From Acidobacterium sp. (GTDB lineage Bacteria; Acidobacteriota; Terriglobia; Terriglobales; Acidobacteriaceae): a stretch of DNA of 64,000 nucleotides. Positions within the stretch are counted from its first letter, which is position 1, and each line of letters opens with the position of its first letter. Location of the stretch: the NCBI GenBank assembly GCA_003131625.1, contig PKVY01000148.1:1-64000 (forward strand). Reading direction: 5' to 3'. The notes beneath the pieces were generated by a model. The model was not told the DNA's origin. It made no database searches and saw only the letters and a program-made list of their open reading frames with translations. Shown one piece after another: positions 1-64,000 of the stretch. The position numbers were made by a program, and so were the translations under genes.

Positions 1-96
1 ACCTATTTCAACAAGTTCCTAGGAATCCCGCTGAGCCTGAAGGTGTGCGTGCAGAAGATAGCAAGCGGGACATCGACTGACGCAGTCTATCCGCCA

Positions 97-3000
97 TTAG
101 TCGGCTGCATTAAGGGTCCCATTACCCGCAAACTTCGCCAATTCAACATATCTACACAGCGTGTTTGCCAGCTGCATTTGTCGCGGACTGCGACATTCCG
201 GTTTGAGAAGAAGTGGATTTCCGACAATGATCACCATCGCCTGTGCGCGGGAAGTCGCAACGTTGAGGCGATTGAGGCTATAGAGAAACTCCATCCCACG
301 TGGCGCGTCCTCTGGCGACGAGGTTGTGAGCGAATAGATCACCACGGGCGCCTGCTGTCCCTGGAATTTATCTACCGTACCGATTCTTGCTCGCGGCATT
401 CGCGTCATGAGATCCGACACTTGCGCATTGTACGGAGCAACGACGAGAATATCCTCCATTTGCAATGCACGGGTCTGTCCTCGGTCATCGACCCAGTTGA
501 CCCCAGTCTTAAGAAGCGATTCGACGAGTGTTGCAATGCAGTCCACTTCTTCGGGTGCGGAATTCTGATTGCCCTCATGTTCGACGGCGACGAACCAAAG
601 ATTGCAACCGCTCAGCCACGGATGCCCAGAAATGCTCTGCAGCTCTAGTCCGTCGCGCGAATTCAGACGCCCCTCATAGAACACCTCGGACGTGAATTCG
701 CATATAGCCGGATGGAGCCGCCACGTTCGCTCCAGGAAGAGGCCCTTATCGGGCGGGATAGTTCTGGCCCCGGCGAGGAGGTGCTCAAGCGCCGACACTT
801 CTGCCCCATCGGGATGACTGCCCTTCTGGGGTTGATCTAATTGCTGCGGATCTCCAAGGAGTACAAGGTTCTTTGCGGCCTGTGCCACCGCCAGCACATT
901 AGCGAGGGACATCTGTCCTGCCTCATCCACAAACAATACGTCAACCGCCTCAAAGTAGTCCTCGCACGACCACAGCCAAGAGGTGCCCGCAACTACCTGA
1001 ACACCACCTCTCAATGCCGCCAGCGGCTCAGTATTATTGGTTGTGAAGGTGATTCCGGGAGCATTCTCCTCGCACGTGTCGCTCACTTTTTGAATACAGC
1101 GCAGGTCTTGGATACCAAACTCCTCGGCTGCTGCAATCACTTTGTCCACAAGGTTGCGAATCACCTTATGGCTCATTGCGGTGATGCCGATTTTCTTGCC
1201 CTGCCGTATCAGTTCGCAGATCATCCGCGCGCCAGCAAAGGTCTTACCTGCCCCTGGCGGTCCCTGAATAGCCAGCGTCGATTCATCGAGACGGGTGGCG
1301 ATGCGTTTTGCAGCGTCCACAGTCGATTCACCGCCTCGCAGGAGCGTTGAACCGCCGCCCGCAATCCGCGGAGGTAAGCGCAGCAGAAGGTCCCGAGCCG
1401 CACGGTAAGGTCCGGCAGAATCGATGCCATTTGCAGCAACCCACGAACCTAACCGGAAAAGAGCATCGGCCATTACATTGTTATTTGGCCCTGTCTTGTC
1501 CACGAATACGGCGCTGGGCTGCACTTCAGCGGTTTTCTTGGTCTTCTTTATGTCAACGGTTCGACCGGCAACGTCAATGGAGGCAACCTCCCCAATCTTC
1601 TCCTCACGCTGGCAAACGCTGTCACCCGCCCGGACATCCGTTTCCTGCTTTTCAAAGGAATACCGATCAGTCGGAATTTTACGCACCACTTCCAGCCTCG
1701 TTACGAACGTCAGACCCGAGATAGCCGATCGCTCATCTAGGAGGTCTTCGTCAGTCAGGTCCCTCATACGGAAATACTCCCACCAGTCGGCTTTTACCTC
1801 CCGGCGGTGCCAATCGAGCAATTGAGCAAGTAGCCAAGATGCCGCCTGCTCCGGCGTCCGTAACTCCAGCTCGGCTGGTATGTCCCTCGTCAGGGATTCA
1901 CCCAGCAATGTGCTTCGCTGCTGGCGTTCGCTCACCGCTTCCGCTGCAGCTCCGTCCGATGGAACCGGACGGCTCAGGCGGTGCCCCGCATGCTCCAGCT
2001 GAAGTCGCTCCCGTTCGAGCCAATCACGCAATGAACTGGTCGAGAAACAATCGTCGGCGTTGTAAAGGATTATTGCCTCTTTTACCGCATCGCTCACCTG
2101 AACCGCGCCCCCGATTTCGAGGCAATGTTGTACCGTTCGCAGCGCACGGCCCGCCTCCTCTAGCGAAACTCTACGCATGAAGCTGTGAAACATCTCTAGG
2201 GCTTTCAAGGAATACTGCTCAACGCTGGCCCGAACCGAGCGCTTAACCACGGTGTGGAGATCGATGAACAGCTTTGCACGCAGCATCCGATCTATTTCGT
2301 CCTCGCGCACACCGTGTCTCCCCATCAGTCGCTTCAAAGCGGAAGGCTCATACGGGGCGAAATGATAGATATGCATGGACGGGCACTGCGCCCACCTGGC
2401 CATAACCAAATCCACAAACCAGGTGAACGCCTCCTTCTCTTCTGCTACACCCAAAGCCCACCGGCATTCATACTTCGGCTGGTCCGCGTCCGATAACGCC
2501 ACACCAAATAGGTACTCTCTGCCGTTCAGGCCGACAAAAGGATCTCCCTCCAGGTCGAAGAAGACGTCACCGGGCGTAGGCTCCGGCAGGAGTGACAGTC
2601 CGTGTTCGTCAGTTATCGGCAAGACCTCATGTACAGGGCCTCCCGACTCGCGGCCAGCCACCTGAACGCGCGCCTGCTCACGGACGCGGACGTATCCTTC
2701 GCGAGAACCGTGGTCGGGACGGTGCGGAATCGGAATCGGAAACCCCGCAAGGGCAGCGACGGTGGCGGTTTGCCAGATCCCAAGTTGTTTACGCTGCAGC
2801 TTGCTTATTCCCGCGACAAGGGACAAATGATCATCCTGCCGGCGTTCGTGATCGCACTCCTGCTGCCAACGGCATATCTCGCAGTGCGGTGTCGGTTCCG
2901 GATAGGTTTCAGTCGCGTTGCCGTTTGCGTTGACCACGGCATGAAGCCGCGACTTCACATATCGGTAGTAGGCAGCATAATCCAGCACCCGGTATGGTTC

Positions 3001-3558
3001 GGGCCGATAGGTTTCGCCTGGTGGGACCACATACATGACATCGGGAAGCAGTCCCTGAACCGCCCCCACCAAGTGCGAGTAGAGAGACAACTGAAGAATC
3101 GTAGTAGCCTTCGTTTCATGTGCGAGCTTGCAGTCATAGGGCTCGTAGGACCATGCACCGAGCAGGCTTGCGCGGTCTACTTTGCGCAACACATCGGCCC
3201 GTCCAAACCAGTCGCCATCGCAGAATGCGGCCTGAACGATGATGTCTATCCCAGATTGCATTGCCTGGAGAGTCTCAGTAACAGCTTGGTCATCATTAAC
3301 AAGTCCCCTGAAGCTCACGATAGCGAGACCGCTTGACCTCAGATGCTCGACATAGGCGTCTTCATGCGCGATACCCCGCTCTCGCAAGATTTGCGCATCA
3401 GGCGAATTCCAGGCGGGCACCGACCGTCCACCAATCGCGACGTCTAAGTCCAAAATCGTCAAGTGACGACAAGCAAGATGATTGCTCAAATCACTTGCCG
3501 AAAGCCTAATGCTCGCCGTGCTCGTCTTCATGACCGGGCTCTTTTCAATTGTTTCCAT
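97..3558 (-). CDS. TM0106-type RecB-like nuclease fused to superfamily 1 helicase
   Basis: The 1153-residue protein combines nuclease and helicase modules, so it probably unwinds and degrades nucleic acid. The N-terminal 250 residues are RecB-nuclease-like, with GRADVL and a later D-x-K (YDCKLAHE), then a Cys cluster near residue 224 (HCEICRWQQEC) that could hold an iron-sulfur cluster as in Cas4/AddB-type nucleases. Near residue 328 DVFFDLEGDPF marks a YprB-type RNase H-like fold. The C-terminal third is an AAA_11/AAA_12 helicase with Walker A GPPGAGKT (about residue 767), Walker B VDEAG and a late TVDKFQGQ...NVATSRA box. It lies 56 bp after the JAB-ThiF gene on the same strand and may be the last gene of that operon. 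An in-frame ATG at 3528 is an alternative start. The family is recognised with confidence; a defence role is inferred from position. Confidence 0.88.
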   Translation of the reverse strand: METIEKSPVMKTSTASIRLSASDLSNHLACRHLTILDLDVAIGGRSVPAWNSPDAQILRERGIAHEDAYVEHLRSSGLAIVSFRGLVNDDQAVTETLQAMQSGIDIIVQAAFCDGDWFGRADVLRKVDRASLLGAWSYEPYDCKLAHETKATTILQLSLYSHLVGAVQGLLPDVMYVVPPGETYRPEPYRVLDYAAYYRYVKSRLHAVVNANGNATETYPEPTPHCEICRWQQECDHERRQDDHLSLVAGISKLQRKQLGIWQTATVAALAGFPIPIPHRPDHGSREGYVRVREQARVQVAGRESGGPVHEVLPITDEHGLSLLPEPTPGDVFFDLEGDPFVGLNGREYLFGVALSDADQPKYECRWALGVAEEKEAFTWFVDLVMARWAQCPSMHIYHFAPYEPSALKRLMGRHGVREDEIDRMLRAKLFIDLHTVVKRSVRASVEQYSLKALEMFHSFMRRVSLEEAGRALRTVQHCLEIGGAVQVSDAVKEAIILYNADDCFSTSSLRDWLERERLQLEHAGHRLSRPVPSDGAAAEAVSERQQRSTLLGESLTRDIPAELELRTPEQAASWLLAQLLDWHRREVKADWWEYFRMRDLTDEDLLDERSAISGLTFVTRLEVVRKIPTDRYSFEKQETDVRAGDSVCQREEKIGEVASIDVAGRTVDIKKTKKTAEVQPSAVFVDKTGPNNNVMADALFRLGSWVAANGIDSAGPYRAARDLLLRLPPRIAGGGSTLLRGGESTVDAAKRIATRLDESTLAIQGPPGAGKTFAGARMICELIRQGKKIGITAMSHKVIRNLVDKVIAAAEEFGIQDLRCIQKVSDTCEENAPGITFTTNNTEPLAALRGGVQVVAGTSWLWSCEDYFEAVDVLFVDEAGQMSLANVLAVAQAAKNLVLLGDPQQLDQPQKGSHPDGAEVSALEHLLAGARTIPPDKGLFLERTWRLHPAICEFTSEVFYEGRLNSRDGLELQSISGHPWLSGCNLWFVAVEHEGNQNSAPEEVDCIATLVESLLKTGVNWVDDRGQTRALQMEDILVVAPYNAQVSDLMTRMPRARIGTVDKFQGQQAPVVIYSLTTSSPEDAPRGMEFLYSLNRLNVATSRAQAMVIIVGNPLLLKPECRSPRQMQLANTLCRYVELAKFAGNGTLNAAD

Positions 3559-3614
3559 TGTAAGAGTTCCGACGAGTGATGCAGCTTAAATGATCAAGTT
3601 TGCGTTACGTTTCG

Positions 3615-5039
3615 TTAATTAGCGTCCGCAATTCCTGCATTATTGGCCGGCCGGAGGCCTGTCGCATTGATGCCGTTGCTATCGCCTTGGGCGATGACGG
3701 AAGGGAACAGGCATTCTGAATGACATCCGCCGAACATAGGCCTTTCCATAAAGCCGCCGACAAAGTGATAAAGCTGACTACCCGGATTTGAACGGCCGAG
3801 CGGGTCCACGACCAAGGCGAGCATCTGAAGCATCTGGAAAGATGCGCAGGACATGGAGAATGCGAACACATTCTCGCGGGATCTGAGCGGGTGGTCGGGC
3901 GGTAGTCCGTCGATGTACTTAGGATCGTCAAGCAATCCATCCCTCTCCAGCTGGACATGACCGGGGTCATATTGACCGAGACACTGAAGGCAGGGCCGGC
4001 CGATTATAGCCGTGTGCGCCCGCCAATCGGCTGCGGCGATCTTGCCAAGCCGATTCGTGCGTGCGCTAATCCCGCCGTCAATGACCGGAATGAGATGGCT
4101 GTAGGCGATCAGATTCAGGACGTAACGTCCCCAGGGCCGGTCTACGCACGAAAACAGGAAATCGCAATCCAGCGCGGCGCGATAAGCCTCCTCCTCGTAG
4201 ACGGCGGCTGCGACGGTATCTACCCGGAAGTTTGATGCCGTGGCGCATGCCCGCAAGTGATCGGCCAAGACTTCCACTTTGCTCCGGCCGACATCCTTCT
4301 TCGTCGCGTAATTGAGCCTGTCCAGATTGTGCGTCTTGACGATATCGAAGTCCATCAATAGAACATCTTCAAATCCGGACCTGACGAGCGACTCCGCGAT
4401 CATCCCGCCCACACTACCGGTGCCGATGACACCCGCGCGCAGGCGCACGAGGTGAGCTTGGCTCTCTTCGCCCCACGCTGACACCGTGCGTATCTGTTCC
4501 TCGGTTGGACGAGGCGCCGGAGCGAGTTCATTCATGTAGGAAGCGGCCAGCCGATCGCCTACGACACGGGTCGTTGCGCACCAGTTCCGGGGATAGGTGC
4601 GAGGAGCGATACGCTCCCAAAAACGGGCGCTCCATGCGCCATCGCCCGCAAGGGTCAGACCCACCAAAGGAAAACCCGTCGCTCCGAACACGGCGGCGGC
4701 GTTGCCTTGCTCGGCAGCCACATCGTCCCTGCTCATCCCCTGCCATCCGCGCCCGAGCGGGTGGCTATGCAGCAGTGCCACGCCCGCTCCGCCGGCGGCT
4801 GCCTCACCCATTGCGCGTTCCAGAAACGCTGACTCGAAGCTCGCGTTACCATGAATGTTCCGTTCGCCATCCCGAGGAAGCAGCAGACGGTCAATAAGAG
4901 CAGTGGTGCGGAACTGTCCCTTACTGCAGCGCCACAGCGCGAAACAGATATCTTCCTGGCGGTCAGCGCGCAGCAGATGCGCGCGGGCTAGCCGGTCGAT
5001 TTCGGCGGTCATGGCCACACTACGCGCGGCGCGGCTCAT
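3615..5039 (-). CDS. JAB metalloprotease - ThiF/E1 fusion protein
   Basis: This 474-residue two-domain protein probably matures a ubiquitin-like modifier and activates it. Residues 40-165 are a JAB/MPN deubiquitinase-like domain with the zinc motif HSHPLGRGWQGMSRDD starting at residue 91. Residues 190-440 are a ThiF/E1 adenylyltransferase with GVIGTGSVGG near 204, an acidic DFDIVKTHNLDRL strand and a CLQC pair that may bind zinc. The open frame extends upstream to 5249, but the start at 5039 is preferred because its ATG overlaps the E2 stop codon (ATGA), implying translational coupling, and because homology-like sequence begins there. JAB-E1 fusions next to E2 and multiubiquitin genes are known from predicted bacterial ubiquitin-like conjugation operons. 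The target of conjugation cannot be seen. Confidence 0.88.
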   Translation of the reverse strand: MSRAARSVAMTAEIDRLARAHLLRADRQEDICFALWRCSKGQFRTTALIDRLLLPRDGERNIHGNASFESAFLERAMGEAAAGGAGVALLHSHPLGRGWQGMSRDDVAAEQGNAAAVFGATGFPLVGLTLAGDGAWSARFWERIAPRTYPRNWCATTRVVGDRLAASYMNELAPAPRPTEEQIRTVSAWGEESQAHLVRLRAGVIGTGSVGGMIAESLVRSGFEDVLLMDFDIVKTHNLDRLNYATKKDVGRSKVEVLADHLRACATASNFRVDTVAAAVYEEEAYRAALDCDFLFSCVDRPWGRYVLNLIAYSHLIPVIDGGISARTNRLGKIAAADWRAHTAIIGRPCLQCLGQYDPGHVQLERDGLLDDPKYIDGLPPDHPLRSRENVFAFSMSCASFQMLQMLALVVDPLGRSNPGSQLYHFVGGFMERPMFGGCHSECLFPSVIAQGDSNGINATGLRPANNAGIADAN

Positions 5040-5428
5040 TGTGAATCCCAAAGACGCCAAACATGGACCATGTAAGTTCGAGTAGTTTTCTTGCTGGTGG
5101 CCCAATCCTTCGGCGGGCGCGACCAGTATTGCCACTCGCCCCCGAGCGCCTGTTGGAATGCCGCCGCCTGCGCGCGATGAATGCCTCCTGAGGGATGCTC
5201 GCCACCAGGCTTTTCCGGGTGAATCCATGCGGCGATGTGGATGCCGCACGGCGGCGTGACGGGGAAGTCGGCTGGCACGATGAACCCTTGCTTCAGTCTC
5301 GTGCCGGCAAATGTTCCGCTTTGGACCTCATAGTCGATGACGACGTGATCCGGCTTTCCGGAAATCGTCACGGGCTCGTAACCGAGGTCCCGCAGACCAG
5401 CGAGGAAAACAGCAACACCGGTTTCCAT
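5036..5428 (-). CDS. Prokaryotic E2/UBC-like conjugating protein
   Basis: This 130-residue protein resembles the Prok-E2_E family: an early FIVPADFP strand, a proline-rich turn (TPPCGIHIAAW), an HP-rich loop (HPEKPGGEHPSGGIH) and a C-terminal EWQYWSRPPKDW block. In such operons it would receive the activated modifier from the E1 domain and pass it to a target. The only cysteine is Cys61, in the PPCG turn, so it is the only possible thioester residue; whether it is conserved as catalytic in the family cannot be judged here. It starts 9 bp after the ubiquitin-like gene with GAGGGA as ribosome site and overlaps the JAB-ThiF start by 4 nt. Family assignment is fairly sure; activity is inferred. 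Confidence 0.8.
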   Translation of the reverse strand: METGVAVFLAGLRDLGYEPVTISGKPDHVVIDYEVQSGTFAGTRLKQGFIVPADFPVTPPCGIHIAAWIHPEKPGGEHPSGGIHRAQAAAFQQALGGEWQYWSRPPKDWATSKKTTRTYMVHVWRLWDSQ

Positions 5429-5437
5429 TTTCCCTCA

Positions 5438-5731
5438 CTAGGAGACCGGCGTCGGACCGGTGGAGACCATCTGGAAACGCTCGTCATTGTGCAGCTTGAT
5501 GGGCTCATCGCCTTTGCCCTGGTAACTGATATGGCGGTGGCCTTCAATCCGGACGAGGTAATGCGTGGCCGGGTCTTTGTGTCCGAACTCCGTGATAATC
5601 TCGTTCGGCGTTAGCTCATGCCTGTGCGTCTCATGAGGCTCGCCGTCCAGGAAAAAATGAATTTCGTGATGGTGATGTGGCATTGCGTGGTGGTGAGCTT
5701 CGTTCTGAAGATCACCGGTTTCCATGGCCAT
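5438..5731 (-). CDS. Multiubiquitin-domain (ubiquitin-like) protein
   Basis: The 97-residue product has a single multiubiquitin-type beta-grasp domain, beginning at EIHFFLDGEPHE and running to DERFQMVS. It is the likely modifier or docking partner of the downstream E2 and JAB-E1 proteins. The start at 5731 is chosen because AAAGGA sits about 8 nt before it; an upstream ATG at 5761 has no such site and lies close to the -10 box. Two features stand out: a histidine-rich N-terminal tail (HHH and HHHH clusters before residue 23) and a C-terminus ending STGPTPVS with no diglycine. Family members often carry several tandem domains; this one has one. It is first in the operon. Confidence 0.85.
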   Translation of the reverse strand: MAMETGDLQNEAHHHAMPHHHHEIHFFLDGEPHETHRHELTPNEIITEFGHKDPATHYLVRIEGHRHISYQGKGDEPIKLHNDERFQMVSTGPTPVS

Positions 5732-5769
5732 TGGCGTAATCCTTTCGGGGGAAGTTAACATCCTGATAC

Positions 5770-5798
5770 AGGATAGATTGCCAGAGGTCTTCTGTCAA
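5770..5798 (-). promoter_or_regulatory. Sigma-70 type promoter of the ubiquitin-like operon
   Basis: Read on the minus strand, TTGACA (5798-5793) is followed after 17 nt by TATCCT (5775-5770). Transcription would begin around 5762 and leave a leader of about 30 nt before the ATG at 5731. It overlaps the opposite-strand promoter of the XRE gene, so one bound repressor could cover both. Confidence 0.65.
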
Positions 5799-5806
5799 GC
5801 TATAGT
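5778..5806 (+). promoter_or_regulatory. Divergent promoter of the XRE-ImmA pair
   Basis: TTGCCA (5778-5783), a 17-nt spacer and TATAGT (5801-5806) form a good sigma-70 promoter pointing to the ATG at 5841, which has AGGAG as its ribosome site. The boxes interleave with those of the divergent ubiquitin-like operon, the usual arrangement for an autoregulating repressor. Confidence 0.6.
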
Positions 5807-5840
5807 AGGAAGTCGCCATCCCATTACAGGAGAACGTTTT

Positions 5841-6200
5841 ATGCCCGAACTCTACGAATACATTGGAAATCGGATACGGAAACTGCGAGGCTCGATGAGT
5901 CAGGAAGCTCTGGCGAAAGACCTGGAGGTAGCGCCGAACACAGTGTCGAGGTGGGAGACCGGTACCTATAAGCCCACCCCGGAGGATCTGGATAGTCTCG
6001 CCCGGTATTTCAAGGTTCCAATCACAACGTTTTTCCCCGATCTCGGCGCCGACAGCACCCGGCTTCAAGCGCTCACCTCCGCCATCGGTGGCCTCGGGGA
6101 CAAGGATTTCGAGGAAGTCGTCCGCTACGCAGAATTCCGAAAAGCTCGGCTGGTACTCGAAAAGGCTAAGGGTAACAAAGGCAAACGAAGGACCGCATGA
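5841..6200 (+). CDS. XRE-family helix-turn-helix regulator
   Basis: This 119-residue protein has an XRE/Cro-CI helix-turn-helix in residues 5-65 (RIRKLRGSMSQEALAKDL, then VAPNTVSRWE and PTPEDLDSLARYF) and a short helical, basic tail. The start at 5841 is supported by ACAGGAG upstream and by the family's usual N-terminus; the open frame further upstream has no ribosome site. Its stop overlaps the next start (ATGA), so it is coupled to an ImmA/IrrE protease, as in repressor/antirepressor pairs where the protease cleaves or releases the repressor on stress. The neighbouring divergent ubiquitin-like operon is the obvious target, although this is inferred. Confidence 0.88.
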   Translation: MPELYEYIGNRIRKLRGSMSQEALAKDLEVAPNTVSRWETGTYKPTPEDLDSLARYFKVPITTFFPDLGADSTRLQALTSAIGGLGDKDFEEVVRYAEFRKARLVLEKAKGNKGKRRTA

Positions 6201-6796
6201 GCCGTCGGGCCTATTACGAAGAACTGCTGCAGCTCGCTCGCGAGAAGCGCCTCGAACATGGGGTAAATACAGCAGCCTTTGGCCTTCGTGAGGTCCGAGC
6301 TATCTATAAAGGGGAGGGTATACGGCTCGATCATTGGCCGCTCCCCTACAAGATCAAGGCCCTCTACATGTGCGACGACGATTGCCCGTCCGTTGCCCTT
6401 CAGCAGAGCATTCCCTATGAGCCAAAACTGTTTGCGCTCATTCATGAGCTGAAACACCATTATTGTGACAGGGCGGCGCTCGGCACCGGCGTCATTCATT
6501 GCGGCGATTATGATGCGAACGAGTTGATCGAGAAAGGCGCTGAGGTTTTCGCTGCTGAATTCATCTATCCCGAGGCGGAATTCGCTGAGGATCTTCAACG
6601 CTTAGGCGTGACGATACGCGATGCTTCGCACGTGGTGGAAGTCAAACGGTCCTGCAAGGCGAAGGTCAGCTACACATTTATCTGCAAACGGCTGGAGAGG
6701 CTTGGTTGCATCACCAGCGGCCAGTTTGGCGGTGTGCAATTTCAGAAGCTGGAAGAGCAAATCTACGGCGTGCCTTTTTATCGCCGCCGCCGCTAA
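6197..6796 (+). CDS. ImmA/IrrE-family metallo-endopeptidase
   Basis: The 199-residue protein carries the zinc-protease signature HELKHHY (about residues 85-91), followed by an acidic helix with a candidate third ligand in NELIEKGAEVFAAEFIYP. These features define the ImmA/IrrE (COG2856) family, whose members inactivate XRE repressors, as ImmA does to ImmR and IrrE/PprI to DdrO. The gene overlaps the XRE gene by 4 nt. By analogy it would relieve repression of the divergent ubiquitin-like operon upon DNA damage or invasion; the sequence does not show the trigger. Confidence 0.86.
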   Translation: MSRRAYYEELLQLAREKRLEHGVNTAAFGLREVRAIYKGEGIRLDHWPLPYKIKALYMCDDDCPSVALQQSIPYEPKLFALIHELKHHYCDRAALGTGVIHCGDYDANELIEKGAEVFAAEFIYPEAEFAEDLQRLGVTIRDASHVVEVKRSCKAKVSYTFICKRLERLGCITSGQFGGVQFQKLEEQIYGVPFYRRRR

Positions 6797-7020
6797 CCCA
6801 TCGCTTCTCGAACCACGATTCTGTACGTGATAATCCGGTTTATCCGGTACGCGCTGCTGTATCCAGGGGAGGGTACGTCCGAGGGGGCGTTCCCTGAGAG
6901 AGGGATTGCCACGTTCACCACCTCCTCTACCAGGGGCATCAGGTCTCTCGATTCACGTAGAATTCTGGAGACAACCCTTATGTCGAGCACCTCACCATGA
7001 GGATTCCGAATGGAGCTGAA

Positions 7021-8718
7021 ATGAATGAGTTTGTGCTGACCCCGACCGTTGACCAGGCGCAAGAGTTTATAGAAATTGCGAATGATTTCGCGAACCCCCT
7101 AGATTTGGTGAGGGAGGCAATTAGCAACGCCTTTGACGCGCATGCTACCGAGATTCGATTGGCGTTCGAAACGGAGGTGCTTTCAGGGGAAACGACATTT
7201 GTCATCAAGTTGACCGATAACGGCGACGGTATGGGACGAAGCCAATTGCAGTCATTCTTTGACCTCGGGAATTCGACTAGGAGGGGGGACAAGACCACCA
7301 TCGGGGAGAAAGGCCATGGCACCAAGGTCTACTTCAATGCCAAGAAATTGATAGTGGATACGCAACGCGAAGGAACCCGCTTTATCGCATCGTTGGACGC
7401 GCCCTTTTCGAAACTTCATGATCGTAAGATTCCTGAGGTTATCGTTCGAGAAGAGCCTAGCGAAACTGCGGCGTCAGGAACAACGATCACGATATATGGT
7501 TACAACAATAACCGCAGGGAGAGATTCACGCACAACCGTCTTCGTGATCACATATATTGGTTTACTAAGTTCGGGAGCGTTGAAAGGCAGTTTAGCGTTG
7601 ATGACCTCACAGCAATCAAATTACATCTCAAGGGACTTGATCGTGATGATTTCGAAACCTTGACCTTTGGGCATCCGTTTCCAGATGAGAGCCGTGATGT
7701 AAACGCTCTGTTTGATGAATATACTGTACAAGCCCCAAATTACTATTGCCGCCGGGTCGTTAAGACAGGCAGCCTTCCGAACCATCCTGAGGTTCGGTAT
7801 AGCGCAGTGTTCTCAGTAGAGGGGCGAAGGATTAAATATGACAATAATCCGATGCTGCGTCGCCCTGGCTACAACGCACCGGAAGGGGCATATACCATCC
7901 AAGACCGCTATGGTCTTTGGCTGTGCAAAGACTTCATACCAATACAGCGCAAGAATGAATGGATTACGACTAAGGGGTCGGAATTTACAAAACTGCACGC
8001 GTTCTTTAACTGCCAAGCCTTTAAACTCACGGCTAATCGCGGTTCAATCGAAAATACACCCGCTGAGATAATTCAAGATGTCGAGCAGGTGGTGAGAACT
8101 ACTTATCAAGGCATTACTGAAAGTGATGAGTGGCTGCAGCTCAATTATCTTGAGGAGGAAGCTGAAGGGTATAACACCGTCGAAAAGGAAAAGAAGAGCT
8201 TTGCATTTAGGGTGGACAAAGCAAATAAGTCACATATTGCCAGCTACAAAGATACTGTACTTGTGGAACCTAAAAGAGAAAGTGGCGTACAAAGTTTAGT
8301 CGTTCAACTGATGACAATTAATCCGAGCCTTTTCCCGTTTTCTGTGGTCGATTACGATACGCTCGAAGGTATCGACATAATAGTGAAGGCGAACGACACC
8401 GTGCCCGTTCAGGGGTCGAAGCTTTATTATGTCGAGTTCAAGTACTTAGTATCGAGCGCCTTCAACCACTCGTTCGAAAACCTGCATAGCATCATATGCT
8501 GGGACACTGAGCTGAAGCACGGTGACATCGTTAAAGATGTAAATCGCGAAGAGCGACAGTTATCAATTGCAGCCCCTGGAAATGCCGAGGACTATACGCG
8601 CTACTTCTTAGATAATCCTCGCAAGGCACATAGAATCGAAGTTTTTGTGCTTAAGGACTATCTGCCGCAGAAACTGAAGGTGCAATTCCGTCCAAGAACT
8701 GCGTCAGACATTCATTAG
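7021..8718 (+). CDS. GHKL-type (Hsp90/MORC-like) ATPase
   Basis: The N-terminal 200 residues show the GHKL ATP-binding boxes in order: N box REAISNAFDAHA, G1 box DNGDGMG and G2 box GEKGHGTKVYF. The remainder of the 565 residues is not recognised; it contains long basic stretches and no membrane segment. The ATG at 7021 is preferred over 6997 because GGAG stands 5 nt before it. Base composition appears richer in A and T than in neighbouring genes, suggesting separate acquisition. Similar stand-alone ATPases occur in defence islands, for instance MORC-like ones, but this protein cannot be tied to a named system. It has no close operon partner. Confidence 0.75.
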   Translation: MNEFVLTPTVDQAQEFIEIANDFANPLDLVREAISNAFDAHATEIRLAFETEVLSGETTFVIKLTDNGDGMGRSQLQSFFDLGNSTRRGDKTTIGEKGHGTKVYFNAKKLIVDTQREGTRFIASLDAPFSKLHDRKIPEVIVREEPSETAASGTTITIYGYNNNRRERFTHNRLRDHIYWFTKFGSVERQFSVDDLTAIKLHLKGLDRDDFETLTFGHPFPDESRDVNALFDEYTVQAPNYYCRRVVKTGSLPNHPEVRYSAVFSVEGRRIKYDNNPMLRRPGYNAPEGAYTIQDRYGLWLCKDFIPIQRKNEWITTKGSEFTKLHAFFNCQAFKLTANRGSIENTPAEIIQDVEQVVRTTYQGITESDEWLQLNYLEEEAEGYNTVEKEKKSFAFRVDKANKSHIASYKDTVLVEPKRESGVQSLVVQLMTINPSLFPFSVVDYDTLEGIDIIVKANDTVPVQGSKLYYVEFKYLVSSAFNHSFENLHSIICWDTELKHGDIVKDVNREERQLSIAAPGNAEDYTRYFLDNPRKAHRIEVFVLKDYLPQKLKVQFRPRTASDIH

Positions 8719-9021
8719 GCGAGAACGAGCTGAATTAAATACTTCACATGGAACGTCGGGCTGTCCTCATATTCGCCGATGAGCCGCGGGCGGTTAGAAT
8801 TCAAAGCACTCGCCGCTCGTATACTCACACCGTGGATCTGCGCCTAGAATTTAGTGACGAAGGTGCCATTCTTGGATAGGCCAGTGCCGGAGTGAAGCCG
8901 CGCATCAGCCTTGGATAAATCCTCCACATCGTTACGGGTGCCCCTGTCATTGTCTGCATTATGTGATAAGCCGGTTTGTCACGGCTTGAGTTGACACCAT
9001 TCCTTTTCCCTAGATCCCTGA
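8719..9021. other. Convergent intergenic region
   Basis: No credible coding sequence is seen in these 303 bp between two convergent genes. A small inverted repeat, AAGCCG/CGGCTT at 8968-8987 with an 8-nt loop, could help terminate transcription but has no clear U-tract. Confidence 0.4.
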
Positions 9022-10155
9022 CTAGATGTGCGGGATAACCTTTTCCCGCTCCAGCACGCGTCTGATTTCCTCCAATGCGGAGTCGAGCTCGTCCTTGGGG
9101 AACTTAATTACCGTCAACCCGTGTATGTTCGAAAACTCCGCGCAGTCTTGTTCCAACAAAATAATCGCGCGATCAAAGCCGAGCCGCCCCTGAAAAAGAC
9201 CTGCCTCATGGATCACGTTCTCCCGCGCATGGGCAGTATCATCGACGTACCGGTCCTCGGCAGTCATCACCAGAAAAGCGAACTGGGGATCATCGAGCAT
9301 CTGATTCAGGCGTACTACGGTCGCCTTGCCCGCAGCCGATTCTTCGTTGAATTCATCGCATTGAAGATTTAGCCGATGGGCTAGGAAATCCTTGAGTTGC
9401 AGCCATACCAGAGAGCGCCCATGGCCGATGAATATCCTCTTGCCCGTAATCGGCTGCTGCGCAGCGCGGTCGGACACAACATTGGACGATGTTTCGAGCG
9501 GCCTGAGGACCCGCTGTGCCAGCTTCAAAAACTCCTCCGCTGACGAACAACGGGAAGCGCACTCAGCAGCCACCGCCTCATAAAAGAGATGTGCCGGAAC
9601 CTTGATGCCCTGGTTCATGGCCTCGCTGTCCCGCGTCATGAAGTGGTTTGGCAAATTTGCATGGACGTATTCGCCGCGTTTGATGCCCCATTTGAAATTC
9701 TCTATCTGCCCGAGGAGTTCCTTCTCTTTTTGAAAGCCGGACACGTTATGGAGGCTGCTCAGCTCGATGACGAGTTCGTCCTTCAGTGCCTCAAGTGGGC
9801 GAAGTAATTCGGCGGTCTTAGTTTCGATAACCTCTATCTTCACGTCAGCAAGCGCCTGCATCTTCGTCTCAACTTCTTCGGGAGTGCGTGGCCTCCAGCC
9901 TTGTGGAATACCGTTTACGCCGCCCCATTCCGGACTGAAGCGGGATTCAAGCGATGGACGTTCAAAGTTCCTGAAATACAGCTCAGAATGATACCCGCAA
10001 AAGGAACCGCTCCACGTTGGGATGAGGGTTTGACTTGCGGTAACCCACTTTTTAGAGAGTGTCCTGATCTCTGGGGCCTGTTGCTTTACCTCGGCTTCGA
10101 TCTCCCTGACCTTCGCCAGCAAGGCGGATGCTGTCTGCGACAATGTGGAGCCCAT
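9022..10155 (-). CDS. TIR-like (CAP12/PF10137-type) protein with helical N-terminus
   Basis: The C-terminal 140 of 377 residues match the TIR-like nucleotide-binding family found in CBASS and related systems: RIFIGHGRS, a central FAFLVMTAEDRYVD strand and ARENVIHEAGLFQGRLG, which carries the presumed catalytic glutamate for NAD cleavage. The first 230 residues are mostly helical with a heptad-like segment around 100-160 and no recognised domain; they could be a sensor or oligomerisation part. AAGGA precedes the start. The gene is third in an operon after a TIR protein and a caspase-like protease, 41 bp downstream. It may be a second effector of that system or an independent NADase. Confidence 0.8.
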   Translation of the reverse strand: MGSTLSQTASALLAKVREIEAEVKQQAPEIRTLSKKWVTASQTLIPTWSGSFCGYHSELYFRNFERPSLESRFSPEWGGVNGIPQGWRPRTPEEVETKMQALADVKIEVIETKTAELLRPLEALKDELVIELSSLHNVSGFQKEKELLGQIENFKWGIKRGEYVHANLPNHFMTRDSEAMNQGIKVPAHLFYEAVAAECASRCSSAEEFLKLAQRVLRPLETSSNVVSDRAAQQPITGKRIFIGHGRSLVWLQLKDFLAHRLNLQCDEFNEESAAGKATVVRLNQMLDDPQFAFLVMTAEDRYVDDTAHARENVIHEAGLFQGRLGFDRAIILLEQDCAEFSNIHGLTVIKFPKDELDSALEEIRRVLEREKVIPHI

Positions 10156-10196
10156 TTATATCCTTCTTTGCTTGCGGGCAATTCGACGACGGTCAC

Positions 10197-11156
10197 TTAA
10201 ATTCGGTTGTCCTTCGCCAGCCGCCAGTAGTAGCGGCCTGATGGGGTGAGCTGACAAGCCGCCGACCGCATGGCGGCATCGTACATGTGGGGAGCGTCCA
10301 CGGGCACGACGAGATGCAAGCGTGCCAGCGCCTGCAGCTCCCGCATCCTTGCCACATTTGCTGCGTCGGCAGTGGCCGACGTGGGTTCATAAGAGGGATC
10401 GAGCGGCAATTCCTCGGCTGGGAGCGGGAAAAGGGTAGGGAGCTTCCGCAAAATGCCCCGATCTATCGGCGGCTTGCAGCACCGCAGCTCAAGCACGCTG
10501 GATACGTGCGACTTGAAAAGAGGCCGTTGATCCCAGGCCCCGAGTGCCGCTTCCACGTATGCGTAAATGGCTGGAGCGCTTACCGCGCCCAGCAGATTCG
10601 CTGCTCCGCCATCGAGAGCATCGACGACGAGAGAAGTGAATACACCGCCACCGCCCGCTTCGACGGATACCTGATTGCCTCTTCCGGCAGTGAGGATCGA
10701 AATCCCCTCACGAAGAAATACTTTCGTATTGTCCACGGCTGGCAAGTTGCCGAGTTGCCCGGAGAAGCAGCAGTCGAGCAGGATCACGACTTCCCTGGCC
10801 TTAGACTCATTGGCAAGTTTGAGCACGTGGCTCATCGCCACGCCTTCGGAGTATTTCTTGGCGTCCTGCGTGACAAGATAGCCATCCAGGTTGTTGATGG
10901 TGCCGTGCCCCGAGAAGTGAAAAAGGGCAACATCTGCCGGGTCCTTGAAAAGACGCTCCAGGTGATCGGACAGGATCGAACAGGTAACGATGTCGTCGCC
11001 CCCGCCTTGTGGCGCAACCAGCGTTTTACAATCGAAGTTCGGCGAACCATCCTGCTGTTTTTCGAGGACCGCAGTCATACGCTGGGCGTCGTTTACGCAC
11101 CCATTAAGTGGCCCGAATCCGTACTGGTCAACACCGACGCAAAGGGCACGCCGCAT
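10197..11156 (-). CDS. Caspase-family (C14) protease, candidate effector
   Basis: This 319-residue protein has a caspase fold with the catalytic dyad visible: the His in FHFSGHGTINN and the Cys in ILLDCCFSGQLGN. The segment after residue 250 (ARLHLVVPVDAPHMYDAAMR) looks like a small adaptor or effector-associated domain of the sort that links defence proteins. The ATG at 11156 is chosen since AGGTGAG lies 8 nt before it; a GTG at 11168 is possible. It follows the TIR gene closely. In published type IV Thoeris systems a TIR enzyme makes a cyclic ADP-ribose isomer that activates a caspase-like protease, and this gene pair has that arrangement. The activation mechanism here is inferred. Confidence 0.85.
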   Translation of the reverse strand: MRRALCVGVDQYGFGPLNGCVNDAQRMTAVLEKQQDGSPNFDCKTLVAPQGGGDDIVTCSILSDHLERLFKDPADVALFHFSGHGTINNLDGYLVTQDAKKYSEGVAMSHVLKLANESKAREVVILLDCCFSGQLGNLPAVDNTKVFLREGISILTAGRGNQVSVEAGGGGVFTSLVVDALDGGAANLLGAVSAPAIYAYVEAALGAWDQRPLFKSHVSSVLELRCCKPPIDRGILRKLPTLFPLPAEELPLDPSYEPTSATADAANVARMRELQALARLHLVVPVDAPHMYDAAMRSAACQLTPSGRYYWRLAKDNRI

Positions 11157-11177
11157 AAGTGGACTCACCTGTAAAAC

Positions 11178-11576
11178 TCAGCGACTCCCTCCGATGAGGG
11201 CCTTGAGGTTATCCCACGTCCATTTGTAGATCTTGTCGTCCGGCAATGCGGAAGTCGGTTTCGTGCAGGTCTTATCGGAATATCCCCATAACAGGAAATA
11301 CGGCTTCTTCTCTTCCCGAGCGATGGTTAGCTCGGCCGCAACACCCGTGGCAAGATGAGTATGTTCTCCGCAGATGATGATTACTTGATTGACACTGCGG
11401 ATTTTCGTGCGGACTCTTGCCTTCCAGTCGCCGGGGAACGGGTCTTTAACCGACCAATCGTGCATTTCAAACGGCGAATCCGAGTGCTTGGACTGACCGA
11501 CAAGCAGGTTTCTGAGAGCCTCATCGTGGTCATAGTCGAATGCGGTAAAAACGCGCGCTGGATTGCTGACCGCCAT
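11178..11576 (-). CDS. ThsB-like TIR (MTH538/DUF1863) protein
   Basis: The 132-residue protein is a stand-alone TIR-like domain of the MTH538 type used by Thoeris ThsB proteins. RVFTAFDYDHDE opens the domain, WSVKDPFPGDWKARVRTKI and VIIICGEHTH follow, and the Glu of GVAAELTIAREEKKP is the expected catalytic residue for NAD+ processing. GGGGGCAGGA provides a strong ribosome site. It is first in an operon with a caspase-like protease and a second TIR-like protein. The expected role is to sense infection and make an NAD-derived signal; the ligand cannot be read from sequence. Confidence 0.84.
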   Translation of the reverse strand: MAVSNPARVFTAFDYDHDEALRNLLVGQSKHSDSPFEMHDWSVKDPFPGDWKARVRTKIRSVNQVIIICGEHTHLATGVAAELTIAREEKKPYFLLWGYSDKTCTKPTSALPDDKIYKWTWDNLKALIGGSR

Positions 11577-11740
11577 TCCTGCCCCCTTTCCAACCGAAGG
11601 ATACAGTTTACGCTCGTCTTCGAGGGCAGATTGGCGGTATCCGTCACGCCGGTCGTTGCCCTAACCCGCACACAGATCGTGTAAAATCGCGGCCCGCGCG
11701 AACGCTAGCCGTTCGAGGCCGGTTAATGCGTTGCCTGATC

Positions 11741-12763
11741 CTATTCAAACGCTATGCGCCGCTCGATCTCGCTGAGCGTCGCCAGGTCCTTGCGCCGGTC
11801 GTAGAGCTTTGTGGTGCGTGGGTCGGAATGATTCGCCATATCCTGGGCGGCCTCCAGGGAGCCACCATTCTGCAGGAATACCGTGATCCCGGTGCCCCGG
11901 AAGGTGTGATTGCAGATGCTCTCCGGCAGTTCGGCTTTCGCGCAGCATTCCTTGACGTTGCGGAGCATATCGCGCCGGGAAATCCCTTCCCCGGTAAGGC
12001 GGTGGTTCTTGTTCAACGTCTGAAACACGGGCGCGCCAGCGTCGCTGATACGCGCTGCTTCGAGGTAGGCATCGAGATACTGCTCCGCCTCATGGTGCAG
12101 CCAGACGAGCTTTTCCTTGTTCCCTTTTTCGAGCAGCCGCAGCCTGGCACGCTTGCCCTGCAGGCTGTAGTCGCCGCGTTTCAATTTCAGCACAGCGGTT
12201 ACGCGCGCAAACGTGTAGGCCATGATGGCAATGATGGCGCGGTCGCGGAGCCCTTTGACATCAGCCTCGACCTTGACGCCCCCGCCGTGCTTCCTCGGGA
12301 TTTTCACCTCCCGCGTCACCGGGATGGAATCGAGCAACTTCCGCATTTGCTCAGGCTCCAGTATCGGGGTGATGCCGACCTGCCTGCTGAATCGCGGTCC
12401 CTTGACGAAGAGCGCCGGGTTATCGGGAACGACCTGCTTGATCACCAGCCAGTTGAACAGTCCGCGCAGCGCTGCCAAGTGCTGCTTGATGGAAGGAGCG
12501 GTGAGAGGCTTGCTTTCGATATAGGCAGAAACGTGCAGCGGCCGGATCGCGGCTAGCTGCAGTTGATACTCCTCGCACCAGCGGAAGAACTGCGCCGCAG
12601 CCTGCATGTAGGCCGCGCGCGTATTGGTATTGCGGATCGTGGCTGCAAAGAATTCGAGGAAATGCTCGCTGGCTTTTTCGCCGGCATCGGCGATGAGGGC
12701 AGGGACGGGAAACGTCCCAGGCGAGGCGGGCAGGAGCGGGGAGGGTGTCAGCTCTCCTGTCAT
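11741..12763 (-). CDS. Tyrosine recombinase (phage-type integrase)
   Basis: This 340-residue enzyme has a SAM-like core-binding domain (residues 30-125) and a catalytic domain with all expected residues: Arg in FARVTAVLKL, Lys in LEKGNKEKLVW, His-x-x-Arg in HTFRGTGI, a late His in ANHSDPRTT and the nucleophile Tyr in KLYDRRKDL. It would catalyse strand exchange for integration or excision. It starts 9 bp after the broken vapC gene on the same strand, so it may be cotranscribed with the toxin-antitoxin pair. A short inverted repeat at 11699-11715 (CGAACG/CGTTCG) lies just after it and may be a terminator. No att site was identified beside it. Confidence 0.9.
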   Translation of the reverse strand: MTGELTPSPLLPASPGTFPVPALIADAGEKASEHFLEFFAATIRNTNTRAAYMQAAAQFFRWCEEYQLQLAAIRPLHVSAYIESKPLTAPSIKQHLAALRGLFNWLVIKQVVPDNPALFVKGPRFSRQVGITPILEPEQMRKLLDSIPVTREVKIPRKHGGGVKVEADVKGLRDRAIIAIMAYTFARVTAVLKLKRGDYSLQGKRARLRLLEKGNKEKLVWLHHEAEQYLDAYLEAARISDAGAPVFQTLNKNHRLTGEGISRRDMLRNVKECCAKAELPESICNHTFRGTGITVFLQNGGSLEAAQDMANHSDPRTTKLYDRRKDLATLSEIERRIAFE

Positions 12764-12772
12764 GCCACTACC

Positions 12773-13163
12773 CTAAGGCAACGAGTGAAGTGTGAGTCCG
12801 GCCATCGCAAAATCCTTTCGGTTATCCGTGATCAGCGTCAGCGCTTCGGTGAGGCACACCGCGGCAATCATCAAGTCCGCGAGCGATAGGGTTTTGCCTT
12901 TACCCGTCCATTCCTGTTTCAGATGGCCCGCGAGCCTCGATGCTTCCCAGCTCACCGGCACATACTCAAGGCTGCGCAGCAACGCTTCCGGTTTTGTCCT
13001 TTTCAGGGGCGCGCATGCCGGCATAGACTTCCGCCACGTTGATCGCGCAGCACGCGAGCTCATGCTGCTCAGCGATGAGTTCCTTCATGACGGACGCACG
13101 GTTGCGCCTGCCATTCAGCACATCAATGATGAACGTGGTATCGAGAAGGAACCGCGTCATCAA
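12773..13163 (-). pseudogene. vapC: Frameshifted VapC-type PIN toxin
   Basis: Two overlapping frames together give a normal PIN-domain ribonuclease. The 5' part holds RFLLDTTFIIDVLNG (first acidic residue) and AINVAEVYAGM; the 3' part holds SLADLMIAAVCL and LITDNRKDFAMAG (later acidic residues). Continuity is lost around 12998: removing one G from the AAGGACAAAACC run would restore MRAPEKTKPEALLRS. Either the toxin is inactivated by a one-base insertion or the assembly has an error. The start overlaps the vapB stop (ATGA). Confidence 0.75.
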
Positions 13164-13420
13164 CTGTCTTTCGGCAGGCGGGTATCCGATCCGGCACGCA
13201 GCGCCTTCACAAATGCGGCGGAGCCTTTTTCAAGTTCAGGATGATCTTCCGTTTTCCAGCAGCCGGCGGCGTCATCAAGCGCGCGCAGCAGTTTCTGCTT
13301 CCGGACTTCGCGTTCGACGATCTCCGTCAGGAACGCGCTGCGCTTTCCTTTTCCAATGAGCTGATCGATGTCGCTGAGCAATCCTTCCGGAAGAAAGACA
13401 TGGGTGCGCTTCTGTACCAC
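13160..13420 (-). CDS. vapB: VapB-like ribbon-helix-helix antitoxin
   Basis: The 86-residue protein begins with a ribbon-helix-helix pattern (KRTHVFLPEGLLSDIDQLI, then KRSAFLTEIVEREVRKQ) and has an acidic and tryptophan-containing tail expected to bind the toxin. It overlaps the PIN toxin by 4 nt, which identifies the pair as a vapBC type II toxin-antitoxin locus. The inverted repeat at 13492-13527, about 70 bp upstream, could be its operator. With the toxin frameshifted, the antitoxin may now be orphaned. Confidence 0.75.
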   Translation of the reverse strand: MVQKRTHVFLPEGLLSDIDQLIGKGKRSAFLTEIVEREVRKQKLLRALDDAAGCWKTEDHPELEKGSAAFVKALRAGSDTRLPKDS

Positions 13421-13491
13421 TGACTGGCTCCATTAGTTATTGGGCCAGCATACCGTAGCGGAATCCGCACACCAGTCAAGCACAAAGCGCA

Positions 13492-13527
13492 GATTACGAC
13501 CCATAACCTCCTTTATGGGACGTAATC
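13492..13527. repeat. 14-bp inverted repeat between divergent vapB and nuclease genes
   Basis: GATTACGACCCATA (13492-13505) and TATGGGACGTAATC (13514-13527) match at 13 of 14 positions around an 8-nt loop. It lies between two divergent genes, so an operator is more likely than a terminator. The source and binding protein are unknown. Confidence 0.7.
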
Positions 13528-13611
13528 CTGTTAGCATCAAAGGTTGCTAATTGTTAACGATGGCTGCATGGATCATGCCTCAATCCCTGTTCATGCAAAA
13601 GGAACTCTTTC

Positions 13612-14094
13612 GTGGATCTGTCCGGATTATCACCGTCAGAACTGCTCGCCCTACACGCACAGGTAGCCGATGAGCTTCGTTCGCGGGACATCACACGGAG
13701 TTCAAACAACCCCACAGGGGATTTGGCGGAATATCTGTTCTGCAAGGCTTTCGATTGGAAGCAGGCCGGCAATTCCAACCCCAACGTCGATGGCATCGAT
13801 GCGAGCGGAATTCGCTACCAGGTCAAGGGCCGCAGGCTGACGCGCTATAACAAATCCCGCCAGCTCTCGGCGATTCGCAATCTTGCCGGCGCGCACTTCG
13901 ATTTTCTCGCAGGTGTGCTATTCAACGAAGACTATACGATCATGAGAGCAGCGCTGATTCCGTATGCGGTTGCTCTGGAGCGCGCGTCATTCATCTCCTA
14001 TACCAACAGTCATAAATTCATGCTCCGGGACGACGTATGGAGCGCCGCCGGCGTGCGTGATGTTACTGAGGAGTTGCGAGCGGTAGACCTATAG
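13612..14094 (+). CDS. PD-(D/E)XK-like small protein, function unknown
   Basis: The 160-residue product looks like a compact restriction-endonuclease-fold protein: an early acidic helix (TGDLAEYLFCKAF), then NVDGIDASGIRYQVKGRR, which reads as the D...(E/Q)-x-K signature of the PD-(D/E)XK superfamily. The usual E of ExK is a Q here. The GTG start at 13612 has AAAGGA 9 nt before it. The next coding region begins within 90 bp and is also nuclease-like, so both may form one unit. There is no adjacent methyltransferase. Confidence 0.6.
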   Translation: MDLSGLSPSELLALHAQVADELRSRDITRSSNNPTGDLAEYLFCKAFDWKQAGNSNPNVDGIDASGIRYQVKGRRLTRYNKSRQLSAIRNLAGAHFDFLAGVLFNEDYTIMRAALIPYAVALERASFISYTNSHKFMLRDDVWSAAGVRDVTEELRAVDL

Positions 14095-14179
14095 GATGTT
14101 TCCAAACAGATTCGCGTTTTCCAAACCAGAAATCACGTGTCACAATGCGCACCGACTGCCGACCGGAGGAGCAACCAGG

Positions 14180-15073
14180 GTGACTAATTGGAAAATTAAT
14201 TGTATGGAGAAGGACTATCCCGGTCTCTGGCACACTTGGTTCAGGGAGCAGATCGTTGCCGTGGGATGGCCTCCGCCGGAATTTGGCCTCCACACTCCGA
14301 ATGCACGGCGTGATTGGTCACTGGCTCGCCGTTACCTCCTGCAGGTGTCTCCTGAAGACAAGGTCATCGTGCAGCTGAAGAACTGGCGTGTTGGACGCAT
14401 CGGAACTGTTCTCCGGAAGCAGATAGAAGACAACGAATGGAATGAAAGTGTCCCCTCACAAGGAGGAGATCGAGGCGAGATGGGCAGGCGCATTCAGGTG
14501 CGTTGGGATTTGACAACCGGAAGGCTGACACCGGATTTCGTCGTTGAGCTTCCCCCTGAAACACGGCCGAACCCCCGGATCTGGCGGCTCACTCTCAGTC
14601 CCGTCCCCGACGGCGCATTCCAAAAAATGGAGCGGGCTTTTCGTGACGAGAACAATTGGGTCAGCCTCATTCCTGGCTTTGCAAGTGAACGCGCCTTGTC
14701 CGAATACATCAGCGCTTCACCGCATCTTTTAGAAGACGGCCTCGTCCCCTATCCTTCGGCTTCAGCGCGCGAACTTGTGTTCCCGGACCGCACGCGTCTC
14801 GATGTCCTGCTTCTCGACCCGAATGGTGACATCGTCATTGTTGAATGCAAGCAAGGGGCACCGACTATTCAGAATATTGCGCAGTTGAGAGGCTATATGC
14901 GGAACGCCGAAAAACTGAGAACGGGACTGAAAATTGGAAAGAACATCCGCGGAATTCTCGTCCATGGCGGCGCGCGCAAGCTGAGCACGGACGTTCGGGC
15001 GGAAAGCAAGCGGTCGCCTCAGGTCGAATTGGTGCAGTTTTCCGTCTCGGTTGGTTTCACGCCGTCACTGTAG
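14180..15073 (+). CDS. NucS/DUF91-like endonuclease-domain protein
   Basis: The 297-residue protein ends in a PD-(D/E)XK module: RTRLDVLLLDPNGDIVIVECKQG gives the D...E-x-K metal site, followed by IAQLRGYM, as in NucS/DUF91 and RecB-like nucleases. The N-terminal half (YPGLWHTWFREQIVAVGW and KVIVQLKNWRVGRIG) resembles small sensor-like domains seen in restriction-type proteins, but is not named here. An ATG at 14096 is possible; GTG at 14180 is preferred because GGAGGAG lies 8 nt before it. A partner relation with the upstream small nuclease-like protein is inferred from proximity. Confidence 0.65.
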   Translation: MTNWKINCMEKDYPGLWHTWFREQIVAVGWPPPEFGLHTPNARRDWSLARRYLLQVSPEDKVIVQLKNWRVGRIGTVLRKQIEDNEWNESVPSQGGDRGEMGRRIQVRWDLTTGRLTPDFVVELPPETRPNPRIWRLTLSPVPDGAFQKMERAFRDENNWVSLIPGFASERALSEYISASPHLLEDGLVPYPSASARELVFPDRTRLDVLLLDPNGDIVIVECKQGAPTIQNIAQLRGYMRNAEKLRTGLKIGKNIRGILVHGGARKLSTDVRAESKRSPQVELVQFSVSVGFTPSL

Positions 15074-15102
15074 CCAAGGTCTTCGACCGGGGCCAAGAAT
15101 GC

Positions 15103-15132
15103 CACTTCCGATAACAGAATTTATCGGAAGTG
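15103..15132. repeat. 12-bp perfect palindrome upstream of the ORF6N gene
   Basis: CACTTCCGATAA (15103-15114) and TTATCGGAAGTG (15121-15132) flank a 6-nt loop. The inner part of each arm (CGATAA/TTATCG) and the loop length are shared with the palindrome at 16586-16615. It could be a terminator for the nuclease gene 30 bp upstream or a site belonging to the ORF6N unit. Confidence 0.75.
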
Positions 15133-15269
15133 ACAACCCGGAAGGGGCAGGACGGGAGCATTCCCGTTACCTCAAATGCCCATGGGCTTACGATGAGCGA
15201 CCGCATCTGTTTGACGAGTGGATTCTCAGCCGCTAAGGTCCACCATCGCTCCACAACTGTCAGCCCGTC

Positions 15270-15812
15270 ATGCCGAAAGCGGCCAAGCCAACCTTATCTA
15301 CCCATCCCATTGATCACCACATCCGCGTCATTCGTGGGCAAAAGGTAATGTTCGATAATGACCTGGCAGCTTTGTATGGGGTGAGCACGGGTGCGCTCAA
15401 TCAGGCTGTCCGTCGCAATCTTAATCGCTTTCCGGAAGACTTCATGTTCACCCTTACCCGCGAGGAGGCTGCGAACTTGAAATCACAAACTGTGATTTCA
15501 AGTTGGGGAGGCCGCAGAAAACTCCCCTCCGCCTTCACCGAGCATGGAGTCGCCATGCTGTCGGCAGTCTTGCGTAGTGAACGTGCCATCCACATGAGTA
15601 TCGCGATTATCCGTGCGTTCGTGCGCCTGCGCGCGCTGATCGCATCGAACAAAGACATCGCCGCCCGACTTGAAAAGCTGGAACACAGCCACAACCGCAC
15701 TGCATCCGTCATCGAGATCCTTGTGGACGACATTGACCGCCTTGCCCGCGATGTAAAACAGATAAAGAGCCTGCCTACTCCGTCGAAGCGGAAGATCGGA
15801 TTCGACCTCTAG
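15270..15812 (+). CDS. ORF6N-domain DNA-binding protein
   Basis: The 180-residue protein has the ORF6N signature in its first 110 residues: IRVIRGQKVMFDNDLAALYGV, a variable loop, RRNLNRFPEDFMFTLTREE and AFTEHGVAMLSAVLRSERA. The remaining residues form a coiled-coil-like tail (RLEKLEHSHNR). ORF6N proteins occur in prophages, plasmids and genomic islands; their function is poorly known and thought to be DNA binding. No good ribosome site is seen. The gene and its downstream neighbour sit between two related palindromes. Confidence 0.85.
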   Translation: MPKAAKPTLSTHPIDHHIRVIRGQKVMFDNDLAALYGVSTGALNQAVRRNLNRFPEDFMFTLTREEAANLKSQTVISSWGGRRKLPSAFTEHGVAMLSAVLRSERAIHMSIAIIRAFVRLRALIASNKDIAARLEKLEHSHNRTASVIEILVDDIDRLARDVKQIKSLPTPSKRKIGFDL

Positions 15813-15825
15813 TTGCCTGTCGCAT

Positions 15826-16554
15826 TTGCATCCGAATCGGCACTCCGTAATCTCGTTGTATGACCTCAATATATTTGCCCCGTTCGACCGGGCTGCGGTA
15901 GATTTAGCCATGTCAGTTTTGGACTCTCTCGATTGGCGAAGGATTCGTGAACACTATGATGTCCGGGTGCATACACACCAAAGACTCTTGGAATTGCATA
16001 AAGCAAAGAATACATCTGCCTTTGTTGAGCTGCTGCTGGGAATATCAGATCCCTCGGGGAACTATAGTTCTGCTGAGCATGGGATCGGTCCAAGAATCCT
16101 TGCGGAGAACACGAACGTCGAGCAACGCCTCTTGGCCGTCGTTGAACAGTTTCTCGCGCTGACAAATGCTCATGAGGTTCCCCCGATCATCCACAAGGCG
16201 AGGATCAAGTATTTTCAGATTGGCGTCGGATCTGAAGCGTCGTGCATGGTGAATCCATATTTTTGCTGGGTCGCGAACGTCCGAACGATATGGACCCACT
16301 TGGTACACAAGCACGATGACAGCTTCGTTAAAGCAGACCAGGAACTTGAGTTATATCGGGAGTCTGACGTTGCGTCCGAAATGGCGTATCAAATGTGGAG
16401 GGCGTTACACGCGGAACTGGCTGGAACAATCACCAGAATATCCGAGCAGGGAGCGAAGCTCTCAAAAAGTGCGGGTATCACCCCTGGAGAAATTCGGTAT
16501 CTGTGGGCCGACGCCATTGCGAGTGAACTCTATGAACGCCATCATGAAAGCTAG
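15826..16554 (+). CDS. Hypothetical protein downstream of ORF6N gene
   Basis: I do not recognise this 242-residue protein. It is mostly soluble and helical, without signal or membrane segments, with aromatic-rich central sequence (MVNPYFCWVANVRTIWTHL). The start is uncertain: 15826 is TTG, and an ATG at 15910 (MSVLDSLDW) is an alternative without a better ribosome site. It follows the ORF6N gene by 13 bp and is likely cotranscribed. Its 3' end is followed by the palindrome at 16586-16615. Confidence 0.5.
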   Translation: MHPNRHSVISLYDLNIFAPFDRAAVDLAMSVLDSLDWRRIREHYDVRVHTHQRLLELHKAKNTSAFVELLLGISDPSGNYSSAEHGIGPRILAENTNVEQRLLAVVEQFLALTNAHEVPPIIHKARIKYFQIGVGSEASCMVNPYFCWVANVRTIWTHLVHKHDDSFVKADQELELYRESDVASEMAYQMWRALHAELAGTITRISEQGAKLSKSAGITPGEIRYLWADAIASELYERHHES

Positions 16555-16585
16555 GCTCGAAAAGTCCTGCTCACTGTCCATGAGC

Positions 16586-16615
16586 CTAACTCGATAATGT
16601 ATTTTATCGAGTTAG
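16586..16615. repeat. 12-bp perfect palindrome after the ORF6N unit
   Basis: CTAACTCGATAA (16586-16597) and TTATCGAGTTAG (16604-16615) are separated by 6 nt. It may act as a terminator, although no U-tract follows, or mark a recombination boundary, since IS1380-derived sequence begins only about 40 bp further on. Confidence 0.75.
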
Positions 16616-16651
16616 AAAGTCAAGCATGACGAGTGACGTTCATGTGAAGTG

Positions 16652-16955
16652 GCGAAGGTGCTCCACGTCACCTCTAATGGTAGGTTAGAACTGGTGCGTG
16701 AGTTGGACGAGCGATTGGGCTTCGGTGAACTTGCGGCAGAATGCCTTGCTGACACGCGAGCTAAAAGCGCACAGTAACCGATTATTGATCTGCTGCGCCA
16801 ATCGGTGTACAGCCGTTGGCCCGGATACGAAGACGTGGCGATTCCGAACGCCTGGCCCAAGACCCGAGCTTCCGTTTGATCGGCCCGGAAGGATTTGGGA
16901 TCGCGGCGCAGTCCTGCCCTCCCAAATACGGGTGGTGGGCCAGGTGATTTCCACA
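16652..16955 (+). pseudogene. Decayed IS1380-family transposase N-terminus
   Basis: Three frames must be joined to read the product: KVLHVTSNGRLELVRELDE...LADTRAKSAQ, stop at 16775, then PIIDLLRQSVYS..GYEDV, a shift into ERLAQDPSFRLIGPEG, and a second shift into IWDRGAVLPS. This order matches the N-terminal region of IS1380-type transposases (GYED, DP.F motif). At least two frameshifts and a stop codon show that it is dead. No inverted ends were found. Confidence 0.6.
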
Positions 16956-17006
16956 GGAGGTACGTAGGGGTTGCATTTTGCGCACTACATCAAGCAAAAT
17001 GGGCGT

Positions 17007-17450
17007 ATGCCTAAGCGCTCACGCAAGAAGGACTTCTCCCAACATGCCCTGCAGATAGTCGAAACAGCGACGGGTGGCTCTCTGGCCACCATCCCCAAAA
17101 CGGAAAGGAAGCGGATAATGGCCCAGATGGGCAGCATCGGCGGCAAGATCGGCGGGAAGAAGAGGGCGCAAAACATGACACCGAAAGAACGGCATGAGTC
17201 GGCGTCCCTGGCTGCGAGGGCGCGATGGAGCAAATCGCCAACGGGAGCAGCCGAAGTGAAAAAGCAGGAAGGTCTCAGGAGGATGGCTCAAATCCTGGAG
17301 AAGCAGATGACCGATATGGGCTTGAGCGAGGAAGAGAAGGACCGGAAAACAGCCGCTCTCATTGAAGCGGTCAACGCGATTGTGGGGACGAAGCCACCAG
17401 CTTCCGCCAAACAACAGCGACCTGCTCATATTGCGGCGTCCCGCGTTTGA
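17007..17450 (+). CDS. Basic, histone-H1-like small hypothetical protein
   Basis: This 147-residue lysine- and arginine-rich protein contains GGKIGGKKRAQNMTPKERHE and SLAARARWSK, a pattern found in small bacterial DNA-binding-like proteins with KGG repeats. The function is unknown; nucleic-acid binding is a guess from charge. The ATG at 17007 is chosen because residues before it have no family character. Its end overlaps the opposite-strand gene 17371-17604 by about 80 bp. Confidence 0.6.
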   Translation: MPKRSRKKDFSQHALQIVETATGGSLATIPKTERKRIMAQMGSIGGKIGGKKRAQNMTPKERHESASLAARARWSKSPTGAAEVKKQEGLRRMAQILEKQMTDMGLSEEEKDRKTAALIEAVNAIVGTKPPASAKQQRPAHIAASRV

Positions 17451-17604
17451 CTCCATAAGCCTCTTCCAGCGCTTCAGCGAAACCGTCTTCGCTGCGATGC
17501 TCCAGCAACCTGGACATTTGCGCCATCGTGATCCGTTCACGGCGCAGTCTGCTAGCTCTCGGTGTTCTTGGCCTCACTTCGTTAAAGGTTGAATCTTTCC
17601 GCAT
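17371..17604 (-). CDS. Small hypothetical protein following wHTH gene
   Basis: The 77-residue protein is not recognised. A ribosome site (AGAGGT) lies just before the ATG and only 3 bp separate it from the stop of the winged-helix gene, so it looks like the second gene of that transcript. Its central sequence (GFAEALEEAYGVKRGTP) reads like ordinary protein. Overlap with the opposite gene lowers confidence. Confidence 0.45.
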   Translation of the reverse strand: MRKDSTFNEVRPRTPRASRLRRERITMAQMSRLLEHRSEDGFAEALEEAYGVKRGTPQYEQVAVVWRKLVASSPQSR

Positions 17605-17607
17605 TTT

Positions 17608-18006
17608 CTACCTCTGTGACCAGTCCAGAAGCTCCCACTGTTTGCGAGCGTTCAGCCGAACCTCTCTCTTTCGGTTGTTCAGCGCGTTGTACAGAGCGCG
17701 ATAGATGTCCTCGGATCGCACCCCGGCAGCCTCAAGAGCATTCCCGATGATGCGCGTCTTTGTGGGCGCTCCAGCCTTGCGAAGATAGGCGATGCCAGCG
17801 TCACCGATGGTCATCCCCACGTATTCGCCGACAGGGCGACCCTGCTCAACCACTGCCAGCGGCGGCAGCACTTCCGGCAGCCTAAGCTGGTCGCTGAAAA
17901 CCTCCCGCAAGGACGAGATAGTGGCCCCCACCTTCTCTGCCTTGTCCAGAAGTTCCCGCTGCTTCTCCTGCAAGTGCTTGATAACTTTAGAGATTTCTGT
18001 ATCCAT
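17608..18006 (-). CDS. Winged-helix (HARE-HTH-like) protein
   Basis: The 132-residue product starts with a coiled coil (residues 5-45, HLQEKQRELLDKAEKVG) and continues with a segment resembling the HARE-HTH winged helix: YVGMTIGDAGIAYLRKAG.PTKTRIIGNALEAAGV and ...RKQWELLDW. This fold occurs in restriction enzymes and chromatin proteins and may bind DNA. The start at 18006 is supported by GTGGAG 9 nt before it, in contrast with the longer frame from 18048. Confidence 0.65.
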   Translation of the reverse strand: MDTEISKVIKHLQEKQRELLDKAEKVGATISSLREVFSDQLRLPEVLPPLAVVEQGRPVGEYVGMTIGDAGIAYLRKAGAPTKTRIIGNALEAAGVRSEDIYRALYNALNNRKREVRLNARKQWELLDWSQR

Positions 18007-18193
18007 TCTATTGACTCCACGATGATCTTGTGTTTTAATGAGAGACAAAGAGGGATGTATGAGGGCCGGTCACCCGGCCCCCGCACCCCACTAGGGTGTG
18101 ACGATTATCAAAGTACATCACTCCTTCCCGAGGTGATGGGCGGCGGTAACTCTGAAGGGGATACGCGTCGCCCGTCACTACACTCTACAACCT

Positions 18194-18222
18194 ATAGTAC
18201 ACACTGAACGGTCCGTGTCAAG
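18194..18222 (-). promoter_or_regulatory. Promoter for the winged-helix gene
   Basis: On the minus strand TTGACA (18222-18217), 17 nt and TACTAT (18199-18194) form a reasonable sigma-70 promoter, giving a leader of roughly 180 nt to the start at 18006. Confidence 0.5.
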
Positions 18223-18244
18223 TCGGAGAGTTCTGGGTTCTCTA

Positions 18245-18264
18245 TTGCACCACGAGTGGTGCAA
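18245..18264. repeat. 9-bp inverted repeat in the divergent region
   Basis: TTGCACCAC and GTGGTGCAA flank GA. It lies between the minus-strand promoter at 18194-18222 and the transposase promoter at 18341, so it could be an operator for either. Confidence 0.6.
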
Positions 18265-18340
18265 CTTGTGAGGTGACCGTGGTACCCGATAGTGACCTAG
18301 AGTGGGTCGTCGTGTTTTCTGCCTACACGAAAGTTATCTC

Positions 18341-18369
18341 TTGACAATGCGTAAGCGCTCACGCATAAT
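18341..18369 (+). promoter_or_regulatory. Promoter and operator-like palindrome of the IS1-like transposase
   Basis: TTGACA (18341-18346), a 17-nt spacer and CATAAT (18364-18369) precede the ATG at 18377 by only 7 nt, so the message would be leaderless or nearly so. The spacer is filled by the imperfect palindrome TGCGTAAGCGCTCACGCA (18348-18365), a natural site for a repressor. Confidence 0.6.
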
Positions 18370-18376
18370 AAGAATC

Positions 18377-19234
18377 ATGAGCCGCCTAACAAAACAACAG
18401 CGTTCGCAGGTCGTCATGGCCCTGATAGAGGGCAACAGTATTCGCTCGACCTGCCGCATGACCGGGATTGCAAAAGGGACCGTGCTCTCACTGCTCGCGG
18501 ATTTAGGTGACCAATGCGCGGCCTATCACGATGAGCACGTTCGTAACGTGAAGACGAAGAGAATCCAGGCCGACGAATGCTGGAGTTTCATCGGGGCCAA
18601 GCAAAAAAATGTATCAGCGGAGAAGATGGCCGCTGGGTGGGGCGATGTGTGGACATGGACCGCGCTTGATGCAGATACGAAGCTCATCGTTTCGTACCTC
18701 GTAGGCCAGCGCGGAGCAGACTGGGCCAAAGCTTTCCTGGAGGATGTAGCATCGCGTGTGTCGAACCGCATCCAGTTGACCACTGACGGGCACCACGTCT
18801 ACGCGGATGCCGTTGAGAGTGCCTTCGGGGCGGATGTCGATTACGCGATGCTGATAAAGCTGTACGGGAATCCCGTGAATCCCGATACGCGCTACAGCCC
18901 CGGCGAAGTGATCGGTATTGACACCAAGGTGATCGTTGGGCGACCCGATCCCAAACACATCGCTACCAGCTTCGTGGAGCGCCAGAACCTCACGATGCGA
19001 ATGAGCATGAGGCGGTTCACTCGCCTGACCTCGGGCTTTTCAAAGAAGCTCGCCAACCATGAGCATATGCTGGCGATTTACTTTATGTACTACAACTGGT
19101 GCCGCGTGAACCAAACGCTTCGCGTGACGCCTGCAATGGAAGCTGGATTGAGCACCCATGTTTGGGACGTGAGCGAACTCGTTTCACTTCTCGACAATCG
19201 GTCGATCCTCCACGGGTTGCTTAAGACCGCATAA
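18377..19234 (+). CDS. IS1-family-like DDE transposase
   Basis: This 285-residue protein has an N-terminal helix-turn-helix (SIRSTCRMTGIAKGTVLSLL) and a DDE nuclease core with Asp in QADECWSFIG, Asp in TTDGHHVYADAV and Glu in SFVERQNLTMRM, as in IS1-type transposases. ORFs of this kind often occur singly. The start at 18377 follows the promoter and helix-turn-helix boundaries; an earlier in-frame start would extend it to 18302. No matching terminal repeats were recognised at the flanks, so it may be a solitary or domesticated gene. Confidence 0.82.
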   Translation: MSRLTKQQRSQVVMALIEGNSIRSTCRMTGIAKGTVLSLLADLGDQCAAYHDEHVRNVKTKRIQADECWSFIGAKQKNVSAEKMAAGWGDVWTWTALDADTKLIVSYLVGQRGADWAKAFLEDVASRVSNRIQLTTDGHHVYADAVESAFGADVDYAMLIKLYGNPVNPDTRYSPGEVIGIDTKVIVGRPDPKHIATSFVERQNLTMRMSMRRFTRLTSGFSKKLANHEHMLAIYFMYYNWCRVNQTLRVTPAMEAGLSTHVWDVSELVSLLDNRSILHGLLKTA

Positions 19235-19329
19235 ACGGCCTGTGGAAAACATCTGACCCATCACCCAAATACGGAAAAAGATCGCAGCAGCGGCACGTGG
19301 TAGTAGACTGTCGCCGCCGGGAAAGCAAA

Positions 19330-20379
19330 ATGGAAATCCCGGCTAAAATACCAGCGCCTCCGGCTCGGAGACTAATGTTCATAACCCTAGTTCGGTGGAT
19401 CCTTGGCGCCTTGGGGATCGTGTTGTTCTATATCGGTGTGACGATGACCAAGGACTCCCAGGGAGAGCCCGACAATTGGCTGGAGCGAAAATCGAAGCAG
19501 ATCCGAACACGTGGGGAAGGTGTACTGCAGTTGCAAACTGCTTTCCTGCGAGGAGTTTGTGAAAGGTTTGCAGACTGGTTTCAAAGGCGTCGTTATGGAC
19601 CCGGCTTCTTCAGGTTATCCGTCACGATCTGTGCGATCCCGAATGCATTGGTCTTTCTGTTCATTCCCAGACTTTGGGAACCCTCCATCGGAACCAAGAT
19701 TGTCTTTGTTATTTTGTTTTTGTGGTGTGCCGCTGACGGTTCGAGCTTCATGATGATGCTTATTTCTTCATTCCCCTTCATCTTTCGATGGTGGGCTTGG
19801 TTCCAGCCGTTCGATGCAATTAAATCTGGTGTGATGACGCACTCAGACCTAGTCTCCGCTGTTGAAATGCTGGTGGTGGAGGTGCTCGTCGTCATCGGTG
19901 TCTTCCTGGGCGGAGCTCTGGTCATCGTTCTGCTTCTGGGAGTAACTAGACTCCTTGCCGGATCGGCCCAAAAATCAAAAGTCCCATTGGTCTATTTGTC
20001 CCTTCTCCTTCCGGTCAATGGAATTGTCGCCAGCCTTTCTTTACTCCCACTGCTCAGGCCTGATCTGGTATTCCCCACTACTTGGTTGTCGCTGGATCCA
20101 GAGAACTTGATGCGCTTTATCGTTGTGCAAGCTGTGTCGTTGTTTAGCTTACTCGCGGTTTTGCCTGCCTTGGCCGCCATGGCCATCGCCCTGCTGATGC
20201 TGATTCCGCTGATACACGTGATAATTTGGCCACTGCTTTGGAAACCTCTGCAGCAGCTAAACCGCAAACTGCTCGATACTCCCGGATTATTCATCAGCGG
20301 CGGGATGGCCTCTATTGGGGTGGCTTGGCCTGGCAGCGCGGTGCTTAAGGTGTTGGAACACATCCATCCTTGGCTATGA
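19330..20379 (+). CDS. Polytopic membrane protein, unknown
   Basis: I do not recognise this 349-residue protein. It has about six or seven hydrophobic segments (for example around residues 15-35, 100-125, 130-150, 185-215, 225-250 and 270-300) separated by short charged loops and a basic cytoplasmic loop (ADWFQRRRYGPGF). The ATG at 19330 is preferred because GGGAAAG precedes it. There is no nearby partner gene; in a defence island such a protein could be a membrane effector, but nothing in the sequence shows that. Confidence 0.6.
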   Translation: MEIPAKIPAPPARRLMFITLVRWILGALGIVLFYIGVTMTKDSQGEPDNWLERKSKQIRTRGEGVLQLQTAFLRGVCERFADWFQRRRYGPGFFRLSVTICAIPNALVFLFIPRLWEPSIGTKIVFVILFLWCAADGSSFMMMLISSFPFIFRWWAWFQPFDAIKSGVMTHSDLVSAVEMLVVEVLVVIGVFLGGALVIVLLLGVTRLLAGSAQKSKVPLVYLSLLLPVNGIVASLSLLPLLRPDLVFPTTWLSLDPENLMRFIVVQAVSLFSLLAVLPALAAMAIALLMLIPLIHVIIWPLLWKPLQQLNRKLLDTPGLFISGGMASIGVAWPGSAVLKVLEHIHPWL

Positions 20380-21058
20380 TGCCTTTCGCGTCTTACGCGC
20401 CCTGGTCTAGAGCTTCCCGATGGCCGGCTGGTAATTGTCAACTGCGAAAGCAAGTTTGCTGAGCACATGGCCGGTCGAGCTGGGAATCGGAGAAGCTGCC
20501 GCATGCCTCTCGTTGACAGTATTCAGGCCGACTTCGATGGCGACAATGCAAAACTGATTTGGCCCGTCAGCCTGGATGGCAAGAAAATGCAGTCGGAAAC
20601 ATACAAGATTCTCGGCATCTTGGACAGCCCAAGAGCAACCAATAGGCAACAGCGTCGAGAAAGTCTTGTGTCGGGCTCATACAGGGCTCGCGAATAGGCT
20701 TATAGCTCCTGCCGCACACCTCGGATCGTCGCCACTGACGATCCCGCCCCACGCTCCGGCCGCAGCGTCCGCTCTTGTGGTCGTGCCCTTGCGATCTCGT
20801 CATAGAGCAAAATCTCCCGGCCGTTCACGCGGGCGCCCTCCGCCACGATCGCCAGATCATCAACAATCGCGTCATCCTCCACACAGCCCATGACCCACGC
20901 GCAGTCCCTTGCGCCTCACTACCTTCCAGCGATGAGGTAAGACAGTCACCTCTTTGTACAATCCCGATCCCTTAGCCAGCTCTTGGAATGATCTCAAGCG
21001 GCCGCTCTTGAGGTGACCACCTTCGCGGCAAAATCAGCCCGCCGCTTAAGTCAACTCC
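20380..21058. other. Decayed intergenic stretch with a possible gene fragment
   Basis: From about 20401 to 20697 the plus strand reads as plausible protein (LPDGRLVIVNCESKFAEHM and then ADFDGDNAKLIWPVSLDGKK), but no start with a ribosome site is seen and the N-terminus appears lost. On the minus strand, 20700-20891 is open for 63 residues. These look like remnants. No other structure stands out. Confidence 0.3.
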
Positions 21059-21484
21059 TTGTCGTGGAAATCCAGGCTAACGCATCAATTACTGTCCAAA
21101 AATCGTACCTCGCCGGTATACTATGAGGTGTCGGAACTTATTTCGCCCTCCAGCCAAGACATTATCGAGATTTCGCCCCAAGCGAACATCTTCGTTGTCG
21201 AGTTCGCGTTTGAGCGACACCCTGGAGTCTCTGTCATCCTTCCCGCCACCTGTGAGTTGATGGCGAGGTTGGAAGCGTGGAGATTGTTCCCTGAGCATAA
21301 GCGGAACGCCTCGGCAACATCCGTATATCAAATTCAGTTCGCGGAATACGACTGGCAAAACGACCGATTCATTGTCGTGAAACTAAGGAAGCGTCCAAAG
21401 ATCCCGCCGTTCATCCTCGATGATTTCAAGCCAAAGCCCAAACCGCGCAGGAGTAAAAAGCGTGGCAACGAGGAGGCTCAATGA
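21059..21484 (+). CDS. Hypothetical protein with basic tail
   Basis: This 141-residue protein is not recognised. It appears to be a small beta-rich domain (DIIEISPQANIFVVEFAFER, HPGVSVILPATC) followed by a very basic C-terminus (KPKPKPRRSKKRG). The first codon is TTG; a GTG at 21128 is an alternative. It lies 100 bp before a serine recombinase gene on the same strand and may belong to the same mobile unit. Confidence 0.4.
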   Translation: MSWKSRLTHQLLSKNRTSPVYYEVSELISPSSQDIIEISPQANIFVVEFAFERHPGVSVILPATCELMARLEAWRLFPEHKRNASATSVYQIQFAEYDWQNDRFIVVKLRKRPKIPPFILDDFKPKPKPRRSKKRGNEEAQ

Positions 21485-21583
21485 CAGCATCTGGGAACGT
21501 CTCCGCCCTTACGTCATTCGACGGCTACGGCCATTCATCAATCTCTCAGACATTCTGCTTGAGAGCATCAGGAAGCATTTGAA

Positions 21584-22228
21584 ATGAATAAGGCAGTCCT
21601 CTACGGTCGCATCTCGAGGTCGGATGAGAGCCTGGAATCGCAGTTCGCCCTGGTTCGCGAGATTGCCGCAAAGCGCGGATTTGAGATTGCCGCGGTCTAC
21701 AGCGATCTTGCATCATGCAGCAGCAAGACCAAGCGTGCAGGAATTGAAGCCCTCCTGCGGGATGCGAAGCGGGGAGTATTCTCGGCCGTGCTTATCTCCA
21801 GCCTTGATAGGTTGGGCACGGGCGTCAAAAATCTCTGGGAGTTGGTCCGGGAGCTTGACGGGCTCGGTATCGAGTTGATTTCCGCAAAGGAACCGGTCGA
21901 TACAGCGACGCCAAATGGACGAGTCTTTGTGGCGACGCTCGGCTGCATTGAGGAATTACAAAAGAGCCTCAATCGCGAGCGTATCAAGGGCGCAATGCGC
22001 CGGCGCAAATTGGATGGCCTTCCAATTGGACGTATTCCGCTCCGCATTGACCGGGGCGCTGTCGTGGCGGATCGACTAAGCGGGCTCAGCCTCACCCAAG
22101 CAGCGCAGCGACACGGGATTTCACGAACGACGGTAGTGAGGCTTGTTCGGGAAGCTCAGGGGCGCCTGCCGGCAAACTTCACACAGCTGCCACAAGAGAC
22201 GATGCAACGCGCAGAGCATGTGGCATGA
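21584..22228 (+). CDS. Serine recombinase, one catalytic Arg replaced
   Basis: The 214-residue protein has the resolvase/invertase catalytic domain: YGRISRSDES supplies the nucleophile Ser11, TKRAGIEALL the first helix Arg, and SLDRLGTGVKNL the D-R pair. In the usual DRLGRS motif the second Arg is replaced by Thr, so activity is uncertain. After residue 150 a helix-turn-helix (LTQAAQRHGISRTTVVRLV) would bind the recombination site. It is shorter than phage large serine integrases. A second, intact recombinase lies at 24435-25046 on the same strand. Confidence 0.82.
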   Translation: MNKAVLYGRISRSDESLESQFALVREIAAKRGFEIAAVYSDLASCSSKTKRAGIEALLRDAKRGVFSAVLISSLDRLGTGVKNLWELVRELDGLGIELISAKEPVDTATPNGRVFVATLGCIEELQKSLNRERIKGAMRRRKLDGLPIGRIPLRIDRGAVVADRLSGLSLTQAAQRHGISRTTVVRLVREAQGRLPANFTQLPQETMQRAEHVA

Positions 22229-22278
22229 AGCTCATGCCATCCCCCGCCAACCCATTAACCATGCAAAGGAGAGAGAGT

Positions 22279-22473
22279 ATGAAAACATTCGATAATGCCG
22301 GACGGCTTGTCGCTGAAATCAATCGCTTCAGAACCAGCGGCGGAAACTCGGTCACAACGAACACGATGTACGACACCAACAGCGGTCGCCCAGTCAACCA
22401 GAACATTTCAGTCCAGCAGCCAAACGGCCAGGTGACCACGACAAACGTGATTAACGGCAAGCTCCTGCCTTAG
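22279..22473 (+). CDS. Small hypothetical protein
   Basis: The 64-residue polypeptide is hydrophilic and rich in Asn and Thr (GNSVTTNTMYDTNSGRPVNQ). It has a strong ribosome site (AAAGGAG) 8 nt before ATG at 22279; the longer frame from 22225 lacks one. No family is recognised. It lies 50 bp after the serine recombinase gene. Confidence 0.5.
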   Translation: MKTFDNAGRLVAEINRFRTSGGNSVTTNTMYDTNSGRPVNQNISVQQPNGQVTTTNVINGKLLP

Positions 22474-22662
22474 CTACAGAGGGGTTTCATGGAGGTTAAG
22501 CTACGGCCTTGCATACGGGGCGGAACCATATGGGGAATATATGGCCCGCCCAAACTTTCTTCGAACTCTCTATTAAGACCGGGAATTCTTCTTGGGCTGT
22601 GACAGCCGTCCTTGTCCGCGCCCTTAGGCCAAGAACATGCTTTCGTGAGAAGGATAATCTCA

Positions 22663-24327
22663 ATGTCGGAAATTGCGATCGCCTCTGCCTCTGTGCCCCG
22701 CAAGCCGGTTGTCTCTGCGGATGATAATGTTCAGTCGGTTCTGCTCACGCTCGTTGTCACCGATTACGAGTCGGTGGCGGAATTGCTTCAGAAGACCGAA
22801 GGACGGGAGCGTGATGAGTACGCTCTCGCCTCATTGCGAATCGGCATCCTCGCCCTGAAACACGCACGTGGGCAGATTGACGTCGACGCGGTGAAGCGTG
22901 AGGGTGAGCGGCTTCTGGCAGATCTAAAGAGCGCCCTGGATCAGTCTCGGAGTGACATCCATACAAATCTGACGAGTGCACTCAAGGAATACTTCGACCC
23001 AGAGAGCGGTAGATTCCAGGAGCGAGTGGAGCGCCTAATCAAACAGGATGGCGATCTTGAACAGGTCTTGCGGCGCCAGGTTGGCAACGACGGCTCCGAA
23101 ATGGCTAGGACTCTGGCCGCTCATATAGGCGAGAACAGTCCGCTGATGAAGCTCCTGAATCCCGAAGAATCCGATGGGCTAGTGTCCTCAATCCGTTCCA
23201 CAATCTCGGCGGTAGTTGATGCAGAGCAAGAGCATATCCTGGGCGAGTTCTCGCTCGACAACGAAAAGGGTGCCCTGAAGCGCCTCATCAACGAATTGAC
23301 GCAAGCGAATGGCAAGCTCAAAACCGACCTTGCAGCTGAAATAGGCAGCGTTGTCCAGGAATTCTCGCTGGACAAAGAAGACTCGGCTCTGAGCCGGCTC
23401 GTCAAGAGAGTAGAGGTCGCCGAGGAGACCATCACCAAGGAGTTTTCGCTCGATGAAGAGGGCTCAGCACTTTCCCGGCTCTCGGTGGTAATCAATGAGG
23501 CGAAAGGCGCCATTGATGCAAATTTGACTCTCGACACCGACAGTTCTGCCCTGTCCCGGCTTAAGCGGGAACTTGTGGCCATCCTCAATGCCCACGAACA
23601 GAAGGCGCAAGAGTTCCAAAGCAATGTGCGAGCGGCTCTGGAGGCGATGAAGGCGCAACGGAAGGAATCCGCCCGCTCGACCCAGCACGGAATCGACTTC
23701 GAAACCGCGGCGTCCGAATTTGTGGAGAAGGAAGCCCAGAGGTCTGGAGACATCGCAAGCAGGACAGGGACAACGACCGGATTGATCAAGAACTGCAAGG
23801 TCGGTGATCTAGTGGTCGAGCTTGGTGCCGACTGTGCTGCTGCCGGAGAGAAGTTTGTGATCGAGGCGAAAGAAGACGCCAGCTATACGTTGGCGAGAGC
23901 TCGTGCAGAGATTGAGACTGCACGGAAGAACCGTGGCGCAAGAGTGGGTCTCTTCTTGTTCTCCGCTAAGACGGCACCTGAGGGAATCGACATTCTGGTT
24001 CGACAGGGCGAGGATGTGTTCTTGGTGTGGGACGCCGAAAAGATCGAGTCCGACGTCATCCTGCGAGCTGGTCTCTCACTGGCGAAAGCTCTGTGCGTTC
24101 GCCAACAGAAGGATCGGGACAATGTGGAAGGCAATTGGGAGGGCATCGACGCCGCGATTCTGGCAGTCGAGAAAGAGGCTGGTCGTTTGGCAAGCATGAA
24201 GACCTGGACCGAGACTATCCAGTCAAACAGCGGGAAGATTCTGGATGAAGTGCGCAAGATGGCGGACAATCTGGAGAAGCAGGTGGCGGTGCTTCGTGAG
24301 AATGTGGAGACCTTGAGGCAGGAGTAG
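22663..24327 (+). CDS. Long coiled-coil protein with PD-(D/E)XK-like C-terminus
   Basis: The 554-residue protein has a helical region (residues 40-330) that contains a repeated block: EFSLDNEKGALKRL, EFSLDKEDSALSRL, EFSLDEEGSALSRL and NLTLDTDSSALSRL, spaced 39, 27 and 27 residues. The C-terminal domain begins near GIDFETAASEFV and contains VGDLVVEL and EKFVIEAKED, which give an E...D...E-x-K pattern like DUF2130-type nucleases. The start at 22663 has AAGGA 7-9 nt upstream. The role is unknown; a DNA-cleaving or structural protein of a mobile island is plausible. It sits between two serine recombinases. Confidence 0.6.
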   Translation: MSEIAIASASVPRKPVVSADDNVQSVLLTLVVTDYESVAELLQKTEGRERDEYALASLRIGILALKHARGQIDVDAVKREGERLLADLKSALDQSRSDIHTNLTSALKEYFDPESGRFQERVERLIKQDGDLEQVLRRQVGNDGSEMARTLAAHIGENSPLMKLLNPEESDGLVSSIRSTISAVVDAEQEHILGEFSLDNEKGALKRLINELTQANGKLKTDLAAEIGSVVQEFSLDKEDSALSRLVKRVEVAEETITKEFSLDEEGSALSRLSVVINEAKGAIDANLTLDTDSSALSRLKRELVAILNAHEQKAQEFQSNVRAALEAMKAQRKESARSTQHGIDFETAASEFVEKEAQRSGDIASRTGTTTGLIKNCKVGDLVVELGADCAAAGEKFVIEAKEDASYTLARARAEIETARKNRGARVGLFLFSAKTAPEGIDILVRQGEDVFLVWDAEKIESDVILRAGLSLAKALCVRQQKDRDNVEGNWEGIDAAILAVEKEAGRLASMKTWTETIQSNSGKILDEVRKMADNLEKQVAVLRENVETLRQE

Positions 24328-24332
24328 AAGAA

Positions 24333-24357
24333 GGTTACTGGTTCTGAACCCGGTAAC
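24333..24357. terminator. Candidate hairpin after the coiled-coil gene
   Basis: GGTTAC ... GGTAAC with an inner GGTTC/GAACC palindrome follows the stop codon closely, and a short T-rich stretch comes after it (24364-24370). It could be a terminator or a recombinase site. Confidence 0.35.
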
Positions 24358-24434
24358 ATCACGTTTTCTTCACAGTCCGGCGCCCGGCGATAGCAGCTTC
24401 GCTGCGTCCGCCGATAGCCCCTTGGAGGTTCCAC

Positions 24435-25046
24435 GTGCGAGTCGCCTTGTACGCCAGAGTTTCGACGCTGAACGGTCAGCACCCGGAAATGCAGTTGGCT
24501 GAACTCCGCGAGTACGCCGGCCGGCGCGGATGGGAGGTCACCGGCGAGTACGTGGACGAGGGTGTGTCCGGTGCCCGAGAGCGGCGACCGGCGTTGGACA
24601 GACTATGGGTGGACTGCCGCAAGCGGCAGGTGGATGCCGTGGTGGTGTATCGCTACGACCGGTTCGCTCGAAGCCTTCGCCAGTTGGTGAACGCATTGGA
24701 AGAGTTCCGGGCGATGGGGGTTGAGTTCGTCAGTCTGCACGAGGGTGTTGACACTTCGACGCCGAATGGCCGGCTGGTGTTCGGCATCTTTGCCAGCATC
24801 GCGGAGTTCGAACGGGAACTCATCCGCTCCCGTGTCCGCAGTGGCTTGGCTGCGGCCAAGTCCAAAGGGAAACGGTTGGGGCGTCCACGTACGGCCGTGG
24901 ATGCCAAACAGGTCGCCACCCTGCGTGCCGCCGGTGCCTCGTGGAAAGTCATCTCCGAACAGCTGGGCATCGGCGTCGGGACGGCCTGCCGGGCACTCCA
25001 AGCCCCTTCCAAAAACTCTCCAGAATCCGCCCTCGCAAGTGCCTGA
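24435..25046 (+). CDS. Serine recombinase (resolvase family), intact
   Basis: The 203-residue enzyme is a typical small serine recombinase: YARVSTLNGQ (nucleophile Ser), YVDEGVSGARERRPALDRL, YRYDRFARSLRQL with both catalytic Arg residues, an EFVSLHEGVDTSTPNGRL dimer helix region and the GRPRTAVDAKQV helix-turn-helix. It would cut and rejoin DNA at paired sites. The GTG start at 24435 has GGAGG 8 nt before it. A short hairpin (GCAGC/GCTGC) lies about 40 bp upstream. Partner sites were not identified. Confidence 0.9.
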   Translation: MRVALYARVSTLNGQHPEMQLAELREYAGRRGWEVTGEYVDEGVSGARERRPALDRLWVDCRKRQVDAVVVYRYDRFARSLRQLVNALEEFRAMGVEFVSLHEGVDTSTPNGRLVFGIFASIAEFERELIRSRVRSGLAAAKSKGKRLGRPRTAVDAKQVATLRAAGASWKVISEQLGIGVGTACRALQAPSKNSPESALASA

Positions 25047-25589
25047 TTCTGCGGTGCCGGAATCGGCCGATTCGAACCTTCCAGAAACGGGTGTTTGTGG
25101 AAGAGCCGAGACTCCACTGAACGGCTTACCACTTAAGTGGGTCCCTAGCGAGATCGCCCCGCGCGCCGAGCTAGGCGCGGCAATCAAGGAACCGACGAAG
25201 CGGATTGCGAAGCATTATGGCCAGGCGATCGCCCTTGAGGAAAAGGCGAAGACCGCGTACGAGCAAGCGCAGACCGAGTTCAAGGAAAACATCGGCTATT
25301 GCAGAGCTCCAATCGCCTGCGTCGGTCCTTTGTCGAACCGGAAAAGACGATCAGATTTGTGACATTGAATGGTCGGCCTTAGCAGACGATTTTAGAACTC
25401 TCCTTCCATCGCGAGAAGCGGCCTGAGACGGTGTTCTAGCCCTATTGCGAAGCCCGAGTAGGCATTCCCGGACGGGTCGTCGGCTACCGGAAGTTTTAGC
25501 TTCCGCGAGGCCGGGAAATTACGCATTGGTCAACATCGGCCTCGCAACGCTGCCGTAGTCGTTATTTCCGTATTGCCAACCAACCACCC
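25047..25589. other. Intergenic stretch after recombinase, before giant gene 3' end
   Basis: The plus-strand frame after the recombinase stop remains open to about 25362 in another frame (AIALEEKAKTAYEQAQTEF), perhaps a decayed gene end. A small inverted repeat CGGAAG/CTTCCG at 25488-25505 may terminate the minus-strand giant gene. Nothing else is seen. Confidence 0.3.
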
Positions 25590-28500
25590 CTATGGAGCTA
25601 AGGGAGCTATTTGCCAAGTAGCGTCGGGGGTGCCCGGGCTCCCGCTGCTCGTCAACGTCGTCCCGTTCATCAGCCAGATGTAAACCTGCTCGGTGGTGCT
25701 GTTCCGCCACAGGATGCCAGCTCTGCCACTTCCGTCGTAGTCGCCCAAACCCTGAATCACCCAGTCGGAGGAGACGTAGCTGACGCTGTCGCCGCCCGAC
25801 ATAGTGGTTCCGCTGATGAGCCAGAGGTAGACCTGCCCGGTGGTGCTGTTCCGCCACAGGATGTCACTCGTGCCGTTTCCATCGAAATCGCCCACGCCCT
25901 GAACACTCCAGTCCGAGGAGACGTAGCCGAGGCTCCCGCTGCTCGTCAACGTGGTTCCGTTCATCAGCCAGATGTAGACCTCTCCGGTGGTGCTGTTCCG
26001 CCAGAGAATATCGGCATCGCCATCGCCGTTGAAATCGCCAATGCCCGCAATGTTCCAGTCGGAGGAGATGTAGGTGACGCTGCCGCCGCCGTTCATCGTC
26101 GCGCCGTTCATGAACCATACGTAGACCTGGCCGGTGGAGCTGTTCCACCACAGAATGTCGGCCTTGCCGTCGCCGTTGAAGTCGCCGATGCCGGCAATGG
26201 CCCATTGCGAGGTGACATACCCGGGGCTGCCGCTGCTGCTTAACGTCGTCCCGTTCATGAACCAGATATAGAGCTGGTTAGTCGTCGTGTTACGCCAGAG
26301 GATATCGGCATAGCCATCGCCATTAAAATCGCCTGAGCCGGCGATTACCCAGTCCGAAGTAGGCGCACCGGGACTGCCAGTACCCGAGAAGGTGGTCCCG
26401 TTCATCAACCACTCATAAACCTGTTCAGTCGAGGTATTACGCCACAGCAAGTCGCTCCTGCAGTCCCCGTTGAAGTCCTGCACCGCGGCGAACGATTGTG
26501 GATTGGGATTAGGGTTGGGGTTCGGCGTGGTGCAGGTTCCGATTGCCTGCACCACTGCCACGGATGCCGTGCCGGTAGCGTTGCTGTAAGTCGAGGAGCT
26601 CGCCGGGTCGGGGAGGTACGTGACGGTCAGGGTGTCGCTACCGACCGCCAGTGATCCCATGGGGATGATGATTGTTGCAACTCCAGCGCTCAGCGAGGTT
26701 CCAGCGGAAGCGTAGTCACCGGCAATCAGGATTACCGAACCGGTCGGAGTCGGGCTTCCGTTCGTCGCTCCGACGGTCACGGCAACGCTCAGGGGTTGTA
26801 GGGTCGTCAATTTGTTCGCCGCTGGGATGACGGTGACAGTAGGCGTCGTCAGTGCCGAACTAAATAAATAGCTCGCCGCGGTCACTCCGCTTTGGGTATG
26901 ACCATTTGCGTACGCGACCGCCTTCAGGGTTTCAGGCGTCGACACAGCGATCTGGCTGGTGTAGAGCGCAGAACTGGTGCTCGGCATGCTTCCATCTGTC
27001 GTGTAGTAGATGACGGCATCCGGCGACGCATCGGTGATCGCGATGGTTTGCGTGCTTGCATAGGTCCCGCCGGGCACGCTGAACACCGGAGCCGCGGCAG
27101 CGGGGAAAGTAACTTCGCGAACGCGGTAGTTATAGCTATCGGCGATGTAAAGGTTGCCGGATGGATCGAAGGCGATTCCCTCGGGCGGCAATAGCTCCGC
27201 CATGGTCGCGGAGCCGCCGTCGCCATAAAAGCCGAGGTATCGGTTCCCGACCACGCGCGTGATGATGCCAGTAGCCGAGGAAACCTCGCGGATTCCCTCC
27301 AGGTCCGCGATATAGAGATTACCGGACGAATCGACGGCAAGTCCGCTGACATCGACCTCAGACTGGGTGGCAGGTCCGTCGTCGCCACTGCTGCCGAGAT
27401 TGCCGTCGCCCGCAACAGTGGAAATGATTCCTGTAGCCGCTGTTACCTTGCGTACCCGGTTCGCATAATTGGAGCTGGCGATGTATACATTGCCGCTGTT
27501 GTCGACGGCCAGTAGATTGGGTTCGGCAACGGAGGCCTGGGTAGCCGGGCCGCCATCCCCAAGCATGTTCCCTCCGCCTGCGAAGTTTGTGATGATACCG
27601 GTACCTGCATTGACGAACTGCACCAGATTGGCGTAACTGCTGGCGATGTAGAGGTCGCCGGCCCTGTCAACGGCAACGCCCTCCGGAAAATCGAGACTGG
27701 CCGAGGTTGCGGGGCCGCCCGCGCCTGTTGTGCCCATGCGGCCGTTCCCGGCAACCGTGGAGATCAGCTGGGTCGTCGCTGAGACCCTGCGGACTACTTC
27801 GTTGCTGGAATCGGCGATGTAGAGGTTGCCAGCGCCGTCGAGTGCAAGGCCACGGGGGTAAGCGAGCGTGGCCGCGGTGGCAGGACCGCCGTCACCGGTG
27901 TAGCCGTATACCCCGGTCCCGGCATAGAGCGAGACGGTGGCGGTCTGTCTGGAATACTTCCAGACCACCTGGTTATAGGTATCGGAGAAGTAGACGTTGC
28001 CCGAGGAGTCGGCAGCGATGCCATTGGATTCTCCGATAAAGCCAAACGGGATGCTGCCAGCCGGTCCGCCCGCGTTCGCGAATCCATAGCTGCCATTGCC
28101 TGCGATGGTGGTAATGACGGATGGGGGTGGTGAAGTAATGGTGTAAGTGGCGCTGATCGGCGCGCTGCTTTGGTAGCCGGGTGCCAGAGCTATCGCCTGG
28201 ATCGTAACGGTGCCGGTTACCTGAATGGGGCCCCTGTATTGTGGGGCCGACGTGCTGACAGGTGACCCGTCGAGAGTCACATAGATAGCGGCTCCGGGTG
28301 TGGAGTCAGAAATAGTGACGGTTTGGGGAGCACCGTAGGTTCCCGGAGATACGCTGAAGGAGGGAGACGCGCTGGATGCAGTGGGCGGAGTAGAAGCCGG
28401 AGTGACTTTGCGGATCTGGCTACCGGCGGAGATGTAGAGATTGCCGCCCGCGTCAGGCACGATGCCGGCAGGAGCGCACAAGCCGGCGCTCAGGGCGGGG

Positions 28501-31500
28501 CCGCCGTCACCCCACACTGGGCCGCAGGTTTGGTACGTGCCGTTGCCTGCAACCGTATTGATGATGCCGGTGGCGGCGGTGACTTCGCGGACAACGTTGT
28601 CGCGCGTGTCAGCGATAAAGAGATTGCCGGCTGCGTCGACAGCAACGGATTGAGGCAGATCGAAAGAAGCGCTGGTGGCGGGGCCGCCGTCGCCCGGGAT
28701 GGCTCCGTTGTACCCGACCTGCTTTCCGTTTCCGGCCACGGTTGAAATGATTCCGGTACTCGCTTTAACCTCACGAATGACCTGGTTATAGGTATCGGCG
28801 ATAAAGAGGTCGCCGGCTTTATCAACGGCGAGACCGTAAGGATTAAAGAAAGTGGCGCTGGTGGCCGGACCGCCGTCGCCGCTATAACCAATGGAGGCGC
28901 TGCCCGCGACCGTCGTGATGATACCGGTGTGCGCTGCGATCATGCGGACCTGACCTGTAAACTGGAGCACATACAGGTTCCCGGCTGAATCGAGCGCAAG
29001 CGCCACGGGAAGGCAGAGTTGAGCGCTCGCTGCGGGTCCGTTGTCACCGGTGGTATTGCAACCCAGGTTGCCGGCAACCGTGGTGATGGTACCAGCCGGC
29101 GTGACCTCGCGAACGGCGTTATTCCACTCATCGGCGATATACACATCGCCGGCCTGGTCGACGGCTACGCTCATTGGGTCGTTAAACTGCGCGCTCAAGG
29201 CGGGACCGCCATCCCCGCTGTCGCCCAGGATTCCGGTCCCCGCATAGGTGGATATGACATCGGTTGCTGCGTCTATTTTGCGAATCAGATTGTTTCCGCT
29301 GTCTGCGATAAAAAGGTTACCGTTGGCGTCGAAGGCCATCCCTGCCGGGTAGTTCAGGTCGGCTGTCGTCGCCGGACCGCCATCGCCGCTATAGCCGGCT
29401 ATTCCGTCGCCGGCAATCGTGTAAATGAAGGAGGACGAGGAAGTGGCAATGAGATACTGAGCTCTGGTTACGGGGCTGGGCTGATATCCGTAGTACGCAA
29501 CCGCAACCAGGGTTTCAGAGGACGCGACAGTGATGGCCCCGGTGTACTGACTGGAACTGGTCGTTGGAATGGACCCATTGGTTGTGTAATAGATCGCCGT
29601 GCCAGGCGTTGTTTCAGAAATGGTCACGCTGATGGCCGAAGGATACAGGCCTGATGTCTTCGAGAAGGCAGGCGCGGCCGGCACGGGCAGGTTAAACATA
29701 TAGGTTGCCGTAGCCATGGTGCTCTGCTGGTACCCGGAGGCGGTAGCTATGGCATGAACGGTGTTCGTCTGTTGTGACAATGTAAAGGGGGTGGTGTAAG
29801 GAGTGGAACTTGTCGAGGGCGCGCTCCCATCCGTTGTGTAGTAGATGGTGGAGTTCGGAATTGCGTCCGTAATGCTGATGGGCTGGAGCGATGTATAAGT
29901 GCCGGAAGCCGGGGAGATGACCGCCGTGGCCACCTGAACCTGAAGGGCGGTGCTGCCGGAAGTGCTGGAGGCGTAGTGGCTGTCTCCCGGATAGCCGGCG
30001 ACGACCAGATGTGGTGCCGGACCCGTAGGCGAAACACCTGTGGCCGTCGCAGTAACGGTCTGGGTCTGCACTGGCTGCAACACGACCAGATCGCTCGCCG
30101 CTTCCATAGCCAGCTCGGGTTTGCCGTCGCCGTTGAAGTCAGCAGCGACAGCATAGGCTGTGTCGCCGAGTGTGGTATTCGCCCCAACTGGAGTGAAGGT
30201 GCCGTCCCCGTTTCCAAACAACACCACGAAATCAGGGTTGGAGGTGTTGACATAGCCGGAATAGCTAGCGCTGTTCCCGTTGGTCAGGACCAGATCGAGC
30301 TTGCCATCCTGGTTCAAATCTACGGCCACCATCGACAGGGTCTCAATCGTTCCCGTATTGGCGGGGCCTGACACCTGCGTGAACGTGCCGTCGCCCTTGC
30401 CAAGGAAGATCACCGGCGACGAATAATAGTTGCCGTCCATGGCTAAATCGGGAATTCCGTCCCCATTGAAATCGCCGACAGTTACGAGCTGGATTCCTTC
30501 GCTACTTGAAGGCGCAAAGGTCGTCCCAGTCTGCCGGAAGGTTCCATCGCCGTTTCCGAGGTAGAGCTCCGTCGTTGTGACATTGGCGCCATCTACTGTC
30601 GCGGTCGATTGCCCAATCAGATCAGCAACACCGTCTCCGTTCAGGTCCGCGGCGGCGAGTGTCTCAAAGGATCCAACAGTGACGGGGGCCGCGAACGTTC
30701 CGTCTCCATTGCCGAGCAGGATTTGAGTTTGGTTGCTGGTCACCAGAAGATCGAGTTCGCCGTCGCCATTGAAGTCCATGGCGGCAACAACGCTTGCCAC
30801 GCCCGTCGCCGTGGTCCCGACGGTAAAGGTGCCGTCTCCATTGCCGAGGAGGATCGTCAGCGTGCCCGGCGAATTGTAATTGGGGCCAGTCGAAGAGATG
30901 GCCAGGTCAAGTTTGCCGTCACTATTGAAGTCCCCTGCGACGATTGCCGAGGGATATGAGGTCAGCGCTGGGCCTGGGACCGCCCTGAAGGTTCCGTCAC
31001 CATTGCCCAGGAGTACCGTCACCGTCTGGGCGGCGTTCGTGTTGATTACGGCGAGATCGGGGATCCCGTCTCCATTGAAATCGCCGGCCACGGGTTCCAG
31101 CCAGCCCGCGTTGGTAAACGTAGTCGAAGACAACGAATTCCAGTTGATGCCCGGCGTGCTGGCGCCCACGGCCGCCGTCGCCAGAACGCTGTTTGCGTAG
31201 CTGGTATCGAGGAACGAGACGTTCCCTGTGAGCGGCGCAGTCGATCCGCTTCCCGTAACTGTGGCGGTGAGCGTGTAGTTGCCGATGGAACCGCTTTGGG
31301 CAATGGCGGTTGTGGTCTGAGCCAGGCTGGGCGCGGGTGACGTGACCGTGAGCGTGGCTACCGGAGAGGCGCTCAAAGTGCCAAATCCGTTTGCAATGAA
31401 TACTGCCCTGTAAGAATGATTGCCGGGACCCGGAACCAGGTTCAAGATCGCCGTTCCATTGCTTGTCAACTGAGCGACACCAAGCAAATGGATGTCGGTG

Positions 31501-33509
31501 CAGTAAGGAGCGCCAGCGTCGCAGAAATTTACTTGCCCAGTTGTCAGCGTATGTCCGCCCCCGGTCACCGTGGCGGTCAGAGTGACTTTGGTTCCGGGTG
31601 AAACCGTCGAGGCGGCGCTGCCGTTCGCACTCAGGGCAAGGGTGGTCGCCGTCGTTAGAGGTGTTCCGAAAAGCTCGACCGAACTGGAAATGGCCGAAGT
31701 CGAAGTGGCATCGCCGGAGTAGTCTGCCACTGCCAGATGCTGGCCAACAGTCGGGGTGATAGAAATCGGCACAGTGGAAGCCGTCATCATCGGCTTTGTC
31801 AATCCAATGTAAGCCTGGACCGAACCGGATGGGGACTCTGCCGTGTAAAGAACATCGGGACGTCCGTCGCCATCCATGTCGGCCACAGCGAAACCTGCAT
31901 AAAATAGGTTTCCCGGATTCGCAATATAGGATGGTGAATCGAATGCGCCATCGCCATGCCCCAAAAGCACCGCGACTTCATTGCCAACGTCAGCCGCAAC
32001 ATCCGGAATTCCATCCAGGTTAAAATCGGCAACCTCCAATTCGTAGGCAGCAGCCGTGGTAACTGTCGAGCCAGATGCTGTGAACGTTCCGTCGCCATTG
32101 CCCAGATAAATCGTCACCTCGCCTGGACTGGCTATGATGCTCGCGGCGGACGCCACGGCCAGATCAGGTTTTCCATCCCCATCGAAGTCCGCTGCCGCAA
32201 TACTTGAGATCCACGCATTATTTGGAACTTGAAAGGCCGATATGCCGGCTGCAAAAGTTCCGTCGCCGTTACCGGAGTAGAATTCCACCCCTCCCAGGGA
32301 GTTCGCCAACACTAAATCGGTCTTTCCATCGCCGTTGAAATCACCTGTCACAACTGTCCGAAGATTATTGACAGCGAGGCTCGGCGCCGCCGTAAACGTA
32401 CCATCGCCCTTCCCCAGAAGAATCACAATACTGGTGCTGTACTGGCAATAAACGAGCAGATCGGGAATACCATCACCATTGAAGTCCGCTGTCGCCATCA
32501 GAAAGTTGTTAACGTAGCTGGATGTCGTCACGGTGGATGTCGTAAACGTGCCGTCGCCTTGCCCCAGTAATATGGTGATGGTGTTCATATACTCATTGGC
32601 AATTGCAATGTCGGGATTGCCGTCGCCGTTGAAGTCGGCGACAACCACCCCCTGGGGATAGCCCTCCGTCGCGTAGCTTTCAACCTGCTTGTAGCATCCG
32701 AGTGAAGGTTGATAGACATAGGTCAGCACCTGATTTGAACTTGCGTTCACGGCTGCATAATCCGGGTATCCATCCCCGTTGAAGTCCGCTACCACAAGCG
32801 GATAAGGGCCTATGGCCGACTGGCAGGGCGCCTGAGTAGCCCAGTACCATCCCGGCGTGCTGGCGCCGAGCGGGGCCGTCGCCAGCACCGCGTTTCCGTT
32901 GCTCGTATCCTTAAAAGAGATGCCCCCGGAAAGAGGCGACGTGTCACCCAACCCCTCCACTGTGGCCGTCAGGGAATAATGACCCCACGTGCCCGTGCTC
33001 GAAAGCAGCACTGTCGCGGGAGACTGTCCAGTTGAACTGGTAACGTTGAGCGTCTCCGCCGTCGAACTACTCGCGGCGTTCGCCTTCGTGCCAACGAAAA
33101 CGGCCTTGTAAAGGTGGGGCCCCGGCGCAGGCCGAAAGCGCAAAACCGCTGTTCCGCCGCTGGTGAGTTGGACGGCTCCGAGCAGATGCACATCCGTGCA
33201 ATACGAGGTGGATGCATCGCAGAACTGTACCAATCCAGGCGACACTGGAGACCCGGCAGCCGTGACCGTCGCCGTCAACGTGACCATGGTATAGGACGAA
33301 ACCGTGTTCACCGCCGAGCCCCCCGCCGTCACCGACAGGGAGGTCGCCGTCGCCGTTTGTCCTGAAGCACCCGGAGCGAAAACGCCCCCAAGCAGCCCCG
33401 CAAGCCCAAGCAGTAAAAGCGCGAAGGGATTTGGCCCCCTGTGGGTGCTTGCCCTTGCGTTCGGTGCCGGCAATACTCGCTGACTCAGGCAGGAAACAAA
33501 GCGACTCAT
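25590..33509 (-). CDS. Giant exported FG-GAP / NHL / chitobiase-C repeat protein
   Basis: This 2639-residue protein starts with a long signal-like segment (basic N-terminus, then PFALLLLGLAGLLGGVF) and would be exported. In order it has paired Ig-like (Big) domains, an FG-GAP block (NFNGDG- and DFNGDG-type calcium loops), a second Ig-like pair, a second FG-GAP block, chitobiase-C-like domains (ISITDAIPNSTIYYTTDG), an NHL beta-propeller block (GDGIAGYSGDGGPATTADL), another chitobiase-C domain, a second NHL block, a third chitobiase-C and Ig-like domain, and a C-terminal set of FG-GAP/VCBS repeats (DFNGDGYADILWRNTTTNQL). The start at 33509 has AAGGA before it. Large proteins of this mosaic type are common in Acidobacteriota and are thought to act in adhesion or extracellular matrix. 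No sorting signal was recognised. Confidence 0.85.
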   Translation of the reverse strand: MSRFVSCLSQRVLPAPNARASTHRGPNPFALLLLGLAGLLGGVFAPGASGQTATATSLSVTAGGSAVNTVSSYTMVTLTATVTAAGSPVSPGLVQFCDASTSYCTDVHLLGAVQLTSGGTAVLRFRPAPGPHLYKAVFVGTKANAASSSTAETLNVTSSTGQSPATVLLSSTGTWGHYSLTATVEGLGDTSPLSGGISFKDTSNGNAVLATAPLGASTPGWYWATQAPCQSAIGPYPLVVADFNGDGYPDYAAVNASSNQVLTYVYQPSLGCYKQVESYATEGYPQGVVVADFNGDGNPDIAIANEYMNTITILLGQGDGTFTTSTVTTSSYVNNFLMATADFNGDGIPDLLVYCQYSTSIVILLGKGDGTFTAAPSLAVNNLRTVVTGDFNGDGKTDLVLANSLGGVEFYSGNGDGTFAAGISAFQVPNNAWISSIAAADFDGDGKPDLAVASAASIIASPGEVTIYLGNGDGTFTASGSTVTTAAAYELEVADFNLDGIPDVAADVGNEVAVLLGHGDGAFDSPSYIANPGNLFYAGFAVADMDGDGRPDVLYTAESPSGSVQAYIGLTKPMMTASTVPISITPTVGQHLAVADYSGDATSTSAISSSVELFGTPLTTATTLALSANGSAASTVSPGTKVTLTATVTGGGHTLTTGQVNFCDAGAPYCTDIHLLGVAQLTSNGTAILNLVPGPGNHSYRAVFIANGFGTLSASPVATLTVTSPAPSLAQTTTAIAQSGSIGNYTLTATVTGSGSTAPLTGNVSFLDTSYANSVLATAAVGASTPGINWNSLSSTTFTNAGWLEPVAGDFNGDGIPDLAVINTNAAQTVTVLLGNGDGTFRAVPGPALTSYPSAIVAGDFNSDGKLDLAISSTGPNYNSPGTLTILLGNGDGTFTVGTTATGVASVVAAMDFNGDGELDLLVTSNQTQILLGNGDGTFAAPVTVGSFETLAAADLNGDGVADLIGQSTATVDGANVTTTELYLGNGDGTFRQTGTTFAPSSSEGIQLVTVGDFNGDGIPDLAMDGNYYSSPVIFLGKGDGTFTQVSGPANTGTIETLSMVAVDLNQDGKLDLVLTNGNSASYSGYVNTSNPDFVVLFGNGDGTFTPVGANTTLGDTAYAVAADFNGDGKPELAMEAASDLVVLQPVQTQTVTATATGVSPTGPAPHLVVAGYPGDSHYASSTSGSTALQVQVATAVISPASGTYTSLQPISITDAIPNSTIYYTTDGSAPSTSSTPYTTPFTLSQQTNTVHAIATASGYQQSTMATATYMFNLPVPAAPAFSKTSGLYPSAISVTISETTPGTAIYYTTNGSIPTTSSSQYTGAITVASSETLVAVAYYGYQPSPVTRAQYLIATSSSSFIYTIAGDGIAGYSGDGGPATTADLNYPAGMAFDANGNLFIADSGNNLIRKIDAATDVISTYAGTGILGDSGDGGPALSAQFNDPMSVAVDQAGDVYIADEWNNAVREVTPAGTITTVAGNLGCNTTGDNGPAASAQLCLPVALALDSAGNLYVLQFTGQVRMIAAHTGIITTVAGSASIGYSGDGGPATSATFFNPYGLAVDKAGDLFIADTYNQVIREVKASTGIISTVAGNGKQVGYNGAIPGDGGPATSASFDLPQSVAVDAAGNLFIADTRDNVVREVTAATGIINTVAGNGTYQTCGPVWGDGGPALSAGLCAPAGIVPDAGGNLYISAGSQIRKVTPASTPPTASSASPSFSVSPGTYGAPQTVTISDSTPGAAIYVTLDGSPVSTSAPQYRGPIQVTGTVTIQAIALAPGYQSSAPISATYTITSPPPSVITTIAGNGSYGFANAGGPAGSIPFGFIGESNGIAADSSGNVYFSDTYNQVVWKYSRQTATVSLYAGTGVYGYTGDGGPATAATLAYPRGLALDGAGNLYIADSSNEVVRRVSATTQLISTVAGNGRMGTTGAGGPATSASLDFPEGVAVDRAGDLYIASSYANLVQFVNAGTGIITNFAGGGNMLGDGGPATQASVAEPNLLAVDNSGNVYIASSNYANRVRKVTAATGIISTVAGDGNLGSSGDDGPATQSEVDVSGLAVDSSGNLYIADLEGIREVSSATGIITRVVGNRYLGFYGDGGSATMAELLPPEGIAFDPSGNLYIADSYNYRVREVTFPAAAAPVFSVPGGTYASTQTIAITDASPDAVIYYTTDGSMPSTSSALYTSQIAVSTPETLKAVAYANGHTQSGVTAASYLFSSALTTPTVTVIPAANKLTTLQPLSVAVTVGATNGSPTPTGSVILIAGDYASAGTSLSAGVATIIIPMGSLAVGSDTLTVTYLPDPASSSTYSNATGTASVAVVQAIGTCTTPNPNPNPNPQSFAAVQDFNGDCRSDLLWRNTSTEQVYEWLMNGTTFSGTGSPGAPTSDWVIAGSGDFNGDGYADILWRNTTTNQLYIWFMNGTTLSSSGSPGYVTSQWAIAGIGDFNGDGKADILWWNSSTGQVYVWFMNGATMNGGGSVTYISSDWNIAGIGDFNGDGDADILWRNSTTGEVYIWLMNGTTLTSSGSLGYVSSDWSVQGVGDFDGNGTSDILWRNSTTGQVYLWLISGTTMSGGDSVSYVSSDWVIQGLGDYDGSGRAGILWRNSTTEQVYIWLMNGTTLTSSGSPGTPDATWQIAPLAP
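25611..26470 (-). repeat. Tandem ~46-residue coding repeats, C-terminus of giant protein
   Basis: About six copies of a 46-47 residue unit are encoded in tandem, each with GDFNGDG-type loop, ADILWRNSTTGQ, VYIWLMNGTT and a serine/glycine link. The DNA repeats closely enough to favour unequal recombination. The same unit appears in the truncated copy at 35526-36004. Confidence 0.85.
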
Positions 33510-34073
33510 CGTTCCTTCCCCAATGCCGATCAGTGGCGATGATTCATCCGGGTGAGCTCTCACAGGCTCAACTCAGGATGACGACACACTGCGAGTTCAC
33601 TTTCTAAGGAGCCGACGCCGTCCCGGCACAGTAAGAACCGCAACGGCACGGAAAACGATCTTCCTTTGCTTATCGAGCAGGAATCGTCGGCAAACACACT
33701 ATCTGGGGGATGGACATGATTCTAGGTCGCGGTGTGCGAGTTGTCTACAGGCAATTTTCGGACGTTTTTCCCTAACCAGCGCCGCAAATACTCCGCATTT
33801 TGATGCCCGGTATTCGGGGCCACCCCAAGGTTGAAGGCCGACCACAGGTCAAAATTGGCCCAACGCGAGCCAACACAAGGGCTTGGTTGAGCCCAGCCTG
33901 GTCCAAGCGGGCCAGAAATAGCCCAAAACGTGTGCAATGGTTGCGGCGCTGGATTCCCACGCGTCTTGAACATGGGTAACAGTAGCGACAGGCCTCGGCC
34001 GGCGAAACTAATTGGTATGGTCCGCCGCTTCTTGCCCTTCGGGGCTATAAGAAGTGAGCACAGGAGGCGGTCC
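33510..34073. other. Upstream region of giant gene and IS110 left flank
   Basis: This 564-bp region separates the divergent giant gene and the IS110 transposase. It should hold the giant gene's promoter and the left part of the IS110 element, including any guide (bridge) RNA encoded upstream of the transposase. I could not fix the element boundary. The hairpin at 34028-34054 lies just before the transposase. Confidence 0.4.
34028..34054 (+). promoter_or_regulatory. UUCG hairpin before IS110 transposase start
   Basis: CTTCTT pairs with AAGAAG and encloses GCCC-TTCG-GGGC, with a TAT bulge on one side. UUCG loops of this type are very stable. It ends about 10 nt before AGGAGG, so it could influence translation or belong to the element's non-coding RNA. 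Confidence 0.55.
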
Positions 34074-35123
34074 ATGGAAATCGACACAATCGGCATCGAT
34101 CTGGGGAAGACAGTCTTTCACCTTGTTGGCCTCAACGTGGCTGGCGAGGTAGTGGTACGGAGGAAGTTCTCGCGCCTGCAATTGCTGCGCTTCACGGCGA
34201 ACCTGCGCGTCAGGCTCATTGGCATGGAGTCCTGTGGCGGCTCGCACTTCCTCGGCCGCAGTCTGCGCGAGCAGGGCCACGAGGTTCGCCTGATGCCGGC
34301 GCAGTACGTCAAGCCGTACGTGAAGACGAACAAGAACGATTACATCGATGCCGAAGCCATCGCCGAAGCGGTGGGGCGAGCGAACATGCGGTTCGTCCCC
34401 ATCAAGAGCGATGAGCAGCTGGATATGCAGTCGCTGCACCGTGTACGCGACCGCTGGGTTGCACGCAGAACATCGGTGATCAATCAGATCCGCGGGCTGC
34501 TGCTGGAGCGCGGCATCACCTTCCGCAAGGGTCGCCGACATGCCGCAGCTTCGCTGCCGGCCGCCCTGGAGGATGCCGATAATCGTCTGTCCGGGCTTCT
34601 GCGCATGCTGCTGGCGCAGTTGCAGGGCGAGCTGCGACAGTTGCAGAGCCAGATCGATGACTCCGACGCGCTGATCGCGAAGGCAGCAGGAGAACACGAA
34701 CCTTGCCGTCGTCTCATGGCGATTCCTGGCATCGGACCGCTGACGGCGACGGCGGTCGCAGCTTCCATCGGCAACGGCAGCGAGTTTCGTAAGGGCCGCT
34801 CGTTTGCGGCCTGGCTGGGCTTGGTACCGAAGCAGGAGTCAACTGGCGGCAAGCAGAAGCTGCTCGGCATCAGCAAGCGTGGCAACCACTACCTGCGCAG
34901 ACTGTTTGTGAGCGGAGCACGCGCTGTGCTGCAGTGCAGGGACAAGCAGTCAGCCGGTCTCAGTGCCTGGCTCGGCCAGCTTGCATCGCGAGTTCACACC
35001 AACGTCGCGGCCGTCGCACTGGCCAACAAGATGGCTCGCGTCGCATGGGCGGTGCTGGCCAAAAGTGAGGCTTATCGGCCTCCGCTGTCGGCGATCTCGG
35101 CGGAGGCACTGGCCTGCAATTGA
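34074..35123 (+). CDS. IS110-family transposase
   Basis: The 349-residue protein begins with the DEDD/RuvC-like fold of IS110 transposases (TIGIDLGKTVFHL, then YVKTNKNDYIDAEAIAEA) and ends with the Transposase_20 domain (IPGIGPLTATAVAASI, SFAAWLGLVPKQ, GNHYLRRLFVSGA). Such recombinases are guided by an element-encoded RNA in characterised relatives. AGGAGG stands 6 nt before the ATG at 34074. The ORF looks intact. Confidence 0.9.
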   Translation: MEIDTIGIDLGKTVFHLVGLNVAGEVVVRRKFSRLQLLRFTANLRVRLIGMESCGGSHFLGRSLREQGHEVRLMPAQYVKPYVKTNKNDYIDAEAIAEAVGRANMRFVPIKSDEQLDMQSLHRVRDRWVARRTSVINQIRGLLLERGITFRKGRRHAAASLPAALEDADNRLSGLLRMLLAQLQGELRQLQSQIDDSDALIAKAAGEHEPCRRLMAIPGIGPLTATAVAASIGNGSEFRKGRSFAAWLGLVPKQESTGGKQKLLGISKRGNHYLRRLFVSGARAVLQCRDKQSAGLSAWLGQLASRVHTNVAAVALANKMARVAWAVLAKSEAYRPPLSAISAEALACN

Positions 35124-35525
35124 CGCCTGGTAAAGCCAGGCTTGGAAATCGCTCCGCGATTCCCACAATCGCAGACCAGCGACGACGGATTTTCACAAAG
35201 GTTTTCTGCCAGGTCTGCTGGCGAACAGCGAGATGGCAAAATGGTCGAACCCGGCGCCCTCGAAACCTGTCATACGGAACAGCCCTCTGAGGCTTCCAAA
35301 CTAGTTAGGACGAGAGCGCAGCGCATTCCATCAAGGTCCAGAGCCTCGGCTCACAAAAAGACCGGATACATTTGCGCAGACCAACCCGTCCATCTTCACT
35401 TTTCGCTTGCGACACGGCGGCGGACCATACATTCCGTATTGCCGACTTTACGGCAGCAATCACCGCACAATCTCATCGCTGGTTGCGACGTGGTCGGCGG
35501 TGCGCACCCGAACAGCTCTATGGGG
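35124..35525. other. IS110 right flank
   Basis: A stem GCCTGG/CCAGGC (35125-35141, loop taaag) directly after the transposase and a later GCCAG/CTGGC stem near 35213-35227 show structured sequence that may lie within the element's 3' non-coding end. No gene is seen; the element end is undetermined. Confidence 0.4.
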
Positions 35526-36004
35526 CTATGGCTGTACCTGCCAGGTAGCGTCGGGGGCGCCAGGGCTCCCGCTGCTGGTCAACGTTGCTCCATTCATGAG
35601 CCAGACATAGACCTGCTCCGTGCTGGTGTTCCTCCACAGAATGCCGGCCCGGCCGCTGCCATCGTAGTCGCCCAGACCATCAATGACCCAGGCGGAGGAG
35701 ACGTAAGTGACGCTGCCGCCGCCCGTCATCGCGGTCCCGTTGATGAACCAGACGTAGACCTGACCGGTGCCGCTGTTCCGCCACAGGATGTCACTCTTGC
35801 CGTCGCCATTGAAATCGCCAACCCCCACGATGCTCCAGTCGGAGGTGACGTAACTGAGGCTTCCGCTGCTCGCAATCGTAGTCCCGTTCATGAGCCAGAT
35901 ATAGACCTGCTCCGTGGTGCTGTTCCGCCACAGGATGCCGGCTCGACCGCTCCCGTCGTAGTCGCCAACCCCCTGAATCGCCCAGGAGGAGGAGACGCCC
36001 CTCG
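35526..36004 (-). pseudogene. Truncated copy of the giant protein's FG-GAP C-terminus
   Basis: The frame contains SSWAIQGVGDYDG, three complete WRN..QVYxW repeats and ends WQVQP, matching the end of the giant protein (DATWQIAPLAP). Nothing upstream in the frame resembles the family, so it is a 5'-truncated duplicate. It ends in the same orientation and sits beyond the IS110 element, about 10 kb from its parent's 3' end. The open frame continues upstream to 36089 without homology. Confidence 0.75.
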
Positions 36005-36301
36005 CGGCCCGGATCGGGCGCTCTTTCACTTGTTGAATTGAGAATGGGGACGAGTCCCCCGCGGACCGTGTTGCCGGCACCGGGACCACCGCGATGGTAA
36101 CGTGACGGTCTTCGAGCGGTAGCAGGCGAGAGGCGCGAAAACATGTACCGCTTTTGTACTGCCGCCCTGCCTATTCGCGCGATTTTTGCGATTTCAGAGA
36201 ATGTAATTGGCGCCATGGAAGAATCGCCGCAGCTATTGATTTTTCCAGTACTTGTGACAAAATGCTGGTGGATTCGCGCAAGGGGCTGGATTGAGCGGGA
36301 C

Positions 36302-36327
36302 GGTTCGAGTCCTACCTGAGGAGCCAA
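36302..36327 (+). repeat. tRNA-Asn 3'-end remnant (candidate left att site)
   Basis: GGTTCGAGTCCTACCTGAGGA followed by GCCA is the T-arm and acceptor end of a tRNA whose acceptor stem reads CTGAGGA. The upstream arms of a tRNA are absent. It directly repeats 51054-51078 with two or three differences. Phage-type integrases typically leave such 3' ends as attachment sites. Confidence 0.6.
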
Positions 36328-36940
36328 TCCTCTTTTAGAATCAATCACATCGTGATGGCCCCGGTTCGATATTTATCGAAGCTTCGCCGAACTTCGCCAA
36401 ACTCCCTGGCGAGATCAAAGTCGACCGTCTCCACGGCGGCTAGCGAAGCCCTCTATTTTCTTCAGCCATGTTGAAAGACAGGCCACTCTTCTTCACAACA
36501 AGATCGGGATCTTGCCCGAAGGGTTGTAAGCGAGTTAGGTTCGGCGGAACTGCGTCGGACGAATGCAGCTTTTGGCGTAACCGAAGGTGGCGATTGAAGC
36601 CGGTTGAGGTGAGCGACGCCCGGGTTGGTGTTCAGGATCGGCGCCGCGCCGTACCTGATCCCGTGCGACGTCCCGGTGCAGGGGAAACGGCCGACCCCAG
36701 GGCGGTTCCCCTTCTGTGATTCTGTGATCACGATCACCTACAACAGTCGCGGCGCGGCACACACTGGTGTTGGCGGCGCAATTTCAACGGTCCTCAGGAA
36801 GAGCTAACAGGATCCGACGTGAAGACACGAGTCCAGGCGGCTTGCCTCGGCGGGCCTGTGACCCGATTGGATCAACGTGGGAGCGCGTTCTGGAATCGCA
36901 AGTCCCATTCGCGCCGTGCGCGCGGAAAGGAAGCTCGAAG
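36328..36940. other. Gene-poor stretch before sigma-54 activator
   Basis: No supported gene. Tandem near-repeats TTCGCCGAAC and TTCGCCAAAC at about 36384-36403 lie 60 bp from the tRNA remnant and resemble integrase arm sites. An inverted repeat TTCGATA/TATCGAA is at about 36367-36382. Confidence 0.35.
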
Positions 36941-38374
36941 ATGGCCTCCGGTGCTGCCACAGATCCTGAAAGTCGCTGTGAGCCGTCCCTCAACCCCCTG
37001 ACCGAGGCAGCGTTGCACGGCATTACGCGGGCGCTGGCTTCCGTCGGCCGGGCCTTTATCTGTCTCGATCCGTCCTTCCGCATTGTGCACGTCTCGAAAC
37101 TGCTCAACGACTTCCTGGGCGAGGGCGTCGCGGCGAAGCTGCCTGGACGCCCCGTCGAAGAACTGCTGGGCGAGGATCTTTTCGGACAGAGCGGCCAGCT
37201 TCGTCAGGCGCTGCTGGAGGGCCAGGTGCGGGAGGGGTGGCGGGCTACACTCAAATTCGCCGACTCCTATACTCGCCTTGTTTCTATCACGGCAGCTCCG
37301 ATGGTGACGGATCACTCGGAAATATGCGACCCGATGGTACGCTACCTGATCCTGCTTCGACCGGCTGATGAGGAAGAATCTTGTCCCGATGCTGCAATCT
37401 TCTGCTCTGACGCGGTGGGGTGCTCAACGGAGATGCAGCGCATCTTCCGACTTGTCGGCGCCCTGCAACACAGCGAAGCTACGGTTCTTATCACGGGAGA
37501 GAGCGGAACAGGAAAAGAGGTCGTCGCACGAGCCATTCACAAGAACTCATTGCGCAGTGGCGGCCCGTTCGTGGCGGTCAATTGCGGCGCTCTTCCCGCC
37601 GATCTTCTTGAGTCCGAACTTTTTGGACATGTTCGCGGGGCCTTTACCGGGGCGGTACGCGATCGCGTCGGACGATTCGAACTCGCCTCCCAGGGCACAC
37701 TCTTCCTCGATGAGATCGGCGACCTTCCATCGCAGCTGCAGGTGAAGCTTCTGCGCGTCCTGCAGGAGCACCAATATGAGCGGGTAGGCGAAAGCACCAC
37801 CAGAACGACACATGCCCGCATTATTGCTGCTACCAACGCCGACCTGCGAGGCGCCTTGCGCCAGGGCAGGATTCGAGATGACCTGTACTACCGGCTGTGC
37901 GTGGTGCCGATTGAAGTGCCGCCGCTGCGCGCTCGACGGGAAGATACTCCTCCTCTGGTGCACCACCTGTTGAACCGCATAACGTCACAACGCGGTCTCG
38001 TGCGACGTATCTCCCCTCAGGCGATGCGTATGCTCCTTGACTATGCGTGGCCTGGTAATGTGCGCGAACTGGCTAATGTGATCGAGTACGCTGTCGTGGT
38101 GGCGCGGGGAGAAACGATTCTGCCGGACGATTTGCCACAGGAGATCCTGCATCCTTGTTCTGCAACGGCTGCCTGCCCCGCCGAAGAATCGATCGATACG
38201 ACAACCGCCTCCCATCTATCCGGATCAGCTCAGTCCGACAAGCCGAGTGACGAAGCAACGCATCTGCAGGCAGTTCTCGAAAAGCATCATTGGAAGAGAG
38301 CCAACGCGGCAAAGGAACTGGGATTGAGCCGCTCCACCCTATGGCGCAAAATCAGGGAGCTTAAGCTTCAATAA
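36941..38374 (+). CDS. Sigma-54-dependent transcriptional activator with PAS-like sensor
   Basis: The 477-residue enhancer-binding protein has a PAS-like N-terminus (residues 15-130, [22 protein letters not shown]), an AAA+ core with Walker A GESGTGKE, the sigma-54 contact loop GAFTGA, Walker [11 protein letters not shown] and arginine-rich sensor segments, and a Fis-type C-terminal helix-turn-helix ([19 protein letters not shown]). The start at 36941 has AAAGGAAG upstream. It is oriented with the redox genes that follow and probably activates them; a GG-N10-GC element lies between it and the porin gene. The signal sensed by PAS is unknown. Confidence 0.9.
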
Positions 38375-38394
38375 CGCCAGGTCGCAGCTCACAG

Positions 38395-38501
38395 AACGTT
38401 TCATGCTGCGACGTTATCGCGCAACATAACGTTTCGCCTCGTATCGTCGATTCTCCTAAACCATTCAAATCTAAGCATCGGCCCTTTGGTCTTTCACGTG
38501 C
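38395..38501 (+). promoter_or_regulatory. Candidate enhancer sites and -24/-12 promoter
   Basis: AACGTTTC occurs at 38395-38402 and again at 38428-38435, 33 bp apart (three helical turns), and ACGTTAT/ATAACGT (38411-38432) forms an inverted repeat around it. Downstream, GG (38488-38489), 10 nt and GC (38500-38501) in TGGTCTTTCACGTGC fit a sigma-54 promoter, about 84 bp before the porin start. Confidence 0.5.
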
Positions 38502-38584
38502 CTTCCTCTCTTTCGAAATCTCTTGCGCTATGCACAGCCGGTGCGCCGCACAGAGTCAAGTCATCCCGTGAGGAAGGCCGATAC

Positions 38585-39923
38585 ATGAAAACGCGCGATC
38601 TTTGGTTTCGATCCATTGCAGGCTTCGTATTCGCAACTCTCCTGTTGTTGCTTTCGCCAACCGCCCTGTTCGCAACTGACGGGCATTTTCTCCATGGGGA
38701 CGGTCCCGTGAATGAAGCCATGGGCGGAGCCGATACCGGGTTGTGTCTGGACGCAACCGGTTCGATTGCCTGGAATCCTGCCTGCGCTGTGAAGTTTTCC
38801 GGCCGTCGCTTCGAGTTTCACGGAACAATCTTTATGCCCTGGCGTTCCCTCGGAAGTACGGTCGATGCGAATGCGTTTGGGCCGAGCACACCTGCCGTCA
38901 CGCTCAGCGGAACCACGATCAGCCATCGCGACACGTCGTTGATGCCGGGATTCTCGTTTATCTATCACCGTCTGGGCAGCGCCAATGCATATCACGCGGC
39001 CATGCTGGCAGTCAGCGGGTTCGGCGTGGACTATGACCAGAACACGAACTTCTCGAATCCGATCCTTACAGCGCAGGCGCCGAACGGCTTTGGCTTCGGC
39101 CGCATCCGGTCGAATTACATGCTGGTGACGGTTCCGGTCGGGATTTCGCGCGACCTGACAGAGCGTCTCTCAGCCGGGTTTTCGTTCGTTCCCGCGCTCT
39201 CGATGCTGCAAGTCATTCCTGCACCCTTTGCCCCGCCCGTGACGGCGGGGAGCACGATGCCCTATTACCTCTCGGCGGGAAACAATGCGCCCGCTACGGG
39301 CATGGGTGCGAGTGCCGGTGTGCACTATGCCATGGGGCCAGTCAGCATCGGCGTCTCCTGGCGGTCGCCCGTTTGGTTTCAGAAGTTTTCCTGGGATCGC
39401 AAGGATTTGACCGGGGCGTCCCATGCGATGAACTTCCACATGGATTTGCCCCAGGTCGTTTTCCGTGGGAACCGGAATCGTCGCCCGCAAGGGCACCCTG
39501 ATCGGTGTCGATCTCCGCTGGTTTGACTACGCCAATACCGCCGGCTTCGACAAGGTCGGATATAGGGCAGACGGCTCCCTCGCCGGTTTTGGATGGCGCA
39601 ACATCTGGGCCGTTGGCGGCGGCATTCAACAGAAAGTCGCTTCCTCGACAAAGCTCATGCTCGGCTACAACTACTCCGGCAATCCCGTGCCCGCTGAGTA
39701 CACCTTCTTCAATACCCCGGCACCGGCTATCGTGCAGCACCACGTCTCTGGTGGCATCATCCAGCGAATGCATGGGTGGGATACCACGGTGACCTACTAT
39801 CACGCCTTCCAGAATTCGATCACCGGCCCATGGATCTCAGCGCAGGGACCCATCCCGGGAACGAGCGTAACCAGCAAAATGTCAGAAGATTCTGTAACGA
39901 TCGGCTTCGGAAAGAGCTTTTAG
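38585..39923 (+). pseudogene. Frameshifted OmpP1/FadL-type outer-membrane transporter
   Basis: The first frame gives a signal peptide (GFVFATLLLLLSPTALFA), the FadL-like start ATDGHFLHGDGPVNEAMGGA and beta strands; it derails near 39460. A second frame continues with VGTGIVARKGTLIGVDLRWFDYAN to the C-terminal strand VTIGFGKSF. Removing one T from the run at 39459-39462 restores one reading frame of about 445 residues. FadL-family porins admit hydrophobic compounds. It has AGGAAG before the ATG and is the first gene after the candidate sigma-54 promoter. Mutation or an assembly error cannot be told apart. Confidence 0.75.
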
Positions 39924-40052
39924 TAAGCAGGGGGCGAACCGACAGAAGAACGGGAGGTTCGCCCCTGGCTTGCTCCCGCTCTCGATTCAATCCGCGAACG
40001 TCGCCTTTGCAATCGGGCGGTGGAGAAGGTTGCGATCGAGGAGATGCAGGAA

Positions 40053-40613
40053 ATGAAGCCAAATGCTCGAACGGCCGTCCTCCGCGAACAACCAGGTCGA
40101 GTTCCCGACGGAGCGGAAAAGCACGGGACTGCGATTCCTGCACGTGGGTGGCCGTCCAGTCGCGCCGATCTGCGACGTTCGGCTTCATCGCCCCCTGTTC
40201 TCCGTCCAGCTTCGCGGCGCCTGTTCCTGAAAGCGGGACTTACCTCTCTCGGCGCTCTCGCGCTCTGGATCATGGACCGCATCGCGCGCTCTGCAGAGTC
40301 GATTCCTGAAGAATCGGAAACCACGCTCACCGTGCCCTGGAGCGCGGCGACCGGGATTCACTTTTACGACCCGATGATCGTCGTCAACAGTACAGGCGGC
40401 GTCGCTGTCTTTTCATCAAAGTGCCCGCACCTCGGCTGTCGGATCAACCGCACCGAGGGACAGGAACTGGTCTGTCCCTGTCATGGTTCGCGATTCAACC
40501 TGCAGGGAGAGGTCGTGCAGGGTCCGGCGATGCGGGGACTACGCTCTTTGCCGTTTGGGCTGGACCGTGCCAAAGACGCCCTCCACGTCACCCTGGGAAG
40601 CAGCCAGACGTGA
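40053..40613 (+). CDS. Rieske [2Fe-2S] protein with Tat-type anchor
   Basis: The 186-residue protein has a twin-arginine motif with hydrophobic segment (SRRLFLKAGLTSLGALALWIM, residues 55-75) and a Rieske domain with both ligand boxes, KCPHLGC and CPCHGSRF. It would hold a [2Fe-2S] cluster on the outer face of the membrane and transfer electrons between a quinol site and the next carrier. The start is uncertain; 40053 is chosen for GGAG 9 nt upstream. Its stop overlaps the cytochrome b gene start (GTGA), as in quinol:acceptor complexes. Confidence 0.88.
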   Translation: MKPNARTAVLREQPGRVPDGAEKHGTAIPARGWPSSRADLRRSASSPPVLRPASRRLFLKAGLTSLGALALWIMDRIARSAESIPEESETTLTVPWSAATGIHFYDPMIVVNSTGGVAVFSSKCPHLGCRINRTEGQELVCPCHGSRFNLQGEVVQGPAMRGLRSLPFGLDRAKDALHVTLGSSQT

Positions 40614-43369
40614 AGCGCACGAATCCCAGGCTCTGGCGACGCATTCCACGGATGGGAATGCTGGCTTTCGCTGCCTTTGTCCTGTGTGCCGCAACCGGCA
40701 TCATGCTCGTGCCAGCGTATCGATCGGCGTCGGCGCTTGATTCGCTCGCGCTGCTGTCGTTGAAGAATCCCCCCGGAATCTTCGCACGCAGTCTGCATTA
40801 CTGGTCGGCGCAGGCGTTCCTGGTCCTCACGCTCGCGCACATTGTGGACCACCTGCTGCGGCGCAACGAACGGCTGGTGCGTTTTGGGGTTTGGCTGCGC
40901 CTGGCGCTGACGATTCCGGTCATCATCGCCGTCATGCTCTCGGGATTTCTCCTGCGGGCCGATGCAGGAGCCCAGCAGGCGCTCCCCGTATTGCGGACGC
41001 TGCTCGGCCTGATCCCGTTCGCTGGCGCAGCCATGCAACGGCTGCTCACCGGCGCGGGCACCGACCTCTCCACCATTTACATTCACCATGCCTGCACCGC
41101 AACTCTGATCATCTGGCTGGTTACGGTGGAACACAGCCGGCGCCTCGTGCCGACAGCGCGGTCGCTCGCGTGGATCGCTCCGCCGACCCTCTTTCTTTCT
41201 TTCTTCCTTGTGCCGGGTCTGGAGTGGCGCACGGCAGCGGTTGAAAAGGGGCCATGGTACCTGGTTGGCCTGCAGGAGTTTCTGCACTGGCTTCCCCGGC
41301 CTCAGCTCGCTATTTGGCTTGGCGGCCTGGTCCTGGTGTTGCTCATTGCGTTGCCGAGATTCCCATTGCGCTTCGACGCCGCCATTCGATACGCGCTCAG
41401 CACGCTCGTGGTGTTCTATGTTGCGCTCACCCTGATCGGACTCGCCTTTCGGGGCGATGGCTGGCGATGGACTACTCCCGGCGCGGTTCTGGCTGGCGAG
41501 TCTGACTTTCTTTCTTACCGGGTCTACATACCCCCCGCCAGGAGGCTGGTGGAAACCAGCGTCCCCCTGATTGACGGCCAGCGCGAAGGGTGCCTGTCGT
41601 GCCACGGGAAGATGACCGGATTCGTTGCCGCCCATGACCCCGCGACGATCGGCTGTGCTGCCTGCCACCTCGGCAATCCGTGGACGCTGGACAAGAAGCT
41701 AGCCCACTCCGGCATGACACTCACGCCCGGCAACCTCTCGGTCGTTGCACAGACCTGCGGGGCTTCCAATTGCCACACCGATCAGGCGCAGCGCGTCCAC
41801 GCTTCGCTGATGAACACAATGAGCGGCGTCGTGGGGGTCGATAAGTTCGCCTTTGGCGAGAGCAACGACCTCAACGCACACTACGACGTAGCGGATTTGA
41901 GGCATACCACCGCGGACACGCATCTGCGGAACCTCTGTGCGTCCTGTCATCTCGGCCAGGAGAAGACCCAGCCTGGCCCCATCAATGAGACGGACCGCGG
42001 AGGGGGCTGCTCGGCCTGTCATCTCCGCTACGATCCCGCTGCCGCCGACGAATTGCGGGCACACCCGGCGTCCGCAGCGCCCCTGCGTCATCCGGATATT
42101 TCTGTCCATGTTCCGAAGGAGGCCTGCTTCGGCTGTCACAGCCGCTCTGGGCGTATTGCGACCAGCTACGAGGGCTGGCACGAGACCCTGATGGACGAAA
42201 AGACGGCGCAGGCTTCGCCTGGCTGGCCCGCGCAGTTTCGCCGGCTCGCCGACGGGCGAATCTTTGAAAAACATTCTGCCGACGTTCATGCGGAAAAGGG
42301 CATGACCTGCATCGATTGCCATCAGGCTTCCGAAGTTATGGGAGATGGCGCGACCCACGCCCATGAACGCGACACCATCAAAATCGCCTGTACGGATTGC
42401 CATGCCGCAGGCAAGGCGGCGGCAAAAGAGTATGGCCAACTCGACCCCGAGACGCAGCAGATCGTCGCGATGCGTCAACTGAACCAACCAGGCCGCAAGT
42501 TCGTGGTCAGCGAATCCGGCACTGCGGCCTATCCGAACGCGTTTCTCGACGATCGCGGACGTCCCGTGCTCTCGCCGATGAACTCCGCCGGGCTCCTGAA
42601 GCCGAAGCCAATGGCGGAAGCCTGTACCGCAACTATGCATCAGAGACTGGAGTGTTCCGCCTGCCACACTCCATGGACTCCGCAGTGTATTTCCTGTCAC
42701 ACCTCCTTCGATCGGAGTGCGCAGGGATGGGACTATCTTGCCGGTAAGTATGTCGACGGCAGCTGGCAGGAAGAGGCAGCGAACTATCTGAGCGACGCGC
42801 CCGCGTTGGGCGTCGAGCGCACCTCCACGTCTGATGGCAAATCAGCAGAACGCATCACCACCTTTATCCCCGGGATGATTCTGCACCTGGAACTGCCTGG
42901 CGGTTCCGCAAACAAGCAGTCGCAATTCCGCCGCCTCTTTGCTCCCGCGTCGGCGCACACGACAGCGACCCACTCCCGGGACTGCCGATCCTGTCACACC
43001 AACCCAGCAGCTCTCGGGTACGGACGAGGACAGCTCAAATATGTCGTGACCGGCCGAACGGCTGAGTGGCGGTTCACCCCGCAGTACGCTGCCAGTCCGG
43101 AAGATGGCTTGCCCTCCGACGCATGGATTGGATTCTTACGAGAGCCCAGCGGCAGCTCAGGGACCCGCAAAGGGGCCCGGCCGTTCTCCCTCGATGAGCA
43201 GCGAAGGATCCTTCTTGTGGGCGCCTGCCTCACATGTCACAACGAGAAAGACCCGCGGATTGCCCGGGTCTTCGCCGATTTCAAAGACTACCGTTCGGCG
43301 CTCGGTCCGAAATGCGTGCTGCCCTTATGGCCGGATCGAACTTCTCAACTTGAAGGACAAGCACAATGA
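40610..43369 (+). CDS. Cytochrome b fused to 12-haem cytochrome c
   Basis: The 919-residue protein begins with a cytochrome b6-like membrane part (residues 10-300). Four His haem ligands are visible: two 14 residues apart in LHYWSAQAFLVLTLAH and two 15 apart in the HHACTATL...VEH helix; GPWYLVGLQEFLHW resembles the quinol-site region. From residue 328 to 875 it has eleven CXXCH haem sites and one CX4CH (CGASNCH). It would pass electrons from quinol through b haems to a large periplasmic haem wire. The GTG start overlaps the Rieske stop. This fusion is unusual; most b-type subunits are separate. Confidence 0.88.
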   Translation: MKRTNPRLWRRIPRMGMLAFAAFVLCAATGIMLVPAYRSASALDSLALLSLKNPPGIFARSLHYWSAQAFLVLTLAHIVDHLLRRNERLVRFGVWLRLALTIPVIIAVMLSGFLLRADAGAQQALPVLRTLLGLIPFAGAAMQRLLTGAGTDLSTIYIHHACTATLIIWLVTVEHSRRLVPTARSLAWIAPPTLFLSFFLVPGLEWRTAAVEKGPWYLVGLQEFLHWLPRPQLAIWLGGLVLVLLIALPRFPLRFDAAIRYALSTLVVFYVALTLIGLAFRGDGWRWTTPGAVLAGESDFLSYRVYIPPARRLVETSVPLIDGQREGCLSCHGKMTGFVAAHDPATIGCAACHLGNPWTLDKKLAHSGMTLTPGNLSVVAQTCGASNCHTDQAQRVHASLMNTMSGVVGVDKFAFGESNDLNAHYDVADLRHTTADTHLRNLCASCHLGQEKTQPGPINETDRGGGCSACHLRYDPAAADELRAHPASAAPLRHPDISVHVPKEACFGCHSRSGRIATSYEGWHETLMDEKTAQASPGWPAQFRRLADGRIFEKHSADVHAEKGMTCIDCHQASEVMGDGATHAHERDTIKIACTDCHAAGKAAAKEYGQLDPETQQIVAMRQLNQPGRKFVVSESGTAAYPNAFLDDRGRPVLSPMNSAGLLKPKPMAEACTATMHQRLECSACHTPWTPQCISCHTSFDRSAQGWDYLAGKYVDGSWQEEAANYLSDAPALGVERTSTSDGKSAERITTFIPGMILHLELPGGSANKQSQFRRLFAPASAHTTATHSRDCRSCHTNPAALGYGRGQLKYVVTGRTAEWRFTPQYAASPEDGLPSDAWIGFLREPSGSSGTRKGARPFSLDEQRRILLVGACLTCHNEKDPRIARVFADFKDYRSALGPKCVLPLWPDRTSQLEGQAQ

Positions 43370-43466
43370 TTTCCCGAATCCATCCCGTGAGAAATGAAGG
43401 TGATGAAGGTCACTGTCCGTGCGTCACTTTCAGGTTCAGATCGAGAAGAGAGAGGCAACTGCCCCG

Positions 43467-45656
43467 ATGATGAACCTTTCCCGTCGACGTTTCCTGAAGA
43501 TCGGTGCCGGAACCATGGCCGCAGCCGGCTCGCTGGATGCCTCGCTCCATGTCCTTGCCGGATCCGGCAAACCGGCTGCGCGCGGCACGCGCACTGTGCC
43601 GACTTTCTGCAATCTTTGCTTCTGGGAGTGCGGCGCGATCGCTACGGTGCGCGACGGCAAGTTATGGAAGATTGAAGGCAATCCGCTCGATCCTCTTTCT
43701 CGCGGCCGTCTCTGCCCGCGCGGCACAGGAGGGATCGGAGCGCACTTCGATCCCGACCGTCTTCGTTCTCCGCTTCTTCGCGTGAGCGAGCGCGGTGAGG
43801 AGAAGTGGAAGGCCGTGACCTGGGATGAAGCGCTCAGCTTCATCGCCGGCAACATGCAGAAGATCAAGGCGGAGTATGGACCGGAGTCCTTCGCAGCGTT
43901 CATCCACGGCCTGGGCGGAAAATTCTTCAAACAGACTCTTCGCGCCTATGGGACAGAGAACATTGCCGCACCCTCTTTCGCTCAATGCCGCGGGCCACGC
44001 GATGTCGGCTTCACCCTCACCTTCGGCGATGGTGTGGGTTCCCCGGAGAGAACCGACATCGAGAACGCCCAGTGCATCGTTCTGATCGGATCGCACATCG
44101 GCGAGAACATGCATAACACGCAGGTGCAGGAGTTCGCCGCTGCTGTCGGAAAAGGCGCAAGCATCATCGTCGCCGACCCACGCTTCTCTGTCGCGGCGAG
44201 CAAGGCGAAGTTTTACCTTCCCGTCAAGCCGGGCACCGATCTGGCACTGCTGCTCGCGTGGATGAATGTCATCGTCGGCGAGAAGCTTTACGACAAGGAA
44301 TACGTCGATAAATACGGCTTGGGTTTTGAGCAGTTCGCCGCGGAGATTCAGCCGTTCACACCGGAGTGGGCCTACCCGGAAACCGGGATCGATCCCGATC
44401 TGATTCGCGCGACGGCGCGGGAGATGGCGCGCTACCGCCCCGCAACGCTCATCCATCCTGGACGTCACTCCAGCTGGTATGGCGACGATGCGCAGCGTAG
44501 CCGCGCGATCGCTCTGCTGAACGCGCTGATGGGAAGTTGGGGCCGGAAAGGCGGCCTGTACATTCCGGCGGGGATGGAGATTCCGGGCTATCCCGTTCCG
44601 CCTTATCCGAAGTCCGAAAAGCCCCCGGTCGATAATCCCAACAACCAATACCCGTTTGCAGATGAAGCGATCAGCACCGGGATCCGGGAAGCTACATTGA
44701 CCGGGAAGCCCTACCCGGTCAAGGGCTGGCTGGTTTATGCGACGAATCTCCTCTACTCTCTGCCCAATCAGGCCGAGACGATTCGAGCGATTCAGAATCT
44801 CGATCTGTTTGTCGTTGTCGATACGATTCCGAGCGAGATCGCCTGCTGGGCCGATATCGTTCTGCCCGAATCCATCTATCTGGAACGTTATGACGAGCTG
44901 CATTCGGAGCCGTTTCGGCAGCCGTTTATCGCGCTGCGCCAGCCGGTCGTCGATGCGCCGGCCGACCAGAAGCCAAACTGGTGGATCGCCAAAACGCTCG
45001 CGGAGAAACTCGGCCTGGGTGCGTATTATCCGTGGAAGGACATCGAGGAGTATCTTGCGGCGCGCCTCAAAGCGGCCGGCTACAGCTTCGAAGACCTGAA
45101 GCGCGACGGTATTTTGCCTGGTCCGCAACGGCCAATCTATTTCGAAGACGGAGCGCCGGCCGTGTTCGACACGCCGTCGAAGAAGATCGAATTCTATTCG
45201 GCGCAGCTGCAGAAGGCCGGTTTCGATCCGGTTCCGAAATACACGCCTCCTGAGCAACCGCCGCAGGGTTCCTATCGGCTTCTCTTCGGCCGCGCCCCCA
45301 CGCACTCCTTCAGCCGCACCCAGACCAATCCTCTTCTCATGGATCTGCAGAACGAGAACTCGGTCTGGGTGAATGCAGTGGAAGCGCAGAGACTTGGTCT
45401 GAAGAGTGGGGACTATGTGCGTCTTCGCAATCTCGACGGTCAGGTCAGCAACAGGGTTCTTGTCAAGGCTACGGAACGCATTCGTCCGGATTGCGTGTAC
45501 ATCACGCATGGCTGGGGACACACGTCCAGGATGCTTCGCAGCGCCTTCGGCCGGGGCGCGAGCGATTCTCAACTGATTACGCGCTACAAGACCGACCCAT
45601 TAATGGGCGGCACAGGTATGAATGTGAATTTTGTCACTCTCGAGACGGAGGTCTGA
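43467..45656 (+). CDS. Tat-exported molybdopterin oxidoreductase (CISM/DMSOR type)
   Basis: The protein of 729 residues has a Tat signal (LSRRRFLKIGAGTMAAAG) and then the N-terminal [4Fe-4S] motif (CNLCFWEC...RGRLCPRG) of DMSO-reductase-family enzymes. Residues SFAQCRGPRDVGF carry a Cys that could be the molybdenum ligand, as in polysulfide- or thiosulfate-type enzymes. The molybdopterin-binding end (THGWGHTSRMLRSAFGRG) is intact. It is the catalytic subunit of a complex with the following ferredoxin and NrfD genes, and would act in the periplasm. The substrate cannot be read; sulfur compounds are suggested by the YeeE/rhodanese genes downstream, and arsenic or selenium oxyanions remain possible. 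Confidence 0.88.
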   Translation: MMNLSRRRFLKIGAGTMAAAGSLDASLHVLAGSGKPAARGTRTVPTFCNLCFWECGAIATVRDGKLWKIEGNPLDPLSRGRLCPRGTGGIGAHFDPDRLRSPLLRVSERGEEKWKAVTWDEALSFIAGNMQKIKAEYGPESFAAFIHGLGGKFFKQTLRAYGTENIAAPSFAQCRGPRDVGFTLTFGDGVGSPERTDIENAQCIVLIGSHIGENMHNTQVQEFAAAVGKGASIIVADPRFSVAASKAKFYLPVKPGTDLALLLAWMNVIVGEKLYDKEYVDKYGLGFEQFAAEIQPFTPEWAYPETGIDPDLIRATAREMARYRPATLIHPGRHSSWYGDDAQRSRAIALLNALMGSWGRKGGLYIPAGMEIPGYPVPPYPKSEKPPVDNPNNQYPFADEAISTGIREATLTGKPYPVKGWLVYATNLLYSLPNQAETIRAIQNLDLFVVVDTIPSEIACWADIVLPESIYLERYDELHSEPFRQPFIALRQPVVDAPADQKPNWWIAKTLAEKLGLGAYYPWKDIEEYLAARLKAAGYSFEDLKRDGILPGPQRPIYFEDGAPAVFDTPSKKIEFYSAQLQKAGFDPVPKYTPPEQPPQGSYRLLFGRAPTHSFSRTQTNPLLMDLQNENSVWVNAVEAQRLGLKSGDYVRLRNLDGQVSNRVLVKATERIRPDCVYITHGWGHTSRMLRSAFGRGASDSQLITRYKTDPLMGGTGMNVNFVTLETEV

Positions 45657-45658
45657 CG

Positions 45659-46198
45659 ATGTCCCGTTTCGCCATGGTTATCGATACGCGGAGATGTGTG
45701 GGTTGTTACGACTGCGTGGTGGCCTGCAAAACCGAAAATGGCGTTCCCGAGGGCTATAGCCGTGACTGGATCACGGAAGAGGTCCACGGCGCGTTTCCCA
45801 CGCTGCAGATGGAGATCCGTTCGGAGCGATGCAATCACTGTGACAATCCTCCCTGCGTCTCCTGCTGCCCGACCGGCGCCAGCCACGTGCATGAGCCTGG
45901 CGGCGTGGTGCTGGTGACCCACGATAAATGTATCGGCTGTAAAGCCTGTCTGGCGGCGTGCCCATATAACGCACGCTTCATCCATCCGGACGGCTATGCC
46001 GACAAATGTACCTTCTGCATCCACCGCGTCGAGCGCGGCCTCGATCCGGCCTGCGTTTCCGTCTGCCCCACGCACTGCATGCACTTCGGAGATCTGGACG
46101 ATCCGCAGTCCGAGGTGAGCCAGTTGCTGAACTCGCGCCCGCATCATGCTCTGCTGCCGGAAGCGGGAACCAAACCATGCATTTTCTATCTGACTTAG
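45659..46198 (+). CDS. Four-cluster 4Fe-4S ferredoxin subunit (PsrB/NrfC type)
   Basis: This 179-residue iron-sulfur protein has sixteen cysteines arranged for four [4Fe-4S] clusters: CVGCYDCVVAC, CNHCDNPPCVSCCP, CIGCKACLAACP and CTFCIHRVERGLDPAC. It is the electron-transfer subunit between the membrane anchor and molybdoenzyme. It starts 2 bp after the preceding stop with GGAGG upstream. No signal peptide is visible; such subunits are often carried across with their Tat partner. Confidence 0.9.
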   Translation: MSRFAMVIDTRRCVGCYDCVVACKTENGVPEGYSRDWITEEVHGAFPTLQMEIRSERCNHCDNPPCVSCCPTGASHVHEPGGVVLVTHDKCIGCKACLAACPYNARFIHPDGYADKCTFCIHRVERGLDPACVSVCPTHCMHFGDLDDPQSEVSQLLNSRPHHALLPEAGTKPCIFYLT

Positions 46199-46204
46199 AC
46201 GAAC

Positions 46205-47257
46205 ATGAACCCACTCACTGAACTAACCCTCTCTCGACACAATCCGCTGGTTGATCCGACTCTTCATGTCTGGCAATGGCAGATCCCGATCTACCTCTTT
46301 CTCGGCGGACTCGTTGCCGGGCTCATGATCATTGCCGGCGTGCGGCTCATTGCGATCCGTCCCACGCAGCGCGAGGCCCTTGTCTGCTGTACGATCGGAC
46401 CCCTCGCGGGTCTGGTCTTCCTCAGTCTCGGTATGTTCGTGCTGTTTCTCGACCTCTCCCACAAGCTGTATGTCTGGCGGCTCTATACGACATTTCAGAT
46501 CACCTCGCCCATGTCGTGGGGCTCGTGGATTCTGCTCCTGGTCTATCCGGCCCTGGCTGCGAACGCACTGGCCCATCTGCCTGAGGCTATTCCAGCCCTG
46601 GCGAAGCGCTTTCCTGTCTTGATTGCCTGGAGCGACTTCATCCTGTCACGCACGCGCCTGGTTGTGGCCATTGGCATCGCCAACGTCCTGGTTGGCATCG
46701 GGCTCGGTATCTACACCGGGATCCTCCTCGGTACTCTCGGCGCGCGCCCTCTCTGGAACAGCGCCTTGCTTGGTCCGCTCTTTCTGTTCTCCGGCCTCTC
46801 TACGGCGGCCGCGCTGCTGCATGGAATTCTCGTTCTTACCTCGTCCGGCGAGGAACTGCCAGCGTTCGCCGACTTCCTGCTCTCCTCCCTGACGCGGCTG
46901 GCTCAGGCGCGTCCTCTCGATCAAAAGGTCGCCCCCGTCCTGGCGGGCGCTGACAACAGCTTCCTGACCATCGAGCTTGGCTTACTCAGCCTGTTCCTGA
47001 TCGGCCACCTCACATCGACCGCCGTCCATCAGCAAGCCGCCACGCTTCTTCTCAGCGGCCCCTACGCAGCCGTCTTCTGGATCTTCGTCATCTCCCTCGG
47101 CATTGTTCTGCCCCTCATTCTGCAAACGCTCGAGCTGCAGAATTCCATTCGCCACACGCTGGCGCCGGCTCTTCTCGTGATCTTCGGCGGGATCGCTCTG
47201 CGCTTCATCCTTGTTTATGCCGGCCAGCAAAGCCATTGGTTCCACGCACTGAATTGA
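46205..47257 (+). CDS. NrfD/PsrC-type integral membrane subunit
   Basis: The 350-residue protein is highly hydrophobic with eight or nine membrane segments, from IPIYLFLGGLVAGLMIIAG through ALLVIFGGIALRFILVYAG. The early LFLGGLVAG sequence is typical of NrfD/PsrC proteins, which exchange electrons with quinone. Together with the two preceding genes it makes a complete A-B-C complex of the polysulfide-reductase type. It follows the ferredoxin gene by 6 bp. Confidence 0.86.
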   Translation: MNPLTELTLSRHNPLVDPTLHVWQWQIPIYLFLGGLVAGLMIIAGVRLIAIRPTQREALVCCTIGPLAGLVFLSLGMFVLFLDLSHKLYVWRLYTTFQITSPMSWGSWILLLVYPALAANALAHLPEAIPALAKRFPVLIAWSDFILSRTRLVVAIGIANVLVGIGLGIYTGILLGTLGARPLWNSALLGPLFLFSGLSTAAALLHGILVLTSSGEELPAFADFLLSSLTRLAQARPLDQKVAPVLAGADNSFLTIELGLLSLFLIGHLTSTAVHQQAATLLLSGPYAAVFWIFVISLGIVLPLILQTLELQNSIRHTLAPALLVIFGGIALRFILVYAGQQSHWFHALN

Positions 47258-47271
47258 CAGAGGAAGAATCT

Positions 47272-47802
47272 ATGAACCTGGAACAACACACTCCCCGACC
47301 TTACTGGAATTCTTACTGGGCCGGATTTGGACTAGGCCTGGTGCTGCTGGCGTCCTTCGTCATCATGGGACGCGGATTGGGAGCGTCAGGGGCGTTCACG
47401 ACCGCCGTCGCTACCGTGGTTCACCAGGTTGCCCCGGCGCATGCAGAAAACAGCCCCTTCTACTCCGAGTATCTCGGCGACGGCACGCACAGTCCACTCA
47501 AGGACTGGCTGGTATTCGAGGTTCTTGGAGTCTTTGTCGGCGGATTCCTTTCGGGCGTACTTGCCCATCGATTGAAGTTCACGGTGGAACAGGGGCCTCG
47601 CAGCACGACGCCCCGTCGACTGGCTTTTGCCTTTGTGGGCGGAGGGCTGATGGGCATTGGTGCAAAGATCGCGCTTGGCTGCACCAGCGGTCAGGCCCTC
47701 ACCGGCGGCGCCTTGCTCAACGTCGGCAGCTGGGCCTTCATGTGGTGCGTCTTTGGCGGCGCCTACGCGGTGGCTTACTTCTTCAGAAAGCAGTGGATCT
47801 GA
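47272..47802 (+). CDS. YeeE/YedE-family membrane protein (N-terminal half type)
   Basis: This 176-residue membrane protein has the conserved GIGAKIALGCTSGQALTGGA loop of YeeE/YedE proteins, whose studied members take up thiosulfate. The start at 47272 has AGAGGAAG upstream. It is split from the adjacent gene 1 bp downstream; the pair probably forms one transporter. The conserved Cys of GCTSG is retained. Confidence 0.85.
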   Translation: MNLEQHTPRPYWNSYWAGFGLGLVLLASFVIMGRGLGASGAFTTAVATVVHQVAPAHAENSPFYSEYLGDGTHSPLKDWLVFEVLGVFVGGFLSGVLAHRLKFTVEQGPRSTTPRRLAFAFVGGGLMGIGAKIALGCTSGQALTGGALLNVGSWAFMWCVFGGAYAVAYFFRKQWI

Positions 47803-47803
47803 T

Positions 47804-49069
47804 ATGAACGCTCCCTTCTACAAATTCGGGCTCTTCGGCGACGAGGCCAGCTTCATCATCGCCTTCCTCATCGGCATCGGCTTTGGGTTCTTCCTCGAAC
47901 GTGCCGGCTTCGGCAGCGCGCGCAAGCTCGCAGCGCAGTTCTATCTCCGCGATCTGAGCGTTCTGAAGGTGATGTTCACCGCGATCATCACCGCCATGAC
48001 CGGACTCTACGTGTTCTCGCGTCTTGGAATGCTCGATTTGTCCCTTGTCTACTTAGTCCCGACCTTTCTGGTGCCTCAGATCGTCGGAGGACTTCTGCTC
48101 GGCGTCGGCTTTGTCATCGGCGGCTACTGCCCCGGGACTTCCTGCGTCTCCGCTGCCACGGGCCGCATCGATGGCATGGTCTACATTTTGGGGATGGTTG
48201 CGGGACTCCTCGGTTTTGGAGAAGTCTACCCCCGGATCGTCAACTTCGCACATTCCACGTCGATGGGTCAGATCACTCTCCCTCAGCTCTTTGACCTCCC
48301 GTATGGGCTCCTGGTCTTTGCAGCCGTACTGATGGCCCTGGGAGCATTTGCGGCCAGTGAATGGGCGGAGAAAAGGTTTGGGGGCAAGCAGCCCGATCCC
48401 GAAGGATCGATCATCGGCGGATCCCGTCGACTCACACCCGTTCGCGCGCTCGCGCTGAGCCTGGCTGTGATCGGACTTTGCGCCGCATTCGCAGGCGACC
48501 CCTACCGCGGCCATCACACAACCATCGCTACCAGGGATCTGGAAATGCGCGTCGGTCAGGGCGCAGATCTGATCGAGCCGGCACAGCTCGCAGACTGGAT
48601 CATCCAGGACCGAAATGATTTTCGCCTCGTCGACCTGCGCCCGCAGAAGGACTACATCGCCTGGCACATTCCCAGGGCAGAGAATTTCCCGCTGGCTTCT
48701 CTCACACCGGATTTCGCAGCACACAACGAAAAGATCATCCTCTGCTCGGATGACAGCCTGGAAGCGGCGAAAGCATGGTTTCTGCTGGAGGCACAGGGAT
48801 TCAAATCGGTCTATGTCCTGAGCGGTGGCATGCAGGGTTGGAAGGATTTCGTGCTCTTTCCCGTTAGGCCGCAGGGAGCCACCGATGCAGCCTTTGAGCG
48901 TCAGGCGCAGGTCGCGAAGTTTTTCGGCGGTTCACCGCAGGCCTCCAATACCGAAGCTTCGTCCGTCGCGACGCCTGCACCTCCCAGGGTGGCGCCCGCT
49001 CCACTTCCAACGGCGCCTCCGGCCAGCACTTCAACAGCGCCGCCCAGAAAAAAGAAAGAAGGCTGTTGA
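47804..49069 (+). CDS. YeeE/YedE membrane protein fused to rhodanese domain
   Basis: The 421-residue protein has a YeeE/YedE membrane part with the GGYCPGTSCVSAATGR signature (about residues 105-120), then a rhodanese domain (residues 260-345) with LVDLRPQKDYIAWHIPRA and the putative active-site Cys in ILCSDDSLEAAK. The C-terminus is proline- and alanine-rich and ends KKKEGC. Rhodanese modules transfer sulfane sulfur, so a transporter-sulfurtransferase link is inferred. It would supply or dispose of sulfur compounds near the molybdoenzyme. Confidence 0.85.
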   Translation: MNAPFYKFGLFGDEASFIIAFLIGIGFGFFLERAGFGSARKLAAQFYLRDLSVLKVMFTAIITAMTGLYVFSRLGMLDLSLVYLVPTFLVPQIVGGLLLGVGFVIGGYCPGTSCVSAATGRIDGMVYILGMVAGLLGFGEVYPRIVNFAHSTSMGQITLPQLFDLPYGLLVFAAVLMALGAFAASEWAEKRFGGKQPDPEGSIIGGSRRLTPVRALALSLAVIGLCAAFAGDPYRGHHTTIATRDLEMRVGQGADLIEPAQLADWIIQDRNDFRLVDLRPQKDYIAWHIPRAENFPLASLTPDFAAHNEKIILCSDDSLEAAKAWFLLEAQGFKSVYVLSGGMQGWKDFVLFPVRPQGATDAAFERQAQVAKFFGGSPQASNTEASSVATPAPPRVAPAPLPTAPPASTSTAPPRKKKEGC

Positions 49070-49132
49070 GAAACATTGTGGCTATTTCTTTGGCGCGTAA
49101 ACAGCCAACGCAGTCTCGGGATACCTAAAGCC

Positions 49133-49591
49133 ATGATTATCCGTCACCTGTTTATCTCTCCCGGTCATAATTTCTTCGGTCACCATGGTCAGGCCGCGGC
49201 AGAACATCCTCTGTGCGCCATGACGGAGATTGAGTGCGTTGCCACGCATGGCGTTCGCGGGGATCGTTTCTTCGATTACGGCGACAACTACAAGGGACAA
49301 ATCACATTCTTCGCCAGCGAAGTATTCGATGACGTCTGCCGCTGCCTCGGGGTGCAAATGAAATCCCCGAGCCTTGCGCGCCGCAATGTCGTCACGGCGG
49401 GAATCGATCTGAATTCCCTGATCGGCAAAACCTTCACCGTCCAGGGTGTGGATTTCGAAGGAATCTGCGAATGCAAGCCCTGTTACTGGATGGACTCTGC
49501 GATCGCACCAGGGGCGGAGAAAGCTTTGCAGGGACGCGGTGGATTGCGCGCGAGAATTCTGTCCAGCGGCAGGCTCAGGGTGGACCGGTGA
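49133..49591 (+). CDS. MOSC-domain protein
   Basis: The 152-residue protein resembles MOSC domains of molybdenum-cofactor sulfurases: RHLFISPGHNFFG, GVRGDRFFDY and the Cys-containing CECKPCYWMD motif, which likely carries sulfur or cofactor. The start at 49133 begins just before the domain. It overlaps the moaA gene start (GTGA). It probably services the cofactor of the molybdoenzyme encoded upstream; this link is inferred. Confidence 0.8.
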   Translation: MIIRHLFISPGHNFFGHHGQAAAEHPLCAMTEIECVATHGVRGDRFFDYGDNYKGQITFFASEVFDDVCRCLGVQMKSPSLARRNVVTAGIDLNSLIGKTFTVQGVDFEGICECKPCYWMDSAIAPGAEKALQGRGGLRARILSSGRLRVDR

Positions 49592-50640
49592 ACGGCGACC
49601 CATATGGTTCGCGGCAACAGATTCCGGTTGGACCTCTGTGCACTTTGCCTGGCGCAACCATGGGGCAAATGATCCTGCAACCGCGCGCGCTGCAATCGAT
49701 CCGTAAGCTCAGGCTGTCGGTCACGGATCGCTGCAATCTCCGTTGCCGTTACTGTATGGCGGCCGACAGGCCTCCCACGCTGGATCGTTCGGAGTTGCTC
49801 TCCCTGGAGGAAATGGCCCACATCGCCCGCGTTCTCTGCCGTCACCTGCCCATTCAAAGCATCAAATTGACCGGCGGCGAACCTCTCGTGCGCCATGGTC
49901 TGTCCGATCTGGTCGCAGAACTGGCCGCCATTCCCGGTTCACCTGAAATCTCCATGACGACGAACGGGACGCTGCTTCGCAGATTTGCGGCCGATCTGAA
50001 ACGGAACGGTCTCACGCGCGTCAACGTCTCCCTCGATTCCCTCGATGCAATGCGTTTCGCAGATGTAACTCGTGGTGGGAATCTGGCGGCAACGCTGGAC
50101 GGCATCAACGCGGCCCTCGAAAACGAACTCCGGCCGGTGAAGCTGAATGCAGTTCTGCGTCGATCCAGCTGGCAACAGGACGTGCCTCAGTTGCTTCTCT
50201 TCGCCGGCGCTCTCGGATTGGAAATCCGCTTCATCGAATTGATGCGCACAGGGACCGAACGCGTCTGGTGCGATTCGGAATTCGTATCCGCCGCGGAGAT
50301 TCAAACGTGGTTGACGCGCCAGGGCGCCAGGATTTCTTTGGAAACGCACTCAACCGGATCGGCGTGCTTGTCTTCCGTTCATGGGGAAGGGATCAGCGTT
50401 CGCGTCGGCTGGATCACCCCACGATCGCATCCGTTCTGCGCGTCCTGCGATCGGATTCGGATGAATGCCAGAGGACACATCTTCCGTTGTCTCATGGATG
50501 GAGAGAGAATTCCGATTGCGGAGTTGATTCGGACTACGGACGAAACGAGCGCGCTGATCGCTACGGATCAATATCTGTCGAGTAAGAAATCCCCGGCAGC
50601 CATGGTCCGCGCGGATTCAATGGCATCGATTGGGGGATAA
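49588..50640 (+). CDS. moaA: GTP 3',8-cyclase, molybdenum cofactor biosynthesis protein A
   Basis: The 350-residue radical SAM enzyme has the N-terminal cluster CNLRCRYC, the SAM-binding loop TGGEPLVRHG, SLDSLD and the second cluster CASCDRIRMN..GHIFRC typical of MoaA. It converts GTP to the cyclic precursor in molybdopterin synthesis. The GTG start at 49588 overlaps the MOSC stop; an ATG at 49660 would shorten it. No moaC, moaE, moeA or mobA is present here, so those steps must be encoded elsewhere. The protein ends without the extreme C-terminal GG tail of canonical MoaA, although SIGG closes it with two glycines. Confidence 0.88.
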   Translation: MNGDPYGSRQQIPVGPLCTLPGATMGQMILQPRALQSIRKLRLSVTDRCNLRCRYCMAADRPPTLDRSELLSLEEMAHIARVLCRHLPIQSIKLTGGEPLVRHGLSDLVAELAAIPGSPEISMTTNGTLLRRFAADLKRNGLTRVNVSLDSLDAMRFADVTRGGNLAATLDGINAALENELRPVKLNAVLRRSSWQQDVPQLLLFAGALGLEIRFIELMRTGTERVWCDSEFVSAAEIQTWLTRQGARISLETHSTGSACLSSVHGEGISVRVGWITPRSHPFCASCDRIRMNARGHIFRCLMDGERIPIAELIRTTDETSALIATDQYLSSKKSPAAMVRADSMASIGG

Positions 50641-51023
50641 TCCACGCGATCTTCCACGATTCATCCGGAAAGTTGCAGAGGCTCTCAGGTTCTCGAGAGG
50701 TTCATCATCTCTGTCCCTTAGCATGGGTGAAGTCGGGACATCATTTAGCCGCTGTGTCAGGATGCGAACAGTCAACACCGCGAGGATCGGTCGCACGGGC
50801 GACAACGCTCAGAGCGCTGGATTAGGCGGGACGCCGCCAGGATATCCGTTCTGTCCACGACCAGGTTTCCAGAAACGGGTTCGGGTCAATTCGCCAGCGC
50901 GAAATTACCAAAGTTCTTAGATCGCAACACTTCGCCGAATTGCGCGCCGAATTGTGCGCCGTACAGGCTCCGAGTGCTCCGATCACTCCTTTGTACTCCA
51001 GAAAACACGTGTACTCCAGGCTT
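50641..51023. other. Gene-poor stretch with direct repeats before tRNA remnant
   Basis: No gene is supported. Near 50933-50960 CGCCGAATTG occurs twice in tandem (spacer one or two bases) and starts a third time. GTACTCCAG is repeated at about 50992 and 51010. Such short direct repeats next to a tRNA remnant are typical of integrase-binding arms. Confidence 0.4.
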
Positions 51024-51078
51024 AAGTAAGCGGCTGTTAACCGAAGGGCTGTAGGTTCGAGCCCTACCTGAGGAGCTA
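51024..51078 (+). repeat. Truncated tRNA-Asn 3' portion (candidate right att site)
   Basis: Starting in the anticodon arm (CGGCTGTTAACCG, anticodon GTT) the sequence continues through GGTTCGAGCCCTACCTGAGGA to the acceptor end (GCTA in place of GCCA). The 5' third, including the D-arm and matching acceptor strand, is missing, so it is not a functional tRNA. It directly repeats 36302-36327. Confidence 0.65.
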
Positions 51079-51189
51079 AATTGCTTTTGCCGCCCGCCGC
51101 ATCCCTCCTGAAAGCCCTGCTCACCCTGTCCTCTTTTCCGAACTGCGTTTTCTTTTCGATACAGCACTCTCAGCGGTAGTATCGGGTCC

Positions 51190-54141
51190 GTGAAGACGCT
51201 TTTTCGTAGCAGGCGAGCAGCAAGGTTCACTCTGTGTCGCATTGCCGTCGCCGGTCTTCTTGCTGCGCCTGGCTGTGCCGCCTCCTTCGCACAATCTGTT
51301 TATCCCGTGCGGCCCGATGACGCGCACGCCGTCTATCTCACCCGGCACGATTACGGCGCCATGGGCGACGGCGAGGCGGATGATTCCGACGCGCTGCAGC
51401 ACGCCATCGATCGCGTGCAGGAGACGACGCACCACGGGGTTGTCTTCGTACCCGAAGGGCGCTATCGTCTGACGCGGACGATTCATGTGTGGGCGGGGAT
51501 TCGGCTCATCGGCTATGGCAGCCGGCGGCCGGTCTTCGTGCTCTCTCCGAATACGCCGGGCTTTCAGGGCACCGATCAGTACATGCTGTGGTTCACGGAT
51601 GAGCGCACCCCGGAGGGCCAGCCGATTGCCGATGCCAGCGAGTTCACGTTTTTCAGCGCGGTGTCGGACATCGACTTCGAGATTGGGGAAGGGAATCCTG
51701 CGGCGGTGGCGATCCGCTTCAACGTGGCGCAGCACAGCTTTGTCTCCCACGCAAACTTCCACCTGGGCTCGGCACGCGCGGCCATCGAGCAGGTTGGAAA
51801 CCAGGCGAGCGACATTCACATTGACGGAGGTCAGTATGGGATCGTGACTGGCAAGACGTCACCGGCCTGGCAGTTTCTGTTGATGGATTCGAGCTTCGAG
51901 GGCCAGCAGATTGCAGCGATTCAGACCCATGAAGCCGGCTTCACGCTGGTGCGGGACCGCTTCTCGGACGTCCCCGTGGCGCTCTCGATTCCAGAAGGCG
52001 AAGTGGAACAACTGTACGGGCGGGATCTCGAGATGCGGAATATCTCCGAGACCGTGCTCCGCCTGGGAGATACAAAGAATCTCCGTGATGAAATCACGCT
52101 GGAGAACATCGCGTGTCAGCACGTGAGCAGCTTCGTCGAAGGCGTGCCGGGTGACGAACTGCCCGGGACAACGCGCTCCTTTGTGGAGGATCGGTTCACG
52201 CTGGGCCTCGAAATCGGGCCGGACGGGCGTGAACAGGGGATCATGCTCCGTCATCACGAGAGGCCGATCGAAGAGCCCACCCCCGCGGTCCCGAGCGACA
52301 TTCCCGCGCTGCCACCGATGCGATCCTGGATCAACGTCCGGGAAATCGGCGCCAAAGGCGATGGCGGCACAGACGACACGGCGGTCCTGCAGCAGGCCAT
52401 CGACGCTCACCAGGCGGTGTTCTTCCCCAGCGGTTTCTATCGGCTCACCGGATCACTGCACTTGCATGCCAATACTGTGCTGATCGGTTTCAGCCCTTTC
52501 ACTACGCAGTTCATCTTGTCCGACAGCGATTCACACTTTCAGGGGGAGGGGCCGCCGATCCCCCTGCTGGTCGCGTCACGGGGCGGAGCGAACATCGTCA
52601 CCGGCATTGGATTCGCCACCGGCAACGCCAATCCGCGAGCGGCGGGAGTGGAATGGACGGCGGGCGAGAGGTCCATGATGGACGATGTGGATTTTTGGCG
52701 CGGGCACAGCGAATACGTTCGCGCCCTCGAGCCCGCCGCGCCTCCGCCCCTGCCTCGATCGCAGCAGCCGCCTATGCAGCTGGACGCGCAGTATCCGAGC
52801 CTCTGGGTTCACGACGGTGGGGGTGGAATCCTGCGCGGCATCTGGTCGCATGGCGGCACAGCGAAGGCCGGGCTGCTGGTCGAAAACACCACGACGCCGG
52901 GAGCGATCTACCAGTTCTCATGTGAGCACCACATGCGCGACGAGGTCCGTCTGGATCACGCGGCCAATTGGAAGATTTACGACCTGCAGACCGAGGAAGA
53001 GAATCCTGAAGGCGCCGATGCCGTTGCCGTAGAACTGGAATCCGTGCACGATGTGCTTTTCGCGAACACCTACATGTACCGCGTGTCACGCAACGTCATG
53101 CCGAAACCGTACGCGGTCATCGCGCACGATTCCACCGGGGTGGATTTCGACAATGTGAAGGTATTCAGCCAGACGCGCCTGGCTTTTGATAACAGCATTT
53201 TCGACCAGGGCAGCGGCGTGGAAGTGCGCGCGCACCACTTCGTCCATTTTGCCCTGACCCCGGCGCTGCATCCTGGCGCGCCCCTTCCGCTGCCTGAGGT
53301 GTTCGCGCCGGGAGCAAGTCTCACCCGATTGTCGACGGGGTTCAGCAACGCATCGGGGCTGACCTCGGACGATGCCGGGACCGTCTACTTCAGCGACGCG
53401 GCGAAGCACACCATCTACCGCTACGATCGGGAGAAAAAGACAGCCGAAGTTCAGGCGCATACCGATCAATCGCCCATGGTGCTGGGATTCGTTGCGCCAT
53501 CCACTCTGCTGGCTATCAATAATGAGAAATCCGTTACGGCGATCCAGATTGGCACAGGCTCGGGGTCAGAGCTCGGCGGCACCGATTCACCGACGCCTGG
53601 AACGGTGCTGCTGCTGCCGGTCGGTCTTCATAACGAGCTCATCCAGCTCGACTGGCTGCTGGAGCACAGAGGCTACACCTATCGAATCGGCAGCAATACC
53701 GCGATTCGCAGCGAACTCCTGGCGCAACCGCGCAGCTATTACTACGCGCCCGACAGCAACACCGCGATCATCGCAGGAGGAACGTGGCGGCCGCTGCTGC
53801 AAAGTTCGCAGTTGGCGCCGTTTGCCCTGGGAGACCGGCACTATATTGTCAGCGAAGACGATGCACGCACCTGGACCGGCCAGCTCGGCCCCGCCGAGAC
53901 GCTGACGACCCGGCTGTTTGCGGAGCGCGGGGGCACTTCGGTTGTGTCCGATACGGCGGGATACGTCTATATCGCGGGCGACCAGGTCTATGCCTACGAT
54001 CGCGACGGCCACCCAGCCGGCATCCTCGAAGTACCGGAGCGCCCCAGCAGTCTTACGTTCGGAGGCAAGGATCGGCGGACTTTGTTCATCGGGGCGCGAG
54101 GGTCACTCTACGCAATTGAGCTGCATGCGGGGATAAAGTAA
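51190..54141 (+). CDS. GH55-like double pectate-lyase-fold protein with propeller-like C-terminus
   Basis: The 983-residue protein has a likely signal segment (residues 15-36, ending near AASFAQS), then two pectate-lyase-superfamily beta-helices: DYGAMGDGEADDSDALQHA near residue 55 and EIGAKGDGGTDDTAVLQQA near 385. A pair of such domains is the layout of GH55 exo-beta-1,3-glucanases. From residue 720 an SMP-30/gluconolactonase-like propeller segment follows (NASGLTSDDAGTVYFSDA). It is probably secreted and acts on or binds polysaccharide. The GTG start lacks an obvious ribosome site. Confidence 0.7.
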   Translation: MKTLFRSRRAARFTLCRIAVAGLLAAPGCAASFAQSVYPVRPDDAHAVYLTRHDYGAMGDGEADDSDALQHAIDRVQETTHHGVVFVPEGRYRLTRTIHVWAGIRLIGYGSRRPVFVLSPNTPGFQGTDQYMLWFTDERTPEGQPIADASEFTFFSAVSDIDFEIGEGNPAAVAIRFNVAQHSFVSHANFHLGSARAAIEQVGNQASDIHIDGGQYGIVTGKTSPAWQFLLMDSSFEGQQIAAIQTHEAGFTLVRDRFSDVPVALSIPEGEVEQLYGRDLEMRNISETVLRLGDTKNLRDEITLENIACQHVSSFVEGVPGDELPGTTRSFVEDRFTLGLEIGPDGREQGIMLRHHERPIEEPTPAVPSDIPALPPMRSWINVREIGAKGDGGTDDTAVLQQAIDAHQAVFFPSGFYRLTGSLHLHANTVLIGFSPFTTQFILSDSDSHFQGEGPPIPLLVASRGGANIVTGIGFATGNANPRAAGVEWTAGERSMMDDVDFWRGHSEYVRALEPAAPPPLPRSQQPPMQLDAQYPSLWVHDGGGGILRGIWSHGGTAKAGLLVENTTTPGAIYQFSCEHHMRDEVRLDHAANWKIYDLQTEEENPEGADAVAVELESVHDVLFANTYMYRVSRNVMPKPYAVIAHDSTGVDFDNVKVFSQTRLAFDNSIFDQGSGVEVRAHHFVHFALTPALHPGAPLPLPEVFAPGASLTRLSTGFSNASGLTSDDAGTVYFSDAAKHTIYRYDREKKTAEVQAHTDQSPMVLGFVAPSTLLAINNEKSVTAIQIGTGSGSELGGTDSPTPGTVLLLPVGLHNELIQLDWLLEHRGYTYRIGSNTAIRSELLAQPRSYYYAPDSNTAIIAGGTWRPLLQSSQLAPFALGDRHYIVSEDDARTWTGQLGPAETLTTRLFAERGGTSVVSDTAGYVYIAGDQVYAYDRDGHPAGILEVPERPSSLTFGGKDRRTLFIGARGSLYAIELHAGIK

Positions 54142-54162
54142 GCGGGTGGAGGGTCTGTTTCG

Positions 54163-54342
54163 TCAGCGACGAATCAGCCACATCAGCCAGCTGGCGGCAA
54201 TCACCGAGGCGACAAAAAGGACCCAGCAGTAGAGACCATAACGGACCATGGCGCGCGGGGTGGAACGCTGCGTAACGCCGAACACCACGGAGGTGCAGGT
54301 GGCGAAGAGCAGGACCGCGGTGAAGTGGGAGGGCGCCAGCAC
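54163..54342 (-). CDS. 59-residue membrane protein
   Basis: This short frame begins with GTG directly after the upstream stop codon (TAG-GTG) and encodes two hydrophobic segments: HFTAVLLFATCTSVVFGV and YCWVLFVASVIAASWLMWLI, ending IRR. The abutting start suggests translational coupling to the DUF6677-like gene. No family is recognised. It is supported by the hydrophobic profile and by placement. Confidence 0.55.
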   Translation of the reverse strand: MLAPSHFTAVLLFATCTSVVFGVTQRSTPRAMVRYGLYCWVLFVASVIAASWLMWLIRR

Positions 54343-54747
54343 CTAAACCTTCCTCCCGATCCGGAGGTTGTGAGCATCGACCGCGGCAACGAAGTTGAGC
54401 AATCCCGCCACCACCACAAACTTGGTCCCGTAATCCGCAGTGACCAGCTGTACGGTGCTCTGGCCCAGCGAGAAGATGCGGGCGACAAAATAGAGAGCTC
54501 CGGCCCCGATGTCGCCGGCGAAGCCCAGCATCTCCAGTGGATCCCCGGTGTTGGGCACGTAAACCTTGGCCTGCATCGCCAGGCCAAGCGAAAACATCGC
54601 CGTGATGGCGATAAAGAGCAGGAGGGCGCGAATCCAGTGGCGGGTCAGCAGGTGTCCGGCGCCTGGCACGAGCCAGCCAAGGATCAGCGCCGCGTAAGCA
54701 AAGCCCTGAGTCTGAGGTTGAGCGGGGGTCTGCGCTTTCGAGGCCAT
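54343..54747 (-). CDS. DUF6677-like small membrane protein
   Basis: The 134-residue protein has four hydrophobic segments, beginning AYAALILGWLVPGAGHLL, a pattern of short acidobacterial membrane proteins of the DUF6677 type; I am only moderately sure of that name. GWLVPGAGH resembles motifs of TM2-like proteins. Its start at 54747 is the ATG after GTG. It is followed without gap by a 59-residue membrane protein. Confidence 0.6.
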   Translation of the reverse strand: MASKAQTPAQPQTQGFAYAALILGWLVPGAGHLLTRHWIRALLLFIAITAMFSLGLAMQAKVYVPNTGDPLEMLGFAGDIGAGALYFVARIFSLGQSTVQLVTADYGTKFVVVAGLLNFVAAVDAHNLRIGRKV

Positions 54748-54777
54748 CACCTTATGAATATAAATGAATACCGCCGG

Positions 54778-55950
54778 TTAAACTCGCATCAGTTCCCGCT
54801 GGATCCGGCCAGTGACGACAGCGTTGTCTTTGGAGGTGATCATGTTCACCTCGCTGCGAACCCCGAACTCGGGCAGGTAGATGCCTGGCTCGACCGAGAA
54901 GCAGGTAAAGGGAAGAATGCGCCGCTCATCGTGCGTCTCGAGATTGTCGAGGTGTGCTCCACTGCCGTGGAGCTCCGTGCCAATATTATGGCCGGTACGA
55001 TGCGTGAAGTATTGCCCGTAACCGGCGTTGCGAATGACGGAGCGCGCCGCATCGTCCGCTTCGAATCCTGAGACAGGATGGCCTCCATCAGTGAAAGCGG
55101 AGCGCACGGTGTCAATCGCGGCATCGCGCGCATCGCGCACCACAGCGAAGATCACTCGCTCCTGCTCAGTCGGCTCTCGGTTCACTGCGCCTGTCCAGGT
55201 GATGTCGTACCAGCAGGTGCCTGGCCGGTTCACGCGAGCCCAGATATCGATGAGTAGAAACGCCCCGGACTGGATGGGCCGGCTGGACTCCGCGGTTGGT
55301 TCGTAGTGCGAATCGGAACTGTTCGCGTTGATGGAAACGTTGGGTCCGTGATCGGCGGTCAGGCCGGCACGGCGCATCGCCTCCTGAAACCAAACCATCA
55401 TCTCGTATTCAGTGGCAGGGGTCGCAGAGCGGGCACGGCTGCCGATCGTCTGGAAACCTTCAGTAAGAATGTCGTCGAGGAGCTTCTGCGCAGCGTAGTG
55501 GCTGTCGATCTGCTCCTCGGTCAGAACCGCCTGGAATCGGCTGACCAAATCGGCGGAACTGACGATCTCCTTGCCCATGGACCGGAGCAACTCCACGGTA
55601 CCCGCGTCAACCATGGAGACGTACATGATCGCGTTGTTCGGCGAGTACTGCATGGCGATGCGCCGCCAGGGCCCGAGCATCGCGTCGAGGCCGGTTTCGA
55701 GCTCCTGCCACGACGAATAGACTCCCTTGGTGCCGGGAAGGGAGTCCAGCTTGCCGGACTCGATGCGATGGACGAGTTTCCGCGGCTCGCCCTGTGCGGG
55801 AATAACGTAGTACCAGCGGCGACTCACAAGTCCGTGATCGGGCAAACCAAGAATGGCAGCAGCGAGCGGGTCGCGATGATGGTGGTCGTAGAAGAGCCAC
55901 GCATCCACACCAGCGCCGCGCAGGGCAGATTGAATTGAGTCGAATTCCAT
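54778..55950 (-). CDS. M24-family metallopeptidase (Xaa-Pro aminopeptidase-like)
   Basis: The 390-residue protein has a creatinase-like N-terminal domain (SALRGAGVDAWLFYDHHHRD) and a pita-bread catalytic domain with all five metal ligands: Asp in FLLIDIWA, Asp in WYDITWTG, His in HRTGHNIGTE, Glu in FSVEPGIYLPEFG and Glu in RSEVNMI. It should cleave N-terminal residues before proline. The ATG at 55950 begins the domain; the frame extends upstream to 56289 without homology. It lies divergent from the small membrane gene at 56023. Confidence 0.88.
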   Translation of the reverse strand: MEFDSIQSALRGAGVDAWLFYDHHHRDPLAAAILGLPDHGLVSRRWYYVIPAQGEPRKLVHRIESGKLDSLPGTKGVYSSWQELETGLDAMLGPWRRIAMQYSPNNAIMYVSMVDAGTVELLRSMGKEIVSSADLVSRFQAVLTEEQIDSHYAAQKLLDDILTEGFQTIGSRARSATPATEYEMMVWFQEAMRRAGLTADHGPNVSINANSSDSHYEPTAESSRPIQSGAFLLIDIWARVNRPGTCWYDITWTGAVNREPTEQERVIFAVVRDARDAAIDTVRSAFTDGGHPVSGFEADDAARSVIRNAGYGQYFTHRTGHNIGTELHGSGAHLDNLETHDERRILPFTCFSVEPGIYLPEFGVRSEVNMITSKDNAVVTGRIQRELMRV

Positions 55951-56022
55951 TATGAACAGCGTATAAGGTTTAGAGATCAAAGGTGCAAAAAATGGAGCGC
56001 AGGTAATATTCCTGCGGTCACG

Positions 56023-56307
56023 ATGAAGCGATTTCTTGCAATCCTGGAGCTGACGGCGAAGGTAGTGATCGTGGTCGCTGTGGTAACGTGGGTGACCGAC
56101 TGGGCCGTATTCCGTGTGCGCTCGGCTCGGGGAACGGCGTTCGACTCGGTGCAGGTTGAGGAGTATCTCTCCACGGCTCTGAAAGGCAACAAGCAGGAGT
56201 TTGACTACATGGGAACGGCGCAGGTGAGCTGTGCCCGGGCGCTCTTCCCGCACGCTGGCGCTCCTGCCTGCTGGTGGCTGCGCCGGCATACCACGCAGTG
56301 GGAGTGA
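56023..56307 (+). CDS. Small membrane-anchored hypothetical protein
   Basis: This 94-residue protein has one N-terminal membrane segment (AKVVIVVAVVTWVTDWAVF) and a soluble tail with NKQEFDYMGTAQVSCARALF and a CWWLRRHT end containing conserved-looking cysteines. It reads as a real acidobacterial small protein, although no function is known to me. It is divergent from the M24 peptidase. Confidence 0.6.
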   Translation: MKRFLAILELTAKVVIVVAVVTWVTDWAVFRVRSARGTAFDSVQVEEYLSTALKGNKQEFDYMGTAQVSCARALFPHAGAPACWWLRRHTTQWE

Positions 56308-56343
56308 ACATCGGCAGTCCCGGCGGGTCCAGGTCCGTCGCCC

Positions 56344-57909
56344 CTACTTCTTTTCTTCGTGGTACTCCTGCTCGGTGTTGATTTCCCATAGAGCTGCCTT
56401 GTCGATCTGGCCGGCTACGATCTGGTCGACGGCTGTCATCGCGGTCAGCATCGAATGATCCTGGTTGTTGTATTTGTGCATGCCATTGCGGCCGACCAGA
56501 AACAGGTTCTCGAATCGGTCCATATAGCGAACAATTTCATCGAATCTGTCGTAAGTCCCGAAGTAGGCCGGATAGGTCTTCGGAACGCGAACAACGTGCG
56601 AGTCGCGCACCTGGTCGGCTTTGAGGATACCGATTTTCTCAATCTCGGCAATCGCAAAGCGGGCGATCTCGTCGTCGGGCATATTCCATAACCGATCCGT
56701 CTCATAGCAGAAATATTCGAGGCCGATCCAGACCTTCGACGGATCTGCCACCATGTACGGGCTCCAGTTGTTGAAGATCTGTAGTCGGCCGACCAGCACA
56801 TCGGGTTCCTGAATGTAGATCCAGGTGTCTTTCAGTGGACCGCCATCAGGCTCGGTGACGGTGAGGCGATCGACGAGGAGGCCCACGGTGATGAAGTCGC
56901 GGTAAATCAGGCCATCGGCGATCACGCGAATCTCAGCCGGTACTTCAACGTCGAGGTTGTGGATCAATTCGCGGACCGGCATGGTGGAGAAGACATAGTC
57001 GGCCGGGATGGTGTGCGAAATTCCCTGGGCATCGACGGCGTCGACTGAAACCACGCGGGCGCCATCCACGTGGAGCTTGCCGGCACGCCAGCCCATGCGA
57101 ACCTCGCCGCCTTTGCTTTTCACCAGCGCGGCGACATATTCCCAGAGCTGGCCAGGACCGAATTTCGGGTAGAGAAACTTCTCGATCAGCGATGTTTCCG
57201 TGGATTTCTGCGCAATGTCGTCGGCTTTCCTGCGGCTGAATGTCTTTTTGAGGAAGTGTGCAATCGCCGTGCGCAACGAAAGTCCTTTAATGCGCTGTGC
57301 GCCCCATTCGGCGCTGATCTGGTCGCAGGGGACGCCCCACACTTTTTCCGTGTAAGACTTGAAAAATGTCAGGTAAAGCTCCGTGCCGAAGCGGTTGATG
57401 AGAAAGTCTTCAAGGGTCTTCTCGTTCCGCCGTGGGAAGAGCCTGGCGCGCAGATAGCCGATGCCGATCTTCGTCATGCGCCATAAACCGAGCTGGCGCA
57501 GCGTTTGGGCATTCAGGGCGAGCGGGTAATCGAAGAAGCTGCGCAGAAAGTAGATGCGGCTCTTGCGCGGTCGCACCAGCATCACCAGATCGGGATCGGA
57601 AGCGGCGTCGGTAGCCGCGGCAATCAGGCGCTCCTTGTTCTGATAGTGAATCGTGTGAAACCCAGATCCGTTCTCGGTGGACGCAATCGGCATCAGTTCC
57701 GTCCACCATTCCATCACGCGGTCGGCTTTGGAAAAGAAGCGATGTCCGCCGATGTCCATGCGATTGCCATTGTGGCGGATCGTACACGAGATGCCGCCAA
57801 TGCGCTCGGTCGCCTCGAGGACGATAGGGCGTACATCGGAGCGGCGGAGCAGCTCGAGGGCAGCGGTCAGGCCGGCAGGGCCGGCTCCGATAATCACAGC
57901 GGTTTTCAT
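56344..57909 (-). CDS. NAD(P)/FAD-dependent oxidoreductase
   Basis: The 521-residue enzyme has the dinucleotide-binding start [18 protein letters not shown], the second acidic motif [22 protein letters not shown] and a C-terminal FAD-contact region ([19 protein letters not shown]). It resembles amine-oxidase/UDP-galactopyranose-mutase-like proteins used in polysaccharide or lipid biosynthesis. The substrate cannot be named. It is intact and probably a single transcription unit. Confidence 0.85.
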
Positions 57910-58093
57910 GCGCAGAGTATCAATGTCAGCGAGCCACGTGCGGCAAGGTGAATTATCGGGTCCGGCAGGTGAGATGCGCTGGAGCGACGTTCAGGAAAGC
58001 TCATGTCTTTCTTATGTTCGCGTCTGAACGGGTTCAGAGCAACAGAAAGTTGCTCGTCCCCTGTTGCACCTGAGGCACCCTGGAACCGCCACG

Positions 58094-58384
58094 CTAGCTC
58101 GGCGTGATGATTCTCCCCGTTCCACCGCACGCGTCGCATTCTTCGTACAGCAGAAGATTCCCATTCCAGCCGATCGCCTTAAAGCCGCTGCCATTGTCGT
58201 TCAGGCTGATTCCGGTTGCGGCGCAAGCCGAGCAGAGTCCGTGAGCATGGCAATAATCGCGGTAAGTGGACGGCCTGCCTGCCTCGGCCTCTTTCGCGCG
58301 CCATCCTCTGGCCTCATTCCACCTCTTCTGGCCTGCCAGGTACCTGGACAGGTATTCGCCAGTAAACGAAACACCGCGTGGCAT
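58094..58384 (-). CDS. Zinc-ribbon (DnaJ-type CXXCXGXG-like) small protein
   Basis: This 96-residue protein has two CXXC pairs (CSACAATG and CDACGGTG), the second a full CXXCXGXG repeat, which would bind one zinc. The N-terminus is basic and helical (SFTGEYLSRYLAGQKRWNEA). The start at 58384 is the first ATG giving a sensible N-terminus. Function is unknown. It lies 30 bp after the symporter gene on the same strand. Confidence 0.6.
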   Translation of the reverse strand: MPRGVSFTGEYLSRYLAGQKRWNEARGWRAKEAEAGRPSTYRDYCHAHGLCSACAATGISLNDNGSGFKAIGWNGNLLLYEECDACGGTGRIITPS

Positions 58385-58413
58385 GAGAGCTGAACCCCTC
58401 GCGAAGTTCCAGC

Positions 58414-60372
58414 TTAACTCTGGATGGGACTGGGATGGGCGGCTTTGTCCGCGCTCGGTGAAGAAGTTGCTCCCGAGAGGGTCTCCCAGCCGCGGCGAGA
58501 AAGATCCCACCAGATCAGGTACCCGGCAATGGCGGCTGCGGCCAGCAGCGCAAACGCGACGAGCCAGGCGCTGAAAATCAGCTTGCCGATGCCGAAGAGG
58601 GTTCCGTAGACCAGAATGCAGCCCATGATGGTGTCGAAGGCGTTGGCACGGAAGTCCCGCACCGGCGGCAACTCGGGCGCGAGAGAGGCGATGCGCTGCC
58701 ATCCGTGAACCATCGGATGGACGCGGCGATAGAAGGCGAGCAGGGTCGCTTCAGGCTCGGCGGGAGTGAAGAAGGTGGCAAGAATCCAGGCGATAGTCGT
58801 GACGCCGGCCGTAATAAGCGTGCTCTTGGCGAAGACGACGACGTCGCTGCCGGCGAAGTGAACATGGGAGAGCAAGAGGGTCACGACAGCGGCGACGATC
58901 ATGGCGGAGATTTCGCTCCAGGCATTGATGCGCCACCAGAACCAGCGCAGCATGTAGACGGCGCCGGTTCCTGCGCCGAGATTGAGGACCAGCTGCCAGC
59001 CGGCGCCGATGGAAGTGAGGCGGCTGGCGACGTATCCGCTGCACAGTACGAGAAAGACCGTGATGATCTTACTGATGAGCACATAGTGGTGTTCGCTGGC
59101 TTTGCGCACGAGGAAGCGGCGGTAGAGATCGCTGACCAGGTACGACGTGCCCCAGTTGAGTTGCGTGCCAATGGTCGACATGTAGGCCGCGAGAAAAGCT
59201 GCGATCATCAGGCCGCGCAGCGCCGGCGGCAGAAAGTCGCGCAGCACCATCACGTATCCCTGCTGCGGATTGGCTGCATACGCCGCGCTGGGATGCAGGC
59301 CGCCGTTGGTGGAATACATCGCGAGGGCCACCAGGCCGGTGACGATCCAAGGCCAGGGACGCAGCGCGTAGTGTGCGATGTTGAACCAGAGCGTCGCGCC
59401 AAGGGAATGCTTCTCGTTCTTCGCGCTGAACATCCGCTGAGCAACGTAGCCGCCGCCACCGGGCTCCGCTCCCGGGTACCACGCTGCCCACCACTGCACG
59501 CCGATGTACATGAAGAAAGTGAGGAGCGGCAGGGTCCACAGATTGGGCGTGGTCAGGCCTGCATGGAAGTCCGGCAGGAACGAGAGGATGTTCGATGTAG
59601 GATGACCGGCCTGTCGTGTGGCCGTGTCCACAACCGCAAGGCGCAGGCGCAGCGCGGACATGCCGCCGAGGCGCGCGACAGCGACCCAGGCGAGGACCAC
59701 GATCATCGTCATCTTGAGGGCGAATTGAAATAGATCGGTGACGAGGACGCCCCACAAACCGCCGAGGAACGTGTAGAGGCCGGTGAAGGGAACCAGGATG
59801 AAGATGCAGATGAACAGTGCGGTGTGGCGCGGCTCGCCGAGCGTGTAATGCAGGAGCGTGTGGCCGCCCAGCGAAAGCGTGAGCAAGCGCCCCTGAGCGA
59901 TGACCGGGCCGAGGGTGACGGCGATGATGTCGACCATGGCGCGCGTAACCCAGCCAAGAATGAAGCAGTTCATCAACAGCCCGAGGTAAACGGCTTTGAA
60001 CCCACGCAGAAAGGCCGCGGGACGCCCGCTGTAGCGAATCTCCACCAGCTCGACGTCAGTGAGAATTTCAGCGCGGCGCCAGTAACGCGCGAAGAAGAAG
60101 ACCGTTGTCATGCCGGAAAGGCACAGACTCCACCAGATCCAGTTGCCGGAGATGCCTTGCGTGGCCACCAGCCCGCAGACAAACAGCGGCGTATCCGCCG
60201 CGAAGGTCGTGGCGACCATCGAAGTGCCGGCGAGCCACCACGAGACGTCGCGGCCCGAGACGAAGAAATCCTCCGTTGAGCCGCTCGCCTTGCTGCGGTA
60301 GTAAAGGCCGATCAGCAGATTGAAAAGCAGGTAGGCAGCGATGACGAGCCAGTCGAGATGAGTCAGGGGCAT
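58414..60372 (-). CDS. Sodium:solute symporter family protein
   Basis: The 652-residue protein has about 13-14 membrane segments and the sodium:solute symporter pattern, with VSGRDVSWWLAGTSMVATTFAADTP in the first two helices and AAYMSTIGTQLNWGTSYLVSDLY later. It would couple sodium entry to uptake of a sugar, amino acid or similar solute. The start at 60372 gives the usual short N-terminus (PLTHLDWLVIAAYLL), and the longer open frame upstream lacks homology. The substrate is not known. Confidence 0.88.
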   Translation of the reverse strand: MPLTHLDWLVIAAYLLFNLLIGLYYRSKASGSTEDFFVSGRDVSWWLAGTSMVATTFAADTPLFVCGLVATQGISGNWIWWSLCLSGMTTVFFFARYWRRAEILTDVELVEIRYSGRPAAFLRGFKAVYLGLLMNCFILGWVTRAMVDIIAVTLGPVIAQGRLLTLSLGGHTLLHYTLGEPRHTALFICIFILVPFTGLYTFLGGLWGVLVTDLFQFALKMTMIVVLAWVAVARLGGMSALRLRLAVVDTATRQAGHPTSNILSFLPDFHAGLTTPNLWTLPLLTFFMYIGVQWWAAWYPGAEPGGGGYVAQRMFSAKNEKHSLGATLWFNIAHYALRPWPWIVTGLVALAMYSTNGGLHPSAAYAANPQQGYVMVLRDFLPPALRGLMIAAFLAAYMSTIGTQLNWGTSYLVSDLYRRFLVRKASEHHYVLISKIITVFLVLCSGYVASRLTSIGAGWQLVLNLGAGTGAVYMLRWFWWRINAWSEISAMIVAAVVTLLLSHVHFAGSDVVVFAKSTLITAGVTTIAWILATFFTPAEPEATLLAFYRRVHPMVHGWQRIASLAPELPPVRDFRANAFDTIMGCILVYGTLFGIGKLIFSAWLVAFALLAAAAIAGYLIWWDLSRRGWETLSGATSSPSADKAAHPSPIQS

Positions 60373-60500
60373 GAAGTTCCTGTGTGCCGAGGTTGCACAC
60401 CAGTATAGACAGCGGCGCCACGCGGCCGGCGCGTGCAGAGACGGCGCGACTGTAGCACTTTGAGTAGACAGCGGCGGCGCCGAGTGCTCCCGCCCAAATT

Positions 60501-61697
60501 CTAGGTTGTGAGCGCGTGCTCTCGATCGTCGGTCGATTGGGCCCCGACAGAATGCATGAGACCCCCACGCGAGAGGCGATAGCGGCGCCCACGCCACAGA
60601 ATCGTGCTGCCCAGGTAGCTTGCAGCCCAGCAACAGAAGCCCAGGAAATCGCGAACGGGGTAGAGCAGTATCGTTCGCGGCAGGTGGCGTTCCTGCACCG
60701 CCTGGGATCCAACCAGCGCGGCGAGAATCATGCGGTTCACGACGCTGTAGGCCAGCAGCGAGAGGCCGAAAATGGGTCGATGCATCGCGATGCCGGTGAG
60801 ACATGCGAGGAATCCGAAGGGAACGCTGAAGGTGAGTGCCGTTCCCAGATGGCCAAGCGGCCGCGAGAAGCGCGTGGATTTCATCCAGCGTATCTGGTGC
60901 CGCAGCGACGCGGCGAAGCTCAGGTTCAGGATGATGTGATCGATCACGTGGTGCGAAAGCACCACCGTCTTCCCCTGGGCAGCGACCTGCGCCCCCAGAA
61001 GAAAGTCGTCGGAGCAGTACGGGCCAAGCACGCCGAAGCCCCCCATCCGCTGAACGCAGCTGCGGCGCACCGCCATGGTCGGCCCGAGAGCGAATTTCAT
61101 GCCCTCCAGAAGATTCGCGGTGAGGACGCCGGAGGTCATCTCCACCGACATGCCGGCTGCCTCCAGCATCGACCAGAGGCCCTGGTCGGCGACGCCGCGA
61201 TACAGGCACGTGACCGCTCCGACCTTCTCGTCGGCAAAGGGCGCGATAACTTCCCGGATGTAGTTCGGCGCGACACGCACATCGCTGTCGCTGATGATGA
61301 AGATGTCGTGCCGCGCGGCGGCATCCATCAGCTCCAGCGACGAAACCTTCGCGTTGATGTAGGTTACCTCGCCGGTGGACAGAAATCGCGCTGGAATATG
61401 TGGATAGCGGGCGGAAATGCTGCGAGCGATCTCAAGGCCCGCATCTGTGGCAGAGCGGGCGCAGAAGAGGATTTCAAAGTAAGGATAATTCTGGTTGAAG
61501 AAGGACTCGATGTGCGCCTCGAGATTCGGCTCGGCGCCGTCGAGAGGCTTCAGCAGGCTGACCGGCGGTGCAAACGAAACAGGGGCTGGAAGCGGGCGCT
61601 GACGGAGGAAGCGCAGAAGCCCCACAAGCGTGAGGATCGCAAAGATTGTCGAAGTCAACAGACCAAGGAGGCCGAGATCGAACAAAATCCGAATCAT
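60501..61697 (-). CDS. hpnI: GT21-type glycosyltransferase, HpnI-like
   Basis: The 398-residue protein has an N-terminal membrane segment, PVSLLKPLDGAEPNLEAHI, the DSD motif (IIISDSDVRV), DDFLLGAQVA and QIRWMKSTR (the QxxRW-type motif) of ceramide-glucosyltransferase-like GT21 enzymes, followed by further membrane segments. The closest bacterial family is HpnI, which adds N-acetylglucosamine in hopanoid side-chain synthesis. The rest of the hopanoid operon is not in the window, so glycolipid synthesis in general is the safe reading. Confidence 0.78.
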   Translation of the reverse strand: MIRILFDLGLLGLLTSTIFAILTLVGLLRFLRQRPLPAPVSFAPPVSLLKPLDGAEPNLEAHIESFFNQNYPYFEILFCARSATDAGLEIARSISARYPHIPARFLSTGEVTYINAKVSSLELMDAAARHDIFIISDSDVRVAPNYIREVIAPFADEKVGAVTCLYRGVADQGLWSMLEAAGMSVEMTSGVLTANLLEGMKFALGPTMAVRRSCVQRMGGFGVLGPYCSDDFLLGAQVAAQGKTVVLSHHVIDHIILNLSFAASLRHQIRWMKSTRFSRPLGHLGTALTFSVPFGFLACLTGIAMHRPIFGLSLLAYSVVNRMILAALVGSQAVQERHLPRTILLYPVRDFLGFCCWAASYLGSTILWRGRRYRLSRGGLMHSVGAQSTDDREHALTT

Positions 61698-61784
61698 AAG
61701 TACGCCTGAGGATGGCTGCTTCGCAGGCCCCTCGACTCCCCGGCTGCCTCTAAGAGACTATCGTATGCTGACCCGTGCCAAAGC

Positions 61785-63380
61785 TTAAACCACGCTGAAC
61801 TTCGCGTCCTCGCGCATCCACAGCGCCAGCTGGCGAAGCAGCCAGACGTTGCGTTCGAACAACGTGGTCGCGTAATGCAGGGCAGAAGTATGGTTGGTAC
61901 TGCCGGCCTGCTGCAGGCCGTGACGGCTGCGCAGCTCCTCCATCATGCCGCTGCGATCATCGGTCATGTTGACGAGGATGTCGATCTCCAGATCCCTGGG
62001 CGATTCAAGCGCGGCCAGGGCTGAATAAAGAATCGTGTCCAGCGACTCAATCAGGAGTCCGGCCAGCTCTTCGCCGGCAAGCCCGGTCAGAGTCTCCGCG
62101 AAGAGGTAGACATTCTCCTCCAGGGCGCGCAACGTGCTCTCCTTGCGCTGGAACGAGATGGCGCGCGCCGCGAGGTCGGTAGCGATGGGCATCTTCAGCA
62201 GCGCCTCAAGAAATTCTGCGATGTGACGGCCCAGCTGGTTGACTGCCGCATGCAGTGGTTTCAGGTTGGAGGCGTCTCCCTGGCGCGCCGCGTCGATATA
62301 CCGCCCCAGCACGCTAACCGTGCGCATCTGCTCGAGTGCCACCAGATCCAAAGCGGTTTCCGGCGAGTTGAGCGAGTTGTGCTGGATGTAGATCGGACAA
62401 GAGAAGTCCTGCTCGGGTGTGGGTGGCCATAATTTCGCCAGTCCCCTGGGCGCCCAGCGGAGGCCGGCCATCGCCGTCGCAGCCGCGGTCATGTTCAGCG
62501 CCAGGTACGTGTAGGCCATCCGTTGCGAAATGGACGCGCCGGATGCATGTAAGGCGGCCATGAAAAGCGGCACATGCGTCAGGCGCTCCGCGACCAACAG
62601 TATGCCAATCACCAGCCCTCCAACGCAGTTCGTCATGGCCTGGTACATCGCGATCTGTCGCGGCACGCCGACCATGTTGCCGGAAAGCATCGAGGTAGCC
62701 AGTGCCGAACCCAGTCCAAGTCCCGCAATGACCATCATGGCAGGGAAGTCGCCGAGCTGGCCCCCGCGGTTGATAGTGACCACGATGGCTGCGACCGCCG
62801 AAGAAGAATGAATAAAAGTGCGCATCAGCATGCCCAGCAGAAATGCGGCGTAGGGCCACCGTGCGAAGAAATCCGCGACGTGTGCGAACTGCGGAGACGA
62901 CGCCAGCGGCTGGAAAGCCTGCTTCATCATTTCCAGGCCCAGAAAGAGCAACCCGACCGACATTCCGCTGGCGACTGCGGGTTTCCACGTCTTCGCCAGT
63001 TTGAAGGCGAGAATCAATCCCGTGATCCCAATCAGAAAGAGAATTGAAAGATGCAGGTCCGACGCCGCGATGAAGACCAGAAGCGCCGTGCCGATGTTGG
63101 CGCAGGCCAGCACAATCAGCGCCCGCGAAATTGGAAGCAGGCCCGTCGATACCATGCCGGAGAGAATGAACGCGACGACGGACGCGCTCTGCGTGATTGC
63201 GCCCAGTACCGCGCCCACCAGTCCCGCCATCGCTGGCCGATGCGTGAGCTGCCCCAGCGCCTGACGGAAGCGCTGGCCGCTCATTTGGCGCAAATTGTCC
63301 GATACTCCGCTCATGCCGGAAAAGAAGAAGGCGAGTCCGGCAAGATAGAGCGCAAGCAGTTCAAGCATGGGCGCATGCAT
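61785..63380 (-). CDS. Na/Pi cotransporter family protein with PhoU-like tail
   Basis: The 531-residue protein has repeated Na/Pi-cotransporter motifs, GAVLGAITQSASVVAFILSG and RTFIHSSSAVAAIVV (QSxS-type repeats), in a membrane domain, and from residue 390 a helical PhoU-like region (LDLVALEQMRTVSVLGRYI). It would import phosphate with sodium. The start at 63380 matches the family N-terminus. The divergent neighbour at 63498 is separate. Confidence 0.85.
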   Translation of the reverse strand: MHAPMLELLALYLAGLAFFFSGMSGVSDNLRQMSGQRFRQALGQLTHRPAMAGLVGAVLGAITQSASVVAFILSGMVSTGLLPISRALIVLACANIGTALLVFIAASDLHLSILFLIGITGLILAFKLAKTWKPAVASGMSVGLLFLGLEMMKQAFQPLASSPQFAHVADFFARWPYAAFLLGMLMRTFIHSSSAVAAIVVTINRGGQLGDFPAMMVIAGLGLGSALATSMLSGNMVGVPRQIAMYQAMTNCVGGLVIGILLVAERLTHVPLFMAALHASGASISQRMAYTYLALNMTAAATAMAGLRWAPRGLAKLWPPTPEQDFSCPIYIQHNSLNSPETALDLVALEQMRTVSVLGRYIDAARQGDASNLKPLHAAVNQLGRHIAEFLEALLKMPIATDLAARAISFQRKESTLRALEENVYLFAETLTGLAGEELAGLLIESLDTILYSALAALESPRDLEIDILVNMTDDRSGMMEELRSRHGLQQAGSTNHTSALHYATTLFERNVWLLRQLALWMREDAKFSVV

Positions 63381-63497
63381 AATACCAGCGGGCCTGGCGG
63401 TTCCTAATGAAAGCGCCGAAGTTGCGGCGCCCATGACCGGCAGTGGTAAGTTGACTCGGCATGGCCGAGATGGAAGAGGCTGGCCGGCAGGGAATCG

Positions 63498-64000
63498 ATG
63501 AACCGACGGCAGTTTGTCACGAAAGGATCGCTGGCTGCTGCAACGGCGCTGTCGCACTCTCCGCTCCTGGAGAAACTGGTTTCAGATGCGGAGCACGACG
63601 ACTCTTCGTGCAACTTTACGACCCACGACGCGGGCCTGACGCGGGTTTACGACGCCGCGCTGGCGACGTTGCGTGCCAACGTTGCGGGGCTGCCTGCATA
63701 TCCCGGTCCTGTGTTGATCGAAGGCAGCGTCTACGTCGGCGTCTGGTTGGAGTGCGCGCCGCAGGAAGGCGCGGTCTACTGCGCATTGGGTTCGCAAATC
63801 GCCCGTGAGGTCGCACGGAACAATCACCTGATCTTCTTCGCCCTGCAAAAGGAAGATGGGCAACTACCGTGCAGCGTCAAGGCCAACGGTCCGGAATTTG
63901 GCCAGATCCAGATGGTCGTCCCGACCGCCGCTACGGCATGGGAACTGGCCCGCGCGGCGAACGACTCTGAGCTCCTGGAGAAGGCCTACGCCGCCTGCGG
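63498..64000 (+). CDS. Tat-exported protein, 3' end beyond window
   Basis: The first 167 residues are present. A Tat-like N-terminus (MNRRQFVTKGSLAAATAL) leads to a soluble region (GLTRVYDAALATLRANVAG, GSVYVGVWLECAPQEGAVY). The sequence resembles the start of acidobacterial glycoside-hydrolase-like or trehalase-like proteins, but too little is visible to name it. GCAGGGA lies before the ATG. The frame is open to the last base. Confidence 0.65.
   Translation, partial: MNRRQFVTKGSLAAATALSHSPLLEKLVSDAEHDDSSCNFTTHDAGLTRVYDAALATLRANVAGLPAYPGPVLIEGSVYVGVWLECAPQEGAVYCALGSQIAREVARNNHLIFFALQKEDGQLPCSVKANGPEFGQIQMVVPTAATAWELARAANDSELLEKAYAAC

What the first reader, a model, noticed from the sequence alone, without database searches (positions are those of the whole stretch)
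47272..49069. Split YeeE/YedE transporter with rhodanese tail in a respiratory operon
The two-gene YeeE/YedE pair and a C-terminal rhodanese suggest import or handling of thiosulfate or sulfane sulfur, which would set the substrate class of the molybdoenzyme.
Basis: partly seen in the sequence, partly recalled or inferred. Interest (0 to 1): 0.5.

Follow-up and report, generated by a model that had tools for sequence, protein, structure and literature searches.

The report
Sulfur transporter with a cysteine arm
Next to a respiratory molybdenum enzyme, this bacterium carries a two-part sulfur transporter with a rhodanese-like extension that ends in a conserved Gly-Cys, predicted to act as a tethered arm carrying sulfur on the outer face of the inner membrane.

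Summary
In detail: 47272-47802 and 47804-49069 encode the C-half and the N-half of a YeeE/YedE transporter. The N-half is fused to a membrane helix and a rhodanese-fold domain, inside a PsrABC-type molybdoenzyme operon. A 2019 paper already describes the core operon in other bacteria (PMC6338057, passages).

The rhodanese fold mostly lacks its catalytic cysteine (Ser in 62 of 91 loci, Cys in 3), but the protein ends in Gly-Cys: 79 of 86 complete homologues have Cys in the last three residues, against 27 of 866 other ORFs. The arm persists in loci without the rhodanese domain or without the molybdoenzyme. The pore keeps two relay cysteines of the thiosulfate transporter TsuA but not the third. 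Residues that bind its partner YeeD are changed, and no TusA/YeeD-type protein was detected.

Best reading: a split YedE1E2-like sulfane-sulfur transporter with a periplasmic swinging-arm sulfur carrier, serving a Psr-type reductase. Thiosulfate is not supported. The molybdoenzyme's substrate is unsettled: Melioribacter roseus, which seems to carry this locus, does not grow on sulfur or thiosulfate and induces it with arsenate. No function was tested.

The parts
36767..38374 (+). sigma-54 activator (AAA domain, Fis HTH); likely local regulator
   Evidence: Pfam Sigma54_activat 229 bits, HTH_8; homologue next to the operon in some relatives, e.g. L052, L059, L066
40020..40613 (+). Rieske [2Fe-2S] protein
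   Evidence: Pfam Rieske 48.2 bits
40604..43369 (+). cytochrome b fused to a multiheme c domain, 11 CxxCH plus one CxxxxCH; start codon uncertain (frame open from 40421)
   Evidence: Pfam Cytochrome_B 31.1 bits; NCBIfam ExtM 240 bits, below its cut-off of 800; heme motifs
43419..45656 (+). Mo-pterin catalytic subunit, PsrA/PhsA type, SRRRFLK twin-arginine motif; likely start 43470
   Evidence: Pfam Molybdopterin 142.5 bits; best PDB match 2vpw_A 737 bits; motif and Cys190
45659..46198 (+). 4Fe-4S electron-transfer subunit (PsrB-like)
   Evidence: Pfam Fer4_11 88.1 bits, run on the longer frame 45491-46195
46205..47257 (+). NrfD/PsrC-type membrane subunit
   Evidence: Pfam NrfD 126 bits
47272..47802 (+). 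YeeE1: C-half of the split YeeE/YedE transporter; pore Cys137 at 47680-47682
   Evidence: Pfam Sulf_transp 78.2 bits, profile 175-309; Cys137 in 113 of 113 loci
47804..49069 (+). YeeE2-TM-rhodanese-arm fusion protein
   Evidence: Pfam Sulf_transp 60.2 and Rhodanese 56.4 bits; AlphaFold mean pLDDT 86
47804..48409 (+). YeeE2: N-half of the transporter; Cys109 at 48128-48130; Gly37 (47912-47914) where TsuA has Cys22
48437..48493 (+). extra membrane helix (residues 212-230), predicted to carry the following domain into the periplasm
   Evidence: model; hydropathy; flank charges in relatives
48530..48856 (+). rhodanese fold (residues 243-351) with Ser at the catalytic Cys column and a Cys one position before it
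   Evidence: VIA-align Z 17.1, rmsd 2.0, 111 aligned to 6mxv_A; column counts
48923..49066 (+). C-terminal tail (residues 374-421), Pro/Ala-rich then Lys-rich, ending in Gly-Cys (codons 49061-49066)
   Evidence: no helix after residue 373, pLDDT under 50 for most of 401-421; Cys in the last 3 residues in 79 of 86 complete homologues
49151..49591 (+). MOSC-domain protein
   Evidence: Pfam MOSC 30 bits, cut-off 22.7
49471..50640 (+). MoaA (molybdenum cofactor synthesis); the frame may start later than 49471
   Evidence: NCBIfam moaA 296.3 bits, cut-off 284.05

Best explanation
YeeE1 and YeeE2 form a two-chain inner-membrane sulfur relay of the YedE1E2/PmpAB kind, acting on sulfane (zero-valent) sulfur rather than on thiosulfate as TsuA does. 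YeeE2 carries a periplasmic extension: a membrane helix, a rhodanese fold that mostly lacks its catalytic cysteine and acts as a spacer, and a flexible tail ending in Gly-Cys. The terminal cysteine is the sulfur-bearing group, a swinging arm comparable to that of SoxY. It is loaded in the periplasm from polysulfide, S0 or another rhodanese and hands the sulfur to the pore cysteines C137 and C109. In this operon it probably also exchanges sulfur with the Tat-exported PsrA-type Mo subunit, which reduces sulfane sulfur to sulfide with electrons from quinol through the FeS and NrfD subunits. Shown by sequence: the operon, the two halves, the two conserved pore cysteines, the missing third cysteine and changed YeeD contacts, the mostly missing rhodanese cysteine, and the conserved terminal Gly-Cys. 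Inferred: the periplasmic side, the flexibility, persulfide loading, delivery to the pore, and exchange with the Mo enzyme.
For: Arm: of 91 adjacent TM-rhodanese proteins, 86 are complete; 79 have Cys in the last 3 residues and 70 end exactly in Cys, against 27 of 866 other ORFs of the 80 named loci. In 62 of the 79 it is the only Cys in the last 150 residues. The catalytic column is Ser in 62 and Cys in 3 of 91; of those three, L078 and L079 lack the arm and L112 has both. The arm is kept without the rhodanese domain: YeeE2 of L149, L153, L154 and L158 itself ends VEDEGC, and L149 has no rhodanese match; in L162 a separate 83-residue TM protein ends EDEGC. It is kept without the Mo enzyme: L114, L117, L126, L145. 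Pore: C137 in 113 of 113, C109 in 112 of 114, and the third-Cys position is Cys in 0 of 114. YeeD contacts R28, R98, E101 and E261 map mostly to A, A/S, T and R. TusA: 0 matches in the own genome, none in 12 of 18 others. Topology: in 55 separate TM-rhodanese genes, K+R is higher on the N-flank in 44, equal in 6, lower in 5. Client: distances of Mo and YeeE2 correlate, r = 0.75 over 51 loci. Analogues: split YedE1E2 imports zero-valent sulfur and both Cys are essential (PMC10812762); the SoxY GGCGG cysteine binds sulfur substrate (PMC6067878).
Against: No sulfur transfer, transport or topology was measured. The loci were chosen for likeness to YeeE2 and include an identical pair (L060 and L118) and near copies, so the counts are not independent. 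Conservation does not say what the cysteine binds: sulfur, arsenic, selenium or a partner protein. The window and four relatives (L088, L089, L091, L101) have a Cys one position before the catalytic column, and L112 has Cys in that column together with the arm, so loss of rhodanese chemistry is not certain, least of all for the window. If sulfur is imported, the missing third cysteine and missing TusA leave no known cytoplasmic acceptor, though the own genome has two other rhodanese matches and 6 of 18 relatives do have TusA. Growth data from a cultured carrier argue against S0 or thiosulfate respiration. The YeeE1 model is poor (pTM 0.47, no PDB match), so the assembled pore was not modelled. 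Seven of 86 complete proteins lack a Cys in the last three residues; in L094, L099 and L130 an in-frame stop precedes an encoded Cys end.
Confidence: 0.5

Rival explanations
1. The pair is a thiosulfate importer like TsuA, feeding sulfur for assimilation or for the molybdoenzyme; the rhodanese cleaves thiosulfate.
For: Both genes match Sulf_transp, and two of the three TsuA cysteines are kept.
Against: The third-Cys position is Cys in 0 of 114 loci. The NCBIfam TsuA matches are far below cut-off (42.3 of 400, 33.9 of 645, 22.0 of 400). The YeeD contacts are changed, TusA is not found, and the rhodanese catalytic Cys is mostly missing. YeeD is essential for YeeE uptake in E. coli (PMC11073785, passages).
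Confidence: 0.12
2. The operon is a respiratory arsenate (or thioarsenate) reductase; the YeeE pair and the arm handle arsenic-sulfur species or protect against them.
For: psr/phsA of M. roseus (MROS_1774) is induced by arsenate (adjusted p 0.03), and the authors propose it as the main arsenate reductase (PMC5492636, passages). S0, thiosulfate and sulfite did not stimulate growth (PMC3534657, passages). L112, a MAG titled M. roseus, shows MerR-Mo-FeS-NrfD-YeeE1-YeeE2-armed rhodanese.
Against: The window's catalytic subunit is closest to PsrA (737 bits) and far from ArrA (147 bits). YeeE proteins are tied to sulfur in the papers seen. The module also stands without the Mo enzyme. The M. roseus type-strain genome itself was not examined here.
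Confidence: 0.15
3. A selenium or tellurium oxyanion reductase operon, like Geobacter ext or Bacillus srr (the latter recalled); the pair moves reduced selenium.
For: The multiheme c scores 240 bits with the NCBIfam ExtM model and the b part 47.7 bits with ExtP. The ext cluster also holds a rhodanese and a Rieske protein (PMC5877670, passages).
Against: All ext scores are below cut-off (800 and 290). 15 of 80 named loci show any cytochrome b/c hit (some loci are short), so the block is not core. Other ext genes were not searched for.
Confidence: 0.08
4. The terminal Cys is a structural or assembly feature (disulfide to a partner, metal site or anchor), and the pair is an ordinary YedE1E2 importer.
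For: A Cys-Cys-COOH selenoprotein, SaoC, is discussed with metal or metalloid binding (PMC13188914, passages).
Against: A long linker (median 71 residues after the GGxxW motif in 77 of the 79 armed proteins) suits a reaching arm better than a fixed site. The position and the usually lone Cys match the sulfur-carrier pattern.
Confidence: 0.15

Closest known systems
merR-psrABC-DUF395-rhodanese locus of Ca. Thermonerobacter; psrABC most similar to Melioribacter roseus MROS_1774-1776 and Ignavibacterium album IALB_1661-1663 (PMC6338057, passages)
   Same: Same core gene set: Psr-type psrABC, two Sulf_transp domains in neighbouring genes, a rhodanese protein
   Different: In the window YeeE2 and the rhodanese are fused, a Rieske/cytochrome b/multiheme c block precedes, and the nearby regulator is a sigma-54 activator. 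The passages seen do not mention a terminal Cys, the rhodanese Cys or the pore cysteines.
YedE1E2 of Cupriavidus pinatubonensis and PmpAB of Serratia (PMC10812762, PMC11582611, passages)
   Same: Two chains, N-half and C-half, one conserved pore Cys each
   Different: PmpA and PmpB are about 130 aa each; here 176 and about 200 aa, plus helix, rhodanese fold and arm
TsuA (YeeE) thiosulfate transporter with YeeD/TsuB (PMC11073785, passages)
   Same: Same family; first and second relay cysteines kept
   Different: Split in two, third cysteine and YeeD contacts changed, no TusA/YeeD found in the genome
SoxY of the Sox system (PMC6067878, passage)
   Same: Near-terminal, Gly-flanked Cys as in a sulfur carrier; periplasmic side here only predicted
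   Different: Rhodanese fold, fused or next to a transporter half; commonest end EGC, not GGCGG
PsrABC of Thermus thermophilus (PDB 2vpw)
   Same: Mo subunit 737 bits over nearly its whole length; FeS and NrfD partners
   Different: Adds the YeeE pair and arm; below the NCBIfam PhsA cut-off (494 of 694 bits)
Geobacter extHIJKLMNOPQS cluster (PMC5877670, passages)
   Same: Rieske, cytochrome b, multiheme c and rhodanese in one cluster
   Different: No Mo enzyme or YeeE named in that cluster in the passages seen; family scores here are below cut-off

Membership tests
YeeE/YedE superfamily (Pfam Sulf_transp) | Match above the curated cut-off | tested here: met
   78.2 and 60.2 bits, cut-off 27
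TsuA thiosulfate transporter | Three relay cysteines (C22, C91, C293) | tested here: not met
   C22 position is Cys in 0 of 114 loci; the window has Gly37
TsuA thiosulfate transporter | NCBIfam cut-off | tested here: not met
   YeeE1 42.3 of 400 and 33.9 of 645 bits; YeeE2 22.0 of 400
TsuA thiosulfate transporter | TusA-like partner YeeD/TsuB | tested here: not met
   PF01206: 0 matches in the own genome, which is 93.7% complete
YedE1E2/PmpAB split sulfane-sulfur transporter | Two chains, N-half and C-half, one conserved pore Cys each | tested here: met
   Profile ranges; Cys counts
YedE1E2/PmpAB split sulfane-sulfur transporter | Imports zero-valent sulfur | not testable with these tools
   Needs an uptake assay
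Rhodanese sulfurtransferase | Rhodanese fold | tested here: met
   Pfam 56.4 bits; VIA Z 17.1, rmsd 2.0, 111 aligned
Rhodanese sulfurtransferase | Catalytic Cys in the active loop | tested here: not met
   Ser at that column in the window and in 62 of 91 loci; Cys in 3. The column was fixed by alignment with 1YT8 and with L078/L079; the window has a Cys one position earlier.
SoxY sulfur carrier | Cys at or near the C-terminus, Gly-flanked | tested here: met
   79 of 86 complete proteins; ends EGC 56, GCG 7, GGC 5 of 79
SoxY sulfur carrier | SoxY fold | tested here: not met
   The domain is a rhodanese fold; no SoxY family in the Pfam output. A SoxZ partner was not searched for.
PsrABC polysulfide reductase | Tat-exported Mo subunit of the PsrA type with FeS and NrfD partners | tested here: met
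   (export from the motif only)
PsrABC polysulfide reductase | Polysulfide reductase activity | not testable with these tools
   Growth data of cultured carriers are contrary
PhsA thiosulfate reductase | NCBIfam PhsA equivalog cut-off | tested here: not met
   493.6 of 694 bits
YTD cluster of sulfur disproportionators | YedE with TusA and DsrE | tested here: not met
   No TusA found in the genome; DsrE was not searched
Geobacter ext selenite/tellurite cluster | NCBIfam ExtM and ExtP cut-offs | tested here: not met
   240 of 800 and 47.7 of 290 bits

The most novel reading that the evidence does not exclude
A so far undescribed class of periplasmic sulfur carrier: a membrane-tethered peptide swinging arm ending in Gly-Cys, in most members built on a rhodanese fold that gave up its own catalytic cysteine. 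It works as a cysteine placed ahead of a shortened YeeE relay and shuttles protein-bound sulfane sulfur between a respiratory Psr-type molybdoenzyme and the membrane pore, with no TusA/YeeD needed on the cytoplasmic side. The true respiratory substrate would then be carrier-bound sulfur, which could explain why cultured carriers fail on free S0 or thiosulfate.
Probability: 0.3. Interest if true: 0.75.

Novelty: new variant of a known kind. Interest (0 to 1): 0.55.

Why it matters
How sulfane sulfur is presented to periplasmic Psr-type enzymes and to YeeE pores is, to my knowledge, open. A conserved one-residue target, the terminal Cys, makes it testable by a single substitution. The arm turns up in loci whose record titles name at least ten phyla, including Ekhidna lutea (L114; an aerobe, recalled), so a confirmed role would reach well beyond this operon. 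It also warns against annotating such proteins as thiosulfate transporters or as active rhodaneses.

Tried and rejected
Rejected or corrected: I first took the window's Cys at Rhod position 112 for the catalytic Cys. The 1YT8 alignment and the homologues with a live-looking loop put the catalytic column at 113, Ser in the window; the E. coli mercaptopyruvate sulfurtransferase alignment does not pair Cys112 with a Cys either. I first thought that a catalytic-column Cys and the arm exclude each other; one search shows L112 with both. The first positive-inside counts used truncated fragments or picked the wrong helix in fused proteins: one search gave N>C in 43, equal in 7, less in 25 of 75; one search gave 49, 6 and 22 of 77. 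I rely for the 55 separate genes only, and its N-flanks come from stop-to-stop frames, so some may include untranslated residues. The ext and YTD readings failed on cut-offs and on TusA. A sigma-54 promoter scan was uninformative (91 matches, 74.3 expected by chance). The Lys/Glu-rich GC-stop DNA pattern occurs once in the own genome, at this gene, but the backward control pattern also matches once, so it proves nothing.

Led nowhere: YeeE1 structure and fold search (pTM 0.47, no match with E <= 0.001). In the PDB lists for the fusion model, rhodaneses fill the rows shown and TsuA is not among them, which says nothing against the YeeE fold. A search of the own genome with PF12831 was ill chosen. 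The paper search for rhodanese + swinging arm + C-terminal cysteine found 0 papers. Searches combining YeeE or YedE with rhodanese, Psr or molybdopterin terms led to papers of which I read passages only; none of the passages describes the arm. PMC6338057 is prior art for the operon.

Papers: I saw passages ('find') of PMC8780430, PMC5877670, PMC11582611, PMC12142623, PMC13047784, PMC5492636, PMC3534657, PMC5317091, PMC13188914, PMC6067878, PMC12998232, PMC11073785, PMC10812762 and PMC6338057, and read none in full; others only as search listings.

Rows left out of counts: the 86 complete TM-rhodanese proteins are those of 91 with a stop inside the locus. The 79 armed ones leave out L064, L078, L079, L080, L094, L099 and L130; L080 has a Cys fourth from the end.
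Full report
What is there. The two genes are at the stated place. Gene 1 (47272-47802) matches the C-half and gene 2 (47804-49069) the N-half of the Pfam Sulf_transp profile, and gene 2 continues into a rhodanese domain. Upstream on the same strand lie a sigma-54 activator, a Rieske protein, a cytochrome b/multiheme c protein (11 CxxCH and one CxxxxCH), a Mo subunit with a twin-arginine motif, a 4Fe-4S subunit and NrfD; downstream lie MOSC and MoaA proteins. The Mo subunit's best solved relative is 2vpw_A, 737 bits, which I recall as Thermus PsrA; the Cys that I recall as its Mo ligand is kept (Cys190). It stays below the NCBIfam PhsA cut-off, 494 of 694 bits.

Distribution. The own genome has one such pair. 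None of 11 same-genus genomes matches the fusion protein; among 25 other family members one (G013) has a distant YeeE2 match, and several others match the rhodanese part only. In the phylum draw, 38 of 396 genomes, the own one included, match the fusion protein or part of it at E <= 1e-15. Searching the same 396 genomes with the Mo subunit instead, 16 other genomes have a hit of at least 52% identity, and 14 of these have the YeeE pair next to it. The exceptions are G409 (68% identical, L198) and G285 (L204). In a FastTree of 73 Mo rows, 55 of the 56 rows of the clade holding the window have the pair; most of those rows were found through YeeE, so this is not independent. Distances of Mo and YeeE2 correlate with r = 0.75, Mo and YeeE1 with 0.76, Mo and NrfD with 0.86, Mo and its FeS subunit with 0.73 (51 loci). 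I did not separate this from shared species history.

Named loci. YeeE1 is adjacent in 80, the rhodanese in 70. Of the 56 with at least 4.6 kb upstream of YeeE2, 42 have the Mo subunit and 41 NrfD; 14 have none of Mo, FeS and NrfD in reach. The cytochrome block is optional: 9 of 31 operon loci with at least 8 kb upstream. In L114, L117 and L133, without the Mo enzyme, a separate rhodanese protein precedes YeeE1.

The arm. In an alignment of the rhodanese part of 91 loci, the window's last residue pairs with Cys in 81 of 91 (8 gaps). Of 86 complete proteins, 70 end exactly in Cys and 79 have Cys in the last three residues; the commonest end is EGC, 56 of 79. Among 866 other ORFs of at least 100 aa in the 80 named loci, 27 have Cys in the last three; YeeE1 0 of 113, FeS 0 of 73, NrfD 0 of 72, Mo 3 of 70, cut-off rows included. 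The rhodanese catalytic column is Ser in 62, Ala 11, Gly 9 and Cys 3 of 91. Of the three with Cys, L078 and L079 have no arm and L112 has both; the window, L088, L089, L091 and L101 have a Cys one position earlier. In L149, L153, L154 and L158, YeeE2 itself ends VEDEGC; for L149 an extra helix was seen and Pfam finds no rhodanese. In L162 a separate 83-residue single-helix protein ends EDEGC. Counting these five, 84 loci carry the arm, 67 of them named, from at least ten phyla by record title; MAG labels were not verified.

Exceptions. The seven complete proteins without a Cys in the last three are L064, L078, L079, L080, L094, L099 and L130. In L094, L099 and L130 one in-frame stop precedes an encoded end in Cys; whether these are errors, broken genes or something else was not decided.

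The pore. In TsuA of Spirochaeta thermophila, C293, C91 and C22 are called the first, second and third cysteine; C22 sits at the interface with YeeD on the cytoplasmic side, and C17 of YeeD is the fourth (PMC11073785, passages). Here the first is kept in 113 of 113 loci, the second in 112 of 114 (two gaps, rows L072 and L156 whose frames stop early), and the third position is Cys in 0 of 114. The YeeD-contact positions R28, R98, E101 and E261 are mostly Ala, Ala/Ser/Gly, Thr/Ser and Arg. TusA is not detected in the own genome (the control rings in 11 of 14 genomes). It is not found in 12 of 18 phylum genomes with the pair and is found in 6. So the cytoplasmic end of the TsuA-YeeD relay is missing, and there is an extra cysteine on what looks like the other side. 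The split pair YedE1E2 of Cupriavidus, with one essential Cys each, imports zero-valent sulfur in E. coli, while single-chain YedE3 did not (PMC10812762, passages).

Side of the membrane. The AlphaFold model (mean pLDDT 86) gives membrane helices, a helix at 212-230, a rhodanese fold at about 243-351 (Z 17.1 to 6mxv_A) and a low-confidence end. For 55 separate TM-rhodanese genes, K+R before the helix exceeds K+R after it in 44, equals it in 6 and is lower in 5, which points to a periplasmic domain. This is a rule of thumb, not a measurement.

Prior art and contrary data. PMC6338057 (passages) already describes merR-psrABC followed by two Sulf_transp genes and a rhodanese gene in Ca. Thermonerobacter, with psrABC most similar to MROS_1774-1776 and IALB_1661-1663. 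L112, a MAG titled Melioribacter roseus, has MerR-Mo-FeS-NrfD-YeeE1-YeeE2-armed rhodanese. For M. roseus, S0, thiosulfate and sulfite did not stimulate growth (PMC3534657), and psr/phsA was induced by arsenate (PMC5492636). For Caldithrix abyssi, whose Psr genes lie near two sulfurtransferase genes, S0 and thiosulfate did not support respiration; the authors suggest a missing chaperone (PMC5317091). These results weigh against calling the Mo enzyme a thiosulfate or sulfur reductase on the strength of its neighbours.

Verdict. The finding stands as an observation, and its core operon is known. The conserved Gly-Cys arm on a rhodanese fold that mostly lacks its catalytic Cys, with the shortened pore relay, is the part I did not find in print by the searches named, of whose papers I read passages, within a library that lacks most subscription papers. 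The proposed mechanism is inference from sequence.

Noticed in passing
window 38486-39923: An outer-membrane-barrel-like gene (FadL-like by eye, no Pfam or NCBIfam match) is open in one frame to 39526 and continues in another from 39465; broken gene or assembly error.
   Followed up: partly
L156 10286-10288: The codon of the conserved YeeE2 pore Cys is TGA (GGY*PGTS) with the frame open on both sides, a selenocysteine candidate; PMC13188914 lists a YeeE/YedE selenoprotein with motif GUxSG. No SECIS element was looked for.
   Followed up: partly
L198 8602-14222: A Mo subunit 68% identical to the window's, with FeS and NrfD but no YeeE pair in the stretch; a Porin_O_P barrel gene lies between FeS and NrfD.
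   Followed up: partly
L061 10484-13609: Between YeeE2 and the Mo gene lie a 492-aa and a 118-aa ORF that both end in Gly-Cys (PGSGC, PAGC), although no rhodanese part was found there.
   Followed up: no
L094, L099, L130: Single in-frame stops (TGA, TAG, TAG) in the rhodanese or tail, with the Cys end encoded in frame afterwards.
   Followed up: partly
window 40020-43369 and L089, L091, L102, L110, L132: A Rieske-cytochrome b-multiheme c block, weakly like ExtO/P/M, lies upstream of the Mo gene in these relatives and elsewhere nearby in others.
   Followed up: partly
L112 7670-8353: The Melioribacter-titled locus has a Cys in the rhodanese catalytic column as well as the arm, the only such case of 91.
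   Followed up: no
L148: The module also appears in a contig titled Heimdallarchaeota; binning error or transfer not examined.
   Followed up: no
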